Part shown: positions 1 to 64,000 of the stretch, one piece after another
Numbering within the stretch: the first letter of the stretch is position 1
Layout: each line of letters begins with the position of its first letter
NCBI GenBank assembly: GCA_944391115.1
Contig: CALXSJ010000005.1
Coordinates: 62,001-126,000 of the forward strand
Source of the DNA: an uncultured Victivallales bacterium
Lineage (GTDB): Bacteria > Verrucomicrobiota > Lentisphaeria > Victivallales > UBA1829
Direction: 5' to 3'
DNA length: 64,000 bases
Notes under the pieces: generated by a model
What the model was told of the DNA's origin: nothing
What the model saw: the letters and a program-made list of their open reading frames with translations, nothing else
Database searches by the model: none
Made by a program: the position numbers and the translations under genes

Positions 1-663
1 GTTTTTCCATGCGACCCGGGTCGCGTTTTCCCCCTTTTTTCCGGAAAGCGTCGTGCCGCCTTCCATGAAAAACTCGGCATACAGAGCCTCGCCGCCCTCC
101 TTGAAACAGTTGAAGGATACAAGCGGCGCGATTTCCTGCGCCGTCATCTCCCGGCCTCGTTCCAGAAAGCGTTTCGGTGAGAGATCCTGAATCATGCTCC
201 CGTCGAGTTTCGCCGGACGGTGCAGCAGCGCCCAGCGGATGTCGTCGAACCCGGCAAGATCCGTTCCGCAGACGATTCTGAAATCGCGCAGGGCAAATTC
301 AGGAATCGAGGCAATCAGGAAAAACACGGAACAGAATGCCGTCCCGTCCGGATGGAACTCATAATCAAAACAGGCCTGGAAATCCTCGGCGGCCGTGCCG
401 GCCGAATCGGTAAAAGCCAGATTGCGGAAGGAGACATAAACCACACCGTCCGATTCGGAAATGACGGGCGCTTCCGCAAGAACCGGCACAATGGTCCGGC
501 CATCCGACGTCTTCATGCTGAATCCTGTGTCCTCTCCGGCAAGAACCGGAAGTTCCCTGCCGTCAAAAGCCGCGACGGAAACGCTTTCCGGAAGCGGACC
601 GTGTTTGGCATCGAATACGATTTTCTGATTTCCCGAACGGACAACCCATTTTTTCTCCGGCAT
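1..663 (-). CDS. Partial unknown cytoplasmic protein, C-terminus outside window
   Basis: An open frame runs on the minus strand from an ATG at 663-661 to the window edge, giving the first 221 residues. The protein begins MPEKKWVVRSG and has no signal peptide or membrane segment. It alternates short hydrophobic strands with polar turns (for example VVYVSFRNLAF and FQACFDYEF), suggesting a beta-sandwich such as the N-terminal domain of a carbohydrate-active enzyme, but I do not recognise a family. A GGAAAGGG-like ribosome site precedes the start and a plausible promoter lies at 697-725. It sits downstream of a sugar ABC importer but is separated from it by a candidate terminator, so it is probably its own transcription unit. 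A cytoplasmic enzyme acting on the imported sugar is only a guess from context. Confidence 0.75.
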   Translation of the reverse strand, partial: MPEKKWVVRSGNQKIVFDAKHGPLPESVSVAAFDGRELPVLAGEDTGFSMKTSDGRTIVPVLAEAPVISESDGVVYVSFRNLAFTDSAGTAAEDFQACFDYEFHPDGTAFCSVFFLIASIPEFALRDFRIVCGTDLAGFDDIRWALLHRPAKLDGSMIQDLSPKRFLERGREMTAQEIAPLVSFNCFKEGGEALYAEFFMEGGTTLSGKKGENATRVAWKN

Positions 664-696
664 GGCACACCCTTTCCTTCTTTTCCGTTTTACGGT

Positions 697-725
697 ATAG
701 TAACACGAAACAGGAGCCTTTGCAA
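697..725 (-). promoter_or_regulatory. Candidate sigma-70 promoter
   Basis: On the minus strand TTGCAA (725-720) is followed after 17 bases by TACTAT (702-697), about 34 bases upstream of the ATG at 663. Two mismatches in the -10 box make this moderate support. Confidence 0.4.
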
Positions 726-790
726 TTTTCCGGAGATGTAAAATTCCGTCTTTGGCATGTATCCTGCCGCATGCCGGAGAAGAGCTCCGT

Positions 791-829
791 ACAAAAGAAA
801 TGCCCCGCGGGCGGGAAGGCTCACGGGGC
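791..829 (-). terminator. Candidate terminator of the sugar ABC importer operon
   Basis: GCCCCG (829-824 on the minus strand) pairs with CGGGGC (807-802) around a GC-rich 16-base loop that can pair further. It is followed on the minus strand by ATTTCTTTTG. It lies 31 bases past the permease stop and before the next promoter. The U-tract is interrupted, so strength is uncertain. Confidence 0.45.
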
Positions 830-859
830 GTTGAGGAAAGATTCAGATGCGGAACGGCG

Positions 860-1702
860 TCAGCCTTTCACGCCGCCGAGCATGATTCCCTTGACCAGCT
901 GCTTCTGCATGAACAGGAAGATCAGGATCATCGGAATGACGCTCATTGTGACAGCCGCCATCAGAAGGTTGGTCTGCTGTCCCTGCGAGGAGTCAAAGGC
1001 AAGCATGCCGATCGGAAGCGTGTAGAGCTCCGGCGACTTGATCATGACCAGAGGCCAGAACATGGAGTTGTAGTTGCCGATGAAGGTGAAGATCGTCAGC
1101 GTCACGATCGCCGGACGGGCCAGAGGAAGAATCACGGTCCAGTAGAGCTGCCACTTGCTGGCGCCGTCAATTTCAGCGGCTTCGTCCAGGGAGCTGGGAA
1201 TGTTCATCATGAACTGGCGGATCAGGAAGGTGCCGAACGCGGAAAACGCCGACGGGAGGATCAGGCCCTGAAGCGTGTTGACCAGTCCGAATGAAATCAT
1301 GTTCTGATAGTTCGGGATCATCATCACAAGAGAAGGCAGCATCATGGTCGCCAGATAAAGCAGAAACACCAGATCGCGCCCCTTCCATTTCAAGCGGGAA
1401 AAGCTGAACGCCGCAAGGCTGCTGGTGAAGACCTGAAGGAACGTCACCCACGCCGCCACCAGAATGCTGTTCCAGTACCAGCGTCCGAACTGCACGCCTT
1501 TCATCGTGAAGACGTCACGGTAGTTTTCCCATTGAAACACGGTCGGGATCCAGGAGTCCAGACCGATCTCCTGCAGTTTTTTCAAGCTTGCCAGAACCAT
1601 CCATGTGAAGGGAAGCACCATCGCCGTCGCGACGAGGGCGAGCACCACGTGAACCAGCAGTAATTTGCAGCCGTCGAGAGAGAATTTCATATTGCCAACC
1701 AT
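860..1702 (-). CDS. Carbohydrate ABC transporter permease, MalG family
   Basis: Inner-membrane permease of a sugar importer, 280 residues, the usual MalG/UgpE length. About six hydrophobic segments are visible, the first at residues 15-37. The cytoplasmic EAA loop that contacts the ATPase is clear (EAAEIDGASKWQLYWTVILP, about residues 170-190), and the C-terminus MQKQLVKGIMLGGVKG is typical of the family. The ATG at 1702 is chosen because AAGGA, overlapping the stop of the preceding permease, sits about 5 bases before it; a second ATG lies four codons inside. It is last in the operon SBP-MalF-MalG. No ATPase gene is present, so the importer probably uses a shared MsmK/UgpC-like ATPase encoded elsewhere. 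The substrate cannot be read from the sequence. Confidence 0.93.
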   Translation of the reverse strand: MVGNMKFSLDGCKLLLVHVVLALVATAMVLPFTWMVLASLKKLQEIGLDSWIPTVFQWENYRDVFTMKGVQFGRWYWNSILVAAWVTFLQVFTSSLAAFSFSRLKWKGRDLVFLLYLATMMLPSLVMMIPNYQNMISFGLVNTLQGLILPSAFSAFGTFLIRQFMMNIPSSLDEAAEIDGASKWQLYWTVILPLARPAIVTLTIFTFIGNYNSMFWPLVMIKSPELYTLPIGMLAFDSSQGQQTNLLMAAVTMSVIPMILIFLFMQKQLVKGIMLGGVKG

Positions 1703-1709
1703 CCTGTCC

Positions 1710-3200
1710 TTAATCGTTCGTATACCTGTTGCCGAATTTCCAGTTGAAGAGCGTCACGCAGAAAACCATGATGAACAGCGTCCATGCGACCGCCGAAGCA
1801 TAGCCGAGTCTGCCGCTGTTGAAGCCTTCCGTATAAATATAATACGCAAGAGTCGTGGTCGATCCGGCCGGACCGCCCTGCGTCATTGTCCGCGCGGTTT
1901 CAAATCCGCCCTGAAGTCCGCCCATGATCGACATGACGAGAATGAAAAATGTCACATTGGAGAGCTGCGGCCACGTCACGTTCCAGAAACGCTGGAAGGG
2001 CGAGGCTCCGTCGATGTCCGCCGCCTCGTAAAGCTCCGGCGACACCCCGGAGAGTCCGGCGAGATAGAGCAGCATGTTGTTCGAACCGATCGCGGCCCAG
2101 AATCCCATAATCATCAGCGACGGCTTCGCCCAGTAATAGTCGGAAATCCATTTCGGGGCAGTCAGCCCGTCGCCGGAAGCCATGGAGGGAAGCGCAAGAA
2201 CCACATTGGAAAGGCCGAGGCAGATGAACAGTCCGACCATGATCATACCGTCAAGCACGATCGCATTCGACATGCCGTAGTCGCAGACACACTTGTATTC
2301 CCGGCCGGTCAGAAACATCAGCAGAGAGAAAAGCAGACCCAGGGTGATGAGGGAAAGTCCCAGCGCGCCGCCCCACGGGACACTGCACCAGAGCTGGCAG
2401 CAGGCCATCGGGATCGAAAGCAGGATCAGCGCGATGCAGTAGCTCAGGGAACCGGTCTCGCCGTTCTTCCAGCTGAGAATGAGGCGGAACACGACGTATG
2501 CATAGATCAGCCCCATGGCGGCGATCAGAACGGCTGCCCACAGCTGCGCCGATGCGGGAGACATGGAGGCCGCCAGCGGCGTGATCCGGTCCAGAACGGG
2601 CTGAAGCACATTGTTGATCGGGCCATTCTCAGGGCTGTAAAGCTTTTTCCAGAGAATGTAGGTGGCGACGCCCGCGGTAAAGCTCGGGAAATAAAACAGA
2701 GTCCGGTAAACCGTCTGCCCGCCGACGCTTCCGAGCACCAGGATCGTGCCGACAATCCCGCAGACGAGAAGCGTCATCGCCGTAGACCCCGCCCCCGCGA
2801 GAATCAGCATGAGGCAGGCCACGATCAGAATCACGGTTACGATCACAATCCCGTAGACACGGCGCATTTTGCTGCATCGGAAGTCGTTGTTCAGCATCAG
2901 AGCGGCGCCGAGACTGCCCGCGATGCCGAACGGAATGCCCAGCATCAGAAACAGCGTGTTGCCCAGATAGGTCATGAAATCCGGATCAGTGAACAGCTTC
3001 TTGAAATTTGCAAACCCCACGGAGCGGAGTTCCTGATTCTGGAACATGTTATGCATTTCCAGATTCCAGTCCGTGAAGGCCATGAACAGACTGATGACAA
3101 GCGGAATGGTGGTGAAAGCCAGGAACCCGAGAATATTGGGAAGCAGAAAAACGATTCCCGTGGAAATTTCACGAACGTCGCGGCGGGTCAGTTTCAGCAT
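1710..3200 (-). CDS. Carbohydrate ABC transporter permease, MalF family, enlarged
   Basis: Permease partner of the MalG-like protein. At 496 residues it is far longer than the ~300 of most MalF/UgpA-type permeases. The canonical parts are present: first membrane segment at residues 15-40, the RTLFYFPSF segment, and the EAA loop (EAADIDGASPFQRFWNVTWP) in the last third. Extra hydrophobic segments lie after the second family segment (residues ~110-165) and again at ~215-315, before the region that normally follows TM3, so roughly ten membrane spans are predicted by eye. AAAGGAGC precedes the ATG, and the start is 2 bases past the solute-binding protein stop, indicating tight coupling. The function as a sugar permease is firm; the role of the added segments is unknown. 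Confidence 0.9.
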   Translation of the reverse strand: MLKLTRRDVREISTGIVFLLPNILGFLAFTTIPLVISLFMAFTDWNLEMHNMFQNQELRSVGFANFKKLFTDPDFMTYLGNTLFLMLGIPFGIAGSLGAALMLNNDFRCSKMRRVYGIVIVTVILIVACLMLILAGAGSTAMTLLVCGIVGTILVLGSVGGQTVYRTLFYFPSFTAGVATYILWKKLYSPENGPINNVLQPVLDRITPLAASMSPASAQLWAAVLIAAMGLIYAYVVFRLILSWKNGETGSLSYCIALILLSIPMACCQLWCSVPWGGALGLSLITLGLLFSLLMFLTGREYKCVCDYGMSNAIVLDGMIMVGLFICLGLSNVVLALPSMASGDGLTAPKWISDYYWAKPSLMIMGFWAAIGSNNMLLYLAGLSGVSPELYEAADIDGASPFQRFWNVTWPQLSNVTFFILVMSIMGGLQGGFETARTMTQGGPAGSTTTLAYYIYTEGFNSGRLGYASAVAWTLFIMVFCVTLFNWKFGNRYTND

Positions 3201-3202
3201 GA

Positions 3203-4738
3203 TTATTCAGCTCCTTTCAGCATCCCGAGGTGCGCGTAGTATTTCTTGTGGAAGGGGTTTTTGATCCAGTTTTCCGGAATTTTCTCACCGGAAACGATTT
3301 TGCCGCGGCGGAACTTCCAGGTGGCCTTCACGGCATCGATCTTATGCTGGAAATCCACATCGCGCTGATAGAGCTTGGCGAGCTTGTCGTTGGCGGCGAC
3401 ACTCTCGGCGATACCGGTGTTGATGCGCTCCACGGCTTCGTCAACCGCCTCTTTCGCCGTGGCGCGTCCCGCAAGGACTTTGCTCAGCGCGAACCCGAAC
3501 CAGTTCGTGCCGGTTGCTCTGTAATAGGGCGTCTGAGGAACCGGCAGAGCGCAGGTCATTGCATATTCCAGCTCCTTGGCATGAATATTCCCCTCGTTCG
3601 GATAGTCCTTCGGCGCAAGGTAGTCGGGATTGCCGATCGCATATTTCGGGTTCGGCGGCAGACCGTCTGTATATTTGATGATATAATCGTTGTATTCCTT
3701 GCTGGCAAGAAACTCCATGAAGTATTTCGCCTTGTCGTATTTTCTGCTTCCCGCATAGATTCCCGTGGAGCGGGCGCCGATCACGGCATTTTTAAAGGGC
3801 CCCTGAGGGAACAGCGTCATGGTCATCGGGAAACGTTCATTCTCCGCCAGTTCGCGGAATCGGACAAGAGACCAGCGTCCGGCGATGATCGCGGCGTAGT
3901 TGCCGTTGATGAAATGAGAGAATGCCGCGCCGCCGAATCCGGATTCCGTGTCGTTCGAAGCGACTTCCGCGGCGGTCGGAAGAATCTTGTCCACATAGGT
4001 CCATTTGTAAAGCAGTTCGTAGACTCTGTAAAAACGCTCATCATTCGCGACACATTTTGTCAGAGTCTCATTGTAGAGGTCCATTCCGTAGCTCCGGACG
4101 TAGATCGTGATGAAGGTGCCGCCGAGTGCCTCCGCGGAAAGGGTGTAAAATACCGTCCGGCGGGCATTGCCCTGATTGGTTTTTTTCATGAACTCCTTGG
4201 AGTAGCGTTCAAAATCCTCCGGCGTCCAGGATTCCCGGGGAGCGCGCATGCCGTAGCGTTTCAAGGTGTTTTCATTGAAGATGAAGCTGGTGACGACGAC
4301 GTTGCAGGGATATCCATACTGTTCTCCCTCGTAGCCGAGAATCGATTCCATGTTCGGATAAGTTTTACTCAGGTCGAACCCCTGTTTCTTCGCATCGGCG
4401 GCAAACGGTTTGAGCAGACCCATTGCGGCAAAGACCGGCACGTTCAGATGGTCGATAAGATCTCCCGCAACGCCGGAAACCGCCTGGATGATGGTGCTCT
4501 GGTTGTTGGCCGCGCTCAGTTTGATGCCGAACGGAGGAAGATCTTTCTGCTTCGCAAGTTCGGGATGTTTGTCCTTCAGCCATTTTTCAAAAAGTTCCGT
4601 CTGTTCGAACCGCTGGGGATTCGAGTCGCTCATCCATTCCACCAGAGGATATTTTTCCATGGTTTCCGGACGCAGCAGATAGGTTGCCGCCGATGCGATG
4701 ATGAGCAGCACCAGGCTTGCGATCAAAGCTTTATTCAT
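3203..4738 (-). CDS. ABC transporter solute-binding protein (extracellular, family 1 type)
   Basis: Binding protein delivering a sugar to the two permeases encoded immediately after it. The ATG at 4738 (MNKALIASLVLLIIAS) is preferred over an in-frame upstream start because GGGAGG lies 8 bases before it and the protein then begins with an N-terminal hydrophobic signal/anchor (residues 3-18). No lipobox cysteine follows, so it may be released to the periplasm or stay N-terminally anchored. The 511-residue body has extracellular family-1 features such as AGRWSLVRFRE and AKYFMEFLASKEYND. It is first in the operon. A strong promoter lies ~470 bases upstream, and the GntR/LacI-type gene transcribed divergently at 5582 is the obvious candidate regulator. 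Confidence 0.9.
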   Translation of the reverse strand: MNKALIASLVLLIIASAATYLLRPETMEKYPLVEWMSDSNPQRFEQTELFEKWLKDKHPELAKQKDLPPFGIKLSAANNQSTIIQAVSGVAGDLIDHLNVPVFAAMGLLKPFAADAKKQGFDLSKTYPNMESILGYEGEQYGYPCNVVVTSFIFNENTLKRYGMRAPRESWTPEDFERYSKEFMKKTNQGNARRTVFYTLSAEALGGTFITIYVRSYGMDLYNETLTKCVANDERFYRVYELLYKWTYVDKILPTAAEVASNDTESGFGGAAFSHFINGNYAAIIAGRWSLVRFRELAENERFPMTMTLFPQGPFKNAVIGARSTGIYAGSRKYDKAKYFMEFLASKEYNDYIIKYTDGLPPNPKYAIGNPDYLAPKDYPNEGNIHAKELEYAMTCALPVPQTPYYRATGTNWFGFALSKVLAGRATAKEAVDEAVERINTGIAESVAANDKLAKLYQRDVDFQHKIDAVKATWKFRRGKIVSGEKIPENWIKNPFHKKYYAHLGMLKGAE

Positions 4739-5211
4739 GATAATGCCTCCCAATTGCTTCTTGCCGCAGAAGATTCCTGGAAAACGGCAGTTCCGCAATG
4801 ACGGCGAGCCGGGGGAAACGCCCGCGCATGCGCAATCAGAAAACGGAATTTCACCATTTTCCGGATTCTTCTGTCCACCGAAAATTGTCCCCGGCCCAAT
4901 GGGACACCCGATCTATGATTCAGTTGCATCCGCCGTATCCGGAAGACACAGGAACAGTCTGCAGGATCAATGCACAGCCCCTCCGCGGGAAACAGAAACC
5001 GGCACGCTTCCCGGATTCCGCAGTTCACTGCGCCATTCCGTCGGAAAAACGTTTCCTGCCGCATATCCTGTATCCTTCCGGTGCGAAAGCGTTCGCGAGA
5101 GCAAGCAGCATCCGCGGTCCGGCCGGAGACATTTCAAAGGAAAGGCGTCCCCTTCCCTCCTGCCTATCCATTTCCGGCATAATCCGCCGGCGGCAACTTT
5201 CATGGGGAATA
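4739..5211 (-). other. Long 5' leader of the sugar ABC operon, no gene recognised
   Basis: Between the promoter at 5212-5239 and the binding-protein start lie about 470 bases. Reading frames exist on both strands, but none has a convincing ribosome site or recognisable product. No known riboswitch was recognised. The length is unusual for this window, where most leaders are under 100 bases. Confidence 0.4.
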
Positions 5212-5239
5212 ACTATAGCCTTTTTTTATTTTTTGTCAA
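5212..5239 (-). promoter_or_regulatory. Strong sigma-70-like promoter for the sugar ABC operon
   Basis: On the minus strand a perfect TTGACA (5239-5234) is followed by a 16-base A/T-rich spacer and TATAGT (5217-5212). It is the only convincing minus-strand promoter between the divergent regulator and the binding-protein gene. Confidence 0.6.
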
Positions 5240-5516
5240 TCGGAAAACAGAATTTATTTGATCCAATTATCGCCTCTCAACGATGAGATGTCCGATGCGT
5301 TTCCCGAAACCTGCGGCCGGCCGGGAAAGCGCTCCGGAGAGGAGCCCGGAATCTGCCGGACACTCTTTTGGCATTGCGGTTTTCATCCTCTCCTTATTCT
5401 ATGCCCCCGAGATGATTCGTCCCCCTAAAAAAGGAAGGTGTTCCCTGAAGTTCCGGAATGCGCGCATCTGATTTCCCATCGGCTCCAAAAAAAACTGTTT
5501 TTTCTTTTCCGGACTC

Positions 5517-5545
5517 TTGACAAGCGAGGATACCTGAGGGATACT
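5517..5545 (+). promoter_or_regulatory. Promoter of the GntR/LacI-type regulator
   Basis: TTGACA at 5517-5522, a 17-base spacer, then GATACT at 5540-5545, about 37 bases before the regulator ATG. The -35 is perfect and the -10 matches at four of six positions. It is divergent from the promoter at 5212-5239. Confidence 0.55.
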
Positions 5546-5581
5546 TATAAAAAATCAAGTTCATTTGAAGGATATCGGATC

Positions 5582-6685
5582 ATGCAGGAAACCAAAAGGG
5601 AACAGGTTTATCAGCTTTTGAAGACCCGAATCGAAAACGGGATCTATGCGCCGGGCAGCCGTCTGCCGAAGGAGGTGGAGCTTGCCGTTGAACTTGGGAT
5701 TGCCCGCAAGACACTGCGCCCCGCCCTGGAAAAACTCGCCATGGAAAACCGGATTGAACGAATCAAGGGAAAAGGGACTTTTGTCTGCGACGATACGGGA
5801 TCACGGACAAAAATTCTGGTGATTCTTCACGAATCCAGAAGCATTGCCAATCCATTCCTTTCCATCATGCCGGGCATTCAGCTTGCGGCGGAACACCTGA
5901 ATGCCGCACTGGAAACCTGTTCTCCCGCATCCCTGCTTTCCCGGAGCGCGGACGAAGCTGCGGAACGGATCGTCGCAGACGGATTTCAGGGCATCCTCGT
6001 CTGCACCAACAATTTCAACGGCAATGAACCGATTATCGGGCTCCTCCGCAAAACCGGGCTTCCGGCGCTCCTGCCTCATGCAAGCCGGCGCGATCAGTCT
6101 CTCACCGGGTTCTGCACCATGGGGACCGATTACCGGAACGTCCTCCTGGACGGATTGCGGTATCTTGCAGCGCAGGGCCATGTCCGGGTCGGAAATATTA
6201 CGGTCAACGACATGCGCGGCATCGGGATCGAAGAATATTTCGACTTCGTCCGGGAGGCCGGGCTGGACGACGATCCGGCGCTTCTGAGATTGACAAATTC
6301 CGACGCGGAGGACAGCGAGGCGGTCCATGAAGCCGTACGTTATCTGATGGAGGAGCTTGCCGATCCTCCCACGGCGATCTTCTGCTTTTCCGACTTTTTC
6401 GCCCTGCGGGTCTATGAATATCTGCACGGGAAAAAACTCCGGATTCCGGAGGATGCGGCGGTTCTGTCGATCGGCGGACAGATCGGATGCAATTTTCTGA
6501 ATCCGCCGCTCTCGTCGATCGATTTCGGAAGCCTTGACATAGGCCGTTCCGCCGTCCGGATTCTTCTGGAGATGATTCACGACAAACGGCAGATTCCGTT
6601 TATCGTGACTCCGCATCACATCACCGAGCGCGCCAGCACGAAAAGAATCATCTGCCGGAAAAAATATCGAAAGGAGATCTCCTAA
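5582..6685 (+). CDS. GntR-family regulator with LacI-type sugar-sensing domain (AraR-like)
   Basis: 367-residue transcription factor. Residues 1-70 form a GntR winged helix (REQVYQLLKTRIENG, SRLPKEVELAVELGIARKT, RIKGKGTFV). Residues ~80-360 form a periplasmic-binding-protein-like effector domain as in LacI/PurR and AraR, starting TKILVILHES and ending with PLSSIDFGSLDIGRSAVRIL. The ATG at 5582 follows GAAGGAT; longer in-frame extensions upstream lack a ribosome site. The stop codon overlaps the start of the pseudopilin gene by one base (TAATG), so the two are translationally coupled. It lies divergent to the sugar ABC operon and upstream of secreted glycan-active proteins, so it likely controls one or both in response to a sugar. 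The effector is unknown. Confidence 0.92.
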   Translation: MQETKREQVYQLLKTRIENGIYAPGSRLPKEVELAVELGIARKTLRPALEKLAMENRIERIKGKGTFVCDDTGSRTKILVILHESRSIANPFLSIMPGIQLAAEHLNAALETCSPASLLSRSADEAAERIVADGFQGILVCTNNFNGNEPIIGLLRKTGLPALLPHASRRDQSLTGFCTMGTDYRNVLLDGLRYLAAQGHVRVGNITVNDMRGIGIEEYFDFVREAGLDDDPALLRLTNSDAEDSEAVHEAVRYLMEELADPPTAIFCFSDFFALRVYEYLHGKKLRIPEDAAVLSIGGQIGCNFLNPPLSSIDFGSLDIGRSAVRILLEMIHDKRQIPFIVTPHHITERASTKRIICRKKYRKEIS

Positions 6686-7485
6686 TGAAACGTCCTGCGG
6701 TTCTATTTACATTGATCGAGCTTCTTATCGTAATTTCGATCATTTCACTTCTGGCCGCCATGCTCCTTCCAGCATTGGGCAAGGCGAAACAGACGGCGTT
6801 GCGCAGCGCATGCATCAGCAACCTTTCTGGCATCGGCAAGGCGTTCAACATGTACATCAGCGACAACAAAGGATATCTTTCCGCCTATTACAACAACGGA
6901 ACAGGAATGGAAGACGGAACCGGAAAGGGGTTCGGATCATGGGACGGAGGAAAAGGGAAAGAGTTTTTAGGATCCGGATACGGGCTGGCCGAATATCTCC
7001 ACATCAGAGACCAGCTTGGAGTCGGAATGATCACACGGAACAGCAGCGGCGGCATTCTCCGTTCGAAATTCGCGTGTCCGGCGGAGGAAAATATCCCGCA
7101 GGCGAATAATAAAAACCTCAAGTCCCTGGGATATAACAATTTCATTTCCGGATATTCCTCTTTGAAGACGGAACGCTTTCCGCGTCCGGCACGCTTGTTT
7201 GTCATCGCCGACAGAAATGCCCGCTATGTCGATTCCAGCGGCAGCGGAGACTATCATTACGCGCCGAAAGAATCCGTGATCTCAACAACCGACTATCAGA
7301 CATGGAGGCATAATTTCTCCAGCAATTTCGTAGCGCTGGGGGGCAATACGGCAAATCTGCGTTTCGGGGATGCAAAAATGGCGGAAAACGTATATTACAA
7401 AGGCTGTATCAACGCGCCTTCCTGGCATGCGGGCGGACGGGGAAACTGCTCCGGACAAAACTGCTCTGACATCACGTCCTTTTAA
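6685..7485 (+). CDS. Pseudopilin-like protein with prepilin N-terminal cleavage/methylation motif (cassette A)
   Basis: 266 residues. The N-terminus MKRPAVLFTLIELLIVISII is a class III (type IV prepilin) signal with the conserved Glu five residues after the predicted cleavage site, followed by a hydrophobic helix (to about residue 32) ending LLPALGKAKQ. The remainder is a globular domain containing Cys residues (ACISN, FACPAEEN) and a C-terminal region (NFVALGGNTANLRFGDAKM) resembling the H-X9-DG type of PVC-group DUF1559 proteins. Such proteins are processed by a prepilin peptidase and are membrane- or pilus-associated. The start overlaps the regulator stop by one base. Its role beside a regulator and secreted glycan-active proteins is unknown; display of the neighbouring enzymes is an inference. 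Confidence 0.88.
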   Translation: MKRPAVLFTLIELLIVISIISLLAAMLLPALGKAKQTALRSACISNLSGIGKAFNMYISDNKGYLSAYYNNGTGMEDGTGKGFGSWDGGKGKEFLGSGYGLAEYLHIRDQLGVGMITRNSSGGILRSKFACPAEENIPQANNKNLKSLGYNNFISGYSSLKTERFPRPARLFVIADRNARYVDSSGSGDYHYAPKESVISTTDYQTWRHNFSSNFVALGGNTANLRFGDAKMAENVYYKGCINAPSWHAGGRGNCSGQNCSDITSF

Positions 7486-7582
7486 TAAAAAACAATGCAC
7501 TGCCCGGAGCACGGCATCGCGGCATTTCCTAATTTTTTTCATAAAAAAACGATTGAAACTCGGAGAAAGGAATTAAAAAATC

Positions 7583-8239
7583 ATGAAAGCAGCAACAGTT
7601 CTGGCAGGATTCTGCGCACTTCCGGCAATCCTCTGCCTGGGGGCTCAGGAAACGGAGCGAACTCAGGGAGGAAGAAATTTGCTGATAAACAGCGATTTTT
7701 CCGCACCGCTCGTGCGCTCTGTCTTCCAGAAGCCCGGATGGGACAGCGGAATCTGGATTTTCGGCAAAGAGAACAGGGAAAAATTCACCGGGGAAGCCGC
7801 AAAACTGACAAGGGCAGCCATCGTCGACACAAAAGAAGGAAAAGCGCTGGAACTGAAGCGGCCGGCTGCGGTCGAAACGCTCATGGGCGCCGAATCTCCG
7901 AAATTCTCTCTCTCCAGCACACAGATCGTAACACTGAAGGATGAAAACGGCGGCCCCTATCTGCTGAGTTTTGACGCACGATATGAAAGCGTCGGAAAAA
8001 ACAAGGCAGCCCACTATCTTCTGGTCGCTTTTACGGATGCGTCCGACCGGCGTGCCGGCAGAGGGAAGGAAACGGGAAAAATGCTCATCCGCACACTCAA
8101 GCCGGGAAAAGACTGGCGGAATATCCGGATCAGAATTTCCGTTCCGGCAAAAACGCGCGATTTGCGGATCACCTTCCGGGGAGACGGAACGGGTGTTTTC
8201 CAGCTCAGAAATCCGGAACTGGTGAAAGGAGCGCAGTAA
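7583..8239 (+). CDS. Short secreted beta-sandwich protein, copy of the next gene's N-terminal domain (cassette A)
   Basis: 218 residues with a Sec signal peptide (MKAATVLAGFCALPAILCLGA, cleavage near residue 21). The mature part begins with NLLINSDFSAPLVRS, the opening of galactose-binding-like CBM4/9-type folds, and continues to VFQLRNPELVK. Residues ~33-215 match residues ~53-235 of the next protein closely by eye (shared DFSAPLVRS, GKALELKRP, VETLMG and the C-terminal FR.DG.G.FQLR pattern). The ATG at 7583 follows AAAGGAA. It therefore looks like a stand-alone duplicate of the enzyme's N-terminal domain. It could bind the same glycan, or it could bind a partner of that domain. Confidence 0.85.
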   Translation: MKAATVLAGFCALPAILCLGAQETERTQGGRNLLINSDFSAPLVRSVFQKPGWDSGIWIFGKENREKFTGEAAKLTRAAIVDTKEGKALELKRPAAVETLMGAESPKFSLSSTQIVTLKDENGGPYLLSFDARYESVGKNKAAHYLLVAFTDASDRRAGRGKETGKMLIRTLKPGKDWRNIRIRISVPAKTRDLRITFRGDGTGVFQLRNPELVKGAQ

Positions 8240-8303
8240 ATCCATCTCCGCAAGCCCCGCCGCTCCGCTGGAAACTGCTCTTGCCGCAACAAGGAATCAG
8301 CCC

Positions 8304-11300
8304 ATGAAAAAAAGAACTTTCACAGCACTCTGGATTTTTATATTCGCGCCGTTCATCAATCCTTCCGCCCAGGCGGAAAATTTCGATGAAGGCGGCGTCA
8401 CATTCCCGATGGAAAAGATCTCGGCGGAACGTTTTGCACCGTCGAAAAAGGGGGAGATCAATCTTCTGAAAAATGCAGATTTTTCCGCCCCGCTTGTCCG
8501 AAGCGCAGCGGACGGCTGGAGCCGATCCGTCTGGATTTTCGGAGAGGAAAACCGGAGGAAGTTCACTGCGGAGGCGCGGAAACTGGCAACTGCCGCCATC
8601 GCCGATACCGGAGAAGGAAAAGCTCTTGAACTCAAACGTCCGACTGCGATCGAAACGCTTATGGGGAAACTTTCCGATAAATTCTCAATCGCAGTCAATC
8701 AGACAGTGACACTGCCGGATGAAGCGGGCGGCTCCTTCCGCCTGACTTTCGAAAGCCGCAATCAGATCATCGGAAACAACCGTTACGACCAGATGGTTCT
8801 GCTCAATTTCCACGACGGGAGCGATCCGCGGCCCGGGAGGGGGAAAAAGACGCGCAGCTACATCTACAGTCAAATCGCCAGCAGTGCGCAATGGCATCCT
8901 TACAATTATGAATTCAACGTCCCCCCGGGAACGCGCGACCTGGCAATCTCCCTCCGCGCCGACGGCTGCGGGAAAATTCAGTTCCGGGACATCAAGCTCG
9001 TCAAGCTCGACGCACTGAAAATGCCGTTCACGGTGGAACTCGCGCCGATGAAACTGCTGGACAACACGTTTGCCCTCGCTTCCGGTGCGCCCGGCATTCT
9101 CGCATTCAAGTTCCGGAACAACTTCCCGGAAAGAACGCCGAATTCCGGCACGGTCATGATGAATCTGATTCTCCCCGCGGAAATCTCCGTCGACGGCACC
9201 AACCTCTATCTGGGAAAAGAGATCAAAACCTTCGACCTCGCAATCGACGGGAAAAAATGGAAACGCCGGGAATTCGAAGTAAGCGGAAAACTCCTCAGTC
9301 TGCTCAAGGGGCAGCAGGGATTCAACGGCTGGAACGTTGCCTCTGTAATGATTTCCGGAAACGCTCCGGCGGGAACGACCTGGAAAGATTGCCGCTATTG
9401 CCTCACGGTGAATGGGAAATCCGTCAGCGGCACGGAATCGTTCACGCTGAAAATGCTGCCTCCCATCCCCGGGAGTCCAGCGCCGAAACAGTTTTACCCG
9501 GGGTTCAGCTCGGTGAATCATGACATTATCTTCCATCAGGAGGAGGCGAACAAGCGTTTTGCCGAATTCGTCGGAAAAACCGGCGTCACGCTCATAACCT
9601 CAGGAATCAGTCCGGAATATTCCAGTCTGATGCGGAAAAACGGCGTACGCCTCATCACGGCGGAATGCTTCGGTATCGCCAACGGATACCGGATCGGCCT
9701 CATGGACATGAAGAAAAAACCTGCATACTCCAACTATCTGGACAAGGACGGGAAGCCAGTCTGGAATCACACCGTTCCGGCGACCTGCCCGATGGCAATC
9801 TACAACCGGACCCCGTATTACAGGGACGTTGTTCTGCCGTATCTGAAAGACTCTCTCGCCGGACGCGACGGGATCCAGCCGAACTGGGAGCCTTACAGCT
9901 TTCTCGGCAAAGGCTGCTTCTGTGACAACTGCCGGGCGGAATTCGCAAAATATCTGAAAATGCCAGAGGAAAAGGTCAAGGAGATCTGGCCGGATCAGCT
10001 GCTCCCCGGCGGGAGATACCGCGAACAGGCAATCCGCTTCCGCGCACATCAGCACGGACGGCTCATCCGGACCCTCCATGAAGACTGTCTCAAGTTCGGC
10101 GCGACGAAAGTCGGATTCTGCCCCGAAGTCGGCACCGACCAGATCATCCGCTCCCCGGATCATTTCAAGCAGCAATGGGAGTTCACCCCCTATGAATATG
10201 CCGGAAATCTGAAATGGCTGAATGTCTGGGGCCCCTATGTCTGGTTCCTTGCCGGTCAGCCCTACGCCTATACCAAGGGGGCCAATCTCATAACGCTGGA
10301 AATGGCGCGGCGTGTCATTGCCGACTTCCGGAAGCATTTCCCCGATCCGGCGAAACGCGCGAAACTCATGGCGATGCCGCATGCCAGCCAGGGCGGCATC
10401 ACCGCGCTGGGACAGCCCGAAGGCATGGCAATGGATCAGCTCAGTTCCTTTCTGGCCGGCTATGACGCCTCAATCCTCTACTTCTTTCCGCGCGGCTACG
10501 ACCACCGTTTCTGGAATGCATTCGCGAAAAGCAACGCCCTGATCGCGGCGAACGAGGATATGGTCATGAACGGAAAAAGAAGAGACTCCGTCACGGCGCA
10601 TCCGCAGTCCCCCTTCCCCGGTCCGGTGAAAAACATCAATCCGCGCTTTCTGCCCGATGTGGAGTCCAGTGATCTCCTCCAGTGCATCGCGTTTGAAAAA
10701 GACGGAAAAATCCTTGCCGCCGTCGGCAACTTCTGGGAAAAAGCTCCCGCCGTATTCCAGCTCCGCATTCCGGACCTCGAAGCAAAGCGTCAATACCTGG
10801 TTCTGGAAAAAGCCTTCCATCGTCAGTTCGTGCCGGAAAAGGGAACGTTTTACACGGGAAAAATGCTGGCGGAAGGCATTCTTCTCCCCGTCGGCGCGCT
10901 TCGCTGGAGCTTCTTTGAAATCGCGCCCGCGCTCAAAAACCCGGCAAGGGCCGTGACCGCCGCGGATATGCGCGCGGAACTCGCCCGCTGCAGAAAGGAA
11001 AACCGGAGCGCCGCCGAAGAGGAGGCCGCCCGTGACAAGGCTCTTCATGCGGAAAGCGACATCGGCATGCTCAAAAGCATGTCATATGGCGCGCTTTCCT
11101 GCAAAGAGATAAAGAAGAATGCGAAACCCATGCTGGAAGTGGTTTCAGGCGAAAATATTCTTATTCTGAATCCTTCCGGCATGGCGCTGGAATCCTGGAA
11201 GGTTGACGGCATATTCCCCGGCAGGCCCGGTTTCGGTCTCTCCGCCTTCTGGACACCGGGCAGACACGGCATGCGCGCCGACGGCAACTACCGCATCACA

Positions 11301-11864
11301 GAACAGAAAATCTCCGCGGAAGGCCTGAGCGTCACTGGGGAATTGAAGACAAATGTCCGGAACTATCCGCTTCTGCCCGGACTGCGGATCGTCAAAACGG
11401 TCACAATCTCCCCGGATCTGAGACGCGTCGTTTTTTCGGTAAAACTGCACAACACGCTGGAACTTGCGATGAACGAGGTCGGCTGCCGCTGGCACTTCAT
11501 CCCGGCGGCATGGAGCAACCGGGCAAAAGGGTGGATCGAAAACGGGGGAAAGAAGATTCCGCGCCCGAACATCTGCACACTTCTCAATGCAAATGCCTCG
11601 CGCGTCACGGAAAGCGTGATCCGCCGCCTGTTCCATATCGGGGAAACCCCTTCCATCCCGGTCAGAGGCAATACCTTCCGGTTCGTGATTCCCGATAAAA
11701 ACGTGGTAAAATGCTCCTTCCGACCGGCCGGTTCGTTCGCCGGCGCCGCGGTCTGGGACACCGGCGGCATGATTGCGGCAACCTTTGAACCGTTCTACAA
11801 TCCGATGATGATTCCGCCGGGCGGCGCAGCCGGACTGGAGGCCGTTCTGGAAGTGACGCAATAA
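8304..11864 (+). CDS. Large secreted glycoside-hydrolase-like protein (cassette A)
   Basis: 1186 residues with a Sec signal peptide (cleavage near AQA-EN, residue 25). Residues ~50-235 form a CBM4/9-like beta-sandwich shared with the preceding short protein. The middle, about residues 395-740, looks like a TIM-barrel glycosidase of the beta-galactosidase (GH42-like) type. QPNWEPYSF places Asn527 and Glu529 where clan GH-A enzymes carry an Asn-Glu acid/base pair, followed by FCDNCRAEFAKYL as in GH42-like proteins. The C-terminal third is beta-rich (PAGTTW, VRGNTFRFVIPD). I cannot assign a family or substrate with certainty. AAGGAAT precedes the ATG. It ends cassette A and is probably extracellular or periplasmic. 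Confidence 0.85.
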   Translation: MKKRTFTALWIFIFAPFINPSAQAENFDEGGVTFPMEKISAERFAPSKKGEINLLKNADFSAPLVRSAADGWSRSVWIFGEENRRKFTAEARKLATAAIADTGEGKALELKRPTAIETLMGKLSDKFSIAVNQTVTLPDEAGGSFRLTFESRNQIIGNNRYDQMVLLNFHDGSDPRPGRGKKTRSYIYSQIASSAQWHPYNYEFNVPPGTRDLAISLRADGCGKIQFRDIKLVKLDALKMPFTVELAPMKLLDNTFALASGAPGILAFKFRNNFPERTPNSGTVMMNLILPAEISVDGTNLYLGKEIKTFDLAIDGKKWKRREFEVSGKLLSLLKGQQGFNGWNVASVMISGNAPAGTTWKDCRYCLTVNGKSVSGTESFTLKMLPPIPGSPAPKQFYPGFSSVNHDIIFHQEEANKRFAEFVGKTGVTLITSGISPEYSSLMRKNGVRLITAECFGIANGYRIGLMDMKKKPAYSNYLDKDGKPVWNHTVPATCPMAIYNRTPYYRDVVLPYLKDSLAGRDGIQPNWEPYSFLGKGCFCDNCRAEFAKYLKMPEEKVKEIWPDQLLPGGRYREQAIRFRAHQHGRLIRTLHEDCLKFGATKVGFCPEVGTDQIIRSPDHFKQQWEFTPYEYAGNLKWLNVWGPYVWFLAGQPYAYTKGANLITLEMARRVIADFRKHFPDPAKRAKLMAMPHASQGGITALGQPEGMAMDQLSSFLAGYDASILYFFPRGYDHRFWNAFAKSNALIAANEDMVMNGKRRDSVTAHPQSPFPGPVKNINPRFLPDVESSDLLQCIAFEKDGKILAAVGNFWEKAPAVFQLRIPDLEAKRQYLVLEKAFHRQFVPEKGTFYTGKMLAEGILLPVGALRWSFFEIAPALKNPARAVTAADMRAELARCRKENRSAAEEEAARDKALHAESDIGMLKSMSYGALSCKEIKKNAKPMLEVVSGENILILNPSGMALESWKVDGIFPGRPGFGLSAFWTPGRHGMRADGNYRITEQKISAEGLSVTGELKTNVRNYPLLPGLRIVKTVTISPDLRRVVFSVKLHNTLELAMNEVGCRWHFIPAAWSNRAKGWIENGGKKIPRPNICTLLNANASRVTESVIRRLFHIGETPSIPVRGNTFRFVIPDKNVVKCSFRPAGSFAGAAVWDTGGMIAATFEPFYNPMMIPPGGAAGLEAVLEVTQ

Positions 11865-11933
11865 TCCGGCGCGATGCGAGCGGCTGCTGCGGTGCTTCCG
11901 GAAGAAGTTTCCGGAGGCGCCTTCCGCATTCGT

Positions 11934-12155
11934 TCAGACACGCTCAGGCGCGCGGACCGTCCGGAAGACAAGTTTCAGTTCCCGCCGAAACGGATAATCC
12001 TCATTTTCGGAAATGCGGAGCCAGACGCAGAAAGAATGTTTTCCGGAAACAAGAGTGGAAAGATCGAACTCCGCAGAGTCCGCCCCCCGGATAATGTTCC
12101 CGACACCGCGCAAGGAAAACATAAATCGCGAAACAGCGGGCGGAATGCAATACAC
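11934..12155 (-). CDS. Small unknown ORF after miaA
   Basis: A 73-residue frame with a GTG start at 12155-12153, preceded by CGGGAG at good spacing and beginning 14 bases after the miaA stop. Codon use looks like neighbouring real genes, and the product has beta-strand character (FDLSTLVSGKHSFCVWLRI, LKLVFRTVRAP), as in a fragment of a jelly-roll domain. It could be a short gene at the end of the dksA-lspA-miaA operon, or a remnant of a secreted glycan-binding protein. No family is recognised. The rest of 11865-12169 holds nothing I can name apart from a weak 7-bp hairpin near 11899-11919. Confidence 0.4.
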   Translation of the reverse strand: MYCIPPAVSRFMFSLRGVGNIIRGADSAEFDLSTLVSGKHSFCVWLRISENEDYPFRRELKLVFRTVRAPERV

Positions 12156-12169
12156 GCTTTTCTCCCGAT

Positions 12170-13105
12170 TCAGAGAGAAAACAGATGTTTTTCGATCAGT
12201 TCAGGCACATGAGGATCCGGCATGAAAACGCGGATCGCCTCGGGATGCTGCGTGCGGAACCAGGTGTTCTGGCGGCGGGCGAACTGCCATGTCGCCGTCG
12301 CAATCCGCTCCTGCAGTTCTCCGCGGCCGAATTTTCCATTCAGGAAGTCGCCGATCTGACGGTAGCCGAGCGCCTGCCACGCGGTCGGCGCATCGTGCAG
12401 TCCCTTCCGGAGGAAATGTTCCGCCTCCTCAATCCAGCCGGACGCGAGCATCTCCCCGCAGCGCCGGTAAATCCGGTCCCGTAGGACGGCATTGTCCCAC
12501 ACCAGCACAAACGAACGGGCGTCCTTTCGGCATTCCGGCTTTTTCCTTGTTTTCTGAAGTTCCGTCATCTGCCTTCCGGTCAGGCGCAGAACTTCATACG
12601 CGCGGATCAGCTTTCTGCGGTGATTGCGAAAGCGTTCGTAATCCTGCGGAGCCTGTTCCCGCATGATTCTTTGAAGTTCGGGAAAACGCGATTCGCTGTC
12701 AAACGCTTCATCCAGCTCTCTGCGCAGCTCTTCCGAGGCGGGAAGCGGATCCAGTCCGTAGAGAAGCGCGCGGAGATAAAGCCCGGTTCCGCCTGCGACA
12801 ATCGGGATGCGTCCGCGCCCCCGGATGTCCGCAATGCACTGCTCCGCATCCGAACGGAAGCGGTAGACGTCGTATTTTTCCGCAATGTCAGCAATGTCGA
12901 TCAAATGGTGCGGCACGCCGCCGCGTTCCTTACGGGAGGGTTTTGCGGTTCCCCTGTCAAGTCCCCGGTAGATCTGCATGGAATCGGCGGAAACGACTTC
13001 CCCGCCCAGGCGGAGCGCAAGCCGGACTGCCAGTTCGCTTTTCCCGGACGCGGTCGCTCCCATCAGAACAGGAAAAGGCGCGGGATCATTTCTGGATCTG
13101 GACAT
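12170..13105 (-). CDS. miaA: tRNA dimethylallyltransferase
   Basis: Transfers the dimethylallyl group from DMAPP to N6 of A37 in tRNAs reading UNN codons. About 311 residues, the normal length. The P-loop GATASGKSE, the SADSMQIYRG segment with the conserved Asp and Gln, the GTAKP motif, HHLIDI and the VAGGTGLYL motif are all present, and the C-terminal zinc-finger-like extension is absent, as in bacterial enzymes. The ATG at 13105 overlaps lspA by 20 bases; an alternative ATG at 13126 would overlap by 41, and neither has a strong ribosome site. It follows dksA-like and lspA genes on the minus strand, most likely as one operon. Confidence 0.95.
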   Translation of the reverse strand: MSRSRNDPAPFPVLMGATASGKSELAVRLALRLGGEVVSADSMQIYRGLDRGTAKPSRKERGGVPHHLIDIADIAEKYDVYRFRSDAEQCIADIRGRGRIPIVAGGTGLYLRALLYGLDPLPASEELRRELDEAFDSESRFPELQRIMREQAPQDYERFRNHRRKLIRAYEVLRLTGRQMTELQKTRKKPECRKDARSFVLVWDNAVLRDRIYRRCGEMLASGWIEEAEHFLRKGLHDAPTAWQALGYRQIGDFLNGKFGRGELQERIATATWQFARRQNTWFRTQHPEAIRVFMPDPHVPELIEKHLFSL

Positions 13106-13637
13106 AGGAGGAGTCGGAACCCGCATTCTTTTTTTCGGGTCTCAGAATCGTGGAAAGGATGAAAAGAAACACTCCCACGCAGATACAGGAATCCGCGACA
13201 TTGAAGGAAGGATACTGATAGCGTCCGAAAAGGAACTGCAGGAAATCGACAACTTCGCCGCGGAAGATGCGGTCGATGGAATTGCCGAGAATGCCGGAAA
13301 CAATCAGTCCGATCGCGTAAATGCGCTCCGGCCAGCCGTCAGTCAGGGTCTGAATGAAGCAGATAACGGCAATCAGAACGGCAAAGGAGATCAGGAGGAG
13401 CAGCCAGCCGTGTCCGGCCAGAATTCCCCATGCCGCGCCGGTGTTGGTGATGTGGGTCAAGTTGAAAAAATCCGGTATGACCGGAATCCGCTCGCCGAAG
13501 CGGATGTATTTGACGACAGCGGCTTTGGTGATTTGATCCAGAGCCAGAAGAAACAAGGCGAGGATCAGCGGGGCGACCAGGGGACCGGTCTTTTTTTCCG
13601 CCCCGCCATCCAGTCTTTTATTCTGCAGAAAACTCAT
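13086..13637 (-). CDS. lspA: Lipoprotein signal peptidase (signal peptidase II)
   Basis: Inner-membrane aspartyl protease that removes signal peptides from diacylglyceryl-modified prolipoproteins. 183 residues with four hydrophobic segments. Conserved blocks are present: LDQITKAAV near the first membrane segment, NTGAAWGI, and the two catalytic aspartates in GNSIDRIFRGEVVDF and FNVADSCI. The C-terminal tail after the last membrane segment (KKNAGSDSSYVQIQK) is short and polar. It starts 18 bases after the dksA-like gene and its end overlaps miaA, consistent with one operon. No clear Shine-Dalgarno sequence precedes the ATG, so translational coupling to the upstream gene is likely. Confidence 0.96.
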   Translation of the reverse strand: MSFLQNKRLDGGAEKKTGPLVAPLILALFLLALDQITKAAVVKYIRFGERIPVIPDFFNLTHITNTGAAWGILAGHGWLLLLISFAVLIAVICFIQTLTDGWPERIYAIGLIVSGILGNSIDRIFRGEVVDFLQFLFGRYQYPSFNVADSCICVGVFLFILSTILRPEKKNAGSDSSYVQIQK

Positions 13638-13655
13638 TCGCAGCCGGGGGTTCGC

Positions 13656-14372
13656 TTATCTATGGTAACGGGAGTCTTCCATTTCCTCGCGCTTGGATTT
13701 GCACTTTGTGCAGTAACGCGCATAAGGCTTGGCTTCCAGACGCTCCCGCGGAATGATCGCGCCGCAGTCCAGGCAGACTCCGTATTCGGAATCTTCAATG
13801 CGCTGGAGCGCCTCGTCGATCATTTCCAGAACGTCGACTTCATCGGTCAGAAGTCCAAGTTCAAAATCATGCCGGAAATTGTCGCTGCCGAGATCCGCCA
13901 TATGGGTCGCCATGCCTGCACGCTCCCCCGCGGAATCTTTCCTGGAGGAAAGCGCCTCGTCCACATGCACCTGGATCTGCTCGCCGAAGGATGCGCGGGC
14001 ATGCATCAGCAGTTCACGGTAGAACTTTTTGTCCGCCTTGCTGAGCTTCAGCTTCCGGACGGTGTGTTCCGTCTCGTGACGCTGTTCGGGAACCGGCTTT
14101 TTCGATACGGGTTTCGCGGCCTTTTTCGCCGGTGTTGCTGCCTTCTTCAGCGGAGCGGCTTTCGCCGGAGTTTTCGCGGCAGCGGATTTCACGGTCTTCT
14201 TCACAGGAGCTTTCGCGGCTGGTTTCGCGGCCTTTTTCGCCGGTGTTGCTGCCTTCTTCGCCGGAGCCTTTCCTGCTGTTTTTTCAGTTTTTCCGGAAGC
14301 GGGCTTCGCAGTTTTCTTCGCCGGAGCCTTCGCCGGTGCGGCTTTTGTTATTTTTTGAGTCTGCTTTTTCAT
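13656..14372 (-). CDS. DksA/TraR-type zinc-finger protein with histone-H1-like Lys/Ala/Pro tail
   Basis: 238 residues from the ATG at 14372, chosen because GAGGGAGC precedes it; the upstream in-frame extension has no ribosome site. Residues 1-~115 are almost entirely Lys, Ala and Pro with repeats such as PAKKAAKPAAKAPVKK, resembling eukaryotic histone H1 tails and bacterial AKP-rich DNA-binding proteins. The C-terminal half is a DksA/TraR domain: helical arms with alternating acidic residues, then a C4 zinc finger (CLDCG and CTKCK). DksA-family proteins bind the RNA polymerase secondary channel and act with ppGpp. The tail suggests additional non-specific DNA binding. It heads the operon with lspA and miaA and has its own promoter. 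Confidence 0.88.
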   Translation of the reverse strand: MKKQTQKITKAAPAKAPAKKTAKPASGKTEKTAGKAPAKKAATPAKKAAKPAAKAPVKKTVKSAAAKTPAKAAPLKKAATPAKKAAKPVSKKPVPEQRHETEHTVRKLKLSKADKKFYRELLMHARASFGEQIQVHVDEALSSRKDSAGERAGMATHMADLGSDNFRHDFELGLLTDEVDVLEMIDEALQRIEDSEYGVCLDCGAIIPRERLEAKPYARYCTKCKSKREEMEDSRYHR

Positions 14373-14428
14373 ATCTGCTCCCTCAATGATTAACCTTCTG
14401 AACGACGGACATGCTGACCTAAACCATA

Positions 14429-14457
14429 ACAATATCACACTTTCTGCAAATATGCAA
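14429..14457 (-). promoter_or_regulatory. Promoter of the dksA-lspA-miaA operon
   Basis: On the minus strand TTGCAT (14457-14452), 17 bases, then TATTGT (14434-14429), about 57 bases before the ATG at 14372. It is divergent from the promoter at 14510-14538. Confidence 0.5.
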
Positions 14458-14509
14458 GATTTTTTCTCATTCAAAAACCATAAATCTTGAAATATTCGCC
14501 ATGAACGGC

Positions 14510-14538
14510 TTGCAGGAATGACATTTCTGCGCTAGATT
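14510..14538 (+). promoter_or_regulatory. Promoter of the SGNH hydrolase operon
   Basis: TTGCAG at 14510-14515, a 17-base spacer, TAGATT at 14533-14538, 38 bases before the ATG at 14577, which is itself preceded by GGAGGAA. Confidence 0.5.
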
Positions 14539-14576
14539 GCGCTGTCAACAAGAGATTCAATCATGGAGGAATCACT

Positions 14577-15209
14577 ATGCTCAAACTTGAAAACGGACAG
14601 AAAATCCTCTTTACCGGCGACAGCGTCACGGATTGCGGACGCTCCGCCAGCGGAAGCATCAACTGCCTCGGACATGGATATCCGATCTTCATTGCCGCGT
14701 TGCTCGGCGCCGATATGCCGGAACTGGAACTGACCTTTCTCAACACGGGGGTCTCCGGAAACCGGATCCGCGATCTCAGAGCCCGCTGGCAGGCGGATGT
14801 CATCGACCACAAGCCGGACATTGTCTCCATTCTGATCGGAATCAATGACGTGTGGCGCCGCTACGACAGCGACAGCGCCACGCCGGCGGATCTCTTCGAG
14901 CGCGATTACCGCTTTCTTCTGGAAAAAACCCGCAGGGATCTTCCCGGCGTGCAGATCGTCATGATGGAGCCTTTCCTGCTTCCGATCCCCGAGGACCGCC
15001 GCATGTGGCGCGAGGACCTGGATGTGAAAATCCAGACGGTCCGCAATCTTGCGGCGGAATTCGCCGACATGTTCATTCCCCTCGACGGAATTTTCGCGGC
15101 CGCAGCCTGCAGACGCGAAAAATCGTTCTGGGCGCCGGACGGCGTGCATCCCGCCGCGCCGGGACACGCGCTCATCGCGAAAAGCTGGATCGAGGCCGCA
15201 GGACTCTGA
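14577..15209 (+). CDS. SGNH/GDSL-family hydrolase (esterase or deacetylase)
   Basis: 210 residues, no signal peptide, so cytoplasmic. All four SGNH blocks are present: block I FTGDSVTDCG with the nucleophile Ser16, block II NTGVSGN with the oxyanion Gly, block III GINDVW with the oxyanion Asn, and block V DGVHPAAPGH with the catalytic Asp and His. The layout resembles rhamnogalacturonan acetylesterase-like and other carbohydrate esterases, so removal of acetyl groups from imported oligosaccharides is plausible but not shown. GGAGG precedes the ATG. It opens a four-gene run (PHP, TatD-like, TcdA-like) with very short gaps. Confidence 0.92.
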   Translation: MLKLENGQKILFTGDSVTDCGRSASGSINCLGHGYPIFIAALLGADMPELELTFLNTGVSGNRIRDLRARWQADVIDHKPDIVSILIGINDVWRRYDSDSATPADLFERDYRFLLEKTRRDLPGVQIVMMEPFLLPIPEDRRMWREDLDVKIQTVRNLAAEFADMFIPLDGIFAAAACRREKSFWAPDGVHPAAPGHALIAKSWIEAAGL

Positions 15210-15223
15210 TTTCCCCCGCCCGC

Positions 15224-16072
15224 ATGATTGATCTGCATACACACAGCAGGGCATCCGACGGCTCCGACACTCCATCGGAGCTCGTTGCGCATGCCGCCGA
15301 AACCGGACTTCATGGAATCGCCCTCACCGACCATGACACCGTCTCCGGCATTCCTGAATTTCTCGATGCCGCCGCGGAAAGAACGATCCGCGCCGTGCCC
15401 GGACTGGAAATATCGTCCACGCTCTTCAACCGCGAAATTCATATCCTCGGGCTGTTCATCGATCACACGTCGGAAAAACTGGCGGATTTTCTGAAGGAGG
15501 CGCGGAAAAACCGCAATGCGCGCAATGCGCTGATCCTGCAGAAACTCAACGCCATGCATTATGAAATCACGGAACGGGAACTGCTGGAATGTGCGGGAGG
15601 AGAAAGCGTCGGGCGTCCCCACTTTGCGAAAATTCTTGTGGAAAAAGGCTATTTCCAGACGCCGCAGGAAGTGTTCGACCGCTGTCTCAAACGCGGGGCG
15701 CGCGCCTACGTGCCGCGCGTTCTTCCGACTCCCGGAGAAAGCATCGGGGCGATTCACGAGGCGGGCGGGCTGGCCGTCTGGGCGCATCCCGTCTACCGCG
15801 CCTCCGGCGAGCGCGCCTTTGTCCGGAAATACCTGAAACGCCTCATCGGACACGGCCTGGACGGGATCGAGGCATATTATTCTCTCTATTCCTTCGCGCA
15901 GCACACCATGCTCCTGGAGGCTTCCGCGGAGCACGGAATCCTGATTTCCGGAGGAAGCGACTACCATGGAAAAAACCAGAGATCCATTCAGCTCGGAACA
16001 GGCGGAGGCGCCCTTGCTGTGCCGGACGAGGTGCTGGACCGTCTGGAAGAAGCGTGGCGGGCCCGGCGATGA
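15224..16072 (+). CDS. PHP-domain phosphoesterase (RNase AM / 3',5'-nucleoside bisphosphate phosphatase type)
   Basis: 282 residues. The metal-binding PHP motifs are present: MIDLHTHSRASDG, ALTDHDTV, GLEIS, an internal insertion (VGRPHFAKILVEKG), VWAHPV and GGSDYHGKN. This order and the VGRPHFA insertion match the YciV/TrpH group, which hydrolyses 3',5'-nucleoside bisphosphates and trims RNA 5' ends. The frame is open further upstream, but the ATG at 15224 places the HTH motif at the usual N-terminus. The stop overlaps the next start as ATGA, so the two genes are translationally coupled. Confidence 0.92.
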   Translation: MIDLHTHSRASDGSDTPSELVAHAAETGLHGIALTDHDTVSGIPEFLDAAAERTIRAVPGLEISSTLFNREIHILGLFIDHTSEKLADFLKEARKNRNARNALILQKLNAMHYEITERELLECAGGESVGRPHFAKILVEKGYFQTPQEVFDRCLKRGARAYVPRVLPTPGESIGAIHEAGGLAVWAHPVYRASGERAFVRKYLKRLIGHGLDGIEAYYSLYSFAQHTMLLEASAEHGILISGGSDYHGKNQRSIQLGTGGGALAVPDEVLDRLEEAWRARR

Positions 16073-16713
16073 TTCCCTTCACCGACGCGCATACGCACAG
16101 AGATTCGCCCGTTCCCGGCATTCTTGCGCTGCGGAATCCCGCCTCTCCGGAAGAAATCCCCGCACAGCCCGGCGGCATGCTTTTTTCCGCCGGGATCCAT
16201 CCCCGTGACATCGGAAAAATCAGTTTCGAATCCCTGGAAGCCTGTCTTGCGGCGCATCGCTGCGCCGCGATCGGGGAATGCGGGCTGGACCGCACGGCTG
16301 AGACGGATTTTGCCACTCAGGAAGTTTGTTTCCTCCGTCATGCGGAACTGGCGGAGGCACACTCGCTTCCTCTCGTCATTCATTGTGTGCGCGCATATCC
16401 CGAACTCATCCGACTGAAAAAGCGGAAAAAAAATACAGTTCCCTGGCTCATTCACGGATTCCGGGGAAACAGGGAGACCGCGCGGGAATTGCTGAAACAC
16501 GGATTTGCGCTTTCGCTTTCGCCGGTCTGGCTCCGTCATGCGGAGACGCTGCATCCGGAGATTGCCGAGGCGGGATTTCTTCTGGAAACGGATGACATAA
16601 GGGAAAATCTTCCGGAACTTTACACGCGTGCGGCGCATCTCGCAGGAATCGCGCCGGAAGATCTGAAGGAACGCGTTTATAAAATCTTCACAGGAATTTT
16701 TCAGCATGAATGA
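16069..16713 (+). CDS. TatD-family metal-dependent hydrolase, short form
   Basis: 214 residues, shorter than the usual ~260. TatD signatures are visible in order: FTDAHTHRD, AGIHPRDIG, AIGECGLDR, LVIHC, WLIHGFRGN and LLETDD, giving the expected metal-ligand His, Glu and Asp residues. TatD proteins are DNA 3'-exonucleases or deoxyribonucleases, and related forms act in tRNA proofreading. The segment between the first HTH and GIHP is unusually short, so substrate choice may differ. It overlaps the PHP gene by 4 bases and the TcdA-like gene by 8. Confidence 0.88.
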   Translation: MIPFTDAHTHRDSPVPGILALRNPASPEEIPAQPGGMLFSAGIHPRDIGKISFESLEACLAAHRCAAIGECGLDRTAETDFATQEVCFLRHAELAEAHSLPLVIHCVRAYPELIRLKKRKKNTVPWLIHGFRGNRETARELLKHGFALSLSPVWLRHAETLHPEIAEAGFLLETDDIRENLPELYTRAAHLAGIAPEDLKERVYKIFTGIFQHE

Positions 16714-17443
16714 GATGGAAAAGATTCCGGACTGGCAGAACCGGACCGCCCTGCTCCTCGGCGAGGAGAACCTGAACAGACTCCGCGCCGCACATGTCTT
16801 CATTGCCGGTCTGGGGGGAGTCGGCGGAATCGCCGCGGAGCTGATCTGCCGCGCGGGCGTGGGACGCATGACGATCGCGGACGGCGATCTGATCGAGGAC
16901 AGCAACCGCAACCGCCAGCTCGTTGCGCTGAGCGGCACGGCTGGGAAAGCGAAGGCGGAAGTTCTCGGAGAGCGGCTTCTCGACATCAATCCGGAACTCA
17001 GGATCACGGTTCTGAACGAGTATCTCCGCGACGACCGGCTCTTCGAAGCGCTCGGCGCGGAGCCGTATGACTGCGTGCTGGACGCAATCGACACGCTCTC
17101 TCCGAAATTCTACCTGACGCTCTACTGCGTGGAGCATGGGATTCCCCTCGTCAGCTGCATGGGGTCGGGCGCGCGGCTGGATCCGGAGGCCGTCCGGTGC
17201 GCGGACATTTCGGAGACTCGCAACTGCACGCTGGCGCGCGCCATGCGGAAACGTCTCCACCGGCACGGGATTTACCGCGGCATCACGGTCATCTACTCGC
17301 CGGAAGCGCCTGCCGGACATGCGGTGATCGCCTCGGAAGGACTGACGAACAAGCGTTCCGTCACGGGAACCATTTCCTACATGCCCGCCGTCTTCGGCTG
17401 TCACTGCGCCGCCGCCGTGATCCGCAAACTCGCTTCCATCTGA
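16706..17443 (+). CDS. tcdA: tRNA threonylcarbamoyladenosine dehydratase, TcdA/CsdL type
   Basis: 245 residues of the ThiF/MoeB/E1 fold. The nucleotide-binding GLGGVGG loop (about residues 35-41), the DGDLIEDSNRNRQ motif with the catalytic Arg/Asn pair, and DAIDTLSPK are clear. The C-terminal part (GSGARLDPEAVR, DISETRNC, GTISYMPAVFG) is characteristic of TcdA, which uses ATP to cyclise t6A37 to ct6A in tRNAs decoding ANN codons. The zinc-binding CxxC pairs of MoeB are absent, as expected. It overlaps the TatD-like gene by 8 bases and ends the operon. Confidence 0.9.
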   Translation: MNEMEKIPDWQNRTALLLGEENLNRLRAAHVFIAGLGGVGGIAAELICRAGVGRMTIADGDLIEDSNRNRQLVALSGTAGKAKAEVLGERLLDINPELRITVLNEYLRDDRLFEALGAEPYDCVLDAIDTLSPKFYLTLYCVEHGIPLVSCMGSGARLDPEAVRCADISETRNCTLARAMRKRLHRHGIYRGITVIYSPEAPAGHAVIASEGLTNKRSVTGTISYMPAVFGCHCAAAVIRKLASI

Positions 17444-17565
17444 CCGTTTTTCCTCCGGGCATCTTTTCCGGAAAAGCGTGATACTTCTCCGGGAGATCCG
17501 GACGGAAGGAAAGGAGCCGTCCGCGGCCGGGCAGGAAATATTTGCCGAAAAAATCGAAACGGGGG

Positions 17566-17593
17566 TTGACAAAGAGGGAGAATCCGTTATAAT
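17566..17593 (+). promoter_or_regulatory. Consensus promoter of cassette B
   Basis: A perfect TTGACA at 17566-17571, a 16-base spacer and a perfect TATAAT at 17588-17593, the best promoter match in the window. Transcription would start near 17600, immediately before the 10-bp repeats. The 122 bases before it hold no recognisable gene. Confidence 0.75.
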
Positions 17594-17600
17594 TTAAAGG

Positions 17601-17630
17601 AACAAGAAGAAACAAAAAGAAACAAGAGCG
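17601..17630 (+). repeat. Three tandem 10-bp repeats in the cassette B leader
   Basis: Three exact-register 10-base units, aacaagaaga, aacaaaaaga and aacaagagcg, begin at 17601, 17611 and 17621. The 10-base period would put each unit on the same face of the helix. They start at the expected +1 region of the promoter at 17566-17593 and end 5 bases before the GTG start, so they could be an operator of the regulator encoded next, or simply an A-rich translation enhancer. Confidence 0.5.
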
Positions 17631-17635
17631 GAACA

Positions 17636-20317
17636 GTGAAAAAGCTCAATGCAGGTCCGATGAAGCGCCAGAAAATACTGGAGGCGATTACCGAAAACAT
17701 CTCAAACGGGGAACTCGCTCCCGGAGAACGGATCATTCCGCTCCGGGATCTGGCAAAACAATTCTCCGTCAGTCCCTCCGTGGCCTACCGCGCCCTGAAA
17801 GACCTGGAAACAGACGGCTTTCTGGAATGCCGCGGCACGCAGGGTTTTTACGTCAGGGATCAGAAAGAAACGCATGAATCCTCCCGCGCGGGCGTTCCGG
17901 AGGAAGCGAAACGAAAGCGCGGAGACGGGCGGGTTTTTCTTTCCTGCACCTGTCACTCCGATCTGACATGGAAATACCCCTATGCCGCATATGCGGAGAT
18001 CCGGGAGAGGCAGTTCGACCGGATGGCCGCGTTCTTTCAGAGCAACGAAAACTTTCACGCCCATGTGGAACAGGCGGAACCGCTCAGAGTCTATTTCGCA
18101 AAACGTCCGGAAATGCTCCCGCTGTTCCGGAACATGGCGGAAACGGGACGCCTGACTCTGACGGGAGGAAATCTGATTCCGGATCTGAATCTCTGTTCCG
18201 GAGAGCTTCTGGTCCGCAACCTCCAGGACGGGCGGAGATACTTTGAAGAAACTTTCGGAATCTCCCCGTGGATCGCAAATGAATCGGATGCCTTCGGCAT
18301 GTGCGCGCAGCTGCCGCAGATTCTTGTCAAGTCCGGCTACCATGCGCTGATCCCCGGCAGACTGGGCAACCGCCCCGGCGAACTGGGCGGCAACATGGCA
18401 TTCCGCTGGAAGGGGATCGACGGAAGCTGCATCACGGTGACGCCGGCCACCGCGGAGATCAATCACACCGGATACTCCACCAATGTGCCGGTCATCCGGG
18501 ATGAAGCGTCAACCCTCCGCGAATCCATGCTGAAAATCCGCCGCAGCGAATATCCCGGCGATCTCCTTGTCAGCTACTGCTGCGAGGAGAATCTCTTTCA
18601 TGAATCGCTTTTTTTCCAGATGGAGGCTGTGAACAGAACGGAAGGAAGCCATCTCCTCCAGTTCGGCTCCGTCGCGGACTACTGCACGCGCATCGATCCG
18701 GAGAGCCTTCCGGAATTCAGCGGAGAGTTCAATCCCTTTTTCACCGGATGCTACACCACAAGAATCGGAATCAAGCAGACTCTGCGGAAGGCGGAGAACC
18801 TGCTCTTCGCAGCGGAAATGGCCGGCTGCGCATTCGGGAAAACCATATCCTCCGCCCCCTGGCGCCTCCTGCAGGAGGCCTCCTTTCACGACGCCGTGTG
18901 CGGCTGCCATACGGACGCCGCCTCGGAGGATGTCACGCGGAAACTGGCGGAATGCATTTCTCTCACGGAACAGGAACTGGAGGCCATGCCCCCGGCAAGA
19001 CAGGACACGCTTCTGGCATTCAATCCGGACAGTTCTTCCGGCTCTGCGATCCTTGCATATCGCTCCGGTGAGGAGCTGATCCCGGAAGGCGTTCCGGTTC
19101 AGTCCGACGGAGAACACCTCTGCTTCACGGCGGAACTTCCCGGATGCGGCGCCAGAAGTTTCCGGATGAAAAAAGGCAGACCCGCCCCGCCGCGCCCCGC
19201 GCAGGATACTTTCAGCACGAAATTCTTCGACGTCGATTTCCGCTCGCCCTATCCGAAAATCTTTTCCCGCGCATTCGGGCGCGCCCTGTCCGGCGGCGAA
19301 GGATTCGGAGAGATCCTTTTCCGCGAGGACGCGGGTTCCATGTGGGACGAGGCGTTTCTTCTGGAACCCAATGGACGCGTGTTCCTGCACGAGGAGGTGG
19401 AGAGCATCACCGTCGGCGACGTTTTCTTTGAAGCGGTCGTTACCGGGCATTGTCTCCCCTGCCCGGGAATCGACGGGGCGACGGATCCATACTGGAGCGG
19501 CTTTTCTTCGCTCTCCTTCCGCAAGGAATACCGCTTCTATCATGATCTGGATTACTTCACGCTCCGCCTCTTCCTGACCTGGAAGGGCTGCAACACGAAA
19601 ATCGCGATCCGTTTTCCCGTGAATGTCGATCCCTTCCGGGCTGCCGCGCTCTATGACGTGCCCTTCGGCAGCATCGAAAGAAAACCTTACTACGAGGTGC
19701 CGGAGCAATATGCATCCACCATGCGCCCGCTCAGCAGCTATGCCCATGCCCGTTCCGGAGACTGGCCCGCCCTGCACTGGGTGGATTATGCCGATGATTC
19801 CTTCGGCGTCGCCATGGCCAACAGCGGAACACCGGCACATCAGCTTGCGGGTGGAGCCATTCAGGCCGCACTGCTGCGCAGCGGGACCAGAATCGAAGAC
19901 GGCCGCATGCGTCCGGATCCGGGCGCATGGGACAACGGGGAGCATGTCTATGAATTCGCCTTTGCACCGCACGCGCCATTTCAGACGGATGCGGCTCTGA
20001 AGCTCGGACGGAGACTGAACCGGAAACCGCTCGCTTTCCCGCATCGGGACACTCCGGACGGAAAGCCGTTCTCTCTTCCGGGATTCAACAGGGACAACCT
20101 TGTCATCTCATCCCTGCGGCGCCAGGAGGACGGCTCATGGATTCTGCGCGCCTATGAAGCGCTCGGCAGGAACACGCCGGCCATTCTGCATCTCCCCCCG
20201 GGCGTTTCCGCGATCTTCGAATCGGATCTTCAGGAACGGCAATGGCATCCGCTTGATCCGGAAAAGACGATTTTTGCCCCCTTTGAAATAAAAACACTGC
20301 TGCTGCGCCGGAAATGA
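17636..20317 (+). CDS. GntR helix-turn-helix fused to a GH38 alpha-mannosidase-like enzyme (cassette B regulator)
   Basis: 893 residues, no signal peptide. Residues ~10-75 are a GntR winged helix ([46 protein letters not shown]). After a charged linker (~76-98) comes a full-length GH38-type enzyme. CHSDLTW gives His107 and Asp109 as metal ligands, [16 protein letters not shown] gives Asp218 in the nucleophile position of the family's D-x-FG motif, and FHDAVCG gives His418 as the remaining ligand. The C-terminal ~450 residues form the expected beta-sandwiches. All four key residues are kept, so it may be catalytically active. The GTG at 17636 is used; an ATG at 17660 is an alternative that keeps the whole helix-turn-helix. 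It has a consensus promoter and is followed directly by a pseudopilin. A cytoplasmic enzyme-sensor regulating cassette B is an inference. Confidence 0.9.
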
Positions 20318-20334
20318 CGGGAAAGGAGCGCATT

Positions 20335-21120
20335 ATGCTGATGCGGAGAAAAAAATCATTTACATTGATCGAGCTTCTGGTCGTAATCGCCATCATTGCA
20401 ATTCTCGCGGCCCTGCTGATGCCTGCTCTGAGCAACGCGAAAAAGACGGCAAAAACAGTGCAGTGCAAAAGCAACATGAAACAGTTCGGCGTATTGTGCG
20501 CCCAGTATTGTCTGGACAATTCGGATTTCACGCCGCCCAACCTTGATTCCGGCCGGAAATTCCACGACGGCAACGGCACACAGGATTACGCCTGGTTTGA
20601 GTATCTGAACGACATCATCTCTCCTTCCGAAGGGAATTTCACCGAGTCGACGGGAAGCGTTCTCAAAAAGAATTCGGTGCATCACCTCATGATGTCGAAA
20701 AGCATCGGGGAGAATGCGGGGCGCCCCGCCGCGATTTTCGCCTGTCCGGAAGCTCTCGCGATCAACAGCGCGGAGTATAAATACTGCTATATCGCCAATG
20801 CCACAAATGACTACCGCTATGCGCAGGACCGTTTCTGCAACGCCTTCATGAACACAAACCTGTGGACGAAAATCAAATTATCCGGAATCCGTTTCCCCTC
20901 ACGCCTGGCCGCATTCGGGGAAGGCAGCGAAAGTCCGACCACACGGAATCAGTTTCATCTGTCCAACATCAACTACTACCGTTTTTCGCATAAGCGCCAG
21001 ATGAACGTGACGTATGCCGACGGTCATGTCGATATCGTCTCCTATGCGGGAATGGCCTATAAGATCGCAGTCAGGACCACAAATCCCGCCGCGGGGGAGT
21101 TCTTCCTGAACACACGCTGA
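20335..21120 (+). CDS. Pseudopilin-like protein, DUF1559-like (cassette B)
   Basis: 261 residues from the ATG at 20335, chosen for the AAAGGAGC eight bases upstream; an earlier in-frame ATG at 20314 overlaps the regulator stop as ATGA. The N-terminus [20 protein letters not shown] is a prepilin signal with the conserved FTLIE and a hydrophobic helix ending [13 protein letters not shown]. The C-terminal part has [19 protein letters not shown], the H-X9-DG motif of Lentisphaerota/Planctomycetota pseudopilins. Cys residues (VQCKSNM, FACPEA, KYCYI) could form disulfides. It occupies the same place in cassette B as the pseudopilin at 6685 does in cassette A. Confidence 0.9.
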
Positions 21121-21185
21121 AAAAATGCATTCCAACCCGAATACGGAACATATGAAGATAAAAACATAACAAGGAGAAGCCACAA

Positions 21186-21779
21186 GTGAAATTCATCGGA
21201 CTGCTGTCATTGCTCGCAGCCGGAAGCTGCCTTGCACAGGAATACGGAGTTACCGTGGAAAAAGACGGTTCCGTCAAGGAGAATTGCGTTTCCTTCTGGG
21301 AACGTGCAGGAGGAAGAGAGGGGAAATATGCGATTCTTTCCGCAGGAGACCGGAAAGGACTGACCTCCACAGGCGTCATTTATCTGAAGGTCGACGACAA
21401 GCTGGATGCATCCCTCCGGACGGAAGGAACGGAAGTTGCCGTGGAAATCATCTATTACGATGGCGCGCCGGGTTCATTCAACGTTTTCTACGATTCCACG
21501 GATCCGGCCTTTCTGCGCATCAGGACACAGCCCGGCGCATGGAAAGTTCCGGAAGGCGGAAAAGTCATGCTGAAGGGTGACGGACAATGGAAAAGCGTTG
21601 TCCTGCCCTTGCCCATGTTCAATTTCCGGAGCAACCGCCTCAATGGAGCTGATCTGCGGATTGATTTCGTCGGAAAAGCGAAAAGCGCTGTCGCCATCGC
21701 CGCGGTGAGACTGAAAAAGCAGACTCCTTCCGCCGCAAAACAAGTGACTCCGGAAGACAAGGAAAAGACAAGCAAATGA
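21186..21779 (+). CDS. Short secreted protein, copy of the next gene's N-terminal domain (cassette B)
   Basis: 197 residues with a Sec signal peptide (MKFIGLLSLLAAGSCLA, cleavage before QEYGV). The GTG start at 21186 is supported by AAGGAG ten bases before it. The mature domain carries SFWERAGGREGKY, LTSTGVIYLKVDDKLD, IIYYDGAPGSF, RTQPGAW and SNRLNGADLRIDF. Each of these has a near-identical counterpart in residues ~20-190 of the next protein. It ends in a Lys/Glu/Pro-rich tail. The family is not recognised; it looks like a beta-sandwich similar in size to a carbohydrate-binding module. The stop overlaps the next start (ATGA), so both are made together. Confidence 0.85.
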   Translation: MKFIGLLSLLAAGSCLAQEYGVTVEKDGSVKENCVSFWERAGGREGKYAILSAGDRKGLTSTGVIYLKVDDKLDASLRTEGTEVAVEIIYYDGAPGSFNVFYDSTDPAFLRIRTQPGAWKVPEGGKVMLKGDGQWKSVVLPLPMFNFRSNRLNGADLRIDFVGKAKSAVAIAAVRLKKQTPSAAKQVTPEDKEKTSK

Positions 21780-24700
21780 AGAAAATATTCTGGGTGTCAG
21801 CAGCGCTGGCGGTCTGCCTCTCCGGACACGCCGCAGACTGCGGAGTTTCGCTGAAGCCGGACGGGGGAACCGAAGAAAACGGCATGTCGTTCTGGGAACG
21901 TGCAGGAGGAAGAGAGGGGAAATATTCCGTAATAAGCGCAGAAGGGAAGAAGGGCTTGACTTCCAGTGGCGTCATTTACGTCAAGATCGACGACAAGCTG
22001 GATGAAGCACTCCTTCCGCCGTCGGCAAGGGCAGACTCCATGTTTGCGCTGGAAATCGTCTATTATGACGGCGCACCCGGATCTTTTCATCTCTATTACG
22101 ACTCCTCCGACGCCACCTGCCGTAGGATCAAAACACAGCCCGGTGCATGGCGGACCCCCGACTGCGGAAAGATTCCGCTGAACGGGGACCGGCAGTGGAA
22201 GACTCTTCTGCTTCCCCTGCCCTATGCGGATTTCAAAAGCAACCGGCTCAACGGAGGGGATCTGCGCTTTGATCTTCACAATGGAGCGGTGAACCACTTC
22301 GCGATCGGTTCGCTCCGGGTGAAAGTCATCCCGGCGCTGAAGCGGGAGAGTCCGCCGGTGAAACGGGATCTGCGGGTCGAGAAAGCGGAACATCTGCATG
22401 CCTATTCCTACGGGGCGCGCCATCGCGGGAAGTTTGTGCAGGAGGGAGCCGGTCCGCTGGTCATGGAGGCGGAACATGCAGCGGAAATAACAGGAAACAA
22501 CGGAAATCCGGTTCTGAAAATGAACGGCGCCTCCGGTGATGCCGTCCTCCACTACGTGGAATCGGCGAAATGGGATTTTGAAATCCGGACGCCGGGACGC
22601 TACCGGATCTGGCTGCGCTCGTTCTTTCCGCATTCCGGAGCATGGAACCACTCCGAGTCCCTGGGGGAAGAGGGCGGATACGTCGTCGACGGAACGCTCG
22701 GGCCTGCGGACGGCTGGCGATGGATTCGCGGCATCGCGGCGGATCTGAGCGCGGGGAAACACTCCTTCTCCCTGAATTACATGGGCGGCGCGCGTCTCGA
22801 TCAGATTGCGCTCATTCCGGAAAAGAACGGGAAGCCGGAAAGCGGAATCCTTCCCAGTTCCCCCTCCGGCGCCCGGAGAGATGCGAAAGTGGCCTGTGCG
22901 GAAGTCCGGCCGTTCCAGGTGAAACAGTGGAAACGCGTGACGTTCGACATTCTGAACGCCGCAGCCGCCAATGTTCTCTGCAGCACGGACGGCGGAAAAA
23001 GCTGGAAGGAACTGCCCGCCGGCGGCGATCTGTCGGCAGTCCCCTGCCGGGGCGACGGTTCCGACCGCATCCGTTTTCAGGTCGCGGTGAACGGAATTGC
23101 CGGAAAAACGCCGCTCTTCAACGGCGCCGCGCTGGAATATCTTCCGGGAAGCGGCAGTGTCAAGGTATTGGAAAACAGCGCCGCAAGGATTGAATTCGAC
23201 GGGATCCGGGTGAGAAGGATCGAGGATAAAAAACGCGGAAGCCAGGTTCTCCGGAGTTCCGCTGTGAGCGCGCCGCTGGCCGAACTCACGGTAAAGAAAA
23301 CTGGAGACGCGCCGGCGGAACCAATCGATCTGCTGAATGCCGCATTCGAAGGGATGCGGAGCGGCGGAACGAAGGAAGAGCCCGAATTGCAATTTCAGTA
23401 TTCATTTTCCAACGGGATCCGGTTTTCGCCGAAGGTGCGTCTGCGGAAAGACGGGCAGTCCGAATGGACGGCTTCGATCGAGACCCCTCCGGGACTGGAA
23501 GTCTGCGAGCTGGCATACCCGGTTTTCCACGGCGTCAGCCTCGGCGCGGATCCGTCCGACGATCTGACATTCTGCGCGGAGACCTGGCGTCAGATCTGGC
23601 GCAACGCCTACCGGAGGAAAGGCGGAAAAATGCCGACATCCGTCAGGTTCATGGCGATGTGGGATGCGAAGCAGGGCGTCTATCTCGGCATTGAGGATCC
23701 GCGTTTCGACGACTGGTATTTCCACCGGAGTTCCGACGGCAACGGCGGGGCGATGATGGGCGTCACCCTGCGCATGCTGGCAAAAGGCGCCTCCCGCTGG
23801 GAAAGCGGCGTCTGCCGTCTCGCCCTGGTGGACGGGGGCAACTGGATTCCCGCGGCCGACATCGCGCGCAGTTACAACCGCGCCCGCCTGAAACAGCCGG
23901 ACATCCATCCCTGCGTCAAATGGCTGGCCGACGGCTGGATCTATCCCGACTCCAACCGCTACCCATGGTCAGGCTGGGATGTGCTGAACTCCATGGACTG
24001 GGATCAGTACAGCGGCAGAAGCTTCACGGAAAAGGGATATTGCTCCGACATTCCGTTTTCCGCGGTGAACCGCCAGATGCTGGACGGAGCCGATGCGGCC
24101 TACTGCGGCGTCTATCCGTATCCATGCCTGGTATGGGGAAGCGTCCGGGAATTCCGGGAAAAACTCGCTCTTCACAAGGCGCTCGGCGGATTCCTGCTCT
24201 CCTACATCAACTTCAATCTCTGGGCTCCCGGCTACGGCCATTACAAAAGGATCGGCTCCTATCCGAAGGTGCACCTGCCTTCAGACGCCCCGCTTCCCGA
24301 CGACAACTGGTATGCGAAAGTGGCGACCCGGAGATACGACGGCTCTTACGCACGGGTGGAAACAGAGCATTTCGAACAGTATCCCATGGCGGTCTGCTCC
24401 CCGGAATGGCGCAAATGGTTGCGGGAATGGACGGCGCGCTATCTGAAGTGGGGTGGAGACGGCATGTATTACGACCAGCTCAACATGACCTATTACAACG
24501 GGCGCCTCTATCCGGATTTCGCGGAAAGTTACGGAAGCTGGATCAAGGCCAGCGCCGAAACGATCCGCAGGATCAAGGAGGAATCCCGGCGCGTCAATCC
24601 CTATTCGACCAGCGCGGGAGAAGTCTGCAATGAAATCATCGGGCAGTATCTGGACTTGCACATGACAAGCGGCGTCTTCGCGCAGCATCAGGTCTACAAA

Positions 24701-26263
24701 TACGCCAATCCCTCCCATCTCGTCATCGACGGCCGCTGGAACGGCGGAGACACTCTGAAGCGGCACCGTTTCATCTGGCAGACCGGCGCCCGCTTCGAAC
24801 AGGGCATTTATCCGCAATACCTCGCGCTCCGCCGGGCGGTGAAGAGCATGCTGTATGATGCGGAATACATGGATGCGAAAGGCATAGTCATCCGCGATGC
24901 CGCCGGAAGAACCGTGGACGACACGATCCGTTTCGAAAAGGGCTCCGATCTGCCGGCGCATGCGTCCACGGGCGTCACAGGCCGCTGGTTCCTCTACCTG
25001 AACGGGAAGGAAAAAGGCGCCGTAATCAATCTCATCAATGTCGCCTCGGAAAAACGGAAAGGCAGAAATTTCACCACGACGTCCCATCAGGGGATGACGC
25101 TCAGCATTGACACTGCGGCGTTCGGAGCGGTCAGGCATGCGATGGTCTTTCCCCTCGCGGGTGCGCCTTTTGTCCTGAAGGGAACGCAGAAGGGAATGAT
25201 GTACACCTTCGACGTTCCGGCAGTGGAAGCGGCCTCCGTCGTGCTGTCCAATCGCGTGCGCCCGCTGGTGCAGTGGAGCCAGAATCCCGTCACCTGTCCC
25301 GGCGGCGTGGTGACGCAGAAAGTGAAAATCATCAATGTCAACGCGGAAGCGCTTTCCGGTACGGTCTGTCAGAAGCTTCCCGCATCCTGGCGGGGATCCG
25401 GAAAAGTCTCCTATGGCCCCCTGCCCCCGGGCGCGGAAACCGAACTTCTTTTGCGCTGCCAGGTTCCGGAAAACGCCCGGCAGGGACGCTATGACGTCTG
25501 GACGGAAGTCTCTTCCGGCGCAGGCAGTTTCAACGCCTATCATTATGCCGTGGTCAATCCGCCGCTGCTTGCGGATCTGCGCGGACGGCACGGAACCTTC
25601 CGACTCTGGCTGCGGAATCTCTCCGGGAAACCACTCCGCCTTGCTCTTTCCGCATCGGGGAAAGCGCCGCTGCACGCCGCCATTCAGAAGGAAACAACGC
25701 TTGCCCCGAAAGAGGAACGGGAAATTCCGCTAAGCGTCTCCGGCATGGAAAAACTGCGGGAACTGAGCCGGATTGAAGTTGCGGTCCGTGGCGCAGGGAT
25801 GAATTTTTCCCGGGAGAAGGCCGTCATGCCGCGTCTGCCGAACGCGGATTTCGAAACGGATTCGGCGGACGACGGAAAACCCGACTGGTGGATGTGCCGC
25901 TACCGTCCCGGCGGTGCATGGGCATATGAAAAGATCAGCCTCACGACGGATGCGCACGGGGGGAAATACGCGCTGCGGATCGCTCCCTCCGACAGAAAGA
26001 AACAGGGAGTCGCCGTTGTGCCGGTCAACTTTGACGCGGAGGATGGGAAGAGCTACAGAATCTCTTTTTACACGAAATCCCCGGAAGGCGGGAATACGCT
26101 GATGTTCGCCGGACACATCATTCCGATTCCGCAGTCGAAGGAGTGGGTCCGGACGGAAAAGACGCTGAAGGTCTCCGCGGTCCGCTGGAACTATTTCCAG
26201 ATCGTCAACCAGTCATCCGCGGAACTCCTGATTGACGATATCGCCCTGGAGGACGTCCGGTAA
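21776..26263 (+). CDS. Very large secreted glycosidase-like protein (cassette B)
   Basis: 1495 residues with a Sec signal peptide (cleavage near GHA-AD, residue 20). Domains in order: N-terminal ~170-residue domain shared with the preceding short protein; residues ~205-360 a malectin/CBM35-like module (MEAEHAAEITG, GRYRIWLRSFFP, RLDQIALIPE); a beta-rich region with a predicted super-sandwich (~450-700); and a TIM-barrel-like region (~715-1040) with DGWIYPDSNRYPWSGWD and GGDGMYYDQLNM, where Asp900 sits like a glycosidase nucleophile. An Ig-like region follows, then a C-terminal CBM4/9-like module (LPNADFETDSADDGKPDWW to LLIDDIALEDV). The barrel may belong to the DUF6259-type glycosidase-like group, but this is from memory of motifs only. 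The substrate is unknown; no transmembrane anchor is visible. Confidence 0.85.
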   Translation: MKKIFWVSAALAVCLSGHAADCGVSLKPDGGTEENGMSFWERAGGREGKYSVISAEGKKGLTSSGVIYVKIDDKLDEALLPPSARADSMFALEIVYYDGAPGSFHLYYDSSDATCRRIKTQPGAWRTPDCGKIPLNGDRQWKTLLLPLPYADFKSNRLNGGDLRFDLHNGAVNHFAIGSLRVKVIPALKRESPPVKRDLRVEKAEHLHAYSYGARHRGKFVQEGAGPLVMEAEHAAEITGNNGNPVLKMNGASGDAVLHYVESAKWDFEIRTPGRYRIWLRSFFPHSGAWNHSESLGEEGGYVVDGTLGPADGWRWIRGIAADLSAGKHSFSLNYMGGARLDQIALIPEKNGKPESGILPSSPSGARRDAKVACAEVRPFQVKQWKRVTFDILNAAAANVLCSTDGGKSWKELPAGGDLSAVPCRGDGSDRIRFQVAVNGIAGKTPLFNGAALEYLPGSGSVKVLENSAARIEFDGIRVRRIEDKKRGSQVLRSSAVSAPLAELTVKKTGDAPAEPIDLLNAAFEGMRSGGTKEEPELQFQYSFSNGIRFSPKVRLRKDGQSEWTASIETPPGLEVCELAYPVFHGVSLGADPSDDLTFCAETWRQIWRNAYRRKGGKMPTSVRFMAMWDAKQGVYLGIEDPRFDDWYFHRSSDGNGGAMMGVTLRMLAKGASRWESGVCRLALVDGGNWIPAADIARSYNRARLKQPDIHPCVKWLADGWIYPDSNRYPWSGWDVLNSMDWDQYSGRSFTEKGYCSDIPFSAVNRQMLDGADAAYCGVYPYPCLVWGSVREFREKLALHKALGGFLLSYINFNLWAPGYGHYKRIGSYPKVHLPSDAPLPDDNWYAKVATRRYDGSYARVETEHFEQYPMAVCSPEWRKWLREWTARYLKWGGDGMYYDQLNMTYYNGRLYPDFAESYGSWIKASAETIRRIKEESRRVNPYSTSAGEVCNEIIGQYLDLHMTSGVFAQHQVYKYANPSHLVIDGRWNGGDTLKRHRFIWQTGARFEQGIYPQYLALRRAVKSMLYDAEYMDAKGIVIRDAAGRTVDDTIRFEKGSDLPAHASTGVTGRWFLYLNGKEKGAVINLINVASEKRKGRNFTTTSHQGMTLSIDTAAFGAVRHAMVFPLAGAPFVLKGTQKGMMYTFDVPAVEAASVVLSNRVRPLVQWSQNPVTCPGGVVTQKVKIINVNAEALSGTVCQKLPASWRGSGKVSYGPLPPGAETELLLRCQVPENARQGRYDVWTEVSSGAGSFNAYHYAVVNPPLLADLRGRHGTFRLWLRNLSGKPLRLALSASGKAPLHAAIQKETTLAPKEEREIPLSVSGMEKLRELSRIEVAVRGAGMNFSREKAVMPRLPNADFETDSADDGKPDWWMCRYRPGGAWAYEKISLTTDAHGGKYALRIAPSDRKKQGVAVVPVNFDAEDGKSYRISFYTKSPEGGNTLMFAGHIIPIPQSKEWVRTEKTLKVSAVRWNYFQIVNQSSAELLIDDIALEDVR

Positions 26264-26278
26264 TCCGCGTCCTCCCCC

Positions 26279-26309
26279 CCCCGGCGGAAAGAAGTGTCTT
26301 CCGCCGGGG
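26279..26309. terminator. Strong GC hairpin between convergent genes
   Basis: CCCCGGCGGAA pairs perfectly with TTCCGCCGGGG over 11 bp around a 9-base loop. It lies 16 bases past the cassette B stop and 37 bases past the convergent rhaA stop. There is no U-tract on either side, so it may act as a bidirectional terminator only weakly, or as a transcript-stabilising end. Confidence 0.45.
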
Positions 26310-26345
26310 TGTGCGCCTGAGGCGGAAGTCCGGCAGAAACGGAAT

Positions 26346-27605
26346 TCATCCGCGCTTGAACTGCACTTTCTTCTCGTAGGACTCGACCTCGGCAATATAA
26401 TCCGCTCCAACGGGAACGTCCTGCGTGAGACAGAAGTAGTCGTAGACCGCGCCGAGAGGCATCATCTTGAGCTCCTCCAGCAATGCCAGCTTGCGGCCGT
26501 TCCGGAAACTGCGCTCCAGCTCCGTCAGTTCCGCCGACGGTTCCAGAAGCGCGCTCAGAAGCGCTTTCTGCATGTTCCTCGTTCCGATGATCCACGCCTC
26601 CAGACGGTTGATCGTCGCATCAAAGTAGTCGAGCCCGATGTGAACGCGCTCCGCGCCGTTGCGGACGATTTCCTGGGCGATGGCGCGCAATTCGTCGTCA
26701 AACAGCACCACATGGTCGGAATCCCAGCGGACCGGACGGCTGACATGCAGCAGGATTTCATCCAGGAAACGCAGCACCGCGCTGATTTTGTCGCTGATGA
26801 CTTCGGTCGGATGGAAATGTCCGGAGTCGAGGCAGAGCATGAGGCGGTTCTTCACGGCGTATCCCAGATAGAATTCGTTCGATCCGACGGTGCAGGACTC
26901 CACCCCGATGCCGAACAGCTTCGATTCCACGGCGTCGCGCATGTATTTTGCGGGAATCTTCACGGAGAAAATACGGTCCAGCGACTCTTCCAGGCGCGCC
27001 CTGGCTCCGGCGCGGTCCACGGTAATGTCCTTGAATCCGTCGGGAATCCAGGTGTTCATGATGCAGGGATTCCGGAGCTGTCTTCCCATTTCCGCCGCAA
27101 TCCGGCGGCAGGCAATACCATGTTCAATCCAGTATTCGCGGATGCCCGCGTCCGGACTGGAAAGAGTCAGGTTGGACGCCGCCTTCGGATGTCCGAAATA
27201 GGTCGGATTGAAATCCAGCCCAGCCTTCTGTTCCTTGGCCCAGTCGATCCAGCTCTGGAAGTGTGCGGGGGTGATCTTATTGCGTGCGACGGCCCTTCTG
27301 GAATCCAGGTAGATCGCATGGAGATTCAGACGTTTCGCTCCGGGGATCAGGGAGAACGCCTTGCTCAGGTCGGCGCGGAGCTCCCGGACATTCCGGGCCC
27401 GCCCCGGATAATTCCCGGTGGAGAGAATTCCGCCGGAAGCGCCGCCCGCGTCAGGTTCAAATCCGGCGACATCGTCTCCCTGCCAGCAGTGGAGGGAAAT
27501 CGGAATCTTCGCCAGAGCCTTCAATGCCGCGTCGGTATCGACGCCCAGTTCCGCATACTGCGCCTTTGCGGAGAGATAACGCTGTTCTACTGTTTTTGCC
27601 GTCAT
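26346..27605 (-). CDS. rhaA: L-rhamnose isomerase
   Basis: Converts L-rhamnose to L-rhamnulose in the cytoplasm, the first step of the classical pathway. 419 residues, matching E. coli RhaA. Family blocks are present: [15 protein letters not shown] near the N-terminus, [39 protein letters not shown], and the metal-binding [10 protein letters not shown] and WDSDHVV with conserved His and Asp residues. GGGAGG precedes the ATG. The divergent AraC-type gene 231 bases away is the likely regulator. Kinase and aldolase genes (rhaB, rhaD) are not in the window, so the pathway is completed elsewhere. Rhamnose could come from the glycans attacked by the neighbouring secreted enzymes. Confidence 0.96.
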
Positions 27606-27774
27606 GACAACCTCCCGGAATTAAAAATGAAACAAAACTGCTTTTTCGTAATTTTCAACATGAGCGATCTCTGCATGCGCCGATTTTTGATCCGCGCAGG
27701 ATTTCCGCCTCCGCAGCAGACAAAAACCGCCCTCTTTTTTCTTATAAAAATATCCGTTCAAACAGCTTCGCGCC

Positions 27775-27803
27775 TTGACAAAACATTCTTTTTATAGTAT
27801 GAT
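27775..27803 (+). promoter_or_regulatory. Near-consensus promoter of the AraC-type regulator
   Basis: TTGACA at 27775-27780, a 17-base spacer and TATGAT at 27798-27803, 33 bases before the ATG. In the 230-base region shared with rhaA I see no equally clear minus-strand promoter, which fits an activator-dependent rhaA promoter. Confidence 0.65.
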
Positions 27804-27836
27804 TGTGTCAAATATGCGAAAAAAGGATTCCGACTT

Positions 27837-28694
27837 ATGCCCGGACAACTATCCAAATCGGAATATCTTGCGGACAAACGTCTTCCCCTGCGCCTGATCA
27901 AGCGTGATCCGCAGGAGGAATACCAGCTTCACGAACATGATTTTTCGGAACTTGTCATTGTCTTCCGCGGACATGGCGAACATGTGATCTACGGCGAGCA
28001 TCGCACAATTGAAGCAGGCGATGTCTTCCTGATACACAACCGCACCGTGCACGGCTACGCCAATCTTCATGATCTGGCCCTTTACAATCTCATGTTCGAT
28101 CCGCGCGAACTTGCCAATCCGCTCCAGGCATTCTGCCGCTATCCCGCAATCGGTTCCCTCCTCCGGCTCGAACCGGAAGTGCGGAGCGGGAATATTCTCC
28201 GTCTTGAAAAAGACGAACTGGCCGAAGCCATGAAAATTCTCCGCTGCATTGAAACGGAACAGGAACGCGGCACGGAATATTTCCCGCTCGCCATGGCCGC
28301 GCATTTCATGCTCCTGACAGTATTTCTCGGCCGATGCATTGCGGCCCGCAGCCTCCCGCCGCGGCAAAATTCGTCCGCCGCGCTGTCCGAACTCATCAAC
28401 CGTCTGACGGAGCATTCGGAAAAGCGCTGGACACGTACGGAAATGGCTCGCTCGCTCATGGTTTCGGAAAGCACGCTCACCAGAATGTTCAAGCAATACA
28501 CCGGCTATGCACCGAACGAGTATCTGATCACTCTCCGCTTGAAAAAAGGCGCCATGCTTCTGCTCAACTCCGACCTGACAATCGGGGAAATCGCCGACAG
28601 AAGCGGATTTTCAGACAGCAATTATTTCTGCCGCCAGTTCAAAAAACATTTCCGGATGCCGCCGCAGAAATACCGCTCCCTCCGTCTTCAATGA
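27837..28694 (+). CDS. AraC-family regulator, RhaS/RhaR-like
   Basis: 285 residues. The N-terminal ~150 residues form a cupin sensor (LHEHDFSELVIVFRGHGEHV, AGDVFLIHNRTVHGYAN) as in RhaS and RhaR, with the histidines of an effector pocket. The C-terminal ~100 residues contain the two AraC helix-turn-helix units (WTRTEMARSLMVSESTLTRMF and TIGEIADRSGFSDSNYFCRQF) and end with the family's PPQKYRS. AAAAGGA precedes the ATG. Divergent placement beside rhaA makes it the probable rhamnose-responsive activator; this is context, not proof. A CCGCC-TCC-GGCGG hairpin at 28734-28746 may end its transcript. Confidence 0.92.
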   Translation: MPGQLSKSEYLADKRLPLRLIKRDPQEEYQLHEHDFSELVIVFRGHGEHVIYGEHRTIEAGDVFLIHNRTVHGYANLHDLALYNLMFDPRELANPLQAFCRYPAIGSLLRLEPEVRSGNILRLEKDELAEAMKILRCIETEQERGTEYFPLAMAAHFMLLTVFLGRCIAARSLPPRQNSSAALSELINRLTEHSEKRWTRTEMARSLMVSESTLTRMFKQYTGYAPNEYLITLRLKKGAMLLLNSDLTIGEIADRSGFSDSNYFCRQFKKHFRMPPQKYRSLRLQ

Positions 28695-28780
28695 ACTGCC
28701 CCGCTGCTGAGCACGCGCCTCGTATCGGGGATTCCGCCTCCGGCGGCCAATCTGCGCCAGAACCGATCAGTTGCTTTGCA

Positions 28781-29190
28781 ATTTTCTTATTACGGAAAAA
28801 TGCGTCGGCATTTTTCGCGGGGTCAAGGGCCTCCGGCCCTTGGCGTGATCCAGCGGCGAAACGCTGGGCGTGCGAAGCACGAAATCCCCCGCCCGGAGCG
28901 GTTCAAACCGCTCAGTGACGAGAACTTTTCCAGCGGAAAAGTTCGAGAGCTCCGGGCCTCCCCGTATCATTTTTCTTTTCGGACTTTCTTTCAATATATT
29001 TTTACCAGCGAGAGCTCCGGGCATTTTCCCGAGGCTGCACACTGTACCGGCGGCTCTCGAAGCTTCGCTTCTCGTCCTTTAGCGCTTGGAACCGCCGCCG
29101 GAGGAGATTTCGCCGCCGGCGACCAGCTTACGCAGCTGGACCGCGGCAGGACTGGAAGTCCTGCACGAATCATAATTTGCAAGGCAAATT
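28781..29190. repeat. Hairpin-array repeat unit, copy 1 (~410 bp)
   Basis: This unit is tiled with short perfect inverted repeats with tiny loops. They include AAAAATGC/GCATTTTT (28796-28815), CAAGGGCC/GGCCCTTG with loop TCC (28824-28842), CCAGCG/CGCTGG (28850-28867), CGTGC/GCACG with loop GAA (28869-28881), GAGCGGTT/AACCGCTC with loop CA (28896-28913) and GAACTTTTCC/GGAAAAGTTC with loop AGC (28922-28944). Further pairs are CCAGCT/AGCTGG (29123-29139), GCAGGACT/AGTCCTGC with loop GGA (29146-29164) and ATAATTTGC/GCAAATTAT with loop AAG (29072+100 to 29192). GCCCGGAG (28891-28898) can also pair with CTCCGGGC (28950-28957). No recognised RNA family or coding gene explains it. It could be a structured RNA or a mosaic of palindromic elements. 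Confidence 0.85.
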
Positions 29191-29601
29191 ATTTCTTTAT
29201 TACGGAAAAATGCGTCAGCATTTTTCGCGGGGTCAAGGGCCTCCGGCCCTTGGCGTGATCCAGCGGCGAAACGCTGGGCGCGCGAAGCACGAAATCCCCC
29301 CGCCCGGAGCGGTTCAAACCGCTCAGTGACGAGAACTTTTCCAGCGGAAAAGTTCGAGAGCTCCGGGCGTCCCTGTATCATTTTTCTTACCGGACTTTCT
29401 TCCAATATATTTTTAATAGCGAGAGCTCCGGGCATTTTCCCGAGGTTACACACTGTACCGGCGGCTCTCGAAGCTTCGCTTCTCGTCCTTTAGCGGTTGG
29501 AACCGCCGCCGGAGGAGATTTCGCCGCCGGCGACCAGCTTACGCAGCTGGACCGCGGCAGGACTGAGAGGAGAGCACGAAGCATAATTTGCAAGGCAAAT
29601 T
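29191..29601. repeat. Hairpin-array repeat unit, copy 2 (~411 bp, direct tandem)
   Basis: Head-to-tail copy of the unit at 28781, roughly 95% identical by eye. The first, second, third, fifth and sixth hairpins are kept; the first differs only in its loop (GTCA instead of GTCG). The fourth is broken by one substitution (CGCGC against GCACG) and the GCAGGACT hairpin near the end is lost, while the ATAATTTGC/GCAAATTAT pair at the end is intact. A TTGC-TTC-GCAA hairpin follows at about 29612-29622. A similar TTGC-TTT-GCAA precedes copy 1. The array lies between the convergent ends of the AraC gene and a lipoprotein gene, where no coding sequence is needed. Confidence 0.85.
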
Positions 29602-29658
29602 ATTTTTTTTGTTGCTTCGCAATTTTTTAAGGAACGGGGGAAAGGATTTCTCTGTCCA

Positions 29659-30072
29659 TTACAGAGGGGGAAGCGCCAGTTCCTCACCATGGGCGCCGTA
29701 AAAGTTCTGCGGGACAAGCTGTGTCGATTTGTCCGTCGTGATCCGGACCGTCCAGTCCGCCTTGCCGTTGGAAAGCAGCATCCCGGTCCGCGTGACAACC
29801 AGACTCCGCTGATGCGGGAAGGACCAGCGCACCGTCAGGGAGCCTTCCTTCCATCCCGTATAGGAAACGTTGAAGACCGGATCATGCGTCATGACATATG
29901 CCCGTTCGGCCGGCTTCAGTTTGATCTTTGAACGACGGAGAAAGGTGCGGATATGGGAAACAACCGCCTTCTCCTCCTCTCCGGAAAGTTTCCCGGATTC
30001 GGGAAGCCCGCCTGTTCCGGAACAGCCGCAAAAAAGCAGCATCAGCATGAAAACCATAAAGCAGCGCATCAT
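29659..30072 (-). CDS. Small predicted lipoprotein of unknown function
   Basis: 137 residues from the ATG at 30072. The N-terminus MMRCFMVFMLMLLFCGCSGTGG is a lipoprotein signal with the lipobox ending at the Cys in CGC-S, so the mature protein would be attached to a membrane. The rest has strand-rich segments (YVMTHDPVFNVSYTGW, SLTVRWSFPHQRSLVVTRTG) without a recognised family. It begins 4 bases after the stop of the 5'-nucleotidase-like gene, so it is the last gene of the dnaA-hisJ-DUF89-nucleotidase run. Upstream in-frame residues belong to another gene's frame and are not used. Confidence 0.75.
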   Translation of the reverse strand: MMRCFMVFMLMLLFCGCSGTGGLPESGKLSGEEEKAVVSHIRTFLRRSKIKLKPAERAYVMTHDPVFNVSYTGWKEGSLTVRWSFPHQRSLVVTRTGMLLSNGKADWTVRITTDKSTQLVPQNFYGAHGEELALPPL

Positions 30073-30076
30073 TTTC

Positions 30077-31603
30077 TCACTTCTCCCTGTCCGTTTTTCC
30101 GGCAGCACCACAAGGATATTCCTCCGCCAGGTATTTTTCAAGCGCGGAACGGACGTCCGCTCCGGAAAATTCAACTTTTTTCTTCGAGGCAATCGCTTTC
30201 AGCACAGGGAAACGGCCGCCCGCTCCTGCGAGCGCATAGCCGCTCACTGCCATTTTCACGGTCCGCGACTCGTCCTTCCATTCCCCCGCTTCCCCGTCAA
30301 GAAAAAGTCCGGAGCAGAGCGATCCGCTCCGATCCGTCCGGAAGGAAATGCCGCACGGCGCCTGAAACGAGCCGGAACGCCGTTTCGCAAGCTGCTCCTC
30401 CAGAATCGCATGGCATTCCGAGGGCGTGACATCCAGCACGGCAAGCAGATTCTCATACGGAGCGAGCAGATAGACCTGCGAAGCATGCAGAACGCCCGGA
30501 CGGCTTCGATATGAACTCAAGGTGCCGTGAAACGCGATTCCCGCCCCGGTCGCCCGGAGAATCGCCCGGCCGAACATGCGGCTCAGGCGGTTCTCCGTTT
30601 CAGACTTTTTCAATGGTTCCAACGGGAAAGCGAGGCGGGCGATCCGCCGCGTTCCTCTTTTCCGGCTCCGCTCCATCAGCGGCCCGAGCAGGGAGACAAT
30701 TTCCGGATCTGCTTCCGCATCGGCGGCATACGCAATGCGCGTCTGCAAGGAGACAATCCGCCGCGCCGTTCTGTCGTAGACGATTTCGGCAACGGCCGCG
30801 CCGCCGCTCAGCGGCGGGGCCTGCATGTACCAGGATGAGGCGATTTTCGCACCCGCATTCTCCTGATGGGAATGTCCGCCCAGCACCAGATCGATCTGGG
30901 GGTATTTCCGGAGAAACGAATAGACGGAAATCCGTTTCCTCCCCCCTTGTTCCAGACGCCCCGGCATGAACCGCCCGTTATGCATCGCAAGCACAATCAG
31001 ATCGGGATTGCACGCCATGATTTCGGGAATGACCCGGGCCAGTTCCGTTTGATAATCGGCAACTTCCAGTCCTTCCGTCTGTCCGCCCGCCAGCCAGGAG
31101 AAGAGAAACGGCGAAGTCATTCCGATCACGGCGATCCGCAGAGAATTCCTCTCGAACATTTTCCACGGCAGAATCCGTCCGGGGCGAACGGTTCCGAGTC
31201 TGAGGTTGAATGCCAGAACCGTGGCGCGAAGCCCGTTCAGACGTTCCGCCAGAATCTTCGTCCCGAAATCGAAGTCGTGATTGCCGGGGACAAAAACGTC
31301 GTAATCCAGATGATTCAGGCAGGATACCAGCGACGCCCCCTTGTCAAGCGTCGCCTGATACGATCCCTGGAACAGGTCTCCGCAGTCGATCAGGAGAACG
31401 CGGCAGCTTCCGCCGGCGGCGCGGCGCTCGGCTTTGACGACGGAGGCCAGACGCGCGATTCCGGGCGAACCGCGTCCGCTCACCTGCGCATGGATGTCCG
31501 TCGTCTGAATCACGGTCAGGCGGACCGTCTCCCCGAAGGAGAGAATGCATGCGAGAAAAAGCGCCGGGGAAATAACAGTTTTCAGGAACTTAGACTTCGA
31601 CAT
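30077..31603 (-). CDS. Periplasmic 5'-nucleotidase / UshA-like metallophosphoesterase
   Basis: 508 residues with a Sec signal (SKFLKTVISPALFLACILSFGE). The N-terminal calcineurin-type domain has all metal motifs: QTTDIHAQ, DCGDLFQGS, GNHDFDFG, LAMHNG and GGHSHQ. The C-terminal ~200 residues are a 5_nucleotid_C domain (AILRATGAGIAFHGTLSSY, YENLLAVLDVTPSE, MAVSGYALAG). Such enzymes dephosphorylate nucleotides or nucleotide sugars outside the cytoplasm. The ATG at 31603 is chosen because it gives a clean signal peptide; it overlaps the DUF89 gene by 14 bases. The lipoprotein gene follows 4 bases downstream. Confidence 0.93.
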   Translation of the reverse strand: MSKSKFLKTVISPALFLACILSFGETVRLTVIQTTDIHAQVSGRGSPGIARLASVVKAERRAAGGSCRVLLIDCGDLFQGSYQATLDKGASLVSCLNHLDYDVFVPGNHDFDFGTKILAERLNGLRATVLAFNLRLGTVRPGRILPWKMFERNSLRIAVIGMTSPFLFSWLAGGQTEGLEVADYQTELARVIPEIMACNPDLIVLAMHNGRFMPGRLEQGGRKRISVYSFLRKYPQIDLVLGGHSHQENAGAKIASSWYMQAPPLSGGAAVAEIVYDRTARRIVSLQTRIAYAADAEADPEIVSLLGPLMERSRKRGTRRIARLAFPLEPLKKSETENRLSRMFGRAILRATGAGIAFHGTLSSYRSRPGVLHASQVYLLAPYENLLAVLDVTPSECHAILEEQLAKRRSGSFQAPCGISFRTDRSGSLCSGLFLDGEAGEWKDESRTVKMAVSGYALAGAGGRFPVLKAIASKKKVEFSGADVRSALEKYLAEEYPCGAAGKTDREK

Positions 31604-32453
31604 TGACGTGCCGGATCTGGTAACTGCCCGGCTTGACACCGCCGAGCTTGCGGATCACAACGGGACACTTGGCGCGGAACAGGAAAAAGACGGCCCGGTC
31701 CGTATCATCGCAGAGCGTCTCAAAATTTCCCTGTCCCTTGGCAATGATGAGATCCGCTGCGCGGTATGCCTCCAGAAACGCCTCGGCGGATGCGGCAAAA
31801 GAAATTCCCGGCGTCGCGTCGCCGGTGTCAATCACCCGGACGCCATGAAAGCCGGAGGGTTCCACCTCGGCGCGCGTCACATCGTTCAGAATCGGAAAAC
31901 CGCGCACGGCAAGCGTGATTTTTCCGGGATACAATCCGGTCAGGAGAGTATCGAAAACCGCTTCGCCGCAGTTGTCCATGAGGTAAAGAATGCCGGAAGC
32001 TTCATCCATCTTTTTCCGGAGCAGCTCCATCGCGGCGCGGTCGAAGGGCTCGGAAAGCGCATGAATGATTTTTTCGCGCGCGGTGCCCAGATCGAAATTG
32101 CAGTCGACGCCGAAATCGATGATGTTTCCGGCAATCGCCAGAAGCACATATGCCGCGAAACGGTCCGGGGCCTTTTCCAGATCGGGCCGGATACTCTCCA
32201 GAAGCTCATGCGCACACTGTGTGGAAAGTTCCTTTTCCTTCCGGAAGCGGTCGGTTTCTCCTGCGGCGGCGGAAATGACCTGATTGACCTGCGCGGCGAT
32301 CAGGGGCGGAGGAAGATCGAAATCCGCTTCGGAAATCCGGCGCATAACCTCACGTGCGGTTGCAGTCTTCGCCTCCGGAGAAAGCTCCAGTTTCCCCAGC
32401 TGATGAAAGAGACTGTCGCAAAAGCATTTGATGCATTCCATTTCAGTTTTCAT
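31590..32453 (-). CDS. DUF89-family damage-control phosphatase (ARMT1-like, subfamily I type)
   Basis: 287 residues. DUF89 signatures: an N-terminal CIKC pair as in the prokaryotic Cys-containing subfamily, GNIIDFGV, DNCGEAVFD and KGQGNFETL, providing Asp and Asn ligands for the metal. DUF89 proteins are metal-dependent phosphatases that remove side-product sugar phosphates or damaged phosphometabolites. The ATG at 32453 follows GGAAGGAG; a longer in-frame extension overlaps the HisJ-like gene and lacks a ribosome site. It is coupled to the 5'-nucleotidase-like gene by a 14-base overlap, suggesting a shared role in phosphate-ester housekeeping. Confidence 0.9.
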   Translation of the reverse strand: MKTEMECIKCFCDSLFHQLGKLELSPEAKTATAREVMRRISEADFDLPPPLIAAQVNQVISAAAGETDRFRKEKELSTQCAHELLESIRPDLEKAPDRFAAYVLLAIAGNIIDFGVDCNFDLGTAREKIIHALSEPFDRAAMELLRKKMDEASGILYLMDNCGEAVFDTLLTGLYPGKITLAVRGFPILNDVTRAEVEPSGFHGVRVIDTGDATPGISFAASAEAFLEAYRAADLIIAKGQGNFETLCDDTDRAVFFLFRAKCPVVIRKLGGVKPGSYQIRHVNVEV

Positions 32454-32487
32454 AACGAGAACACTCCTTCCTTTCCGCTCCGGAGAC

Positions 32488-33297
32488 TCAGAACGGCAGC
32501 TCCACGGGCTTTCGCTGTTCGAATGCCAGCGCGGAACGGTATCCCGCCGCGCGGGCAAGTTCCAGAGCGGACGCGAAATCCGCCGCGACATCGGAAGGCG
32601 AATGCGCATCGGATCCGAATGTGAGCGGCATTCCCGATTCCCTCGCTGCCTTCAGAAGCTCCAGGGATGGATACATTTCCCTGACAGGCTTGCGCAGTCC
32701 GCAGGTATTGATTTCAATGGCGATTCCGCGTTTCCCCGCCAGCTCCAGGGCTTCGCGCATTTTCCGCAGGAACTTTGCAGGATCGGACGGACGATGCCCG
32801 AACTTTTTCGGCAGATCCGCATGTCCCATGATATCAAAATCGAAATTCTGCACGAAATCGCACATCAGCTCCGCATAACGCTCCCAGACGTTGTCCACGC
32901 CGATCTTTTCCCATTGTCCAATTTCAGCGGGATTGTCAAAGGCGAAAACCCCGACATAATGAACGGAACCGATCCGGTAATCGAATTTTTCATTCTCAAT
33001 ATTCAACGCCACTTCGTCCATGCGTCCCGGGACCCAGTCCAGTTCGATACCGTACAGAATTTTCACACCGCTCCCCTCCGCCGCGCGGCGGAGGCCGTTC
33101 ACGATGGCGCGGTATTCGGGGAAACTCGCAGGAGCCATCCGGCACTCGGGATCATACCCCTCCGGCCACGGAATGTGATCGGAAACACCGAGATAGCGCA
33201 GTCCGCGCACGGTCGCCGCGCGGAAATACTCCTCCGGTTTTCCTTCGGCATGCCTGCAGAGGGCGGTATGCGTATGCAGATCGGCGAACATTCCCAT
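32488..33297 (-). CDS. PHP-family histidinol-phosphatase (HisJ/HisK type)
   Basis: 269 residues. The PHP metal motifs are in order: FADLHTHTALCRHAEGK, GVSDHIPWPE, YGIELDW, GSVHYVG, GHADLPKKFG, IEINTCGLRK and FGSDAHSPSDV. This arrangement matches the HisJ/HisK histidinol-phosphate phosphatases of Bacillus and Lactococcus, although some family members act on other phosphoesters. The ATG at 33297 overlaps the dnaA stop as TGATG; a GTG one codon upstream is an alternative. No other histidine-biosynthesis gene is nearby, so the assignment to histidine synthesis is by similarity only. Confidence 0.9.
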   Translation of the reverse strand: MGMFADLHTHTALCRHAEGKPEEYFRAATVRGLRYLGVSDHIPWPEGYDPECRMAPASFPEYRAIVNGLRRAAEGSGVKILYGIELDWVPGRMDEVALNIENEKFDYRIGSVHYVGVFAFDNPAEIGQWEKIGVDNVWERYAELMCDFVQNFDFDIMGHADLPKKFGHRPSDPAKFLRKMREALELAGKRGIAIEINTCGLRKPVREMYPSLELLKAARESGMPLTFGSDAHSPSDVAADFASALELARAAGYRSALAFEQRKPVELPF

Positions 33298-34679
33298 CAC
33301 CCGCGGATTTTCCGCTGAAGATTGGAAATCGTGCGTCTCGTGTCCTCGTTCGCCTTCGAAAGTTTTTCCACCTGCGAAAGGGCGTGAAGAACGGTCGCAT
33401 GGTTGCGTCCGCCGAACGCCGAACCGATTTCCACCAGGGAGTGGCCGGTCATTTCACGCGAAAGATACATGGCGATCATACGGGGCTCGGCAATGTTCTT
33501 CGGGCGCTTCGATCCGGTCAGATCCGTAACGCGAAGTCCGAAATGCTCGGCGACGGTCTTCTGGATGCCGTCGATCGTGACTTTGCGGGACTCGGCCTCC
33601 TTGTCAAGGAGATCCGCCAGAAGATCTTCGGCCACCGCCATCGGGACGGACGGGCTCTTGGTCATGGACGCGTAGGCGACCAGACGCATGAGCGCGCCTT
33701 TCAAGGTGCGGATGCTCGACGAAACGCGCGCCGCAATATACTGCAGAATTTCAGGCGAGAGTTTCAACTGTTCCGTCTGTTCATGCTGGAGAATCGAAAG
33801 ACGCGTCTCATAGGTCGGCGCGGTGATCTGCGTGGTTACGCCGGACTGGAAACGGGTCACGAGGCGCGCCTCAAGGCCGGGAATGTCCGACGGCTGCTTG
33901 TCCGAAGTGAGGATGATCTGCTTGCCGGCATTGTGAAGCGTGTTGAACGTATTGAAGAACTCCTCCTGCAGCTGCTCCTTGCCGCCGAGCTGATGCACGT
34001 CGTCGATCAGCAGGACATCCACTTCCCGGAAATAGTTCCGGAACTCGAAATGGGAATGAAACACGGATTTGTTGTGCAGGGAGTCCAGATAAGAGTTCAG
34101 GAACTGTTCGCATGTGACATAGCGGACCACCGCGCCGGGATTGTTCGCCGTGACATGGTTTGCAACGGCCTGGATCAGATGGGTCTTTCCCATTCCCGTG
34201 CTCGCATAAATATAAAGAGGATTGAAGACACCGGGCGTCGTCGCGGCGGTCATCGCGGCGGAATAGGCGTAGCGATTCTCCTCCCCGACGACAAAATTGC
34301 GGAATGTGAACGCGGCCTGACAGTTCGGCGCGGCGGCGGGAATCACCCGGGGTTCCGGCGCGGGCGCGATAGCGGGAATGGTTTCCGTGCACTCGTCCTC
34401 CGCAGCCACAGGCGTTTTCGCATATCCGGCTTCAATTGTGAACCTAAGCGGTTTTCCTGCCGCGTCGGCAAGTCCGTCGGCAATAATGTCGCTGAAGGAA
34501 TTCTCGATCCAGGACGCGAGCATTTCATCGCTGACGCCAAGAACCAGGGAATCCTCCTTCATTCCGACCGGCACGACAGATTCAAACCACTGGGCATAAG
34601 TATCCCGCGGCACCTTATGTTGAATAACGGCACAGGCCTTCTTCCAGAGCCCCGCGGCCGTCATTTCCTCCTGATTCAT
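33297..34679 (-). CDS. dnaA: Chromosomal replication initiator protein DnaA
   Basis: 460 residues with all four DnaA domains. Domain I is residues 1-~85 (LWKKACAVIQHKVPRDTYAQWF), followed by a variable Pro/Ala linker (~88-118). Domain III is an AAA+ module with FVVGEENRYAYSAA, Walker A ASTGMGKTHL (family GPxGxGKTHL), Walker B VDVLLIDDVHQLG and sensor RLVTRFQSG. Domain IV is the DNA-binding part with SKRPKNIAEPRMIAMYLSREMT and GGRNHATVLHA, the signature helix-turn-helix. The Walker A begins AS rather than GP. The ATG at 34679 lies close to AAGGAG; an ATG five codons inside, after AGGAGGAA, is an alternative. It heads a minus-strand run of five tightly packed genes. dnaN and recF are not beside it. 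Confidence 0.97.
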   Translation of the reverse strand: MNQEEMTAAGLWKKACAVIQHKVPRDTYAQWFESVVPVGMKEDSLVLGVSDEMLASWIENSFSDIIADGLADAAGKPLRFTIEAGYAKTPVAAEDECTETIPAIAPAPEPRVIPAAAPNCQAAFTFRNFVVGEENRYAYSAAMTAATTPGVFNPLYIYASTGMGKTHLIQAVANHVTANNPGAVVRYVTCEQFLNSYLDSLHNKSVFHSHFEFRNYFREVDVLLIDDVHQLGGKEQLQEEFFNTFNTLHNAGKQIILTSDKQPSDIPGLEARLVTRFQSGVTTQITAPTYETRLSILQHEQTEQLKLSPEILQYIAARVSSSIRTLKGALMRLVAYASMTKSPSVPMAVAEDLLADLLDKEAESRKVTIDGIQKTVAEHFGLRVTDLTGSKRPKNIAEPRMIAMYLSREMTGHSLVEIGSAFGGRNHATVLHALSQVEKLSKANEDTRRTISNLQRKIRG

Positions 34680-35283
34680 CTCTCCTTACCTTGCCTTCCT
34701 TTTCCTGTCCTAAAAAACGACTTATCAACATCATGCGCGAAGAAAAACCCGACACTGCATAAAACAGGAAAAAAGCCAGTAAAAAAACAAAAATTTTTTC
34801 ATCTTTTTTTTCGGATGCCCTCTTGACAGCCTCAATAAAAAACAGCCCCGTTTTTGAGGCTGAAAAAAGAGTGCCGCCCGTAAAATCCGGACGGCCTCCG
34901 CAAAAAAGTCAAGCCATTTTTCCGTTTTTTTCCGTCTTTTTTCCGAAGCATCCGGAAAAGCTGGAGTTTCCAACAATTTGCAGACTCAAGCCGGATACTT
35001 GTCAACAAGTTATCAACATTCCCCGCACCAGTCCCTGCGGACTATACCATGTAATCTGTACCGCTTTCGGAAATATGCAAGCTCATTCATGGAAATTCAG
35101 ACGTTTTTTATTTGCAAAAAAAATCATTTCCCCTCTTGACATTTGCAGAGGAGCTGAAAAGAGCTCCGGAAGTCCCTGAAAAGCCAGCCCGATGAAACGG
35201 AAGAAAGCGCAGCGTCCGCGGGAAAAAGGTCCCGGCCGGGAGTTTTTCCCGCGGAACAGGACCCGCGACAGAGACGATCGCAT
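34680..35283. other. AT-rich region upstream of dnaA with DnaA-box-like sites, candidate oriC
   Basis: No gene is seen here. Two TTATCAACA sites, one mismatch from the TTATCCACA DnaA box, lie at 34722-34730 and 35010-35018 in the same orientation, the second next to a looser TTGTCAACA at 34999-35007. The sequence between them has long A and T runs (about 34741-34820 and 34911-34945). A hairpin AGCCTCAA/TTGAGGCT with paired A/T tracts lies at 34828-34861. TTGACA on the minus strand at 35005-35000 could be a dnaA -35 box, but no good -10 follows. An origin beside dnaA is common in bacteria, but the low box count keeps this tentative. Confidence 0.45.
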
Positions 35284-37164
35284 TCAAAGCAGTTTCCCGG
35301 CAAGCGCGAGCCGCAGTTCCGGCAGATCCGTTTCGGCCAGAACATTCGGAATCATCACGGAAAGCGGATCCTTCGGAACCGGATTGCGGACCATGCCCTC
35401 CCAGGAATCCGGCGCATCGGTCAGCTTCAGCGCGGTGATCTTCTCAGAGAGAAGAGCGGCGATCATGGCAGGAACCGTCCCCTGCCCCCTGGCATGCATT
35501 TCAATTTGCGCGCCCGTCTGCGAGAGGAGTTCTGCCGCGCAGAGAATATCCTTTACTTTTCCGCTCAGAACGGGTTTTCCGAACATGAGTCCGAGCGAGG
35601 CGTAATGATAATCGAACTGATATTCATTGAAGAAGTTCCGCTCCAGTGGCTGATCGCATCCGGAGGGCATGCACTCGCCGATTCCGCGGACATCCAGGCC
35701 GTATACAGCGGCATCTTCCGGGAAAACAAGTTTTTCCAGTTCATCCTGCGCATCCAGATGCGGGATGTAAAGAATGACTTTCCCGCCGGCCGGCAGATGA
35801 TAAAACGCCTGATCTGCGGATTTCAGCTTGAGCACGCACATAAGACGGCCGTCCGGCTCCGTTTCCAGTCCGAAACGGGAATAGACGGCCGGACCTTCCG
35901 TGCGGAAGCGCAGGATCCGGAAATGAGGCGTGAAGGGATCGTCAAGGCTGAGCAGACGCCGCAGGATTGCGCAGAGCTCCTCTTTTCCGTGCGTTTTCCG
36001 CGCACCTGCCAGCGCGGAGGCCTTTTCCGCGGCAAAAGCGCGGATGTATTTGTTCACGGCGAGGTTCCGGACCTGTCCGCCCGGAGCCGCGCTGAGCTCC
36101 TGTTCGGAAGAAAGCGGAATATCGGCAGGCTCCTCCGGGGAAACGCCGACTTTTGCCGTATCATTGAAGAGCGAATACATGGCCTCGCGGTTGGTCTTTG
36201 AATATCCGTGATCGCCGGGGCCGATGGTCAGACGGACGGCATCCTCCGCTCCGAGCAGGCGGTAGACACGGCGGACCTCTTCATAAGTTTCCTTTGTTCC
36301 GCGCGGATCGAAAAAGTCATTGCTCTGCCCGAGAATCACCAGCGGGCGCGGAGCCCTGGCAATCAGGAAATCGCCCATTTCAAGTCCGGCGGCGAAGGTG
36401 CCCGGCGGCATCTGCTCCGAATCGGCGGGCAGTTCGTTTTCCACATTATGCAGCCAGGTCGTGATATAGCAGCTGGGCGCGGCCATGGTCAGGCGGTCTT
36501 CAAGCGCGTTGACAAAGGTTGTCATGGTGCCGCCGCCGGAATTCCCCGTCACTCCGACGCGGGTTGCATCGACCTCGGGGCGGCTCAGGAGATAATCCAG
36601 TCCGCGGATCGCATCCCAGGCCCGCCATGCCCCCATGGTCTCTCCGGTCAGAAGAAGCTGCCTGCCGATGATATTGTGCTCCGTGCAGCAGTTGCCGGAA
36701 AAGCCGGGAATGTCAAGGAACTGCAGACGTTCGCCCTGACTGACGGGATCAACGGCAAGCACGGCATATCCTTTCATGGCTAGCGCGCGCTGACAGGTCT
36801 GGTAGATCTCCGAGGCCTTTCCATTCTGGGAATGACCGCACAGAAAGAGCACCGCGGGAACCTTCCCCTCCGCTTTCGGAAGATAAAGACTGGCGGTCAC
36901 GGGATATTCCGGACGGCTGTGATAAATGATCTTGTGCATGACAAAGGAGCCGAAGTCAATGGATCCGGTTTCATATGCGTCAAGCGGCGTTTTTTCTGCG
37001 GGAAATGGAAACAGCGCGGCAATTTTTGTCCGGACCTCCGCGACGTAGCGTTCCGCGTCCTCCCGGGTATGCAAAGCGTCAAGGCGCGCTTTCCTTGCGG
37101 CGAAATTCTCTCTGACAAGATCCAGATAATAATCCTGAACCGCGGTTCCGAACAATGGCGTCAT
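35284..37164 (-). CDS. Alpha/beta-hydrolase esterase, dienelactone-hydrolase/acetyl-xylan-esterase type
   Basis: 626 residues from the ATG at 37164, preferred because AAGGAGAAG lies nine bases before it; an upstream ATG at 37188 has no ribosome site. No signal peptide. The first half is an alpha/beta hydrolase: VPAVLFLCGHSQNGK (oxyanion region), GYAVLAVDPVSQGER, nucleophile elbow GVTGNSGGGTM, Asp in GQSNDFFDPRG and His in GPGDHGYS. The second half (~390-626) resembles a degenerate second hydrolase-like domain (GKVILYIPHLDAQDE, VYGLDVRGIGE, RGQGTVPAM) as in two-domain members of the family. Such proteins often deacetylate or demethylate plant glycan fragments. The gene is monocistronic, with a LacI-type operator in its promoter. 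Confidence 0.88.
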   Translation of the reverse strand: MTPLFGTAVQDYYLDLVRENFAARKARLDALHTREDAERYVAEVRTKIAALFPFPAEKTPLDAYETGSIDFGSFVMHKIIYHSRPEYPVTASLYLPKAEGKVPAVLFLCGHSQNGKASEIYQTCQRALAMKGYAVLAVDPVSQGERLQFLDIPGFSGNCCTEHNIIGRQLLLTGETMGAWRAWDAIRGLDYLLSRPEVDATRVGVTGNSGGGTMTTFVNALEDRLTMAAPSCYITTWLHNVENELPADSEQMPPGTFAAGLEMGDFLIARAPRPLVILGQSNDFFDPRGTKETYEEVRRVYRLLGAEDAVRLTIGPGDHGYSKTNREAMYSLFNDTAKVGVSPEEPADIPLSSEQELSAAPGGQVRNLAVNKYIRAFAAEKASALAGARKTHGKEELCAILRRLLSLDDPFTPHFRILRFRTEGPAVYSRFGLETEPDGRLMCVLKLKSADQAFYHLPAGGKVILYIPHLDAQDELEKLVFPEDAAVYGLDVRGIGECMPSGCDQPLERNFFNEYQFDYHYASLGLMFGKPVLSGKVKDILCAAELLSQTGAQIEMHARGQGTVPAMIAALLSEKITALKLTDAPDSWEGMVRNPVPKDPLSVMIPNVLAETDLPELRLALAGKLL

Positions 37165-37231
37165 TTTTTTCTTCTCCTTATCAAGCATAAATCAGCCGGC
37201 AGAATCATGCGATCTCATGATCTCTCGCTCT

Positions 37232-37260
37232 ACTATATCTGCCAACGTTGGCAAAATCAA
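37232..37260 (-). promoter_or_regulatory. Promoter of the esterase gene, overlapped by a LacI-type operator
   Basis: On the minus strand TTGATT (37260-37255), a 17-base spacer and TATAGT (37237-37232), 68 bases before the esterase ATG. The spacer is almost filled by the perfect 14-bp palindrome at 37240-37253. Confidence 0.6.
37240..37253. promoter_or_regulatory. LacI/GalR-family operator TGCCAACGTTGGCA
   Basis: A perfect 14-bp palindrome with the central CG step typical of LacI/GalR-family operators. It lies between the -35 and -10 boxes, so bound repressor would block polymerase. No full LacI-family gene (with LacI helix-turn-helix) is in the window, so the repressor is encoded elsewhere. 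Confidence 0.7.
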
Positions 37261-37520
37261 GCGGAGGCAGATCAAAAATCTGCAAGAAATCCATCATGAA
37301 AAAGACACAGGAAATCTTTGCCTGCAGTGCTTTGAAAAGTCCGGATCATTCGTAAGCGGGAAAAGAAAGGAGAGGCGGAATGGAAACAATCATTTGTGAA
37401 ATATTTCACATCCAATTCAAAACGCATTTTCTCTTTTGCACAAATCATGCTTCCCCGGGGGATTGTTCCATGAATCTCCCGGGAAGGGAAAGAATCTTTC
37501 CGGAAGTTGAAATTCTCCGC

Positions 37521-37548
37521 TTGAAAATATTTTGAAAGCAAGTATAGT
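37521..37548 (+). promoter_or_regulatory. Candidate promoter of the hydCBA operon
   Basis: TTGAAA at 37521-37526, a 16-base spacer and TATAGT at 37543-37548. It implies a ~265-base leader before hydC. The leader (37549-37820) has no gene or riboswitch that I recognise, and the rest of 37261-37520 holds nothing I can name. Confidence 0.5.
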
Positions 37549-37820
37549 TACTGTGTGAAAAAAATCACGTTATTGTTTTTCCGCCATTGCGCTTTCCGCA
37601 GGAAGTTTTTTTTTCTGCCGCCGCATGCAAAAGGGAGATTTTCCGCCCTTTTCCGCCGGAACGGAAGCGTCCGGAGCCGGAAGCGCGGGAAAATGATCGT
37701 TTTACGGATGAAAACCCGCCTCCTCTGCCGGGCTGTCATGAGGATGCGGGGGATCTTGTTTTTACGGAACATGGATGAATCAATATATGAAAAAAGCAAT
37801 CTTATTATTCAGGAGGTAAG

Positions 37821-38333
37821 ATGGACAAGGCAACAGTGGCAGCGGAAACCGCTGCAAGAATGCAGGACGCGGAAGAGGTCCTCAGGGAAAACAATTACGA
37901 CAAGGCCCGTCTGGTTCCCATTCTTCAGGGCATCCAGGCCCGTTACAGATGGCTTTCCAAGGATCTGATCAGCTACGTGGCGAAGGCTGTCGGCCTTCCG
38001 CCCGCGCGGGTTTACGGAGTGGCGACCTTCTACGCGCATTTCACGCTCAAGCCCAAGGGAAAGTACATCATCAAGCTCTGCGACGGAACCGCCTGTCATG
38101 TGAAGGGTTCCACCCCGATCCTCGACGCGCTGCGGACAAAGCTCAACATCAAGCCCGGGCATGACTCCTCCGACGACATGCTGTTCACGGTTGACACGGT
38201 AAGCTGTCTCGGCGCCTGCGGACTGGCGCCGGTCATGGTCGTCAATGATGAAGTGCACGGACAGGTGCGTCCCGCCGACGTCGACCGGATCATCGACGAC
38301 GTTCTCGCAAAAGAAAAACCCCAGTCGAAATAA
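37821..38333 (+). CDS. hydC: NAD-linked [FeFe]-hydrogenase gamma subunit, NuoE-like
   Basis: 170-residue thioredoxin-like [2Fe-2S] subunit. NuoE/HydC signatures: LVPILQGIQARYRWLS, ARVYGVATFYAHF, and the cluster cysteines in CDGTACHVKG and CLGACGLAPV. With the next two genes it forms the trimeric soluble hydrogenase that, in the electron-bifurcating group A3 enzymes, couples NADH and reduced ferredoxin oxidation to H2 formation. A strong AGGAGGT precedes the ATG. The next gene starts 19 bases after its stop. Respiratory complex I is unlikely because only E- and F-like subunits plus a hydrogenase are present. Confidence 0.94.
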   Translation: MDKATVAAETAARMQDAEEVLRENNYDKARLVPILQGIQARYRWLSKDLISYVAKAVGLPPARVYGVATFYAHFTLKPKGKYIIKLCDGTACHVKGSTPILDALRTKLNIKPGHDSSDDMLFTVDTVSCLGACGLAPVMVVNDEVHGQVRPADVDRIIDDVLAKEKPQSK

Positions 38334-38352
38334 GTAAGGAGCGTCCCGCAAC

Positions 38353-40251
38353 ATGTGCAACAAAACCATCGACATCGACGTATGCGCGAAAGATTATAAG
38401 AACAAGCTTGACGGGGTCAAGAAGCGGATCATCATCTGCGCCGGCACCGGCTGCGTGGCGAACGGTTCCCTCGCGGTCCGCGACGCCATCCTCGAAGAGC
38501 TTGCCAGACACAACCTCAACGTCAATACAGACCTTGAAAAAGAGGAACTCAAGGAAAATTCCCACTATGTCTCCAAGAGCGGCTGTCAGGGATTCTGCCA
38601 GATGGGACCGCTTCTCCGCATCGAGCCGGACGGCATTCTTTACACAAAGGTGAAAGCCTCCGACGCCGCGGAAATCGTCAATGAAACAATCCTCGGCGGC
38701 AACGTGATCGAACGCCTCCTCTATCAGAGCCCGATCGACGGAAAACATTACCGCGGCGATCACGAGATTCCCTTCTACAAGAGACAGCACCGCATTGTGC
38801 TGGCGAACTGCACCATCGAACCCGCCAGCATCAGCGAATACATCGCCAAGAGAGGATACGAGGCGGCGCGGAAGGCATTTACACAAATGACGCCGGAAGA
38901 GGTCTGCAAGGTGCTTGAGGACTCCGGACTCCGGGGACGCGGAGGCGGTGGCTTCCCGACGGGCAGAAAATGGAGACTCACGCTCGCATCCAAAAACGAC
39001 GTCAAGTACGTGATCTGCAATGGCGACGAGGGCGACCCCGGCGCGTTCATGGACCGCTCCGTCATGGAGGGCAATCCCCACACCGTGATCGAGGGCATGA
39101 TGATCGCCGCCCGCGCGATCGAGGCGACGGAAGGCTATGTGTATGTCCGCGCGGAATATCCGCTGGCCGTCGAACGGATGCTCGCGGCGGTGAAGGACGC
39201 TGAGCGCGTCGGCATTCTCGGAGAAAACGTCTTCGGCTCCGGCAGAGGCTTCCGGATTCACATCATGGAAGGCGCGGGCGCGTTCGTCTGCGGCGAGGAG
39301 ACGGCGCTGATCGCCTCCATCGAAGGCAAGCGCGGCATGCCGATGCCCAAGCCCCCCTTCCCCGCACAGCGCGGTCTCTGGGGCAAGCCGACCGTCATCA
39401 ACAACGTCGAGACGCTTGCGACGGTCGCGTATATCGTGCGTGAAGGCGCGGCGAAGTTCCGCGAACTCGGAACCCCCACGTCGCCGGGAACGAAAACCTT
39501 CGCCCTCACCGGACACGTGGCGAACACCGGACTCATTGAAGTTCCGTTCGGAACCACACTCGGCGAAATCGTCAACGAAATCGGCGGCGGCGTCACGGAC
39601 GACCATGGCAGAATTTCCCCGGACAACTTCAAGGCGGTCCAGATCGGAGGCCCCTCCGGCGGCTGTCTCACGAAGGAGATGATCAACCTTCCGCTCGACT
39701 TCGATTCGCTCAAGAGCGTCGGCGCGATGGTCGGATCCGGCGGACTTGTCGTCATGAACCAGCAGACCTGCATGCCGGCCGTGGCGAAGTTCTTCATGCG
39801 CTTCACCCAGAACGAATCCTGCGGAAAATGCGTTCCCTGCCGCGAGGGCACCAAGCAGATGCTTGCGCTGCTCGACGACATCACAAAAGGCAAGGCGGAC
39901 GAAACAACGCTGTCGCTTCTCGAAGAGACCGCAAAAGCCGTCCAGCTGGGCTCTCTGTGCGGACTTGGAAAAACCGCGCCGAACCCGATTCTCTCCACGC
40001 TGCGCCACTTCCGCGAGGAGTATGAAACGCACGTCCGGAACAAACGCTGTCCCGCTGGACAGTGCAAGGCGCTGGCCGTTCCGGAAATTCTCGCGGACAA
40101 GTGCCGCGGATGCACGGTCTGCGCGAAGAAGTGCCCCGTCGGCGCGATCAGCGGCGCCCTCAAGCAGCCGCATAAGATCGATGTGGACAAGTGCATCCGC
40201 TGCGGCGCCTGCAAGACCGCCTGCAAATTCGGCGCGGTAACCGGACTTTGA
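38353..40251 (+). CDS. hydB: NAD-linked [FeFe]-hydrogenase beta subunit, NuoF-like, flavin and NADH binding
   Basis: 632 residues, the expected size. An N-terminal thioredoxin-like [2Fe-2S] domain is followed by the NuoF core: NADH/FMN-binding LRGRGGGGFPTGRKW, CNGDEGDPGAFMDR, GAGAFVCGEETALI, and the [4Fe-4S] ligands in ESCGKCVPCREG with a later Cys in LGSLCGLGK. The C-terminus adds a 2[4Fe-4S] ferredoxin domain (CRGCTVCAKKCPVGAI and CIRCGACKTACKFGAV). This three-part layout is typical of HydB/HndC of bifurcating hydrogenases rather than of complex I NuoF. It lies between hydC and hydA in one operon. Confidence 0.96.
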   Translation: MCNKTIDIDVCAKDYKNKLDGVKKRIIICAGTGCVANGSLAVRDAILEELARHNLNVNTDLEKEELKENSHYVSKSGCQGFCQMGPLLRIEPDGILYTKVKASDAAEIVNETILGGNVIERLLYQSPIDGKHYRGDHEIPFYKRQHRIVLANCTIEPASISEYIAKRGYEAARKAFTQMTPEEVCKVLEDSGLRGRGGGGFPTGRKWRLTLASKNDVKYVICNGDEGDPGAFMDRSVMEGNPHTVIEGMMIAARAIEATEGYVYVRAEYPLAVERMLAAVKDAERVGILGENVFGSGRGFRIHIMEGAGAFVCGEETALIASIEGKRGMPMPKPPFPAQRGLWGKPTVINNVETLATVAYIVREGAAKFRELGTPTSPGTKTFALTGHVANTGLIEVPFGTTLGEIVNEIGGGVTDDHGRISPDNFKAVQIGGPSGGCLTKEMINLPLDFDSLKSVGAMVGSGGLVVMNQQTCMPAVAKFFMRFTQNESCGKCVPCREGTKQMLALLDDITKGKADETTLSLLEETAKAVQLGSLCGLGKTAPNPILSTLRHFREEYETHVRNKRCPAGQCKALAVPEILADKCRGCTVCAKKCPVGAISGALKQPHKIDVDKCIRCGACKTACKFGAVTGL

Positions 40252-40273
40252 TTAATACAGGAGCTCATACACA

Positions 40274-42301
40274 ATGGAAAATATGAAAAAGAAAACCCTG
40301 ACCATCAACGGTCATGAAGTTGAGATCGGTTCCGAGAAGAACCTCCTTGAAGTGATCCGGAGAATCGGGATCGAGATTCCGACCTTCTGCTATCACTCCG
40401 AACTGAGCGCATACGGCGCCTGCCGTCTCTGTCTTGTCGAGGTCGAGGGCCGCGGCATCATGGCGTCCTGCTCCACGGCTCCGGAACCCGGCATGAAGGT
40501 TCACACGGACTCCAAGCAGCTCCGCGCGATGCGCAAAATCAACATCGAGCTGCTGCTCGCGAATCACAAGCGCGAATGCCCCTCCTGCATCCGGAGCTAT
40601 TCCTGTACGCTGCAGAACCTTGCGCGCCGCCTCGGCGTCGAGGAGATCCGCTACAAGCAGGTCACGGAATTCCAGCCGATCGACGAATCCTCTCCCGCCC
40701 TGACGCGCGATCCGAACAAATGCGTGCTCTGCGGCGACTGCGTCAGAATGTGCAAGGAAGTGCAGGGAATCGGCGCGATCGACTTCACTCACCGCGGCTC
40801 CCACTCCAAGGTGGCACCGGCGTTTGAGTCCAACCTCGGATCCGTTGAATGCATCAACTGCGGCCAGTGCGTCCAGGTCTGCCCGACCGGGGCATTGACG
40901 CCGAAGCAGGAACGCGAAGACGTCTGGCGCGCGATTCACGATCCGAACAAGATCGTTGTCGCCTCGATCGCCCCCGCGGTGCGCGTCGGCATCGGCGAGT
41001 ATTTCAATCTGCCTCCGGGCGAAAACCTTGCGGGCAAACTCGTGGCGGCCCTCCGCCTGATGGGTTTCGACTATGTCTACGATACCACGTTCGCCGCGGA
41101 CATGACGATTGTCGAGGAGGCCGAGGAGTTTCTGCGGCGCGTGCAGGCGGGCGGTCCCTTCCCGATGTTCACAAGCTGCTGCCCCGGCTGGGTCAAATAC
41201 GCGGAGACGAATTTCCCCGAGCTCAATGCCAATCTTTCGACCTGCCGCTCTCCGCAGCAGATGTTCGGAAGCATCGCCAAGGAGGCGCTCCCGAAAATTC
41301 TCAATGTTCCGCGTGAAAACATCGTCGTCGTTTCGATCATGCCGTGCACGGCGAAAAAGTTCGAAGCGAAACTCGACAAATTCAAGACAAACGGCATTCA
41401 GGACGTGGATCATGTCATCACGACGGCGGAAGTCGGCACGATGATCCATTCGTTCGGCATCCATTTTGCGGAACTTGAGGCGGAGGCTTTCGATATGCCG
41501 CTCGGGTTCGGAACCGGCGCAGGCGTGATTTTCGGAACCTCCGGCGGCGTGATGGAAGCTGCATTGCGCTATGCCGCGGAAAAGATCAACGGCAAAGTGC
41601 CGCATGCCATCGAGTTCCCTGCGGTGCGCGGATCGGAGCGCTTCAAGGAAACGGAAATCCAGGCAGGGGACAAAACCCTCCGGATTGCTGTCGTGAACAC
41701 GCTTTCCGAAGCGAAGAAAATCGCATCCGAAGCCGCGGCCGGCAAATCGCCCTATCACTTCATCGAAGTCATGGCGTGTCCGGGCGGCTGCGTCTGCGGC
41801 GGCGGACAGCCGATCACGAACGACAGGACCAGCAAGGCCAAGAGAATGAACGGCCTCTACAAGACCGACAAGAACATGCAGTTCCAGAAATCACAGGACA
41901 ATCCGACCGTCGTGGAATGCTATGAAAAATTCCTGGACGGCCGTCCGAATTCCCACAAGGCGCACGAACTGCTCCATACCGCGTATGAAAACCGCGACAG
42001 CGTGTTCGATGCGCGCTATCTGGTGCAGAAGGGTTCCTCTCCGAAATGCGTCTCGATCGCGGTCTGCGTGACTCCGGCGAACGACGAGGATCACAAGGCG
42101 GAACGGGTGCTGAACAGCATGATTTCGCTTGCGGACGCGCTCGGCGTCTCCTCCCGCGTGGATATTGAGGCCGCTTACGCGCCGGCATCCGCCGCGGGCC
42201 GCAAGGCGGGTGAAGTCATGATCGGCACCGTCAAGCTGGATGGAGCCGACACGGAAGCCGTCAAGAGAGTGCTTGCCGAAGAGCTTGCGAAACTTTCCTG
42301 A
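40274..42301 (+). CDS. hydA: [FeFe]-hydrogenase catalytic subunit
   Basis: 675 residues. N-terminal domains: [2Fe-2S] (YHSELSAYGACRLCLVEVEG), a His-ligated [4Fe-4S] (HKRECPSCIRSYSC) and two [4Fe-4S] clusters (CVLCGDCVRMCKE, CINCGQCVQVCPTG). The H-cluster motifs are complete: L1 TSCCPGW (Cys302 in the proton-transfer position, Cys303 a ligand), L2 MPCTAKKFE (Cys358), and L3 EVMACPGGCVCGGGQP (Cys502 and Cys506), numbered almost as in Clostridium CpI. A C-terminal extension of ~100 residues after the H domain has few cysteines and no obvious cluster motif. It is the last gene of the operon. The maturases HydE, HydF and HydG are not in the window. Confidence 0.97.
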   Translation: MENMKKKTLTINGHEVEIGSEKNLLEVIRRIGIEIPTFCYHSELSAYGACRLCLVEVEGRGIMASCSTAPEPGMKVHTDSKQLRAMRKINIELLLANHKRECPSCIRSYSCTLQNLARRLGVEEIRYKQVTEFQPIDESSPALTRDPNKCVLCGDCVRMCKEVQGIGAIDFTHRGSHSKVAPAFESNLGSVECINCGQCVQVCPTGALTPKQEREDVWRAIHDPNKIVVASIAPAVRVGIGEYFNLPPGENLAGKLVAALRLMGFDYVYDTTFAADMTIVEEAEEFLRRVQAGGPFPMFTSCCPGWVKYAETNFPELNANLSTCRSPQQMFGSIAKEALPKILNVPRENIVVVSIMPCTAKKFEAKLDKFKTNGIQDVDHVITTAEVGTMIHSFGIHFAELEAEAFDMPLGFGTGAGVIFGTSGGVMEAALRYAAEKINGKVPHAIEFPAVRGSERFKETEIQAGDKTLRIAVVNTLSEAKKIASEAAAGKSPYHFIEVMACPGGCVCGGGQPITNDRTSKAKRMNGLYKTDKNMQFQKSQDNPTVVECYEKFLDGRPNSHKAHELLHTAYENRDSVFDARYLVQKGSSPKCVSIAVCVTPANDEDHKAERVLNSMISLADALGVSSRVDIEAAYAPASAAGRKAGEVMIGTVKLDGADTEAVKRVLAEELAKLS

Positions 42302-42325
42302 CAATCCTGTCCGGTTTTCCGGCAC

Positions 42326-42366
42326 AAAAAATCCCGCGCCGTTCCAAACGGCGCGGGATTTTTTTT
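42326..42366. terminator. Bidirectional Rho-independent terminator
   Basis: AATCCCGCGCCGTT and AACGGCGCGGGATT form a perfect GC-rich stem with loop CCA, with A-tract on the left and T-tract (eight T) on the right. It ends hydCBA on the plus strand, 25 bases after the stop, and the convergent phosphohexomutase gene on the minus strand. Confidence 0.95.
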
Positions 42367-42410
42367 CGCTCGCAAAGAGAAGAAGCGGAGCGGATGAGCC
42401 TCTGTCGGAA

Positions 42411-43736
42411 TCAGCCTCTGATGAGTTTCAGAAGTTCATCGCGTTTCTCTTCCATTGTCGCCTTGTCCTTCGCCTCGACGATCAGGCGGAGAAGCGGCTC
42501 CGTATTGGAGGCGCGGACATTGAACCACCAGTCGGAGTATTCCACGGAGATGCCGTCCAGCTCAAACATGTGTCCGTCGGAGTATTTCGTCCGGATCCGT
42601 TCAAGGATCGGCTTCACATCGGCGACTCTGGAATTGATCTCGCCGCTGGAGAAATACTTCCGGAGCGGGGCGACCAGTTCGCTGAGCGGCTTTTTCTTTC
42701 CGCAGATGAGATTGGCCAGTTTTATCATGGCAAGGCCCTGGGATTCGGCCACGTAATTTTCCCGGAAATAGTAGTGTCCGGAAAGTTCGCCGGCGAACAC
42801 TGCGCCGTATTCGCGCATCTGCGCCTTGATGAATGCATGTCCGACCCGGGACATGATCGGACGTCCGCCGTTTTCCTGAATGCATTCCCGGACCGCCCAG
42901 CTGCTGCGGAGGTCATAAAGGATCGGCACGGTGCCCTGCCCTTTTTCCGACAGGATGTCCTGCGCGATCAGGGCGGTGAAGAGATCCATCGGGATAATCT
43001 GCCCCTTGTCGTCCACGAATCCGCAGCGGTCCGCGTCGCCGTCGAATCCGGCTCCGAAGTCCGCGCCGACTTCCACGACCTTTGCGCGGAGGGCGTTCAG
43101 GGTGTCCGTATGCAGGGGATTCGCCTCGTGATTCGGGAACGTCCCGTCCAGTTCCTTGTAAAGCGGGACAATGTCGAACAGGTCCTCAATTCCTGCAATT
43201 TCATAGGAGCCCATGGCGTTGGCATAGTCGACAACGACTTTGAGCTTGCGGTCCATTCTGGCTTTGGAACGGAGAAATTCCCCGTATTCCTTTGCGATGT
43301 CATAGCGGGAGACGCTTCCGGTCCGCTCCGGCTCCGGCCATTCGTTTTTCGCGACGAGAGCCTCGATATCCGCGATTCCGGTCGCGCCGCTGATCGGGAT
43401 TGCCTGTTCCCGGCAGATTTTGAATCCGTTCCACTCGGCGGTATTGTGGGAAGCGGTAATCATGACGCCGGCATCCGCGCCGAGCTTGCCGTTCGCGTGA
43501 TAGCTCATCGGAGTCGAGCACATGCCGAGGTCAATGACGTCCGCCCCCTGCTCCGTAATGCCTTTTGCCAGAGCCTGGAAGAGCGGAAGCGAATGCGGGC
43601 GCATGTCTCTGCCAACCACGATTTTCCTTGCCTTCAGAAAAACAACAACGGCTCTTCCGATTCTCTCGGCGATGTTTTCGTCCAGCTGTTCCGGATAAAC
43701 TCCACGGATATCGTAGGCTTTGAAAATTCCTGACAT
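42411..43736 (-). CDS. manB: Phosphomannomutase/phosphoglucomutase, AlgC/ManB type
   Basis: 441 residues; interconverts hexose 1- and 6-phosphates for nucleotide-sugar and glycan synthesis. The four alpha-D-phosphohexomutase motifs are present: the phosphoserine loop ITASHNTAEWNG, metal loop GFDGDADRCGF, sugar-binding GELSGHYYF and phosphate-binding RASNTEPLLR. The short form of the N-terminus (FKAYDIRGVYPEQL) fits the PMM/PGM group more than phosphoglucosamine mutase. AAGGAGATGG precedes the ATG, and a promoter lies at 43773-43801. It appears monocistronic. Confidence 0.95.
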   Translation of the reverse strand: MSGIFKAYDIRGVYPEQLDENIAERIGRAVVVFLKARKIVVGRDMRPHSLPLFQALAKGITEQGADVIDLGMCSTPMSYHANGKLGADAGVMITASHNTAEWNGFKICREQAIPISGATGIADIEALVAKNEWPEPERTGSVSRYDIAKEYGEFLRSKARMDRKLKVVVDYANAMGSYEIAGIEDLFDIVPLYKELDGTFPNHEANPLHTDTLNALRAKVVEVGADFGAGFDGDADRCGFVDDKGQIIPMDLFTALIAQDILSEKGQGTVPILYDLRSSWAVRECIQENGGRPIMSRVGHAFIKAQMREYGAVFAGELSGHYYFRENYVAESQGLAMIKLANLICGKKKPLSELVAPLRKYFSSGEINSRVADVKPILERIRTKYSDGHMFELDGISVEYSDWWFNVRASNTEPLLRLIVEAKDKATMEEKRDELLKLIRG

Positions 43737-43772
43737 GATGCCATCTCCTTGTAAAGTTCAATTTGAATACGT

Positions 43773-43801
43773 AACTTACTTTCAGATTCTTTCAATGTCA
43801 A
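43773..43801 (-). promoter_or_regulatory. Promoter of the phosphohexomutase gene
   Basis: On the minus strand a perfect TTGACA (43801-43796), 17 bases, then TAAGTT (43778-43773), 37 bases before the ATG. Confidence 0.5.
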
Positions 43802-43895
43802 GCGGCGGGAAAAAGATAAAACGGGAAATAAACAGTCTGGCCCGGACAGCGGAAAAAACGCCGTTTCCTGTGAGTTCCCGGATCCGGGAGGGAAA

Positions 43896-46373
43896 TCACA
43901 GGAAGCGTCCGGTCCGGCTCAGCGGGCTGTTCCGGAGATCCTCCTGCGTGCCGGCGGCCACAATTCTGCCGCCTTCCTCGCCGCCGCCCGGCCCCATGTC
44001 GATGATGTAATCTGCGCTGCGGATCACATCCAGATCATGTTCGATCACAATCACGGTGGCTCCGTTTCCGATGAGGGTCCGGAAGACATCAAGCAGCGTG
44101 CGCACGTCGAGAGGATGCAGTCCGATGGTCGGCTCGTCGAAAAGAAAAACGGTGTCGGACTGGGTCCGGGTGATCTCGCCTGACAGCTTCAGGCGCTGCG
44201 CCTCTCCGCCGGAAAGATTCGGCGTCTCCTCTCCAAGCGTCAGATAGCCGAGTCCGAGCGTCCGGAGAATCTTCAGACGCTGATGCACCAGGCGCATGCC
44301 GCGGCAGAAATCCATTGCTTCGCAGACATCCATGTCCATCAGCTCAGGCAGAGAACGAGCCACCCCGTCCGGGTTGAGAAGCCGGACCGCGCCGGCCTCG
44401 CGGGAATAGCGGGACCCGCGGCAGTCCGGACAGGGGATCTCCACATCCGGCAGGAACTGGACGTCCAGACTGATCTCCCCGGTTCCGTCGCAGAGCGGAC
44501 AGCGCAGTTTTCCCGTATTGTAGGAAAAATCCCCCGCCTTGTATCCGAGACGTTTCGCGTCGGGAGTCTTCGCAAAGATTTTCCGCAGTTCATCGTGCAC
44601 ATCGGCATAAGTCGCCACGGTGGAACGGACGTTGATGCCGATGGGCGTCGCGTCGATCAGCTTGATCTGCCGGATTCCGCCGGGGTCCGCGGCCCGGACA
44701 TGCGCGGGGAGTTTCCGGCGGGCAATCGCGGCTTCGAGACCGGGCACGAGACTTTCCAGAACCAGCGTCGTTTTTCCGGAACCGGAAACCCCTGTCACGA
44801 CGGTCAGTTTTCCTTTCGGAATGTCAACCTCCAGCGGTTTCACGGTATGGATCGCATCCGTGGAAAGATGAATTCTGCCGCCGGCAAAGAGAGAGGAACG
44901 CGTGCCGTTTTTCAGACGCTGAACACAGGCGCGTCCCGAGAGAAAGGGGCCGATCAGGGAATCCGGATTCCGTTCAAGTTCAGCAACCCTGCCTTCGGCG
45001 ATCACGCGTCCGCCGTTCGCTCCAGCTCCCGGCCCCATTTCGATCACCCAGTCCGCCTGCGAAAGCACCTGGGTATCGTGATCGACCAGAATGACGGAGT
45101 TGCCGTCGGCGACAAGGTCGCGCATTACCGCAGTCAACCCTGCGAGATTGGAGGGATGCAGCCCGATCGACGGTTCGTCCAGCACATACAGAACGCCGGT
45201 GGTGCGGTTGCGGACGGAGCGCGCCAGCTGCATCCGCTGGCGTTCGCCGGTGGAGAGCGTGGAAGCCGCGCGGTCCAGGGTGAGGTAGCCAAGCCCGAGA
45301 TCCAGCAGGCGTTTCGCCACAGTCCGGAAGGATTCGCAGATGCTCTCCGCCATCGGACGCATCTCCTCCGGCAGAGAAGCTGGAACGCCGTCCACCCAGG
45401 AGGCAAGTCCGGAAAGAGTCATCGCGCAGGCGCGGTCCAGGGAAATGCCGCGAAGCTCAGGCATCCGCGCGGCGGGAGAAAGCCGCGTGCCGCCGCAGTC
45501 CGGACAGAGATCCTCCCGCAGGAATTTCGCCACGCGTTTCATTCCCTGCTCGTCCTTGACTTTCGAAAGGGCGTTTTCCACCGTGCGGACCGCGCTGTAA
45601 TAGGTGAAATCAAGTTCTCCCGCGTTTTCGGAGGTTTTCGAGTGATAGAAAATGTGCTTCTTTTCCGGAGGGCCGTCATAGACGATCTCCTTTTCGCGTT
45701 CCGTCAGTTCGCGGAAGGGAATGTCGGTGCGGACGCCCATTGCGCGGCAGACGTCGGTCATCAGCGACCACATCAGCGAGTTCCAGGGTGCGACCGCACC
45801 GCCGTCAATGGTCAGCGATTCGTCCGGCACCAGCGTAGCCCGGTCCACTGTCCGGACGATTCCCGTGCCGTCGCAGGTCCGGCATGCGCCCCGGCTGTTG
45901 AAAGCGAGATCCTCGGCGGAAGGAGCATAGAACGCAGCACCGCACTCCGGACAGTGCAGCTCCCGCCCCGCGGCGACGGCAAGCGAAGGTTTCTGCAGAT
46001 GTCCGTTGGGACAGCGGTGACAGGCCAGACGGGAAAACATCAGCCTGAGACTGCTCAGAAGTTCGCTTCCCGTTCCGAATGTGCTGCGGATTCCCGGAAC
46101 CCCCGGCCGCTGATGCAGCGCAAGCGCCGCGGGAACATACAGAACGTCATCCACCTGCGCCCTGGCCGCCTGCGTCATCCTGCGCCGCGTGTATGTGGAA
46201 AGAGCATCCAGATAACGCCGGGACCCCTCCGCATAAAGAACGCCGAGGGCAAGCGACGATTTGCCCGATCCGGACACTCCGGCAATGCCGACGATGCAAT
46301 GCAGCGGAATATCCACGTCAATGTTTTTCAGGTTGTGCACCCGAGCGCCGCGCACTTTTATCTGTTCGATCAT
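43896..46373 (-). CDS. UvrA paralogue (class II, UvrA2-like ABC ATPase)
   Basis: 825 residues, against ~940 for canonical UvrA. Both ABC modules are intact: Walker A GVSGSGKSSL (residue ~33) and GVSGSGKTTL, signatures STGERQRMQLA and LSGGEAQRLKL, Walker B LYVLDEPSIGLH and VFLFDEPTIGLH. Zinc-binding Cys pairs are present (CPECG, CRTCDGTG, CPDCGG, CPLCDG, CPDCRG). The shorter first half suggests loss or reduction of the UvrB-binding region, as in UvrA2 proteins, which are linked to tolerance of DNA-intercalating drugs rather than general excision repair. The ATG is preceded by a weak site. No UvrB or UvrC gene is nearby. Confidence 0.9.
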   Translation of the reverse strand: MIEQIKVRGARVHNLKNIDVDIPLHCIVGIAGVSGSGKSSLALGVLYAEGSRRYLDALSTYTRRRMTQAARAQVDDVLYVPAALALHQRPGVPGIRSTFGTGSELLSSLRLMFSRLACHRCPNGHLQKPSLAVAAGRELHCPECGAAFYAPSAEDLAFNSRGACRTCDGTGIVRTVDRATLVPDESLTIDGGAVAPWNSLMWSLMTDVCRAMGVRTDIPFRELTEREKEIVYDGPPEKKHIFYHSKTSENAGELDFTYYSAVRTVENALSKVKDEQGMKRVAKFLREDLCPDCGGTRLSPAARMPELRGISLDRACAMTLSGLASWVDGVPASLPEEMRPMAESICESFRTVAKRLLDLGLGYLTLDRAASTLSTGERQRMQLARSVRNRTTGVLYVLDEPSIGLHPSNLAGLTAVMRDLVADGNSVILVDHDTQVLSQADWVIEMGPGAGANGGRVIAEGRVAELERNPDSLIGPFLSGRACVQRLKNGTRSSLFAGGRIHLSTDAIHTVKPLEVDIPKGKLTVVTGVSGSGKTTLVLESLVPGLEAAIARRKLPAHVRAADPGGIRQIKLIDATPIGINVRSTVATYADVHDELRKIFAKTPDAKRLGYKAGDFSYNTGKLRCPLCDGTGEISLDVQFLPDVEIPCPDCRGSRYSREAGAVRLLNPDGVARSLPELMDMDVCEAMDFCRGMRLVHQRLKILRTLGLGYLTLGEETPNLSGGEAQRLKLSGEITRTQSDTVFLFDEPTIGLHPLDVRTLLDVFRTLIGNGATVIVIEHDLDVIRSADYIIDMGPGGGEEGGRIVAAGTQEDLRNSPLSRTGRFL

Positions 46374-46496
46374 GAAAACCTGCCCGCCTCCATCATTTTC
46401 CGAAGCTCCAGGAAGCGACTAAGATAACACGTTTTCCGATTTTTTCAACGGAGAAACGCCAGGAAGCGGAAAAATCGGAGTCGCCTGTTTTTCCGG

Positions 46497-46525
46497 TTGA
46501 ATTTCCGGAAAAGCGGTTGTAGTTT
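46497..46525 (+). promoter_or_regulatory. Candidate promoter of dut
   Basis: TTGAAT at 46497-46502, a 17-base spacer and TAGTTT at 46520-46525, 26 bases before the ATG. Both boxes have two mismatches. Confidence 0.35.
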
Positions 46526-46550
46526 ACCGGAAAATGAGAAAGGACATCTT

Positions 46551-46994
46551 ATGAGCAGAATTACCGTCAAATTCATCATGGAGCCGGGATGCGCCGATCT
46601 CCGCCCGGCCAAAGCACACGAGGACGACGCGGCTTACGATCTTCGCTCCCGGACGGACATCACAGTGCACCCGGGCAAGGTCGCCCTGGTTCCGACCGGA
46701 CTGCGCATCGAACTTCCCCCCGGATATGAGGCGCAGGTCAGACCGCGCAGCGGACTTGCGCTCCGCCATTCCATCGGTGTGCTCAACGCGCCGGGAACCA
46801 TTGACGCCGGATATCGCGGAGAAGTCTGCTCGATTCTCTTCAATTTCGGCGATGCGCCGTTTGAAATTCACAGAGGAGACCGGATCTCCCAGATGGTGAT
46901 TGCATCTCTTCCCGATGTGGAACTGATCCCTGCGGAAACACTTTCCGAAACGGGACGCGGTTCCGGGGGATTCGGCAGCACAGGAAGACAATGA
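46551..46994 (+). CDS. dut: Deoxyuridine 5'-triphosphate nucleotidohydrolase (dUTPase)
   Basis: 147-residue trimeric-type dUTPase, which hydrolyses dUTP to dUMP and pyrophosphate to keep uracil out of DNA and feed thymidylate synthesis. All five motifs are present: [36 protein letters not shown] and the C-terminal P-loop-like [10 protein letters not shown]. The ATG at 46551 follows AAAGGAC at the right distance; the frame is open a little further upstream without a ribosome site. Its stop overlaps a very short ORF. Confidence 0.97.
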
Positions 46995-47107
46995 AGCCGC
47001 AAGAGAAGCTGTTTCATGCCGCAGATGAAATGCTGAATACCGGAGCGGAAAAGCAGATTGCCGGAACCGGAACAGAAACTGCCGGACATCCGGCAAACTC
47101 CATTTGA
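46991..47107 (+). CDS. Possible 38-residue ORF coupled to dut
   Basis: The ATG overlaps the dut stop as ATGA. The 38-residue product ([20 protein letters not shown] and onwards) is polar with no recognised motif. There is no independent ribosome site. It may be chance; the overlap is the only support. Confidence 0.2.
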
Positions 47108-47191
47108 GAAACAGGAGAAACACCCGGGGGCGGAAAATGACGCACGTCAGGCGCCTCCGCCTGAAAAACATATTCGAAGGATGCGATTATC

Positions 47192-48370
47192 ATGCAAAGC
47201 GACACATGTCTCCGCGAACTTTATACGCTGATTGAACAAAAACATACGCAATGGGCGGAACTCTCCGCCATGATCTGGAAGACTCCGGAACTGGCATACA
47301 GGGAAGTTTTCGCCTGTGCCCGGCAGACCGCCCTGCTCCGGGATCTCGGATTTCAGGTTTTCACTCCCTGCTACGGGCTTGAAACCGCCTACCGGGCGGA
47401 TTCCGGGGAAGGAGAACCCGCCTTCGCGTTCGTCGCCGAGTATGACGCTCTTCCGAAGCTGGGACACGGCTGCGGCCACAACCTCATCTGCACGGCCGCA
47501 GTCGCGGCGGCATATGCGGTGCGGGAACTTCTCAAGCGCTATGAACTTCCGGGGCATGTGGTTCTGCTCGGCACGCCCGCGGAGGAATCCGGCGGAGGAA
47601 AAGTCCGGATGCTGGAGCGGAACTGTCTGGACGGGATCGGGGCCGCGATGATGGTTCATCCCTCCTGGCGTACAACACCGGACACTGGTTCCACTGCAAT
47701 CCGCCGCTTTGACGTGGAGTTTTCCGGAAAATCCGCGCATGCGGCCGGGGCGCCGGAACTCGGACGCAATGCCCTGGACGCGGTTCTTCTCCTGTTCAAC
47801 GCCCTGAACGCATGGCGTCAGCAGCTGCCGGAAAATGCGCGAATCCATGGAATCATTCTGGACGGCGGGGAAGCGCCGAACATCATTCCGGATTACGCGA
47901 AATGCCGCTTCTATCTGCGCTCCACGGAAGAAAAATGGATCGAAGCGATGGAAAAACGCTTCCGGAACATGGTTCGCGGCGCGGAGCTCATGACGGAAAC
48001 TGCGGCAGCAGTGACGCCCTATCAGGTCCCCTATATGAGCCGCAAGCCGAACGGAGCAATGAATGCGGTCTATTGCGACGCGGCAAAGGAGCTAGGCCTG
48101 AATCCCGTGATTCCACAACGTTCCGGACGCGGTTCCTCCGACTTCGGTGATTTTTCGCACAAAGTGCCGGGCATTCATCCGTATTTCGGCATCGCCGATC
48201 ATGAAATCGCCGGGCATTCCACGGATTTCGCCGAAGCGGCGGCAACGGAATATGCTCTCAATCAGGCGCTCAAAGCGGCGGCGGCAATGGCAGAAGTCGG
48301 CTTCCGGTATCTTACGGAGGAAGAGTTCCGGAGGAATGTGGAGCAGGATTTCGCCGGTTCTCCGGCATGA
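47192..48370 (+). CDS. M20-family amidohydrolase, AbgB-like
   Basis: 392 residues of a dinuclear-metal amidohydrolase (peptidase M20D group). Motifs: AFVAEYDALPKLGHGCGHN with metal-ligand His and Asp residues, GTPAEESGGGK with the catalytic Glu, MMVHPSW, and the small dimerisation-domain start VEFSGKSAHAAGAPELGRNALDA. The last His ligand is in the IAGHSTDFAEAA segment near the C-terminus. The GHGCGHN form is shared with p-aminobenzoyl-glutamate hydrolase subunit B and similar N-acyl amino acid hydrolases. GAAGGAT precedes the ATG. The natural substrate cannot be read from the sequence. Confidence 0.92.
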   Translation: MQSDTCLRELYTLIEQKHTQWAELSAMIWKTPELAYREVFACARQTALLRDLGFQVFTPCYGLETAYRADSGEGEPAFAFVAEYDALPKLGHGCGHNLICTAAVAAAYAVRELLKRYELPGHVVLLGTPAEESGGGKVRMLERNCLDGIGAAMMVHPSWRTTPDTGSTAIRRFDVEFSGKSAHAAGAPELGRNALDAVLLLFNALNAWRQQLPENARIHGIILDGGEAPNIIPDYAKCRFYLRSTEEKWIEAMEKRFRNMVRGAELMTETAAAVTPYQVPYMSRKPNGAMNAVYCDAAKELGLNPVIPQRSGRGSSDFGDFSHKVPGIHPYFGIADHEIAGHSTDFAEAAATEYALNQALKAAAAMAEVGFRYLTEEEFRRNVEQDFAGSPA

Positions 48371-48532
48371 CTTCCCGCCGCAGACGGCAGTCCCGCGGGA
48401 CGGAAAAATTTTTCCTCATCCAAGGATGTGCAGAATCTTCCATTTTTCCGGAAAAGGAAGGAAAAACAACTGCACGGACAATCGGACGCCCCTGCATGCA
48501 GCCGGACGCAAAGCCGCAGACCGCGGAAAGAC

Positions 48533-49912
48533 TCACTTCTGACTGATCTGTTCAAACCCGAATACGGGAATGCTTTTTTCACTCCACTGATTGAAGAACT
48601 GCGCGGACATGGCATAGACAACATACAGCATAAGCACAAGAGTCAGACAGGCGCAGACGGTGAAGAAGATGGAGGGTTCGGCTTTTCTTGCGGCTTCGCG
48701 CAAAGCGGCCTGTGCCCTTGCCTCCTCATCCGCCTTTTCCTGATCGATCTGGATCGCCTGTTCTTCAGCCTGAACCGCCTCATTTTTTGTTGTGGGAATG
48801 TCCTGCTGCACATGAATGGAAACAGTGGGATCCGAGGGCTGCGGCGCCACAGGAGCCTTGCTCGGAATGGAAAGCTTCGGCATCTTGGGCGCCTGCGGCG
48901 CTGCGGATTCCGCCGGAGCTTCAGCTTTTTCCTGCGGCTGCGGAGGAACAGGCGATACCGTGGAGGGCGTCTTGGGCGTCAGCTTGATGGTTTGCGCGGA
49001 AGCCGGCGCCGCCGACGGCGCAGGCATTGTTTTTTTGGGCATGCGGATTGTCTTCGTTTCCCCGCCTTCCTCTTCCGGCTGCGGAGGAACAGGCGATACC
49101 GTGGAGGGCGTCTTGGGCGTCAGCTTAAGGGTTTGCGCGGAAGCAGACGCCGCTTCAGCGGTGGAAGCGGGTTTCGGCGCCAGTTTAATCGTCTGCGATG
49201 CGGCGGACGATCCGGTTGCGGAGGGTTCCGCGGGCGCGGCGGAAGGACGCAGCTTGATTGCAGGCTTGGCAGTCTGCAGGCCGGACTGATGAACAGCGGC
49301 CAGCGTCGAATGCGACGACGCCTTTCCGATTTCCTGAGTGGTCGTCGGAACCGGGGAAGGATTTGCCGGAGGCGGCGTCACCGTTACCGGTTTCGGTTTG
49401 GCTATCCCCTGAGTTGATGTCGGAGCCGCGGAAGGTTTTGCCGGAGCCACGGGTTTCGGCCGCGCGATCCCCTGCGTCGTGGTCGATACGACGGAAGGTT
49501 TTGCCGGAGCCACGGGTTTCGGCCGCGCGATCCCCTGCGTCGTGGTCGATACGACGGAAGGTTTCGCCGGAGCCACGGGTTTCGGCCGTGCGATCCCCTG
49601 CGTCGTGGTCGCCACGACGGAAGGCTTCGGTGGAGGCATCGGAGCAGGTTTCGGAGAGGAAGCCATGGGAATGGTCGCGGTGGAAACCGTCCTCGGCGGC
49701 TGCTGTCCCATGGGAATGGTCGCGGTGGAAACAGATCCGTCCGCGTTCGGAGAAGGAGCGAGAGGCTTGAGCTTGATCGTCTTTCTCGCGGCGGAGGAAG
49801 CCATGGCCGGAGTCGCCGCGGGAACGCGTTTCAGCGTGCCTGTATCCGTATTACGTAGCTTCAGCGGATCGTTCAGCCCGCCATTGTCACTGCTCGGGGT
49901 ATTCTCACTCAT
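48533..49912 (-). CDS. Repetitive Pro/Thr-rich protein with C-terminal membrane anchor
   Basis: 459 residues from the ATG at 49912, chosen for AAGGA nine bases upstream; an ATG three codons earlier is too close to that site. There is no signal peptide. Residues ~80-220 contain repeats built on STTTQGIARPKPVAPAK, three of them nearly identical. A short motif of the form QTIKLTPK, KTIKLKPL or KTIRMPKK recurs at least six times along the chain, twice inside a larger repeat continuing TPSTVSPVPPQP. Then comes an acidic coiled segment (QAEEQAIQIDQEKADEEARAQ), a single hydrophobic helix (IFFTVCACLTLVLMLYVVYAM) and a short tail, so it is tail-anchored with the repeat region in the cytoplasm. The function is unknown; the recurring motif looks like a set of docking sites. 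Confidence 0.8.
   Translation of the reverse strand: MSENTPSSDNGGLNDPLKLRNTDTGTLKRVPAATPAMASSAARKTIKLKPLAPSPNADGSVSTATIPMGQQPPRTVSTATIPMASSPKPAPMPPPKPSVVATTTQGIARPKPVAPAKPSVVSTTTQGIARPKPVAPAKPSVVSTTTQGIARPKPVAPAKPSAAPTSTQGIAKPKPVTVTPPPANPSPVPTTTQEIGKASSHSTLAAVHQSGLQTAKPAIKLRPSAAPAEPSATGSSAASQTIKLAPKPASTAEAASASAQTLKLTPKTPSTVSPVPPQPEEEGGETKTIRMPKKTMPAPSAAPASAQTIKLTPKTPSTVSPVPPQPQEKAEAPAESAAPQAPKMPKLSIPSKAPVAPQPSDPTVSIHVQQDIPTTKNEAVQAEEQAIQIDQEKADEEARAQAALREAARKAEPSIFFTVCACLTLVLMLYVVYAMSAQFFNQWSEKSIPVFGFEQISQK
49441..49629. repeat. Three tandem 63-bp repeats inside the repetitive protein gene
   Basis: The string ccggagccacgggtttcggc recurs at 49441, 49504 and 49567, a 63-base period that encodes 21 residues. 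The copies differ at only a few bases, and a more diverged copy precedes them at about 49378. The near-identity suggests recent expansion or gene conversion. Confidence 0.9.
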
Positions 49913-49989
49913 GTTTTCCATTCCTTTTTTCGCAACAATTCCCGTCTGCCTGGAAATCCGGCAGACAACAATACGGTTCCTTCTGAGGG

Positions 49990-50017
49990 AATATAGCATA
50001 CAAAACAGGCGCGGCAA
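49990..50017 (-). promoter_or_regulatory. Promoter of the repetitive protein gene
   Basis: On the minus strand TTGCCG (50017-50012), a 16-base spacer and TATATT (49995-49990), about 78 bases before the ATG at 49912. The remaining bases to dxs are very A/T-rich, and no clear plus-strand promoter with standard spacing was found for dxs. Confidence 0.45.
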
Positions 50018-50120
50018 TTATTTTTTTTGCAAAAATGAAAGAAATATTCAAAAAATATGCTATTTTACCGTAAAAAACAAGAAAATATCACCGTTTTTAC
50101 CAATCGGAAAAGATGAAATC

Positions 50121-51974
50121 ATGGAAACACCGGTTCTGAATAAAATCAATCATCCTGCGGATCTGAAGGAACTGAGCCCCGCTCTTCTGGCGGGACTCTG
50201 CTCGGAACTTCGCGGAATCATCCTTGATACGGTCTCGCGCAACGGAGGACACCTTGCTCCGAACCTCGGCATTGTCGAACTGACGGTTGCCCTCCACCGC
50301 GTCTTCCGGATGCCGGAAGACAAGATCATCTGGGATGTCGGGCACCAGAGTTACGTTCATAAGCTCCTTACCGGCAGAAAAGATCGTTTTTCCACCATCC
50401 GCACGGACGGCGGACTTTCCGGATTTCCTCTGCGCGAAGAGTCCGAATACGACTGTTTCAGCGCGGGACACGCCGGAACCGCAATTTCCGCCGCAATGGG
50501 ATTCGCCGCGGCGCGCGACGCGCGCAATGGAAAGGAACATGTAATCGCAGTCATCGGCGACGGCTCACTTGCATGCGGGCTTTCCCTTGAAGCTCTGAAC
50601 AACGTGCGCACCAGCTGCAAGAATCTGATTATCATCCTGAACGACAACAAAATGTCGATTTCCAAATCCGTCGGCGCCATTCCGAACTATCTCAACCGCA
50701 TCATCACCGGCCGCAGCTACAACCACTTCAAGGCGTTTGCGAAAATGGCAGTCCGGCGCATGCCCAGCGGCGCGGAAATCATCGGCGGGATTCAGAAGCT
50801 CGAGGAGGCGACCAAAAGCCTTTTCGTGCCCGGCGTCTTTTTTGAGGAAATGGGGCTGCGCTACATCGGCCCCATCAACGGCCACAAACTGCCGGAACTC
50901 ATCGAAACCTTTACACGGGTCCGGGATTTCAACCGTCCCGTGATCGTGCATGTCATTACGGAAAAAGGAGCGGGCTGCGAATATGCCAAGGAGGCCCCGG
51001 AGAAATTTCACGGCGTCTCCAGCTTCAATCCGCATACGGGGCATTCGGAGCGCGCGGTCTCCGGAACGAACTTTTCAGCGGCGTTCGGCGAAGCCATGAT
51101 GGAGCTTGCGGGAAAGGAACCGGATCTCGTTGCGATCACGGCGGCCATGCGGTCCGGCACAGGCCTTCTGAAATTCTCCGGTCAGTTCCCCGAACGCTTT
51201 TTCGACGTCGGTATCGCGGAAGAACATGCGCTGACTTTCGCAGGGGGGCTGGCCGCAGGCGGCATGCGTCCCGTCGTCGCGCTGTATGCGACATTCCTGC
51301 AGCGGGCTCTGGACAGCGTGTTTCACGACATCTGCCTTCAGAATCTGCCGGTCGTGATCTGTGCGGACCGCGCCGGAATCGTCGAGGACGGCCCCACGCA
51401 CCACGGCATTTACGACGAATCTTTTCTGCTGGCAATGCCGCATCTCTCCGTCCTCGCCCCGAAAAATGAAACGGAACTCAAGGCAATGCTCTGCGCCGCC
51501 TATAACAGGAAAGCGCCTGTCGTAATCCGCTACCCGCGCGGAGCGTCGGAACTGGAACATCTCCCCGTTCCCGCTCCGGAATGGGGAAAGGCCGAAACGG
51601 TCCGGGATGGATCGGACCTCGCGATCTGGGCGGTCGGACGTGAAGTCGGAACCGCGCTTGCCGTGGCGGATCGGCTCGGATTTTCCTGCCGGATCGTGAA
51701 CGCACGCTTCCTCAAGCCCTTCGACCGCGACCTCTTCCTGGCTGACGCTTCCAGAATGCCTGTATTCACCATTGAGGACAATCTCGCGGGGACCGGGCTG
51801 GACAGGATCACCGACAGTCTGCTTCTCAATGAAAAACACTGTCCGGTCCATCACTTCGCATGGCCGGAGGATGAAATCATTCCGCATGGAACGCTTCCGC
51901 GCCTGCGGGAAAAATACGGCATGACACCGGAAGCAATTGCAGAAAAAATCCGTGAACGGCTGAAGACTTCCTGA
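50121..51974 (+). CDS. dxs: 1-deoxy-D-xylulose-5-phosphate synthase
   Basis: 617 residues; condenses pyruvate and glyceraldehyde 3-phosphate with thiamine diphosphate, the first step of the MEP isoprenoid pathway. Motifs: NGGHLAPNLG, WDVGHQSYVHKLLTG, the TPP/Mg2+-binding GDGSLACGLSLEALNN to NDNKMSIS, the catalytic Glu region FDVGIAEEHALTFAGGLA, DGPTHHGIYD and the YPRG loop. The ATG at 50121 has only a weak ribosome site, but the encoded N-terminus fits the family; the open frame continues upstream into the antisense of the neighbouring repetitive gene and is not used. MEP-pathway products also feed MiaA, encoded elsewhere in the window. Confidence 0.96.
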   Translation: METPVLNKINHPADLKELSPALLAGLCSELRGIILDTVSRNGGHLAPNLGIVELTVALHRVFRMPEDKIIWDVGHQSYVHKLLTGRKDRFSTIRTDGGLSGFPLREESEYDCFSAGHAGTAISAAMGFAAARDARNGKEHVIAVIGDGSLACGLSLEALNNVRTSCKNLIIILNDNKMSISKSVGAIPNYLNRIITGRSYNHFKAFAKMAVRRMPSGAEIIGGIQKLEEATKSLFVPGVFFEEMGLRYIGPINGHKLPELIETFTRVRDFNRPVIVHVITEKGAGCEYAKEAPEKFHGVSSFNPHTGHSERAVSGTNFSAAFGEAMMELAGKEPDLVAITAAMRSGTGLLKFSGQFPERFFDVGIAEEHALTFAGGLAAGGMRPVVALYATFLQRALDSVFHDICLQNLPVVICADRAGIVEDGPTHHGIYDESFLLAMPHLSVLAPKNETELKAMLCAAYNRKAPVVIRYPRGASELEHLPVPAPEWGKAETVRDGSDLAIWAVGREVGTALAVADRLGFSCRIVNARFLKPFDRDLFLADASRMPVFTIEDNLAGTGLDRITDSLLLNEKHCPVHHFAWPEDEIIPHGTLPRLREKYGMTPEAIAEKIRERLKTS

Positions 51975-51979
51975 GAAAA

Positions 51980-53128
51980 TCAGAATCCGAACAGTCCGGA
52001 AGCCGCCTTCATCTCCTTCCGGATCGGGACATGGAACGGACATCGCTTTTCACACTGTCCGCAATGAAGACAGTCGGACGCGTGCCGCGCAAGAAGTTTA
52101 TAATGCTCCCGCACGGTTTCGGGAATCTCCCGGCGGGCACGTGCCAGATTCAGATATTTGTTGACGTCCGCCACACGGATGCCGGCCGGGCACGGAGCGC
52201 AGTGCCCGCAGTACATGCAGTGACCGGACCAGGTGAACTTTTCCAGCCCCGAAAGCACACGGGAATAATCCTTCTCCTCCTCGGACGCGGTGCACCACGC
52301 CAGCGCGCATTCGATTTCGGAAACGCTCCGGCATCCGGCCATGACCGCCGCGACGGCGGGACGGGTCAACGCATAGTTCAGCGCCTGCACAGGCGTGAAG
52401 GCGCGCCCGAACGGGGACTGGTCCGCCTTCAGGAGGTCGCCTCCGGCATAGACCTTCATCACGTCGATTCCGACGTTTTCCCGTTCGCAGAGTTCATACA
52501 ATGCTTCGCGCTCGGCATTGAAGTTGTGAAGCGCCTTCGCGTAACGCTCCTCCGCCCAGAGCATCTCCACATCCTCGTCCGGCGGCTGCATGTCGTAGCA
52601 GGGATTGACGGAAAACATCAGCACGTCGACGGCGCCGCTTTCGACCGCCATGCGGGCGACGACGGGATTGTGGCTGCTGATGCCGACGGACCGGATCCTC
52701 CCCTGCGCCCTGAGCTCCTTTGCATACGCAAGAATTTCCCCGTCGAACACGGCATGGAAATCGTCCACGGCGTCGATGTAATGGATCATGCCCACATCGA
52801 CGTAATCCGTGCCGAGACGCCTGAGCAGATCGTCAAAGGCCGCCTTCGTTTCAGCAAGATCGCGGGAGCGTTCATACTGTCCATTCTTCCAGACGGAGCA
52901 GAGATGCCCCTGAATCACAAAGGAGGATCGCCGTCCCCGGAGGGAATCCCCGAGCGCGGTGCGCAGGTCCGGATCGGAAGAGTAGATATCGATGAAATTG
53001 ATTCCGTTCCCGATCGCGAAATCCATCATTTCGCGGGCCTCTCCGGAAGTTTTTCCGGCAAACCCTTCGCATCCGAGGGCAATCGCGCCGACTTCAAGTC
53101 CGCTTCTTCCCAGTGTTCTGTAAATCAT
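51980..53128 (-). CDS. Aldo/keto reductase with C-terminal 4Fe-4S ferredoxin domain
   Basis: 382 residues. An N-terminal AKR barrel (YRTLGRSGLEVGAIALG, INFIDIYSSDPD with the catalytic Asp/Tyr region altered, DYVDVGMIHYID, RSVGISSHNP) is followed by a ferredoxin-like domain with CMYCGHCAPCPAGI and CLHCGQCEKRCPFHV, the ligands for two [4Fe-4S] clusters. The usual Tyr of the AKR tetrad is at best displaced: the motif reads DIYSSD rather than DTAxxYG. This layout is common in anaerobes, and the substrates are mostly unknown. It converges on dxs with only 5 bases between the stops. Confidence 0.92.
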   Translation of the reverse strand: MIYRTLGRSGLEVGAIALGCEGFAGKTSGEAREMMDFAIGNGINFIDIYSSDPDLRTALGDSLRGRRSSFVIQGHLCSVWKNGQYERSRDLAETKAAFDDLLRRLGTDYVDVGMIHYIDAVDDFHAVFDGEILAYAKELRAQGRIRSVGISSHNPVVARMAVESGAVDVLMFSVNPCYDMQPPDEDVEMLWAEERYAKALHNFNAEREALYELCERENVGIDVMKVYAGGDLLKADQSPFGRAFTPVQALNYALTRPAVAAVMAGCRSVSEIECALAWCTASEEEKDYSRVLSGLEKFTWSGHCMYCGHCAPCPAGIRVADVNKYLNLARARREIPETVREHYKLLARHASDCLHCGQCEKRCPFHVPIRKEMKAASGLFGF

Positions 53129-53234
53129 TTCCGCACGTCCTTTCCGTTTCAGGAAAAGTGATTTTTCTTCTGCGGCGGGCCCCGGAAGAAATTCCTCCGC
53201 CGGATCCCCCTGCCCCGCCGGGATGTTCCGATGC

Positions 53235-54038
53235 TTATTTCAGACCGAGGACATCGCGCATGTCGTAAAGTCCCCCCTTCGCATCCGCGAGAAAACGAAC
53301 CGCGCGAAGCGCTCCCTTGGCGAACGTATCACGGCTGGAAGCGCGGTGAGTAAGCTCAATGCGTTCCCCGTTCGCGGCAAAGAGAACGGTATGATCGCCG
53401 ACGATGTCGCCGCCGCGGACCGCGTGCATGCCGATCTCACGCCGGGTGCGGGCCCCGACGTTGCCGACGCGTCCGTGGCGGACGTCGCTGTCGTAATCCC
53501 ACCCCTTGACACCGGTGACAACCTCGGCAAGAGAGACCGCCGTCCCGCTGGGCGCATCCTTCTTCTGATTGTGATGCGCCTCGATAATCTCGACGTCGAA
53601 ATCGTCGCCGAGGGTCTGCGCGGCAAGTTTCGTCAGATAAAAAAGAAGGTTCACGCCGACACTGAAGTTGGAAGCGAATACGATTTTCGCGCCCGCGTCG
53701 CCGAGCTTCCTGAGTTCGGCTTTCTCTTCGGCGGTCAGCGCGGTCGTTCCGATGACAATGGAAAGGCCCTTCGCGGCGGCAAGACGGGCGTTCTCAATCA
53801 CGCGCCCCGTGCTGAAATCGATCACAGCGTCCGCGCCGTCCAGGAGTTCCGCGAAATTTTCCGTGATTCCGACGCCGAGCGGACGGACTCCGGCGACCGC
53901 GCCCGCGTCAAGTCCGAGGAATTCCGATCCGGGCCGTTCCGTCGCGCCCGCCAGCGCAAGGTCTTCCGATTCGGCGATGTTGGCGACAAGACGGCGGCCC
54001 ATCCGGCCCGCGGCTCCGGCAATGATGATCCTGATCAT
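53235..54038 (-). CDS. dapB: 4-hydroxy-tetrahydrodipicolinate reductase
   Basis: 267 residues; NAD(P)H-dependent step of lysine and meso-diaminopimelate synthesis. The N-terminal dinucleotide-binding GAAGRMGRR loop, VIDFST, VIGTTA and the signature IEAHHNQKKDAPSGTA with the catalytic His and Lys are present, as are the C-terminal GERIELTHRASSRDTFAKGAL motifs. The ATG at 54038 follows GGAGAG at 8 bases; an ATG five codons upstream contains that site and is less likely. It lies upstream of the aldo/keto reductase gene with ~106 bases between. Its product feeds the peptidoglycan built by the next gene cluster. Confidence 0.97.
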   Translation of the reverse strand: MIRIIIAGAAGRMGRRLVANIAESEDLALAGATERPGSEFLGLDAGAVAGVRPLGVGITENFAELLDGADAVIDFSTGRVIENARLAAAKGLSIVIGTTALTAEEKAELRKLGDAGAKIVFASNFSVGVNLLFYLTKLAAQTLGDDFDVEIIEAHHNQKKDAPSGTAVSLAEVVTGVKGWDYDSDVRHGRVGNVGARTRREIGMHAVRGGDIVGDHTVLFAANGERIELTHRASSRDTFAKGALRAVRFLADAKGGLYDMRDVLGLK

Positions 54039-54214
54039 GCAAATTCTCTCCATTTAAGAATGAATGTTGTTGTCTGATGGCGGTAAATTAGCTCCGGAAG
54101 AGCCTTCTATCAAGTCTTCCGGCAACGTTTTTCCGCTTTTCCCGGGATCATGCGGACGGGGAAGCGTGTCTTCAAACTCCTTGCATGCACGAAACAACGT
54201 CCGCGCAGCAATCG

Positions 54215-56011
54215 TCAGAGCCAGTTTTCAAAAAAGCGGGCGGCGAGCGGGGCAGCGGTCTTTCCTCCGCCGACGCCATGCATCACCATCACCGTGATCG
54301 CATAGGTTTTCCCGGTTTTCGCATCCGTTCCGAATCCGGTGAACCATGTGTTTTTATAGCGGTTCTCCCCGGAGCCCACTTCGGCGGTTCCGGTTTTTCC
54401 GGAAAGTTCGATTCTGGAATTTCTCGCCTGTTTCGCACCGCCGCCGGGCGCATTGACCGCCCTGTGCATCCCTTCCCGGATCAGCGCAAGGGTCCGCGGA
54501 GAAGCCGCAAGTTTTCCGTTCGCCTCCGGCGCGGTCTCCTGAATCACGGTGCCGGAGGCTCCCCGGACGGATTTCAGAATGCAGGGCTTCCAGAGGGTGC
54601 CGCCGTTGGCGATCGCCGCGGTGTAGCGCGCCGCCTGAAGCGGTGTAACCTCGATCCGTCCCTGGCCGATGGACACCAGGGCGGTGTCAAAGATGTTCCA
54701 GCGGTGTTTTCCCTGATTTCTGGAGGGCAGAAGTCCGTCGGATTCCGGCAGAGGGAATCCGGTATCGGAACCGATCCCGGCGGACGCGAAGGTTGCGGAA
54801 AGTCTGTTCACGCCGAGACGCAGTCCGTTTTCGATGAAAAAATCGTTGCAGGAGATTTCCAGAGCGCGCAGAAGATCGACTCCGCCGTGTCCGCCGCCGT
54901 ACCAGTACCAGCAGCGGATGCGGGAATCTCCAATCATCGTAAAACCGTCGCAGTCGATCTCATGTTCCGGAGGGATCCCGTTCTCCAGCAGGCAGATTCC
55001 GACCAGCGGCTTGGCGATGGATCCGGGCATGTAACTGCCCTGGGCCGCCTTGTTGAGAAAAGGACGGTCCGGATTCTTCAGCAGTCTGGAATACTCCTGC
55101 GAGGAGATGCGCGGGACAAAAAGATTCGGATCGAATCCCGGCGCAGATGCCATGGCAATCACAGCTCCGGTGGAGGCGTCCAGAACCACCAGCGCCCCGT
55201 TTGCGCCTCCGAGCAGACGTTCCGCCAGGCGCTGCGCGCGAAGATCGAGCGTAAGCTCAAGATCAAAGCCGTTTCTGGCGGGAATCGGCTCGCCGACCAC
55301 CTCATGAACGAATCCCCTGTGGTTCACGAGCACCAGTTTTTTCCCCGGCGAGCCTTTCAGCTTGTCATCATACAGGCGCTCCACCCCGCTTTTTCCGACA
55401 ATGTCTGGAATATAATAGAAGAATTCATTCCGGTCATCCGCCTTGCTCGGATCGCTCGGCCCCACATAACCGATGAGGTGGGAGGCAAGCGACGCGTAAG
55501 GATAGCGCCGCACCGTCTCCACGGTCAGCTCCATGCCGTTTACCGGCGGGGCCAGCTCGGAAATTTTCGCGAGTTCCACCGGATTCAGGTCCTGAAACAC
55601 CGTGATGGGAAGCCCCGGATAGTAGTTCATATGCCGCCGGATGTCCGTCACAGTGATTCCGCAGCTGCGCCCGATGCAGTCGGAGACGCGTGCAAGTTCC
55701 CCCATGATATGGTTGATGGTCTTGTCCATCCGCCCCGGTTTGCGCATTTCGGAGAGATGAAACACGGCATCATAGGAGGCTCGGTTTTCGGCGAGCAGTT
55801 TCCCGTCCGAGGAGAAAATTCTTCCCCGGACTGCGGGAATCCGGATTTTCCGCGCATACTGCCGCGAGGCCTTCGCGGAGTATTTGTTGCCGGAAAGCAC
55901 CTGGACATGCCAGAGACGGATGCCGATCACGGCGTAAACCGCCATCACCAGAAAAAGAATAATGCCGATCCGCAGGAAAGGCTGAAGAGTTTTCAAATCA
56001 ATGTCATTCAT
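54215..56011 (-). CDS. mrdA: Penicillin-binding protein 2, elongation transpeptidase
   Basis: 598 residues; DD-transpeptidase of the Rod elongation complex in the inner membrane with its catalytic domain in the periplasm. One N-terminal membrane helix (residues ~12-35), the dimerisation/pedestal region with IPAVRGRIFSSDGKLLAEN, then the transpeptidase domain: SxxK in GSYMPGSIAKP, SxN in ISCNDFF and SGKTGTAE near the C-terminus. The SxxK context MPGSIAKP differs slightly from the usual PPGSTFK, but Ser and Lys are kept. The start overlaps mreD by 4 bases. RodA and MreB are not in the window. Confidence 0.95.
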   Translation of the reverse strand: MNDIDLKTLQPFLRIGIILFLVMAVYAVIGIRLWHVQVLSGNKYSAKASRQYARKIRIPAVRGRIFSSDGKLLAENRASYDAVFHLSEMRKPGRMDKTINHIMGELARVSDCIGRSCGITVTDIRRHMNYYPGLPITVFQDLNPVELAKISELAPPVNGMELTVETVRRYPYASLASHLIGYVGPSDPSKADDRNEFFYYIPDIVGKSGVERLYDDKLKGSPGKKLVLVNHRGFVHEVVGEPIPARNGFDLELTLDLRAQRLAERLLGGANGALVVLDASTGAVIAMASAPGFDPNLFVPRISSQEYSRLLKNPDRPFLNKAAQGSYMPGSIAKPLVGICLLENGIPPEHEIDCDGFTMIGDSRIRCWYWYGGGHGGVDLLRALEISCNDFFIENGLRLGVNRLSATFASAGIGSDTGFPLPESDGLLPSRNQGKHRWNIFDTALVSIGQGRIEVTPLQAARYTAAIANGGTLWKPCILKSVRGASGTVIQETAPEANGKLAASPRTLALIREGMHRAVNAPGGGAKQARNSRIELSGKTGTAEVGSGENRYKNTWFTGFGTDAKTGKTYAITVMVMHGVGGGKTAAPLAARFFENWL

Positions 56012-56520
56012 AGCTCGTTGTGGAGACGGATTTTTGCATCCGTGTAAAGATCGACTCCCAGTTTTTCATTCATCGTGTCGAAGAAATAGATTTCAAGTGG
56101 CAGAAGAAGAGCACAGACAACAGAAGCGGTCACGACATCCGGAAGCTGCGTCAGCACGTTCAGCAGGAGTCTGTCCGGGAAAAACGGAAGGCGGCAGAGC
56201 CAGATCAGCGGAACGATCAGGGCTCCCGGCACGGCATGCAGCAGAATGGATTCCGACTCCACCCGGTTCAGCCAGAACCAGGAGAACGCAATCACCAGCG
56301 CGAAGGCGGGCAGCGACCAGAGATGCGGACTGCCGGAAACGAAGTCCAGTCCGCATGCGGCGAGAAGCGCCGCCGCGCCCGCGGCCCGGCAGCCGAACAC
56401 GGTCGCGGCATAGAAAAGGAACAGCGCGGCCAGCGGCAGAAATAGTCCGAATGAGCGCAGAATCAGCTCCAGCATCACGGCGAAGGCAGTAAAAAAAAGG
56501 ATGTAAAGAGTTTCCGTCAT
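56008..56520 (-). CDS. mreD: Rod shape-determining protein MreD
   Basis: 170 residues, almost entirely hydrophobic with about five membrane segments (TLYILFFTAFAVMLELILR at the N-terminus). Length, topology and position between mreC and mrdA identify it; MreD sequences diverge strongly, so no motif is expected. The GLDFVSGSP loop matches the conserved G-x-x-D-x-x-S/T-G region of the family. It overlaps both neighbours by 4 bases (ATGA), so the set is translationally coupled. Confidence 0.9.
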   Translation of the reverse strand: MTETLYILFFTAFAVMLELILRSFGLFLPLAALFLFYAATVFGCRAAGAAALLAACGLDFVSGSPHLWSLPAFALVIAFSWFWLNRVESESILLHAVPGALIVPLIWLCRLPFFPDRLLLNVLTQLPDVVTASVVCALLLPLEIYFFDTMNEKLGVDLYTDAKIRLHNEL

Positions 56521-57413
56521 GATTTCTCCCGGATGTAGACGGCGACAAAACGAACGGCGTCGGGACGGACGAAGGGATGGACGCGCGCCTCCAGATAGAC
56601 ATGGTCATGCTCCCGTCCGGCAGCCCCATCCGCCCATGGAACAATTTCCCCGACAGGAATTCCCGGCGGATTGTTCCCTGAAAACGAATTGGTGAATGCC
56701 ATATCCCCTTCCTCCATATGCGTTTTCACAGGCAGATAGCGCAGAAGAGCGAATCCGGTTCCGGCATCTTCCGTTCCTTCGAGAATGCCGGAGGCGCGCG
56801 ATTTCGCCAGAGTCACGCCGAGCCTGCAGTCTCCGCTCAGGAGGGTGGAAACGACCGCGGTGTGCCGGCTGACGGATTTGACACGCCCGATCAGGACAGC
56901 TGTCGGAATCGACATGTTCCGGATCAAAGCGGAGGTCACGACCGGATCTCCTTCGGAAATGCCGGAATCGCTTCCGCGGTCAATGACGAACTGTTCGTTC
57001 CAGCTCATCGGATCGCGTGTCAGCACCTCGGCGAAAACGGGAACGAAATTATGCTTTCTGCGGAGACGCAGTGTCTGACGCAGCATCTCGTTTTCCGTCC
57101 GGAGGTCCTGCAGGACGGCACGGCCGGAGGCAAGTTCAAAATTCTCCTTCTGCAGTTTCACAAGCGCGGCGGCGAGCGTTTTTCTGTTCTGCATCAGAAG
57201 CGCACCGTCCGCATACGAATCTTCCAGTCCGCGCACCGTTTTCAGGAAGGGATAGTAGAAATCCGCGGACATTCTCGCCGCCGTTCTGCGGACGGTGCAG
57301 TATGCGGCAAAGGCAAGGAGGAGAACAAGCGCCGCCGCTGCCGCGGAAACGATCAGGTGCGCGGGAGACACTTCCCTCCGTTTTGCCAGGAGATTGTCTT
57401 TTCTGCGGTTCAT
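56517..57413 (-). CDS. mreC: Rod shape-determining protein MreC
   Basis: 298 residues. A short cytoplasmic N-terminus, a membrane helix (LIVSAAAAALVLLLAFAAYC), a coiled coil (about 75-125, ending LRTENEMLRQTLRL) and the two-barrel periplasmic domain: VFAEVLTRDPMSWNEQFVIDRGSDSGI, VLIGRVKSVSRHTAVVSTLL and NPPGIPVGEIV, all typical of MreC. It scaffolds the elongation complex and activates PBP2. The start overlaps the upstream unknown gene by 4 bases, and the stop overlaps mreD by 4. Confidence 0.95.
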   Translation of the reverse strand: MNRRKDNLLAKRREVSPAHLIVSAAAAALVLLLAFAAYCTVRRTAARMSADFYYPFLKTVRGLEDSYADGALLMQNRKTLAAALVKLQKENFELASGRAVLQDLRTENEMLRQTLRLRRKHNFVPVFAEVLTRDPMSWNEQFVIDRGSDSGISEGDPVVTSALIRNMSIPTAVLIGRVKSVSRHTAVVSTLLSGDCRLGVTLAKSRASGILEGTEDAGTGFALLRYLPVKTHMEEGDMAFTNSFSGNNPPGIPVGEIVPWADGAAGREHDHVYLEARVHPFVRPDAVRFVAVYIREKS

Positions 57414-58744
57414 TTTCCGGCGCCTCCTCCCGCAAGCCCCGCATTCAGGAACGCATCAATGCCCGGAGACGGGGAAGCTCCCCGTTTCTCCCATTGATTC
57501 AGCACGGGAAACGTGACAAAATAGCGGGTCGCCGGCGAAAGGACATGCCGTTCCGTTTTCTCCAGCATCCGTTCCAGTGCGATATGCCGCTCCATTGCAC
57601 GGAAAAAAGCCGATTCCGCGCACTGGAAGCCGCGGAGGCTCTCTTCCGAACGGTCGGTCCGGAAACGCGAAAGCGCCGAACGGATGTCGGAAAGCGGGAT
57701 CGCCAGATCAGGCGGAACGATCCGCCCGAGAGCAAGCAGACGGTTCATAAGCTCAGTCAGACGTTCCCAGGGACGCTCCATTTTGTCCCACTGATGCACG
57801 AAATCCGCAGGTGAGCCGGTCAGGACCGAACCGTCCGCCCGGTATTGAAAGCGGGTCGCGGCCCGGTATTCCGTTTCCACCCGCCGGATGGACGCGGGAA
57901 GCAGATCCAGCGTCAGAAGCCGCTCAAGACCGCCGCGGAACCATTTCTCCAGTTCCTTCTCCCGTTCGGCGCCTCTGGCATCCTGCTTGAGAATTCCCGG
58001 ATTGCGTTTCAGAATCGCAGGACCCGCCGTCTCGGCGAACAGACGGAATCCATCCGGGGCAGACCCATCCAGAGTTCTCCGGACCGTCTCCGCCAGAAAT
58101 CCCTCCCGGAAAAGGCGGCTCCGCGAGCAGAGCTCCAGCAGAAGCTCGCAGTATTCCTCATAGACAAGCCTGGGCGCGGAGTCTTCAATCCGCAGGGGAA
58201 CGGCGGTCACCTGCCGCAGAGTCGGCAGGATGCCGTCTGCGCCGAAGGCATACGCCGCGGGAAAGTATCCGGAAAAAGGCGAATGAATCAGATGCATCTC
58301 GCTGAGCGCTTTCCGGGCAAGTCCGGTGACATACCAGGAATCGCGGATCTTGTCCGCATGTTCAGGCCTGACTCCCAGATTGGCGAGCAGAAGCCATGCC
58401 GTCAGATTCGTGACGGAGCGCATATCCGGTTCGATTTTCGCATAGTCGCGGGGAATCGTGACGCGCAGCAGGCGGTGTTTTCCCTCTTTCGCGGAGAATG
58501 TCTGCGGTTCGGAAGGTTCCGCCAGCACGATGTTCACCGTGAAACAGTGTCCGCGGGGCGGCAGCGCCTGACGCGCCAGACGTTTCAGACGTTCCCCGAA
58601 ATCCGCGGCGCGCCCCCAGGGAGAAGTGGAAAGATCCTCGTAATGCAGATTCAGATAAATCCGTTCTCCCGCCGGAAGGCGCGGTGCGCCGGAAATGCCT
58701 GTCAGCAGAAAAAAGATCAGGAATATTTCTGAAAAACGTCCCAT
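57410..58744 (-). CDS. Unknown secreted protein heading the mre operon
   Basis: 444 residues with a Sec signal peptide (MGRFSEIFLIFFLLTGISGA, cleavage near residue 20). The mature part is mainly helical with Arg-rich and Leu-rich stretches (FRGGLERLLTLDLLPASIR, RALGRIVPP-like segments) and some strands near the N-terminus (GERIYLNLHYEDL, CFTVNIVLAEP, HRLLRVTIPRDY). No catalytic motif such as HEXXH or a recognised domain is seen. The stop overlaps the mreC start as ATGA, so it is the first gene of a four-gene cell-elongation operon. A periplasmic factor acting with MreC/PBP2 is suggested by context only. Confidence 0.8.
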   Translation of the reverse strand: MGRFSEIFLIFFLLTGISGAPRLPAGERIYLNLHYEDLSTSPWGRAADFGERLKRLARQALPPRGHCFTVNIVLAEPSEPQTFSAKEGKHRLLRVTIPRDYAKIEPDMRSVTNLTAWLLLANLGVRPEHADKIRDSWYVTGLARKALSEMHLIHSPFSGYFPAAYAFGADGILPTLRQVTAVPLRIEDSAPRLVYEEYCELLLELCSRSRLFREGFLAETVRRTLDGSAPDGFRLFAETAGPAILKRNPGILKQDARGAEREKELEKWFRGGLERLLTLDLLPASIRRVETEYRAATRFQYRADGSVLTGSPADFVHQWDKMERPWERLTELMNRLLALGRIVPPDLAIPLSDIRSALSRFRTDRSEESLRGFQCAESAFFRAMERHIALERMLEKTERHVLSPATRYFVTFPVLNQWEKRGASPSPGIDAFLNAGLAGGGAGK

Positions 58745-58827
58745 GCCATTTGCCCTTTGTGAAATCAGGGTATAAATTTAACGTCTGAATGCGATGTTTG
58801 CAACAGGTCAAAAGGCAAATCCGTAAA

Positions 58828-60138
58828 ATGTTTCGCTATGCGCTGAAAAGAATCCTGTATTCCGTGCTGATCCTGGGCGGAGTGATGATCCTGACCTTCG
58901 TGCTCTTCCGCCTTGCCGCCGGAGATCCGGCTCTGACGGTTCTCGGGAAGAATCCGAGCGCGCGGGAGATTGAGGACATGCGTGCCGCGCTCGGGACGGA
59001 CAAGCCGCTCTTCTGGGGACGCTGGCGCCATACGGAACTTTATCCCGGCGCGGATTTCTCCGGTTCGCGGACGGCATTTGCCGGCGTCTCCTTCCAAGGT
59101 TCCCGCCGGGCCGGAGAGGATGGCGTGCGCCTTGCACGGGGAAGCGCCATTGTCTTCCGCAGGAACTTCGAAGCGACGGAGGGGGAACGGATCCTCGTCC
59201 GGATTGAAACGGAAACGCCTCTGCTTCTCAACGGGCGGCGGGAAAATCCCGCAGACGGATGCATCACGGCGGAAATGCACGATGCGCCGGAATCGCTGGA
59301 ACTCGTCGCGGAGGAAGCAGGAACGGTCCGTTCCGTCTCATTTTCCCGCCCCACCCGGGGATGGTTCGACACGCAGGCGGCGGACTCCCTGCGCGAAATC
59401 ATAACGTTCACCGATTCTTTTCCCTATGTCAGTTTTCTGAATTTCGGCAACACCCTTCAGACACAGGAGCCGATCCGCGCAAAACTCTGGCACGGCATGC
59501 TGCCGTCGCTGATGCTGATGGTGCCGATTTTTCTGGGCGAACTCGTAATCGGGATCATCCTCGCCATGATTTCGTGCATTTTCCGCGGCGGACCGGCGGA
59601 CCGGATCATTCTGTTCCTCTCCGTCGCCGGAATGAGCATCAGCTATCTGGCGCTCATCATCTTCGGGCAGTGGTTCCTTGCCTACTACCTGAATCTCTTT
59701 CCGGTCTGGGGATGGGGCACGCCGCGCCACCTGCTTCTGCCGGTCGTGATCGGAATCATCAGCGGCACGGGAAGCGGCGTGCGCTTCTACCGCACGGTGT
59801 TTCTGGACGAGATGAACCGGGAGTATCTCCGGACCGCCGCGGCCAAGGGGGCGACTCCGTTTTCCATTTACTTCAGGCATCTTCTGAGAAACGCGATGAT
59901 CCCGATTCTCACCCGCGCCTCGACGGTGCTTCCCTTCCTTTTCACGGGAAGCCTTCTTCTGGAAACCTTCTTCGGAATTCCGGGACTCGGCTACGAGGGA
60001 GTCAACGCCCTGAACGACGCCGATCTCCAGATGCTGAAGGCGCTGGTGATCCTGAGCGCGTTTCTTTTCGTCGTCATCAATCTGATTACCGATCTTCTTT
60101 ACGCATGGGTCGATCCGCGTATCCGCGTGACCCGCTGA
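58828..60138 (+). CDS. OppB/DppB-type ABC permease with a large periplasmic insertion
   Basis: 436 residues against ~310 for most OppB/DppB permeases. The N-terminus (MFRYALKRILYSVLILGGVMILTF) and AAGDPALTVLGKNPS are family-typical. The C-terminal half has the usual membrane segments and the EAA loop in YLRTAAAKGATPFSIYFRHLLRNAMIPIL. Between TM1 and TM2 (residues ~70-195) lies an extra beta-rich domain (GSRTAFAGVSFQGSRRAGED, RNFEATEGERILVRIE, PESLELVAEEAGTVRSV), expected in the periplasm. The ATG at 58828 is chosen to give the family N-terminus. No OppA, OppC, OppD or OppF gene adjoins, so it is an orphan here. Confidence 0.88.
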   Translation: MFRYALKRILYSVLILGGVMILTFVLFRLAAGDPALTVLGKNPSAREIEDMRAALGTDKPLFWGRWRHTELYPGADFSGSRTAFAGVSFQGSRRAGEDGVRLARGSAIVFRRNFEATEGERILVRIETETPLLLNGRRENPADGCITAEMHDAPESLELVAEEAGTVRSVSFSRPTRGWFDTQAADSLREIITFTDSFPYVSFLNFGNTLQTQEPIRAKLWHGMLPSLMLMVPIFLGELVIGIILAMISCIFRGGPADRIILFLSVAGMSISYLALIIFGQWFLAYYLNLFPVWGWGTPRHLLLPVVIGIISGTGSGVRFYRTVFLDEMNREYLRTAAAKGATPFSIYFRHLLRNAMIPILTRASTVLPFLFTGSLLLETFFGIPGLGYEGVNALNDADLQMLKALVILSAFLFVVINLITDLLYAWVDPRIRVTR

Positions 60139-60179
60139 AGTCCCCTGCCCGCCGCGGAAAAAGACTCCTCTCCCCGCGC

Positions 60180-60207
60180 TTGAAAAAACGCGTTCGCGGA
60201 GTAAATT
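60180..60207 (+). promoter_or_regulatory. Promoter of lepA
   Basis: TTGAAA at 60180-60185, a 16-base spacer and TAAATT at 60202-60207, 46 bases before the lepA ATG. Confidence 0.45.
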
Positions 60208-60253
60208 ACACGACGAAAAAAATTGAAACGGCAACTTGCGGGAAATATCATAC

Positions 60254-62062
60254 ATGGCAGATTTGAACAGGATACGGAACTTTTCGATCATCGCGCACAT
60301 CGACCACGGAAAATCCACGCTGGCGGACCGCCTGCTTGAGGCGACTCACACCATTGAGGCGCGCGATCTGGTCCACGCCCAGCTTCTCGACGCCATGGAT
60401 CTCGAACAGGAACGCGGCATCACGATCAAGGCCCATCCCGTGCGCATGCTCTACAAGGCGGACGACGGAGAGGAATACGAACTCAATCTCATCGACACGC
60501 CCGGGCATGTGGACTTCACCTACGAGGTCAGCCGCTCCCTTGCGGCATGCGAAGGAGCGATTCTCATCATTGACGCGACGCAGGGCGTCCAGGCGCAGAC
60601 GGTCGCGAATGTGAATCTCGCGTTCAAGCACAACCTCAAGATCATTCCCGTCATCAACAAGATCGACCTCCCCGCGGCGGATCTCGACATGTGCCATGAG
60701 CAGCTGGAGGAGATTCTGGCGATTCCGCGCGAGGAGGCGATCGCCGTGTCCGCCAAGGACGGCACCGGCATTCCCGCCGTGCTGGAGGCGATCGTGAAAC
60801 TCATTCCCCCGCCGAAAGGATCCGAGGACGCTCCCGCAAACGCTCTGGTCTTCGACTCGATTTACGACACCTACCGCGGCGTCGTCACCTATGTGCGCGT
60901 CTACAACGGCAGTTTCCGGCGCGGAGACAAGCTGCGGCTCCTCAGCACCGGACTGGAAAGCGAAATCAAGGAGGCGGGCGTATTCACCCCGGAAATGAAG
61001 GCCGTCGACCGTCTCGCCGCCGGTTCCGTGGGCTATCTGATCCCGAACATCAAAAGCCCCTCCGACACCCGGATCGGAGACACGGTCACGGAGGTGAAGA
61101 ATCCCTGTTCCGAACCCCTCCCCGGCTTCCAGGAAATCCGGCCGATGGTCTTCAGCGGCATTTATCCCATCGACACGGCGGATTACGAACAGCTGAAATT
61201 CAGCATGGCGAAACTCCAGCTCAACGACGCGGCGTTCGCCTATCAGCCGGAAACTTCCGCCGCGCTCGGCTTCGGCTTCCGCTGCGGATTCCTCGGCCTC
61301 CTGCACATGGAAATCATCCAGGAGCGGCTCCGGCGCGAATACAACATGGACATCATCGCCACCTATCCGAGCGTGATCTACCACGTTTATCTCAACAACG
61401 GCACCATGATAAACGTGGACAATCCCGTGCATCTGCCGGATCCCTCGGAGATCAACCGCATTGAAGAGCCGCTCATCAACGCACGCATCATGGCGCCGAC
61501 CGTCTACATGGGCGACATCATGAACCTCATCATGCAGAAACGCGGCGTCTGCACAAACACGGAAAGCGTCGACGGACGCCACATCCTGCTCACCGCGCGC
61601 ATTCCGATGCATGAAATCCTCATTGACTTCCACGACAAGCTCAAGTCAATCACCCGCGGCTACGGAAGCATGGACTACGAACCCGCCGGCTATCAGGCGG
61701 ACAAGCTGGTCAAGCTGGACATGCTTGTGAACGGAGAACCCGTCGACGCCTTCTCCACGATCGTCCACGCGGATCACGCCTACTCGCGCGGCAGGATGCT
61801 GGCGGAAAAGCTCGCCGGAGTCATTCCGCAGCACCAGTTCCAGATCGCGATTCAGGCGGCGATCGGCGGCAAGGTCATCGCGCGGGAAACGGTCCGCGCC
61901 TTCCGGAAAAACGTGCTGGCGAAATGCTACGGCGGCGACATTACGCGAAAGCGCAAACTCCTTGAGAAACAGAAGGAGGGCAAGAAGCGCATGAAGCAGA
62001 TCGGCAATGTCAACATTCCGCAGGAGGCGTTTGTGGAAGTTCTGAAATCCAACAACGAGTGA
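60254..62062 (+). CDS. lepA: Elongation factor 4 (back-translocating GTPase)
   Basis: 602 residues, the normal LepA length. G1 AHIDHGKSTLADRL, G2 ERGITIKAHP, G3 DTPGHVDF, G4 NKIDLPAAD and G5 SAKDGTG are all present. After the EF-Tu-like domain II come the LepA-specific C-terminal parts (FGFRCGFLGLLHMEI, YQADKLVKLDMLVNGEPVDA, RETVRAFRKNVLAKCYGGDI and the basic tail with KKRMKQIGNVNIPQEAF). It acts on ribosomes in ratchet intermediates or assembly. The ATG at 60254 fits the conserved start; an earlier in-frame ATG adds six residues. Confidence 0.98.
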   Translation: MADLNRIRNFSIIAHIDHGKSTLADRLLEATHTIEARDLVHAQLLDAMDLEQERGITIKAHPVRMLYKADDGEEYELNLIDTPGHVDFTYEVSRSLAACEGAILIIDATQGVQAQTVANVNLAFKHNLKIIPVINKIDLPAADLDMCHEQLEEILAIPREEAIAVSAKDGTGIPAVLEAIVKLIPPPKGSEDAPANALVFDSIYDTYRGVVTYVRVYNGSFRRGDKLRLLSTGLESEIKEAGVFTPEMKAVDRLAAGSVGYLIPNIKSPSDTRIGDTVTEVKNPCSEPLPGFQEIRPMVFSGIYPIDTADYEQLKFSMAKLQLNDAAFAYQPETSAALGFGFRCGFLGLLHMEIIQERLRREYNMDIIATYPSVIYHVYLNNGTMINVDNPVHLPDPSEINRIEEPLINARIMAPTVYMGDIMNLIMQKRGVCTNTESVDGRHILLTARIPMHEILIDFHDKLKSITRGYGSMDYEPAGYQADKLVKLDMLVNGEPVDAFSTIVHADHAYSRGRMLAEKLAGVIPQHQFQIAIQAAIGGKVIARETVRAFRKNVLAKCYGGDITRKRKLLEKQKEGKKRMKQIGNVNIPQEAFVEVLKSNNE

Positions 62063-62124
62063 ACACTTCCGCGTTTCCCGCGGGATTTCCGCCATCTTCC
62101 GCCTCTCCCCGCTGCGGGAATGCC

Positions 62125-64000
62125 TCAGGGGGTTCCGGAATCTCCTTCCGGACGGTTCTCCTTCCCGCGGATGATCCCGAATATCTTCTGTGCCGCGCTG
62201 TTCCCCCGGATGCGCCTGTCCGTGGAAGGAAGCAGGGGCGGACGGGAGTCTCCCCAGTAGAAATCCGTGATGTCATTCTCGCGTCTCTCCCGCTCAAGCG
62301 CAAGGAAACGGCCCCAGCAGAGAAGCGCGTTCTCCGTACTCCGGCGGATGCCGCAGCTCCCGGCATGAAAGACGTTTCCCATCTGCAGCCACGCTTCCGG
62401 ATATTCCAGCTTCGCCGCCCGCTGATAACAGCGGAATGCACTGCTGCCGTTGCCTCCCGCACGCAGGAGTTCCGCCGTCAGACAGAGCGCCTCCGGGGAG
62501 GAGGGCAGTTTTTTCAGCAGGGAAAGGGCCGCATTCCGGCTGGTGCTCATCTGCTGTTTCGCCTTCCGCAGCAATGCGGCCGGATTCCGGCCGGAAGTTG
62601 CCGCGCGGTCCAGATATTGCCTGCCCGGCTGCGGATTGAGGGAGACATATTTTCCATCCAGATAGAGACAGGCAAGAAGATATGCCGCGTCCGGACTGGA
62701 CGAAGCCGCGCGTTTCAGACTGGCGACGGCCTCATTCACCGTTTTTTCCGTGGCATCCGGTTTGCGGAAATCCATGACGCGCGCAAGCAGCGCACATCCG
62801 CGCAGGAAATCATACCCCGGACGGCCGCGCAGCGTCTCCAGGACATTGTCGCGTCCGGTTTCCAGATACGTCCGGAGCGCGTGGGCGTCATCCGGCGACT
62901 CCGCGGCATGGCGCAGCAGATAAAAAAGCGGATTCTCCCAAAGTTCCACAGGCTGATTTTCAAAATCCTTTTTCACGGCCGTTCCGGAAAGCGTCTTCAA
63001 ACGCAGGAGTTCCAGGCGGCACATCGGATGCGCCTGAATCTTCTCCTGCTCCAGCGCCCGGATCATCTCGCCGTATCTGCCGGGAGCCGCATTGTGCGCC
63101 CGGACGGCAAGCGCAGGCGGATAGTTCGCCTTCACAGCGTAATCCAGAAGCCCCGAAGCGTTTTTTGCGCCGTGAAGCGCGGCAAGCAGCGCAAGTTTCG
63201 GATTCCAGGCGACATCCGGACTCCCGGAGAACTCCACCTTTCTGTTTTGGAGGAGCGCGCTCGTCACGCCGTCCGGCATCTGACAGTAAAAATGAGCCAG
63301 TTCCTCTTCCGACAGCAGGGGTTTGGATTTCGCACTGCGGTCCGCGGAATTTTTCTCCGCCTGGAGCATCATCTGCATGGCAATCGCTTTTCCGTAACGG
63401 TACTTCACACAGTTCTTCAGATAGTTTTCCGCCTTGCGGAGATCCTTTTTCACGCCGGCGCCGCGCAGATGACAGAGCGCAAGAAGATAACGTGCGGGAA
63501 GATGATTCTTCCGTTCGGCTTTTTCCAGAAGATCAACGCCCTGCACGAAATCGGCGGTTTTTCCGTCTCCGTTCAGAAGACGCAGCGCCTGCGCATAAAG
63601 TTCATCGGGATTCCGGCTCTTCCCGAGCTTGTCTGCCGGAAGCGCGGGATATTTCTCATACGGATAGGACTCCCGGGAAAGCGCGGGAAGATTCTCCAGA
63701 TCCTCCAGATGCTCGACCAGCGCGACGTCCGGTGCGGAAATTTCCCAGACGGTGCTGTTCTTCCGTCCCGCGCTGACGATGAAGCCGATGCTGCGGATGG
63801 TGTCGCCCGGCACGGGATCGTACAGTCCGCGGGTTGCGACATGAATCGTTTCGCCGTCCAGATTCAGAGCGCAGAAACGGCTGTTCTCATTGGAGGTGTC
63901 GAAGATGATCCGGCAGTGAAAAAGCTCGAAGGGGCCGCGGGAACGCAGATCAGGAATCCGCAGGGGAATCTTTTTTTTCCGGTCTCTCTGAAAACTCCCC
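62125..64000 (-). CDS. Partial Sel1/TPR-type repeat protein, N-terminus outside window
   Basis: An open minus-strand frame runs from the stop at 62125 to the window edge (625 residues seen); it reads through an internal GTG at 63813, so the true start lies beyond 64000. The visible N-terminal part is strand-rich (FHCRIIFDTSNENSRFCALNLDGE, VWEISAPDV). From about 63560 down, Sel1-like/TPR helices repeat: PARYLLALCHLRGAGVKKDLRKAENYLK, AAYLLACLYLDGKYVSLNPQPGRQYLDRAA, AFRCYQRAAKLEYPEAWLQMGNVFHAG. Such repeats mediate protein-protein contacts, often in envelope or secretion systems. It converges on lepA with 62 bases between the stops. Confidence 0.85.
   Translation of the reverse strand, partial: GSFQRDRKKKIPLRIPDLRSRGPFELFHCRIIFDTSNENSRFCALNLDGETIHVATRGLYDPVPGDTIRSIGFIVSAGRKNSTVWEISAPDVALVEHLEDLENLPALSRESYPYEKYPALPADKLGKSRNPDELYAQALRLLNGDGKTADFVQGVDLLEKAERKNHLPARYLLALCHLRGAGVKKDLRKAENYLKNCVKYRYGKAIAMQMMLQAEKNSADRSAKSKPLLSEEELAHFYCQMPDGVTSALLQNRKVEFSGSPDVAWNPKLALLAALHGAKNASGLLDYAVKANYPPALAVRAHNAAPGRYGEMIRALEQEKIQAHPMCRLELLRLKTLSGTAVKKDFENQPVELWENPLFYLLRHAAESPDDAHALRTYLETGRDNVLETLRGRPGYDFLRGCALLARVMDFRKPDATEKTVNEAVASLKRAASSSPDAAYLLACLYLDGKYVSLNPQPGRQYLDRAATSGRNPAALLRKAKQQMSTSRNAALSLLKKLPSSPEALCLTAELLRAGGNGSSAFRCYQRAAKLEYPEAWLQMGNVFHAGSCGIRRSTENALLCWGRFLALERERRENDITDFYWGDSRPPLLPSTDRRIRGNSAAQKIFGIIRGKENRPEGDSGTP

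Follow-up and report, generated by a model that had tools for sequence, protein, structure and literature searches.

We asked whether a reading frame that joins a GntR DNA-binding domain to a complete glycosidase in an uncultured Victivallales bacterium is a genuine gene, and what such a protein might do. The frame lies at 17636..20317 of the window, the 64-kb stretch of DNA analyzed here (this and all other features are on the + strand), and runs from a GTG start to a TGA stop with zero internal stops, encoding 893 aa. Pfam searches, in which all matches to the protein exceeded the curated cut-offs, placed a GntR winged helix at residues 11–73 (17666..17854; PF00392, 43.6 bits against a cut-off of 27) and a complete set of GH38 modules across residues 102–888. 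The latter comprises the N-terminal catalytic domain (residues 102–355, 17939..18700; Glyco_hydro_38N, 90.6 bits), the alpha-mannosidase middle domain (residues 368–447, 18737..18976; Alpha-mann_mid, 40.1 bits) and the C-terminal beta-sandwich domains at 19517..20299 (Glyco_hydro_38C, residues 628–752, 26.4 bits; Glyco_hydro38C2, residues 821–888, 41.5 bits). An AlphaFold2 model of the protein (pLDDT 88.5) contained a disordered linker at residues 77–96 (17864..17923; pLDDT <50). The body of the model matched the GH38 enzyme 7vqo over nearly its full length (Z 35.6, 710 residues, 2.7 Å) and the solved GH38 enzymes 2wyh and 5kbp with Z 32, and its N-terminus matched the AraR DNA-binding domain 5d4r (Z 13.1, 71 residues, 1.8 Å). 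The first-pass annotation, made from the letters alone, had described a GntR winged helix at residues ~10–75, a GH38-like region of ~790 residues and no signal peptide. The profile searches and structure prediction that it proposed as checks agree with this description: both domains were recovered, with all four GH38 modules, a fold match of Z ~35 and an AraR-like DNA-binding N-terminus, and the chain begins with the winged helix. By profile and by structure the C-terminal part is GH38 and not a MocR aminotransferase fold, and no Pfam match to Peripla_BP, the LacI-type binding domain of the AraR subfamily, was found in the protein.

A frameshift or misjoin at residues 80–95 had been named as the event that would undo this interpretation. 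It is excluded by independent assemblies, which show the identical full-length frame. The source genome itself also has two fused paralogues (the paralogue at C14 carries the fusion at 46% identity), and an assembly error or frameshift that merged two genes is thereby ruled out for all practical purposes, even with one homologue, L071, split into two overlapping frames. In that homologue the gene (L071:4274-6939) is read as frames of 293 and 595 aa, with the break inside GH38N, which may be a sequencing error or a genuine split. Another genome of the same genus, G040, carries orthologues of both the window gene (89% identity, full-length) and the C14 paralogue. About 20 further homologues have the GntR-GH38 fusion, all from uncultured Lentisphaerota, including full-length fusions of 35–51% identity in MAGs from the guts of goats and sheep, from other guts and from the environment. 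In a contig scan of 84,980 species, all fused relatives belonged to Lentisphaerota, and the more distant matches in Armatimonadota, Chloroflexota and Bacillota were free GH38 enzymes. A survey of the architecture across Lentisphaerota, also suggested by the first-pass annotation, limited the fusion to the window's order within a 388-genome sample of the phylum. Family members are known only as MAGs, with no isolates seen among them, and no relatives were found in viral contigs.

Against the orthologue, dN/dS was 0.04 in the GntR domain and 0.14 in the GH38 body, indicating that both halves are under purifying selection; the linker value was 0.26, and the corresponding identities were 97%, 89% and 59%. 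In the GH38 tree, 20 fused rows group together with a single free enzyme, L058 (SH-aLRT 99), and the free Lentisphaerota enzymes L070 and L048 fall outside this group. An exclusive clade of fused rows was rejected, as L058 nests inside (p-AU 0.008). This free GH38 (L058:7965-10394; 45% identical to the window protein) is adjoined by a sialic acid esterase-like gene and a GH106-like gene. From its position it apparently lost the DNA-binding domain; its upstream sequence showed no trace of a winged helix. The tree is most simply read as a single fusion and one subsequent loss, in part because an ECRGxxGFYV motif is common to the winged helices of most family members, and two separate fusions are possible.

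We then considered whether the GH38 body could be an active enzyme. The first-pass annotation had placed the metal and nucleophile set at His107 (17954-17956), Asp109 (17960-17962), Asp218 (18287-18289) and His418 (18887-18889, in the middle domain). These positions proved correct and are invariant in every full-length member. Together with E317 of the N-terminal domain (18584-18586), which is likewise invariant, they are identical in 18/18 fused rows and 6/6 free relatives (alignment A2), the metal ligands and nucleophile being unchanged over a range of 35–89% identity. What had gone unremarked is that the fusion protein lacks GxGDGGGGP, the motif with the canonical acid/base Asp of GH38. By alignment and secondary structure, E317 follows strand 310–316, at the end of the strand corresponding to the Asp motif, and it appears to replace the usual acid/base Asp; the same Glu occurs in the free GH38 relatives of Armatimonadota, Chloroflexota and Bacillota. 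With the catalytic residues invariant, a degenerate glycosidase is not supported, and the sequence argues that the body is probably a catalytically competent cytoplasmic alpha-glycosidase. The earlier label of alpha-mannosidase stands as to family and conserved active site, and GH38 membership suggests terminal alpha-mannose as the sugar; mannose itself is not certain, because a D-mannonate dehydratase (UxuA) gene adjoins some relatives (L046 and its kin). Two loci encode GH38-like proteins next to a GntR-GH38 gene (L046:9425-11917, also with UxuA, and L039:9506-11992); their FHD motif reads MDHNQNGIGG, so the metal site looks altered.

The fusion gene heads an operon. A sigma-70 type promoter, TTGACA-N16-TATAAT, lies at 17566..17593 with a 12/12 consensus match; it is the only promoter-like site within 17400-21900, and both hexamers are identical in the orthologue L052. 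Downstream lies a pseudopilin gene (20314..21120; PF07963, 34.4 bits), which in its longest frame shares 4 nt with the regulator gene and whose likely start is 20335 or 20341. It is followed by a gene for a 197-aa protein (21186..21779) with no Pfam match, which closely resembles the N-terminal region of the adjacent product, and by the last gene of the operon (21776..26263), encoding 1495 aa with a signal-like N-terminus. The latter had sub-threshold Pfam matches only; it is presumed to be glycan-active and may be an undescribed enzyme. The pseudopilin and glycan-active genes named by the first-pass annotation as following the regulator are present, the glycan role of the large secreted protein being presumed. 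The order of regulator, then pseudopilin, is kept in the orthologous locus L035.

This arrangement follows a pattern of the source genome (G000, 3.66 Mb). Counts taken from tables of search matches gave 65 GntR matches and ~138 pseudopilin-like matches, and a pseudopilin lies directly downstream on the same strand of 33/65 GntR genes, against ~0.85 expected from density. A Peripla_BP_3 domain is present in 34 of the GntR genes. As GntR followed by pseudopilin is the normal layout in this genome, GntR-GH38 takes the place of the regulator. A cassette of one regulator and one pseudopilin seems to be the standard operon layout of the genome. In ten other GntR proteins without Peripla_BP (339–522 aa; a survey that left out the frames of L083 and L084), the search for a second Pfam domain returned only overlapping HTH models; GntR proteins of ~440–520 aa without a second Pfam domain are found at L081, L082, L085, L086 and L089. 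Across the family, a same-strand pseudopilin is next or next but one in 15/19 genes with enough downstream sequence. It is missing after four genes with downstream sequence (L038, L039, L046 and L066), showing that the target set of the family is not uniform. At L047, a free sister GH38 is gene four of an operon that starts with GntR-PBP and pseudopilin, an arrangement suggesting that the sensor may have arisen by capture of an enzyme encoded in such an operon.

The upstream regions of family members contain a putative operator. In the window, three tandem boxes, GAACAAG, GAAACAA and GAAACAA (starts 17600, 17609 and 17619; 17600..17626; reverse complement TTGTTTC), cover the region of the transcription start and follow closely after the -10 hexamer. 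No other tandem of this box class occurs in the 64-kb window, and the genome of 3.66 Mb contains GAAACAANNNGAAACAA at a single place, window 17609-17625. Tandem boxes ~10 bp apart recur in family upstream regions, either as TTGTATTTTT repeats before the -35 hexamer or, close to the start codon, in the opposite orientation; both forms are present in L057. In L057, L061, L059, L060, L071, L075 and the paralogue they precede the start codon by ~80–124 nt and sit upstream of -35; in L064, L065, L068 and the window they are no more than 50 nt away from it. A regular expression found tandem boxes in 12/17 family upstream regions against 0.39 expected in shuffles (maximum 3), and in 0/24 regions preceding GntR genes outside the family (Fisher p 8e-7), although the shuffle figure and the p-value are optimistic because the motif was spotted by eye in sequences later counted. 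The control set omits L101, L071, L102 and L075, which are fragments of family genes, and the CTGTATTTTTTTGTATTTTT of the paralogue was narrowly missed by the expression. The pattern TGTATTTN(1-4)TTGTATTT has one occurrence in the genome, at the C14 paralogue, and a search that allowed mismatches agreed that the box pair of this gene is unique. The stronger tests are the 0/24 control and the genome-wide uniqueness, and by association the boxes are a putative family-specific operator of the fusion protein. The window clade combines GTTTC boxes with the recognition helix SVAYRAL, and most other members combine GTATT boxes with SVIQNAL or SVIQRAL, a possible co-variation of helix and box with few independent cases.

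Collectively, these observations suggest, with a probability of roughly 60%, that the fusion protein acts as a one-component transcription regulator specific to its own operon, and thus autoregulated, with a complete, probably catalytically competent GH38 enzyme as sensor. Without substrate, an oligomer would sit on the tandem TTGTTTC/TTGTAT boxes over its own promoter and keep the operon repressed. Induction would begin when an oligosaccharide ending in an alpha-linked sugar (mannose or a close relative) is imported and enters the GH38 active site; ligand in the pocket would change the oligomer and loosen its hold on DNA. Regulator, pseudopilin and large exported protein would then be expressed. 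The enzyme would use up its own inducer, so the switch would reset once the supply ends. We put forward more tentatively, as something we would not yet bet on, that the sensor is a working glycosidase that reads oligosaccharide flux by cutting, with self-terminating induction, in a single-order family that co-evolved with its tandem operator. If the enzyme is active, a sensor destroying its own signal would be a simple way of tracking glycan supply. The family also offers a way into the regulation of the many pseudopilin and glycan-degradation operons of Lentisphaerota, on which we found little published.

The evidence bears unequally on the other ways of reading this protein. The GH38 body might have lost hydrolysis and bind sugar in the manner of a periplasmic-binding-protein domain, which would fit the missing acid/base Asp motif, the Glu possibly meaning altered or absent catalysis, and the fact that most GntR effector domains merely bind ligands (PMC4494728). 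We regard this as unlikely, given that the metal ligands and nucleophile are invariant, that free GH38 relatives have the same Glu, and that the free L058 nests in the fused clade as if the module worked alone as an enzyme. The direction of control matters as well. Boxes upstream of -35 in the seven genes listed above would suit an activator that recruits polymerase, and activation is possible in those members. As a general reading it is improbable: L064, L065, L068 and the window itself have their boxes near the start codon, those of the window fall just past -10, and the 12/12 consensus promoter of the window needs no activator. Boxes placed past -10 and across the transcription start, as in the window, fit steric repression, which is the more probable mode of control there.

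Another possibility is that catalysis is the main task of the protein: a cytoplasmic glycosidase serving catabolism would also repress the operon that encodes it, so that expression tracks the state of the enzyme with no dedicated signal. The GH38 body is intact, bifunctional enzyme-regulators such as PutA and BirA exist, and with the fusion gene at the head of the operon, enzyme and targets would be made together. Two free GH38 genes are already present in the source genome, however, and the fused genes fill the slot of dedicated regulators, which makes this explanation doubtful.

BirA and PutA each combine a DNA-binding domain and an active enzyme in one chain, PutA being of the trigger-enzyme type. 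They resemble the fusion protein in this respect, but their enzyme and DNA-binding folds are unrelated to those found here, and their reactions are not glycan hydrolysis. The GH38 alpha-mannosidases of Streptococcus pyogenes (2wyh) and Enterococcus faecalis (5kbp) and Ams1 (6lz1) share with the fusion protein the domain set, the fold, and the HxD, Asp nucleophile and FHD motifs; they differ in having no DNA-binding domain and an Asp as acid/base, at 15–20% identity. The first-pass annotation pointed to no described GntR-GH38 family. Searches of the open-access literature likewise yielded no description, and no relevant papers that link GntR to GH38 or to Victivallis or that deal with fusions of a regulator and a glycosidase. 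The GntR subfamilies are named by effector domain as FadR, HutC, MocR, YtrA, AraR and PlmA (PMC4494728); a glycosidase effector is not among these six, and the family appears to form a new GntR subfamily. AraR, a sugar-operon regulator, provides the best structural match to the DNA-binding domain, and its ara-box half-site resembles the TTGTA core of the family boxes (PMC4218819), whereas its effector is a LacI-type binding protein without catalysis and its operators are palindromic. Direct-repeat operators are known for other GntR regulators, including FarR (TGTATTAWTT; PMC4494728) and MocR types (PMC5320631). The FarR operator is close to the TTGTATTTTT tandem, but FarR-type HutC regulators have a UbiC-like small-molecule fold as effector. 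Closest in kind to GntR-GH38 is MocR: MocR/GabR/PdxR regulators likewise consist of a GntR winged helix, a linker and a large enzyme-derived domain and use direct-repeat operators (PMC5320631, PMC4494728), with a PLP aminotransferase fold as effector where the present family has a full GH38 glycosidase.

Follow-up and report, generated by a model that had tools for sequence, protein, structure and literature searches.

The question raised by this locus is what kind of element consists largely of short perfect hairpins, repeated head to tail directly behind a regulator gene. In the window (the whole stretch of 64,000 nucleotides that was analysed), 16 non-overlapping perfect hairpins with arms of at least 6 and loops of 2-6 bases cover 305 of the 821 bases at 28781-29601, compared with a mean of 1.13 and a maximum of 6 in dinucleotide shuffles of that segment (n=500) and 7 in the best other segment of the 64 kb. 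The structure described in the sequence-only reading was recovered: two head-to-tail copies are spaced at 410/411 and are 94-96% identical, unit 1 contains nine perfect hairpins whose arms measure 6-10 bp, where a chain of about nine had been reported, and the difference between the copies in the first hairpin sits in the loop (GTCG/GTCA). Hairpins with 5-bp arms, at 28869-28881 and GAAGC/GCTTC, were also read from the sequence of unit 1. Folding of one unit, which had been proposed as a check, gave -178.7 kcal/mol, with a z of -5.75 relative to 100 shuffles. A search of the 64 kb against Rfam at gathering cut-offs returned no matches, which agrees with the earlier statement that this is not a known RNA, and a tRNA was rejected as an explanation, none being found. 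A second hairpin-rich stretch, reaching a maximum of 7 perfect hairpins per 821 bp (at 35101), was observed at 35001-37500, inside or near coding sequence.

The limits first drawn around the array (28781-29601) are slightly short of the composite, which extends from the AraC stop codon at 28692 to about 29630 (Table 1). The composite begins CAA|TGA, the bar marking the junction, and this TGA is the stop of the AraC-type gene; its right part is a small T-tailed hairpin near 29630. The hairpin motif TTGC-TTT-GCAA also flanks the array at C5:131878, and TTGC-TTC-GCAA likewise closes the array of genus mate G001, which at this locus consists of two 410-bp units and one of ~187 bp. In G002, the AraC ortholog ends in TAG and runs directly into its convergent neighbour, element-free.

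Table 1. Parts of the composite and the preceding gene, in window coordinates
Feature	Position	Strand	Basis
AraC-type regulator gene	27837..28694	+	Pfam HTH_18/AraC matches; G002 ortholog ends without element
AraC stop codon TGA, first codon of composite	28692-28694	+	
150-type left-end remnant (TGAACTGCCCC... then TATCGGGGATTCCGCCTCCGGCGGCC), anchored at stop codon	28692..28770	+	left-end pattern AA|TGA, guide base C
Small hairpin TTGC-TTT-GCAA and T-run ahead of unit 1	28771..28790	+	read from sequence
Unit 1 of hairpin chain (410-type)	28791..29200	+	
Hairpin A (head), unit 1	28795..28816	+	pair changed on both sides in 10 sequences
Hairpin B, unit 1	28824..28842	+	pair changed on both sides in 11 sequences
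Hairpin C, unit 1	28850..28867	+	
Hairpin D, unit 1	28869..28881	+	read from sequence; two pairs with both-side changes
Hairpin E, unit 1	28896..28913	+	
Hairpin F, unit 1	28922..28944	+	
Core common to 150-type element (hairpins TCGCC.., CCAGCT.., GCAGGACT..)	29110..29164	+	alignment: matches 323-392 vs 150-type
Hairpin K and T-run, unit 1 end	29172..29196	+	
Unit 2 of hairpin chain	29201..29610	+	
Terminal small hairpin TTGC-TTC-GCAA, T-run, AA; about right edge of composite	29611..29630	+	read from sequence

The copy-number search suggested for the unit yielded matches at 93 places in the window's own draft genome (G000; 3.66 Mb, 44 contigs). Matches to the 410-bp unit were present in 10 of the 41 genomes searched, strong in the same genus, which includes the sister genomes G001 and G003, and weak in genus g10 and three other genera. 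A compact element of 150 bp shares the core of the 410-bp unit (the CCAGCT and GCAGGACT hairpins) and has 53 matches in G000, about 20 of which are 95-100% identical. Together, the 410 and 150 matches merge into 70 clusters, 66 of them on a single strand and 4 with mixed strands. The family is modular: units occur in versions of ~107, ~187, and ~410 bp, and at hybrid loci a ~187-bp unit has been added into the core of a 150-type element, as at locus C9, where G003 has the 150-type alone and G000 and G001 have the hybrid. At G000:C15:53970-56861, compared with G001:C24, two oppositely oriented arrays have exchanged flanks around an intervening segment of about 2 kb, which is read as an inversion of that length; the corresponding junction in G003 has a single hairpin. 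Many contigs of G000, G001, and G003 terminate within these elements, so the drafts probably understate the length of the arrays. Two other repeated sequences were observed beside the clusters. A dispersed short repeat (GGCAAACCGTGTTTGCCGGGTGCAGGTGTCTCACACC...), which recurs in G001 and G003, adjoins an array at G000:C27:19626-19970 and G001:C1:118330-118507 (L203), and a common sequence of ~60 bp (AGGTATATAAATAGGTTTC... / ...CCCCGTAGTCCCCACTT) flanks the two hairpin clusters at G000:C17:61894 and C37:14529.

Insertion sites were defined most clearly for the 150-bp form, which has a hairpin close to each end. When the flanks of 14 recent 150-type sites were joined, 7 matched G001 across the join. 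Comparison of filled with empty sites in G001 and G003 placed the insertion at AA|TRA (AA|TRAA) without clear target duplication, apart from a conceivable 2-bp duplication of AA; on the strand presumed to be moved, the element lies 3' of the fixed short target TTYA. The left end of the element supplies TAA or TGA and the old codon stands after the right end. Two of the seven empty sites in G001 differ in stop codon from the filled site (L072, TGA/TAA; L069, TAG/TAA), and divergence of the G001 flank was seen at L065. An IS630-like terminal TA duplication was rejected as a misfit with the TGA sites. At 16 of the 28 host-flanked left ends (14 of 26 scripted, plus the two host sites C6:38450 and C17:1), a reading frame open for at least 80 codons terminates at the element's first codon, compared with 11 of the 52 AATRAA sites in the window (p 0.0025); this excess is not taken as a preference for stop codons over and above the AATRAA motif, since it could equally come from selection against insertions within genes. 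For the 410-type, one unit was found at a TAA stop codon (C1:80365, relative to a paralogous empty site in G001), and some junctions read AA|TRACGG (C15, L327). The first units of 410-type arrays mostly start AA|ACGG, not AA|TRA, and their right edge is not fixed. Oriented arrays, a fixed site, and no clear duplication would also suit a tyrosine or serine recombinase acting on attC-like arrays, an IS110 element, or a retroelement, but IS110 was found in neither G000 nor G003, and reverse transcriptase was found in neither G001 nor G003 and only once in G000; we regard this group of explanations as the least probable of those considered.

Near the right end of the 150-type element, the terminal hairpin is bordered by T[T/C]A, whose variable base is the putative guide. 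Tabulated against the following codon, this base gave T-TAA 29, T-TGA 3, C-TAA 9, C-TGA 13, and two TCA, some of the right flanks in this table being the start of the next element; the host flanks of G000 alone gave T-TAA 13, T-TGA 1, C-TAA 5, C-TGA 11, and two TCA. Among near-identical recent copies with host flanks, T was accompanied by TAA in 8 of 8 cases and C by TGA in 11 of 13. At the left end, the base beside the hairpin was set against the codon with which the element itself begins (T-TAA 35, T-TGA 1, C-TAA 12, C-TGA 21), and the left end at 28692-28770 of the window carries the C-TGA pair. Rows outside the guide tables include C13:11129 (T, TAA), C4:206331 (T, GGA), C30:22701 (T, no TRA), and C1:156089. 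The p values for guide and codon (1.5e-4 by Fisher's test for the full right-end table, 8e-4 for the G000 host flanks, and 2.8e-8) overstate independence, above all at the left end, because the copies are related by descent. Read on the lower strand, A or G faces T or C; A-T and G-C are common, G-T wobble is tolerated, and the A-C mismatch is rare, as guide-target pairing would predict. On this sequence pattern, the guide 5' of the hairpin in the 150-bp form would pair with the target, as expected of IS200/IS605 elements, whose guide lies just 5' of the hairpin foot according to the accessible part of PMC6006769.

Relatives that carry a transposase were found in G020, a genome of the same family as G000; its two elements, each about 560 bp long, encode an intact TnpA of 146 aa and have a left end of the form TGAACTACCYCGGTGC..GGTATCGG. 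The right end of one of them, L147, reads hairpin-GGTATTAAACCCAAAAGAA|TAAA, recorded also as hairpin-GGTATTAAACC..GAA|TAAA, and the other copy has a shortened version of this right end; a looser likeness to it was seen at L150. The left end of the 150-type was present at 5 of the 8 inspected tnpA loci of this group, as AA|TGAACTACC-hairpin-GGTATC at L147, L462, and L463 and in similar form at L454 (ATA|ATGAACTACC...) and L150 (GA|TGAACTACC...), and was absent at L453, L457, and L461. L454, L462, and L463 represent three genera besides G020, and in them the left end adjoins tnpA. When 8 loci with other Y1 matches were scanned for the pattern, a possible left end turned up at one of them, L146. 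At this G004 locus (L146, 1355), the AGAATAAATTACCG motif was observed near a fragment of another Y1 transposase and is possibly a related end.

The TnpA of the relatives was assigned to IS200/IS605 by both Pfam and NCBIfam, and its nearest solved structures are the Y1 transposases 2fyx and 2xm3/2xma, the latter two of which we take to be ISDra2 TnpA. It scored 118.7 bits for IS200 and reached 26.7 for REP_Tyr, whose cut-off is 80. A search of 137 genomes of the order at E 1e-25 detected the matching TnpA subfamily in 5, which do not include G000, G001, or G003. No intact Y1 transposase was found in G003, in G019, or in the draft of G000, where the sole find was a broken gene of another IS200 group; an intact gene may have dropped out of the draft, as multi-copy IS often do. 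REP/BIME-like repeats moved by a RAYT transposase would share Y1 chemistry with IS200/IS605 elements and would likewise appear as high-copy extragenic palindromes adjoining genes. The REP_Tyr score below cut-off, the single rather than alternating orientation of nearly all clusters, and the lack of an intact Y1 gene in G000 speak against such repeats, and we consider them very unlikely.

Conservation of the stems was assessed in 11 hairpins of 29 units from G000, G001, and G003. In this set, 96.4% of the cells pair, dropping to 34-44% in slid controls, and 13 pairs have changed on both sides, in 44 cells compared with a shuffled mean of 13.3. Equal mutation of arms and loops, which the sequence-only reading had named as evidence against itself, was not what was found: arms vary by 4.8% and loops by 29% (percentage of letters per column, first part of the unit alignment), alongside the 13 compensated pairs. 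Pair 8/23 is A-T in 19 units and G-C in 10, with zero intermediates. Departures of the G-U and A-C types in the arms number about 17 and 13 in a tally of per-pair counts that leaves out the loop-closing pair 115/118 and the poorly aligned helix K; because the two are about equal, they favour neither selection in RNA nor selection in DNA. Units of G001 share changes that G000 units lack, so the arrays seem to evolve in concert.

These observations bear on two further explanations. A structured RNA, in which the chain would form a transcribed 3' UTR serving as terminator, mRNA stabiliser, or regulator, with its stems selected in RNA and its copies spreading by duplication or recombination, would suit the stable fold, the paired changes, the position behind stop codons, and the likeness of T-tailed hairpin K to an intrinsic terminator; set against these are the lack of a G-U excess over A-C, the lack of an Rfam match, the free shuffling of modules, and the antisense contexts of many 410-type arrays, and we judge it unlikely. 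Quasi-palindrome correction at replication forks, by which one arm templates repair of the other in functionless hairpins, is a possible if somewhat doubtful explanation. It would produce double changes with few intermediates, as at pair 8/23, and conversion-like sharing of changes among the units of one array, but it leaves the conserved guide bases, the ends, and the stem sequence common to different loci unexplained. It concerns the inner hairpins only and is compatible with a mobile element. The stems are kept by paired changes, for which a role in DNA, a role in RNA, or template-switch copying may each account.

The units are best explained, and in our judgement probably, as a lineage-specific, modular family of short non-autonomous IS200/IS605 elements (single-strand, Y1-HUH) resembling the palindrome-associated transposable elements (PATEs) of haloarchaea. 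Dispersal, empty sites, the target rule, insertion without clear duplication, guide/target covariation, and transposase-bearing relatives were all observed for the 150-bp form. The 410-bp unit is placed in the family by its common core, dispersal, and head-to-tail junctions; this is a weaker case, because of the AA|ACGG starts and the unfixed right edge, and the assignment of this unit taken alone is held with less confidence than that of the family. We infer that the 410-bp unit was moved by this machinery as well and that TnpA acts in trans, and any account of what keeps the inner hairpins is equally presumptive. On the lower strand, TnpA supplied in trans would bind the two near-terminal hairpins of the element, the short guide 5' of each hairpin would pair with TTYA, and the element would be joined 3' of TTYA, that is, at upper-strand AA|TRAA, often the stop codon of a gene. 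With its left end the element would bring in a TRA codon, and the old one would remain at its right, so that the encoded protein does not change and each end again offers an AA|TRA site. These regenerated sites, homologous exchange through the common core, and tandem duplication could then build head-to-tail arrays. The earlier statement that no transposon explains the array is wrong for the family, which is dispersed and recently mobile and whose ends resemble those of IS200-type elements found in relatives; the alternatives offered with it, a nested mosaic of small palindromic elements and a hairpin chain acting in DNA (recombination), came close.

A more specific version is offered tentatively, as somewhat less than an even chance. 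The family may be specialised for stop codons, a one-base change of the guide having switched it between TAA and TGA; its own stop would keep the protein intact, the target would be rebuilt at both ends so that chains could grow indefinitely, and the inner hairpins would be kept for a single-stranded circular intermediate. The results link long hairpin chains behind genes to single-strand transposition. They also provide a natural experiment in guide-directed target choice, in which two near-identical subfamilies, one guide base (and one extra end base) apart, occur at different stop codons. Arrays of divergent elements can accumulate behind genes and rearrange the chromosome, as seen in the array-length differences and the 2-kb inversion between sister genomes. 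In the open-access literature searched, neither this family nor a targeting of stop codons by IS200/IS605 elements was described; most subscription papers lay outside that scope.

Among known systems, REP/BIME repeats with TnpA-REP also form many extragenic hairpins and use Y1 chemistry but differ in orientation, ends, and transposase group, as far as the accessible parts of PMC6006769 and PMC2817692 describe them. The IS605-derived stem loops behind lipoprotein genes on Borrelia plasmids likewise place an IS605 end hairpin at a stop codon or immediately after it, and show compensatory changes; they are single end hairpins at few loci, and the available portion of PMC2775950 does not describe arrays or guide/stop-codon covariation. 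IS608 and ISDra2 (IS200/IS605) have subterminal hairpins, a tetranucleotide target at the left end, a similar tetranucleotide closing the right end, and a guide 5' of the hairpin foot; unlike them, as portrayed in the accessible sections of PMC6006769 and PMC7290912, the family here is gene-less, has a multi-hairpin interior, and carries a guide base that varies naturally between subfamilies along with the stop codon. The PATEs of Haloquadratum walsbyi share the lack of a transposase, near-end palindromes, IS605-type ends, and insertion without target duplication, and the part of PMC3119063 at hand describes strain-specific or recent insertions of PATEs in a genome whose IS200-type genes are mostly pseudogenes, a parallel to the recent insertions and broken IS200 gene of G000; a PATE does not need an intact transposase in its own genome. 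In contrast to those haloarchaeal PATEs, as characterised in the same portion of PMC3119063, the present family is bacterial, has about eleven hairpins per 410-bp unit, forms head-to-tail arrays, and has AA|TRAA targets at stop codons with TAA and TGA guide variants. New here is a transposase-free family with an unusually long hairpin chain, stop-codon targets, and a naturally varied guide.
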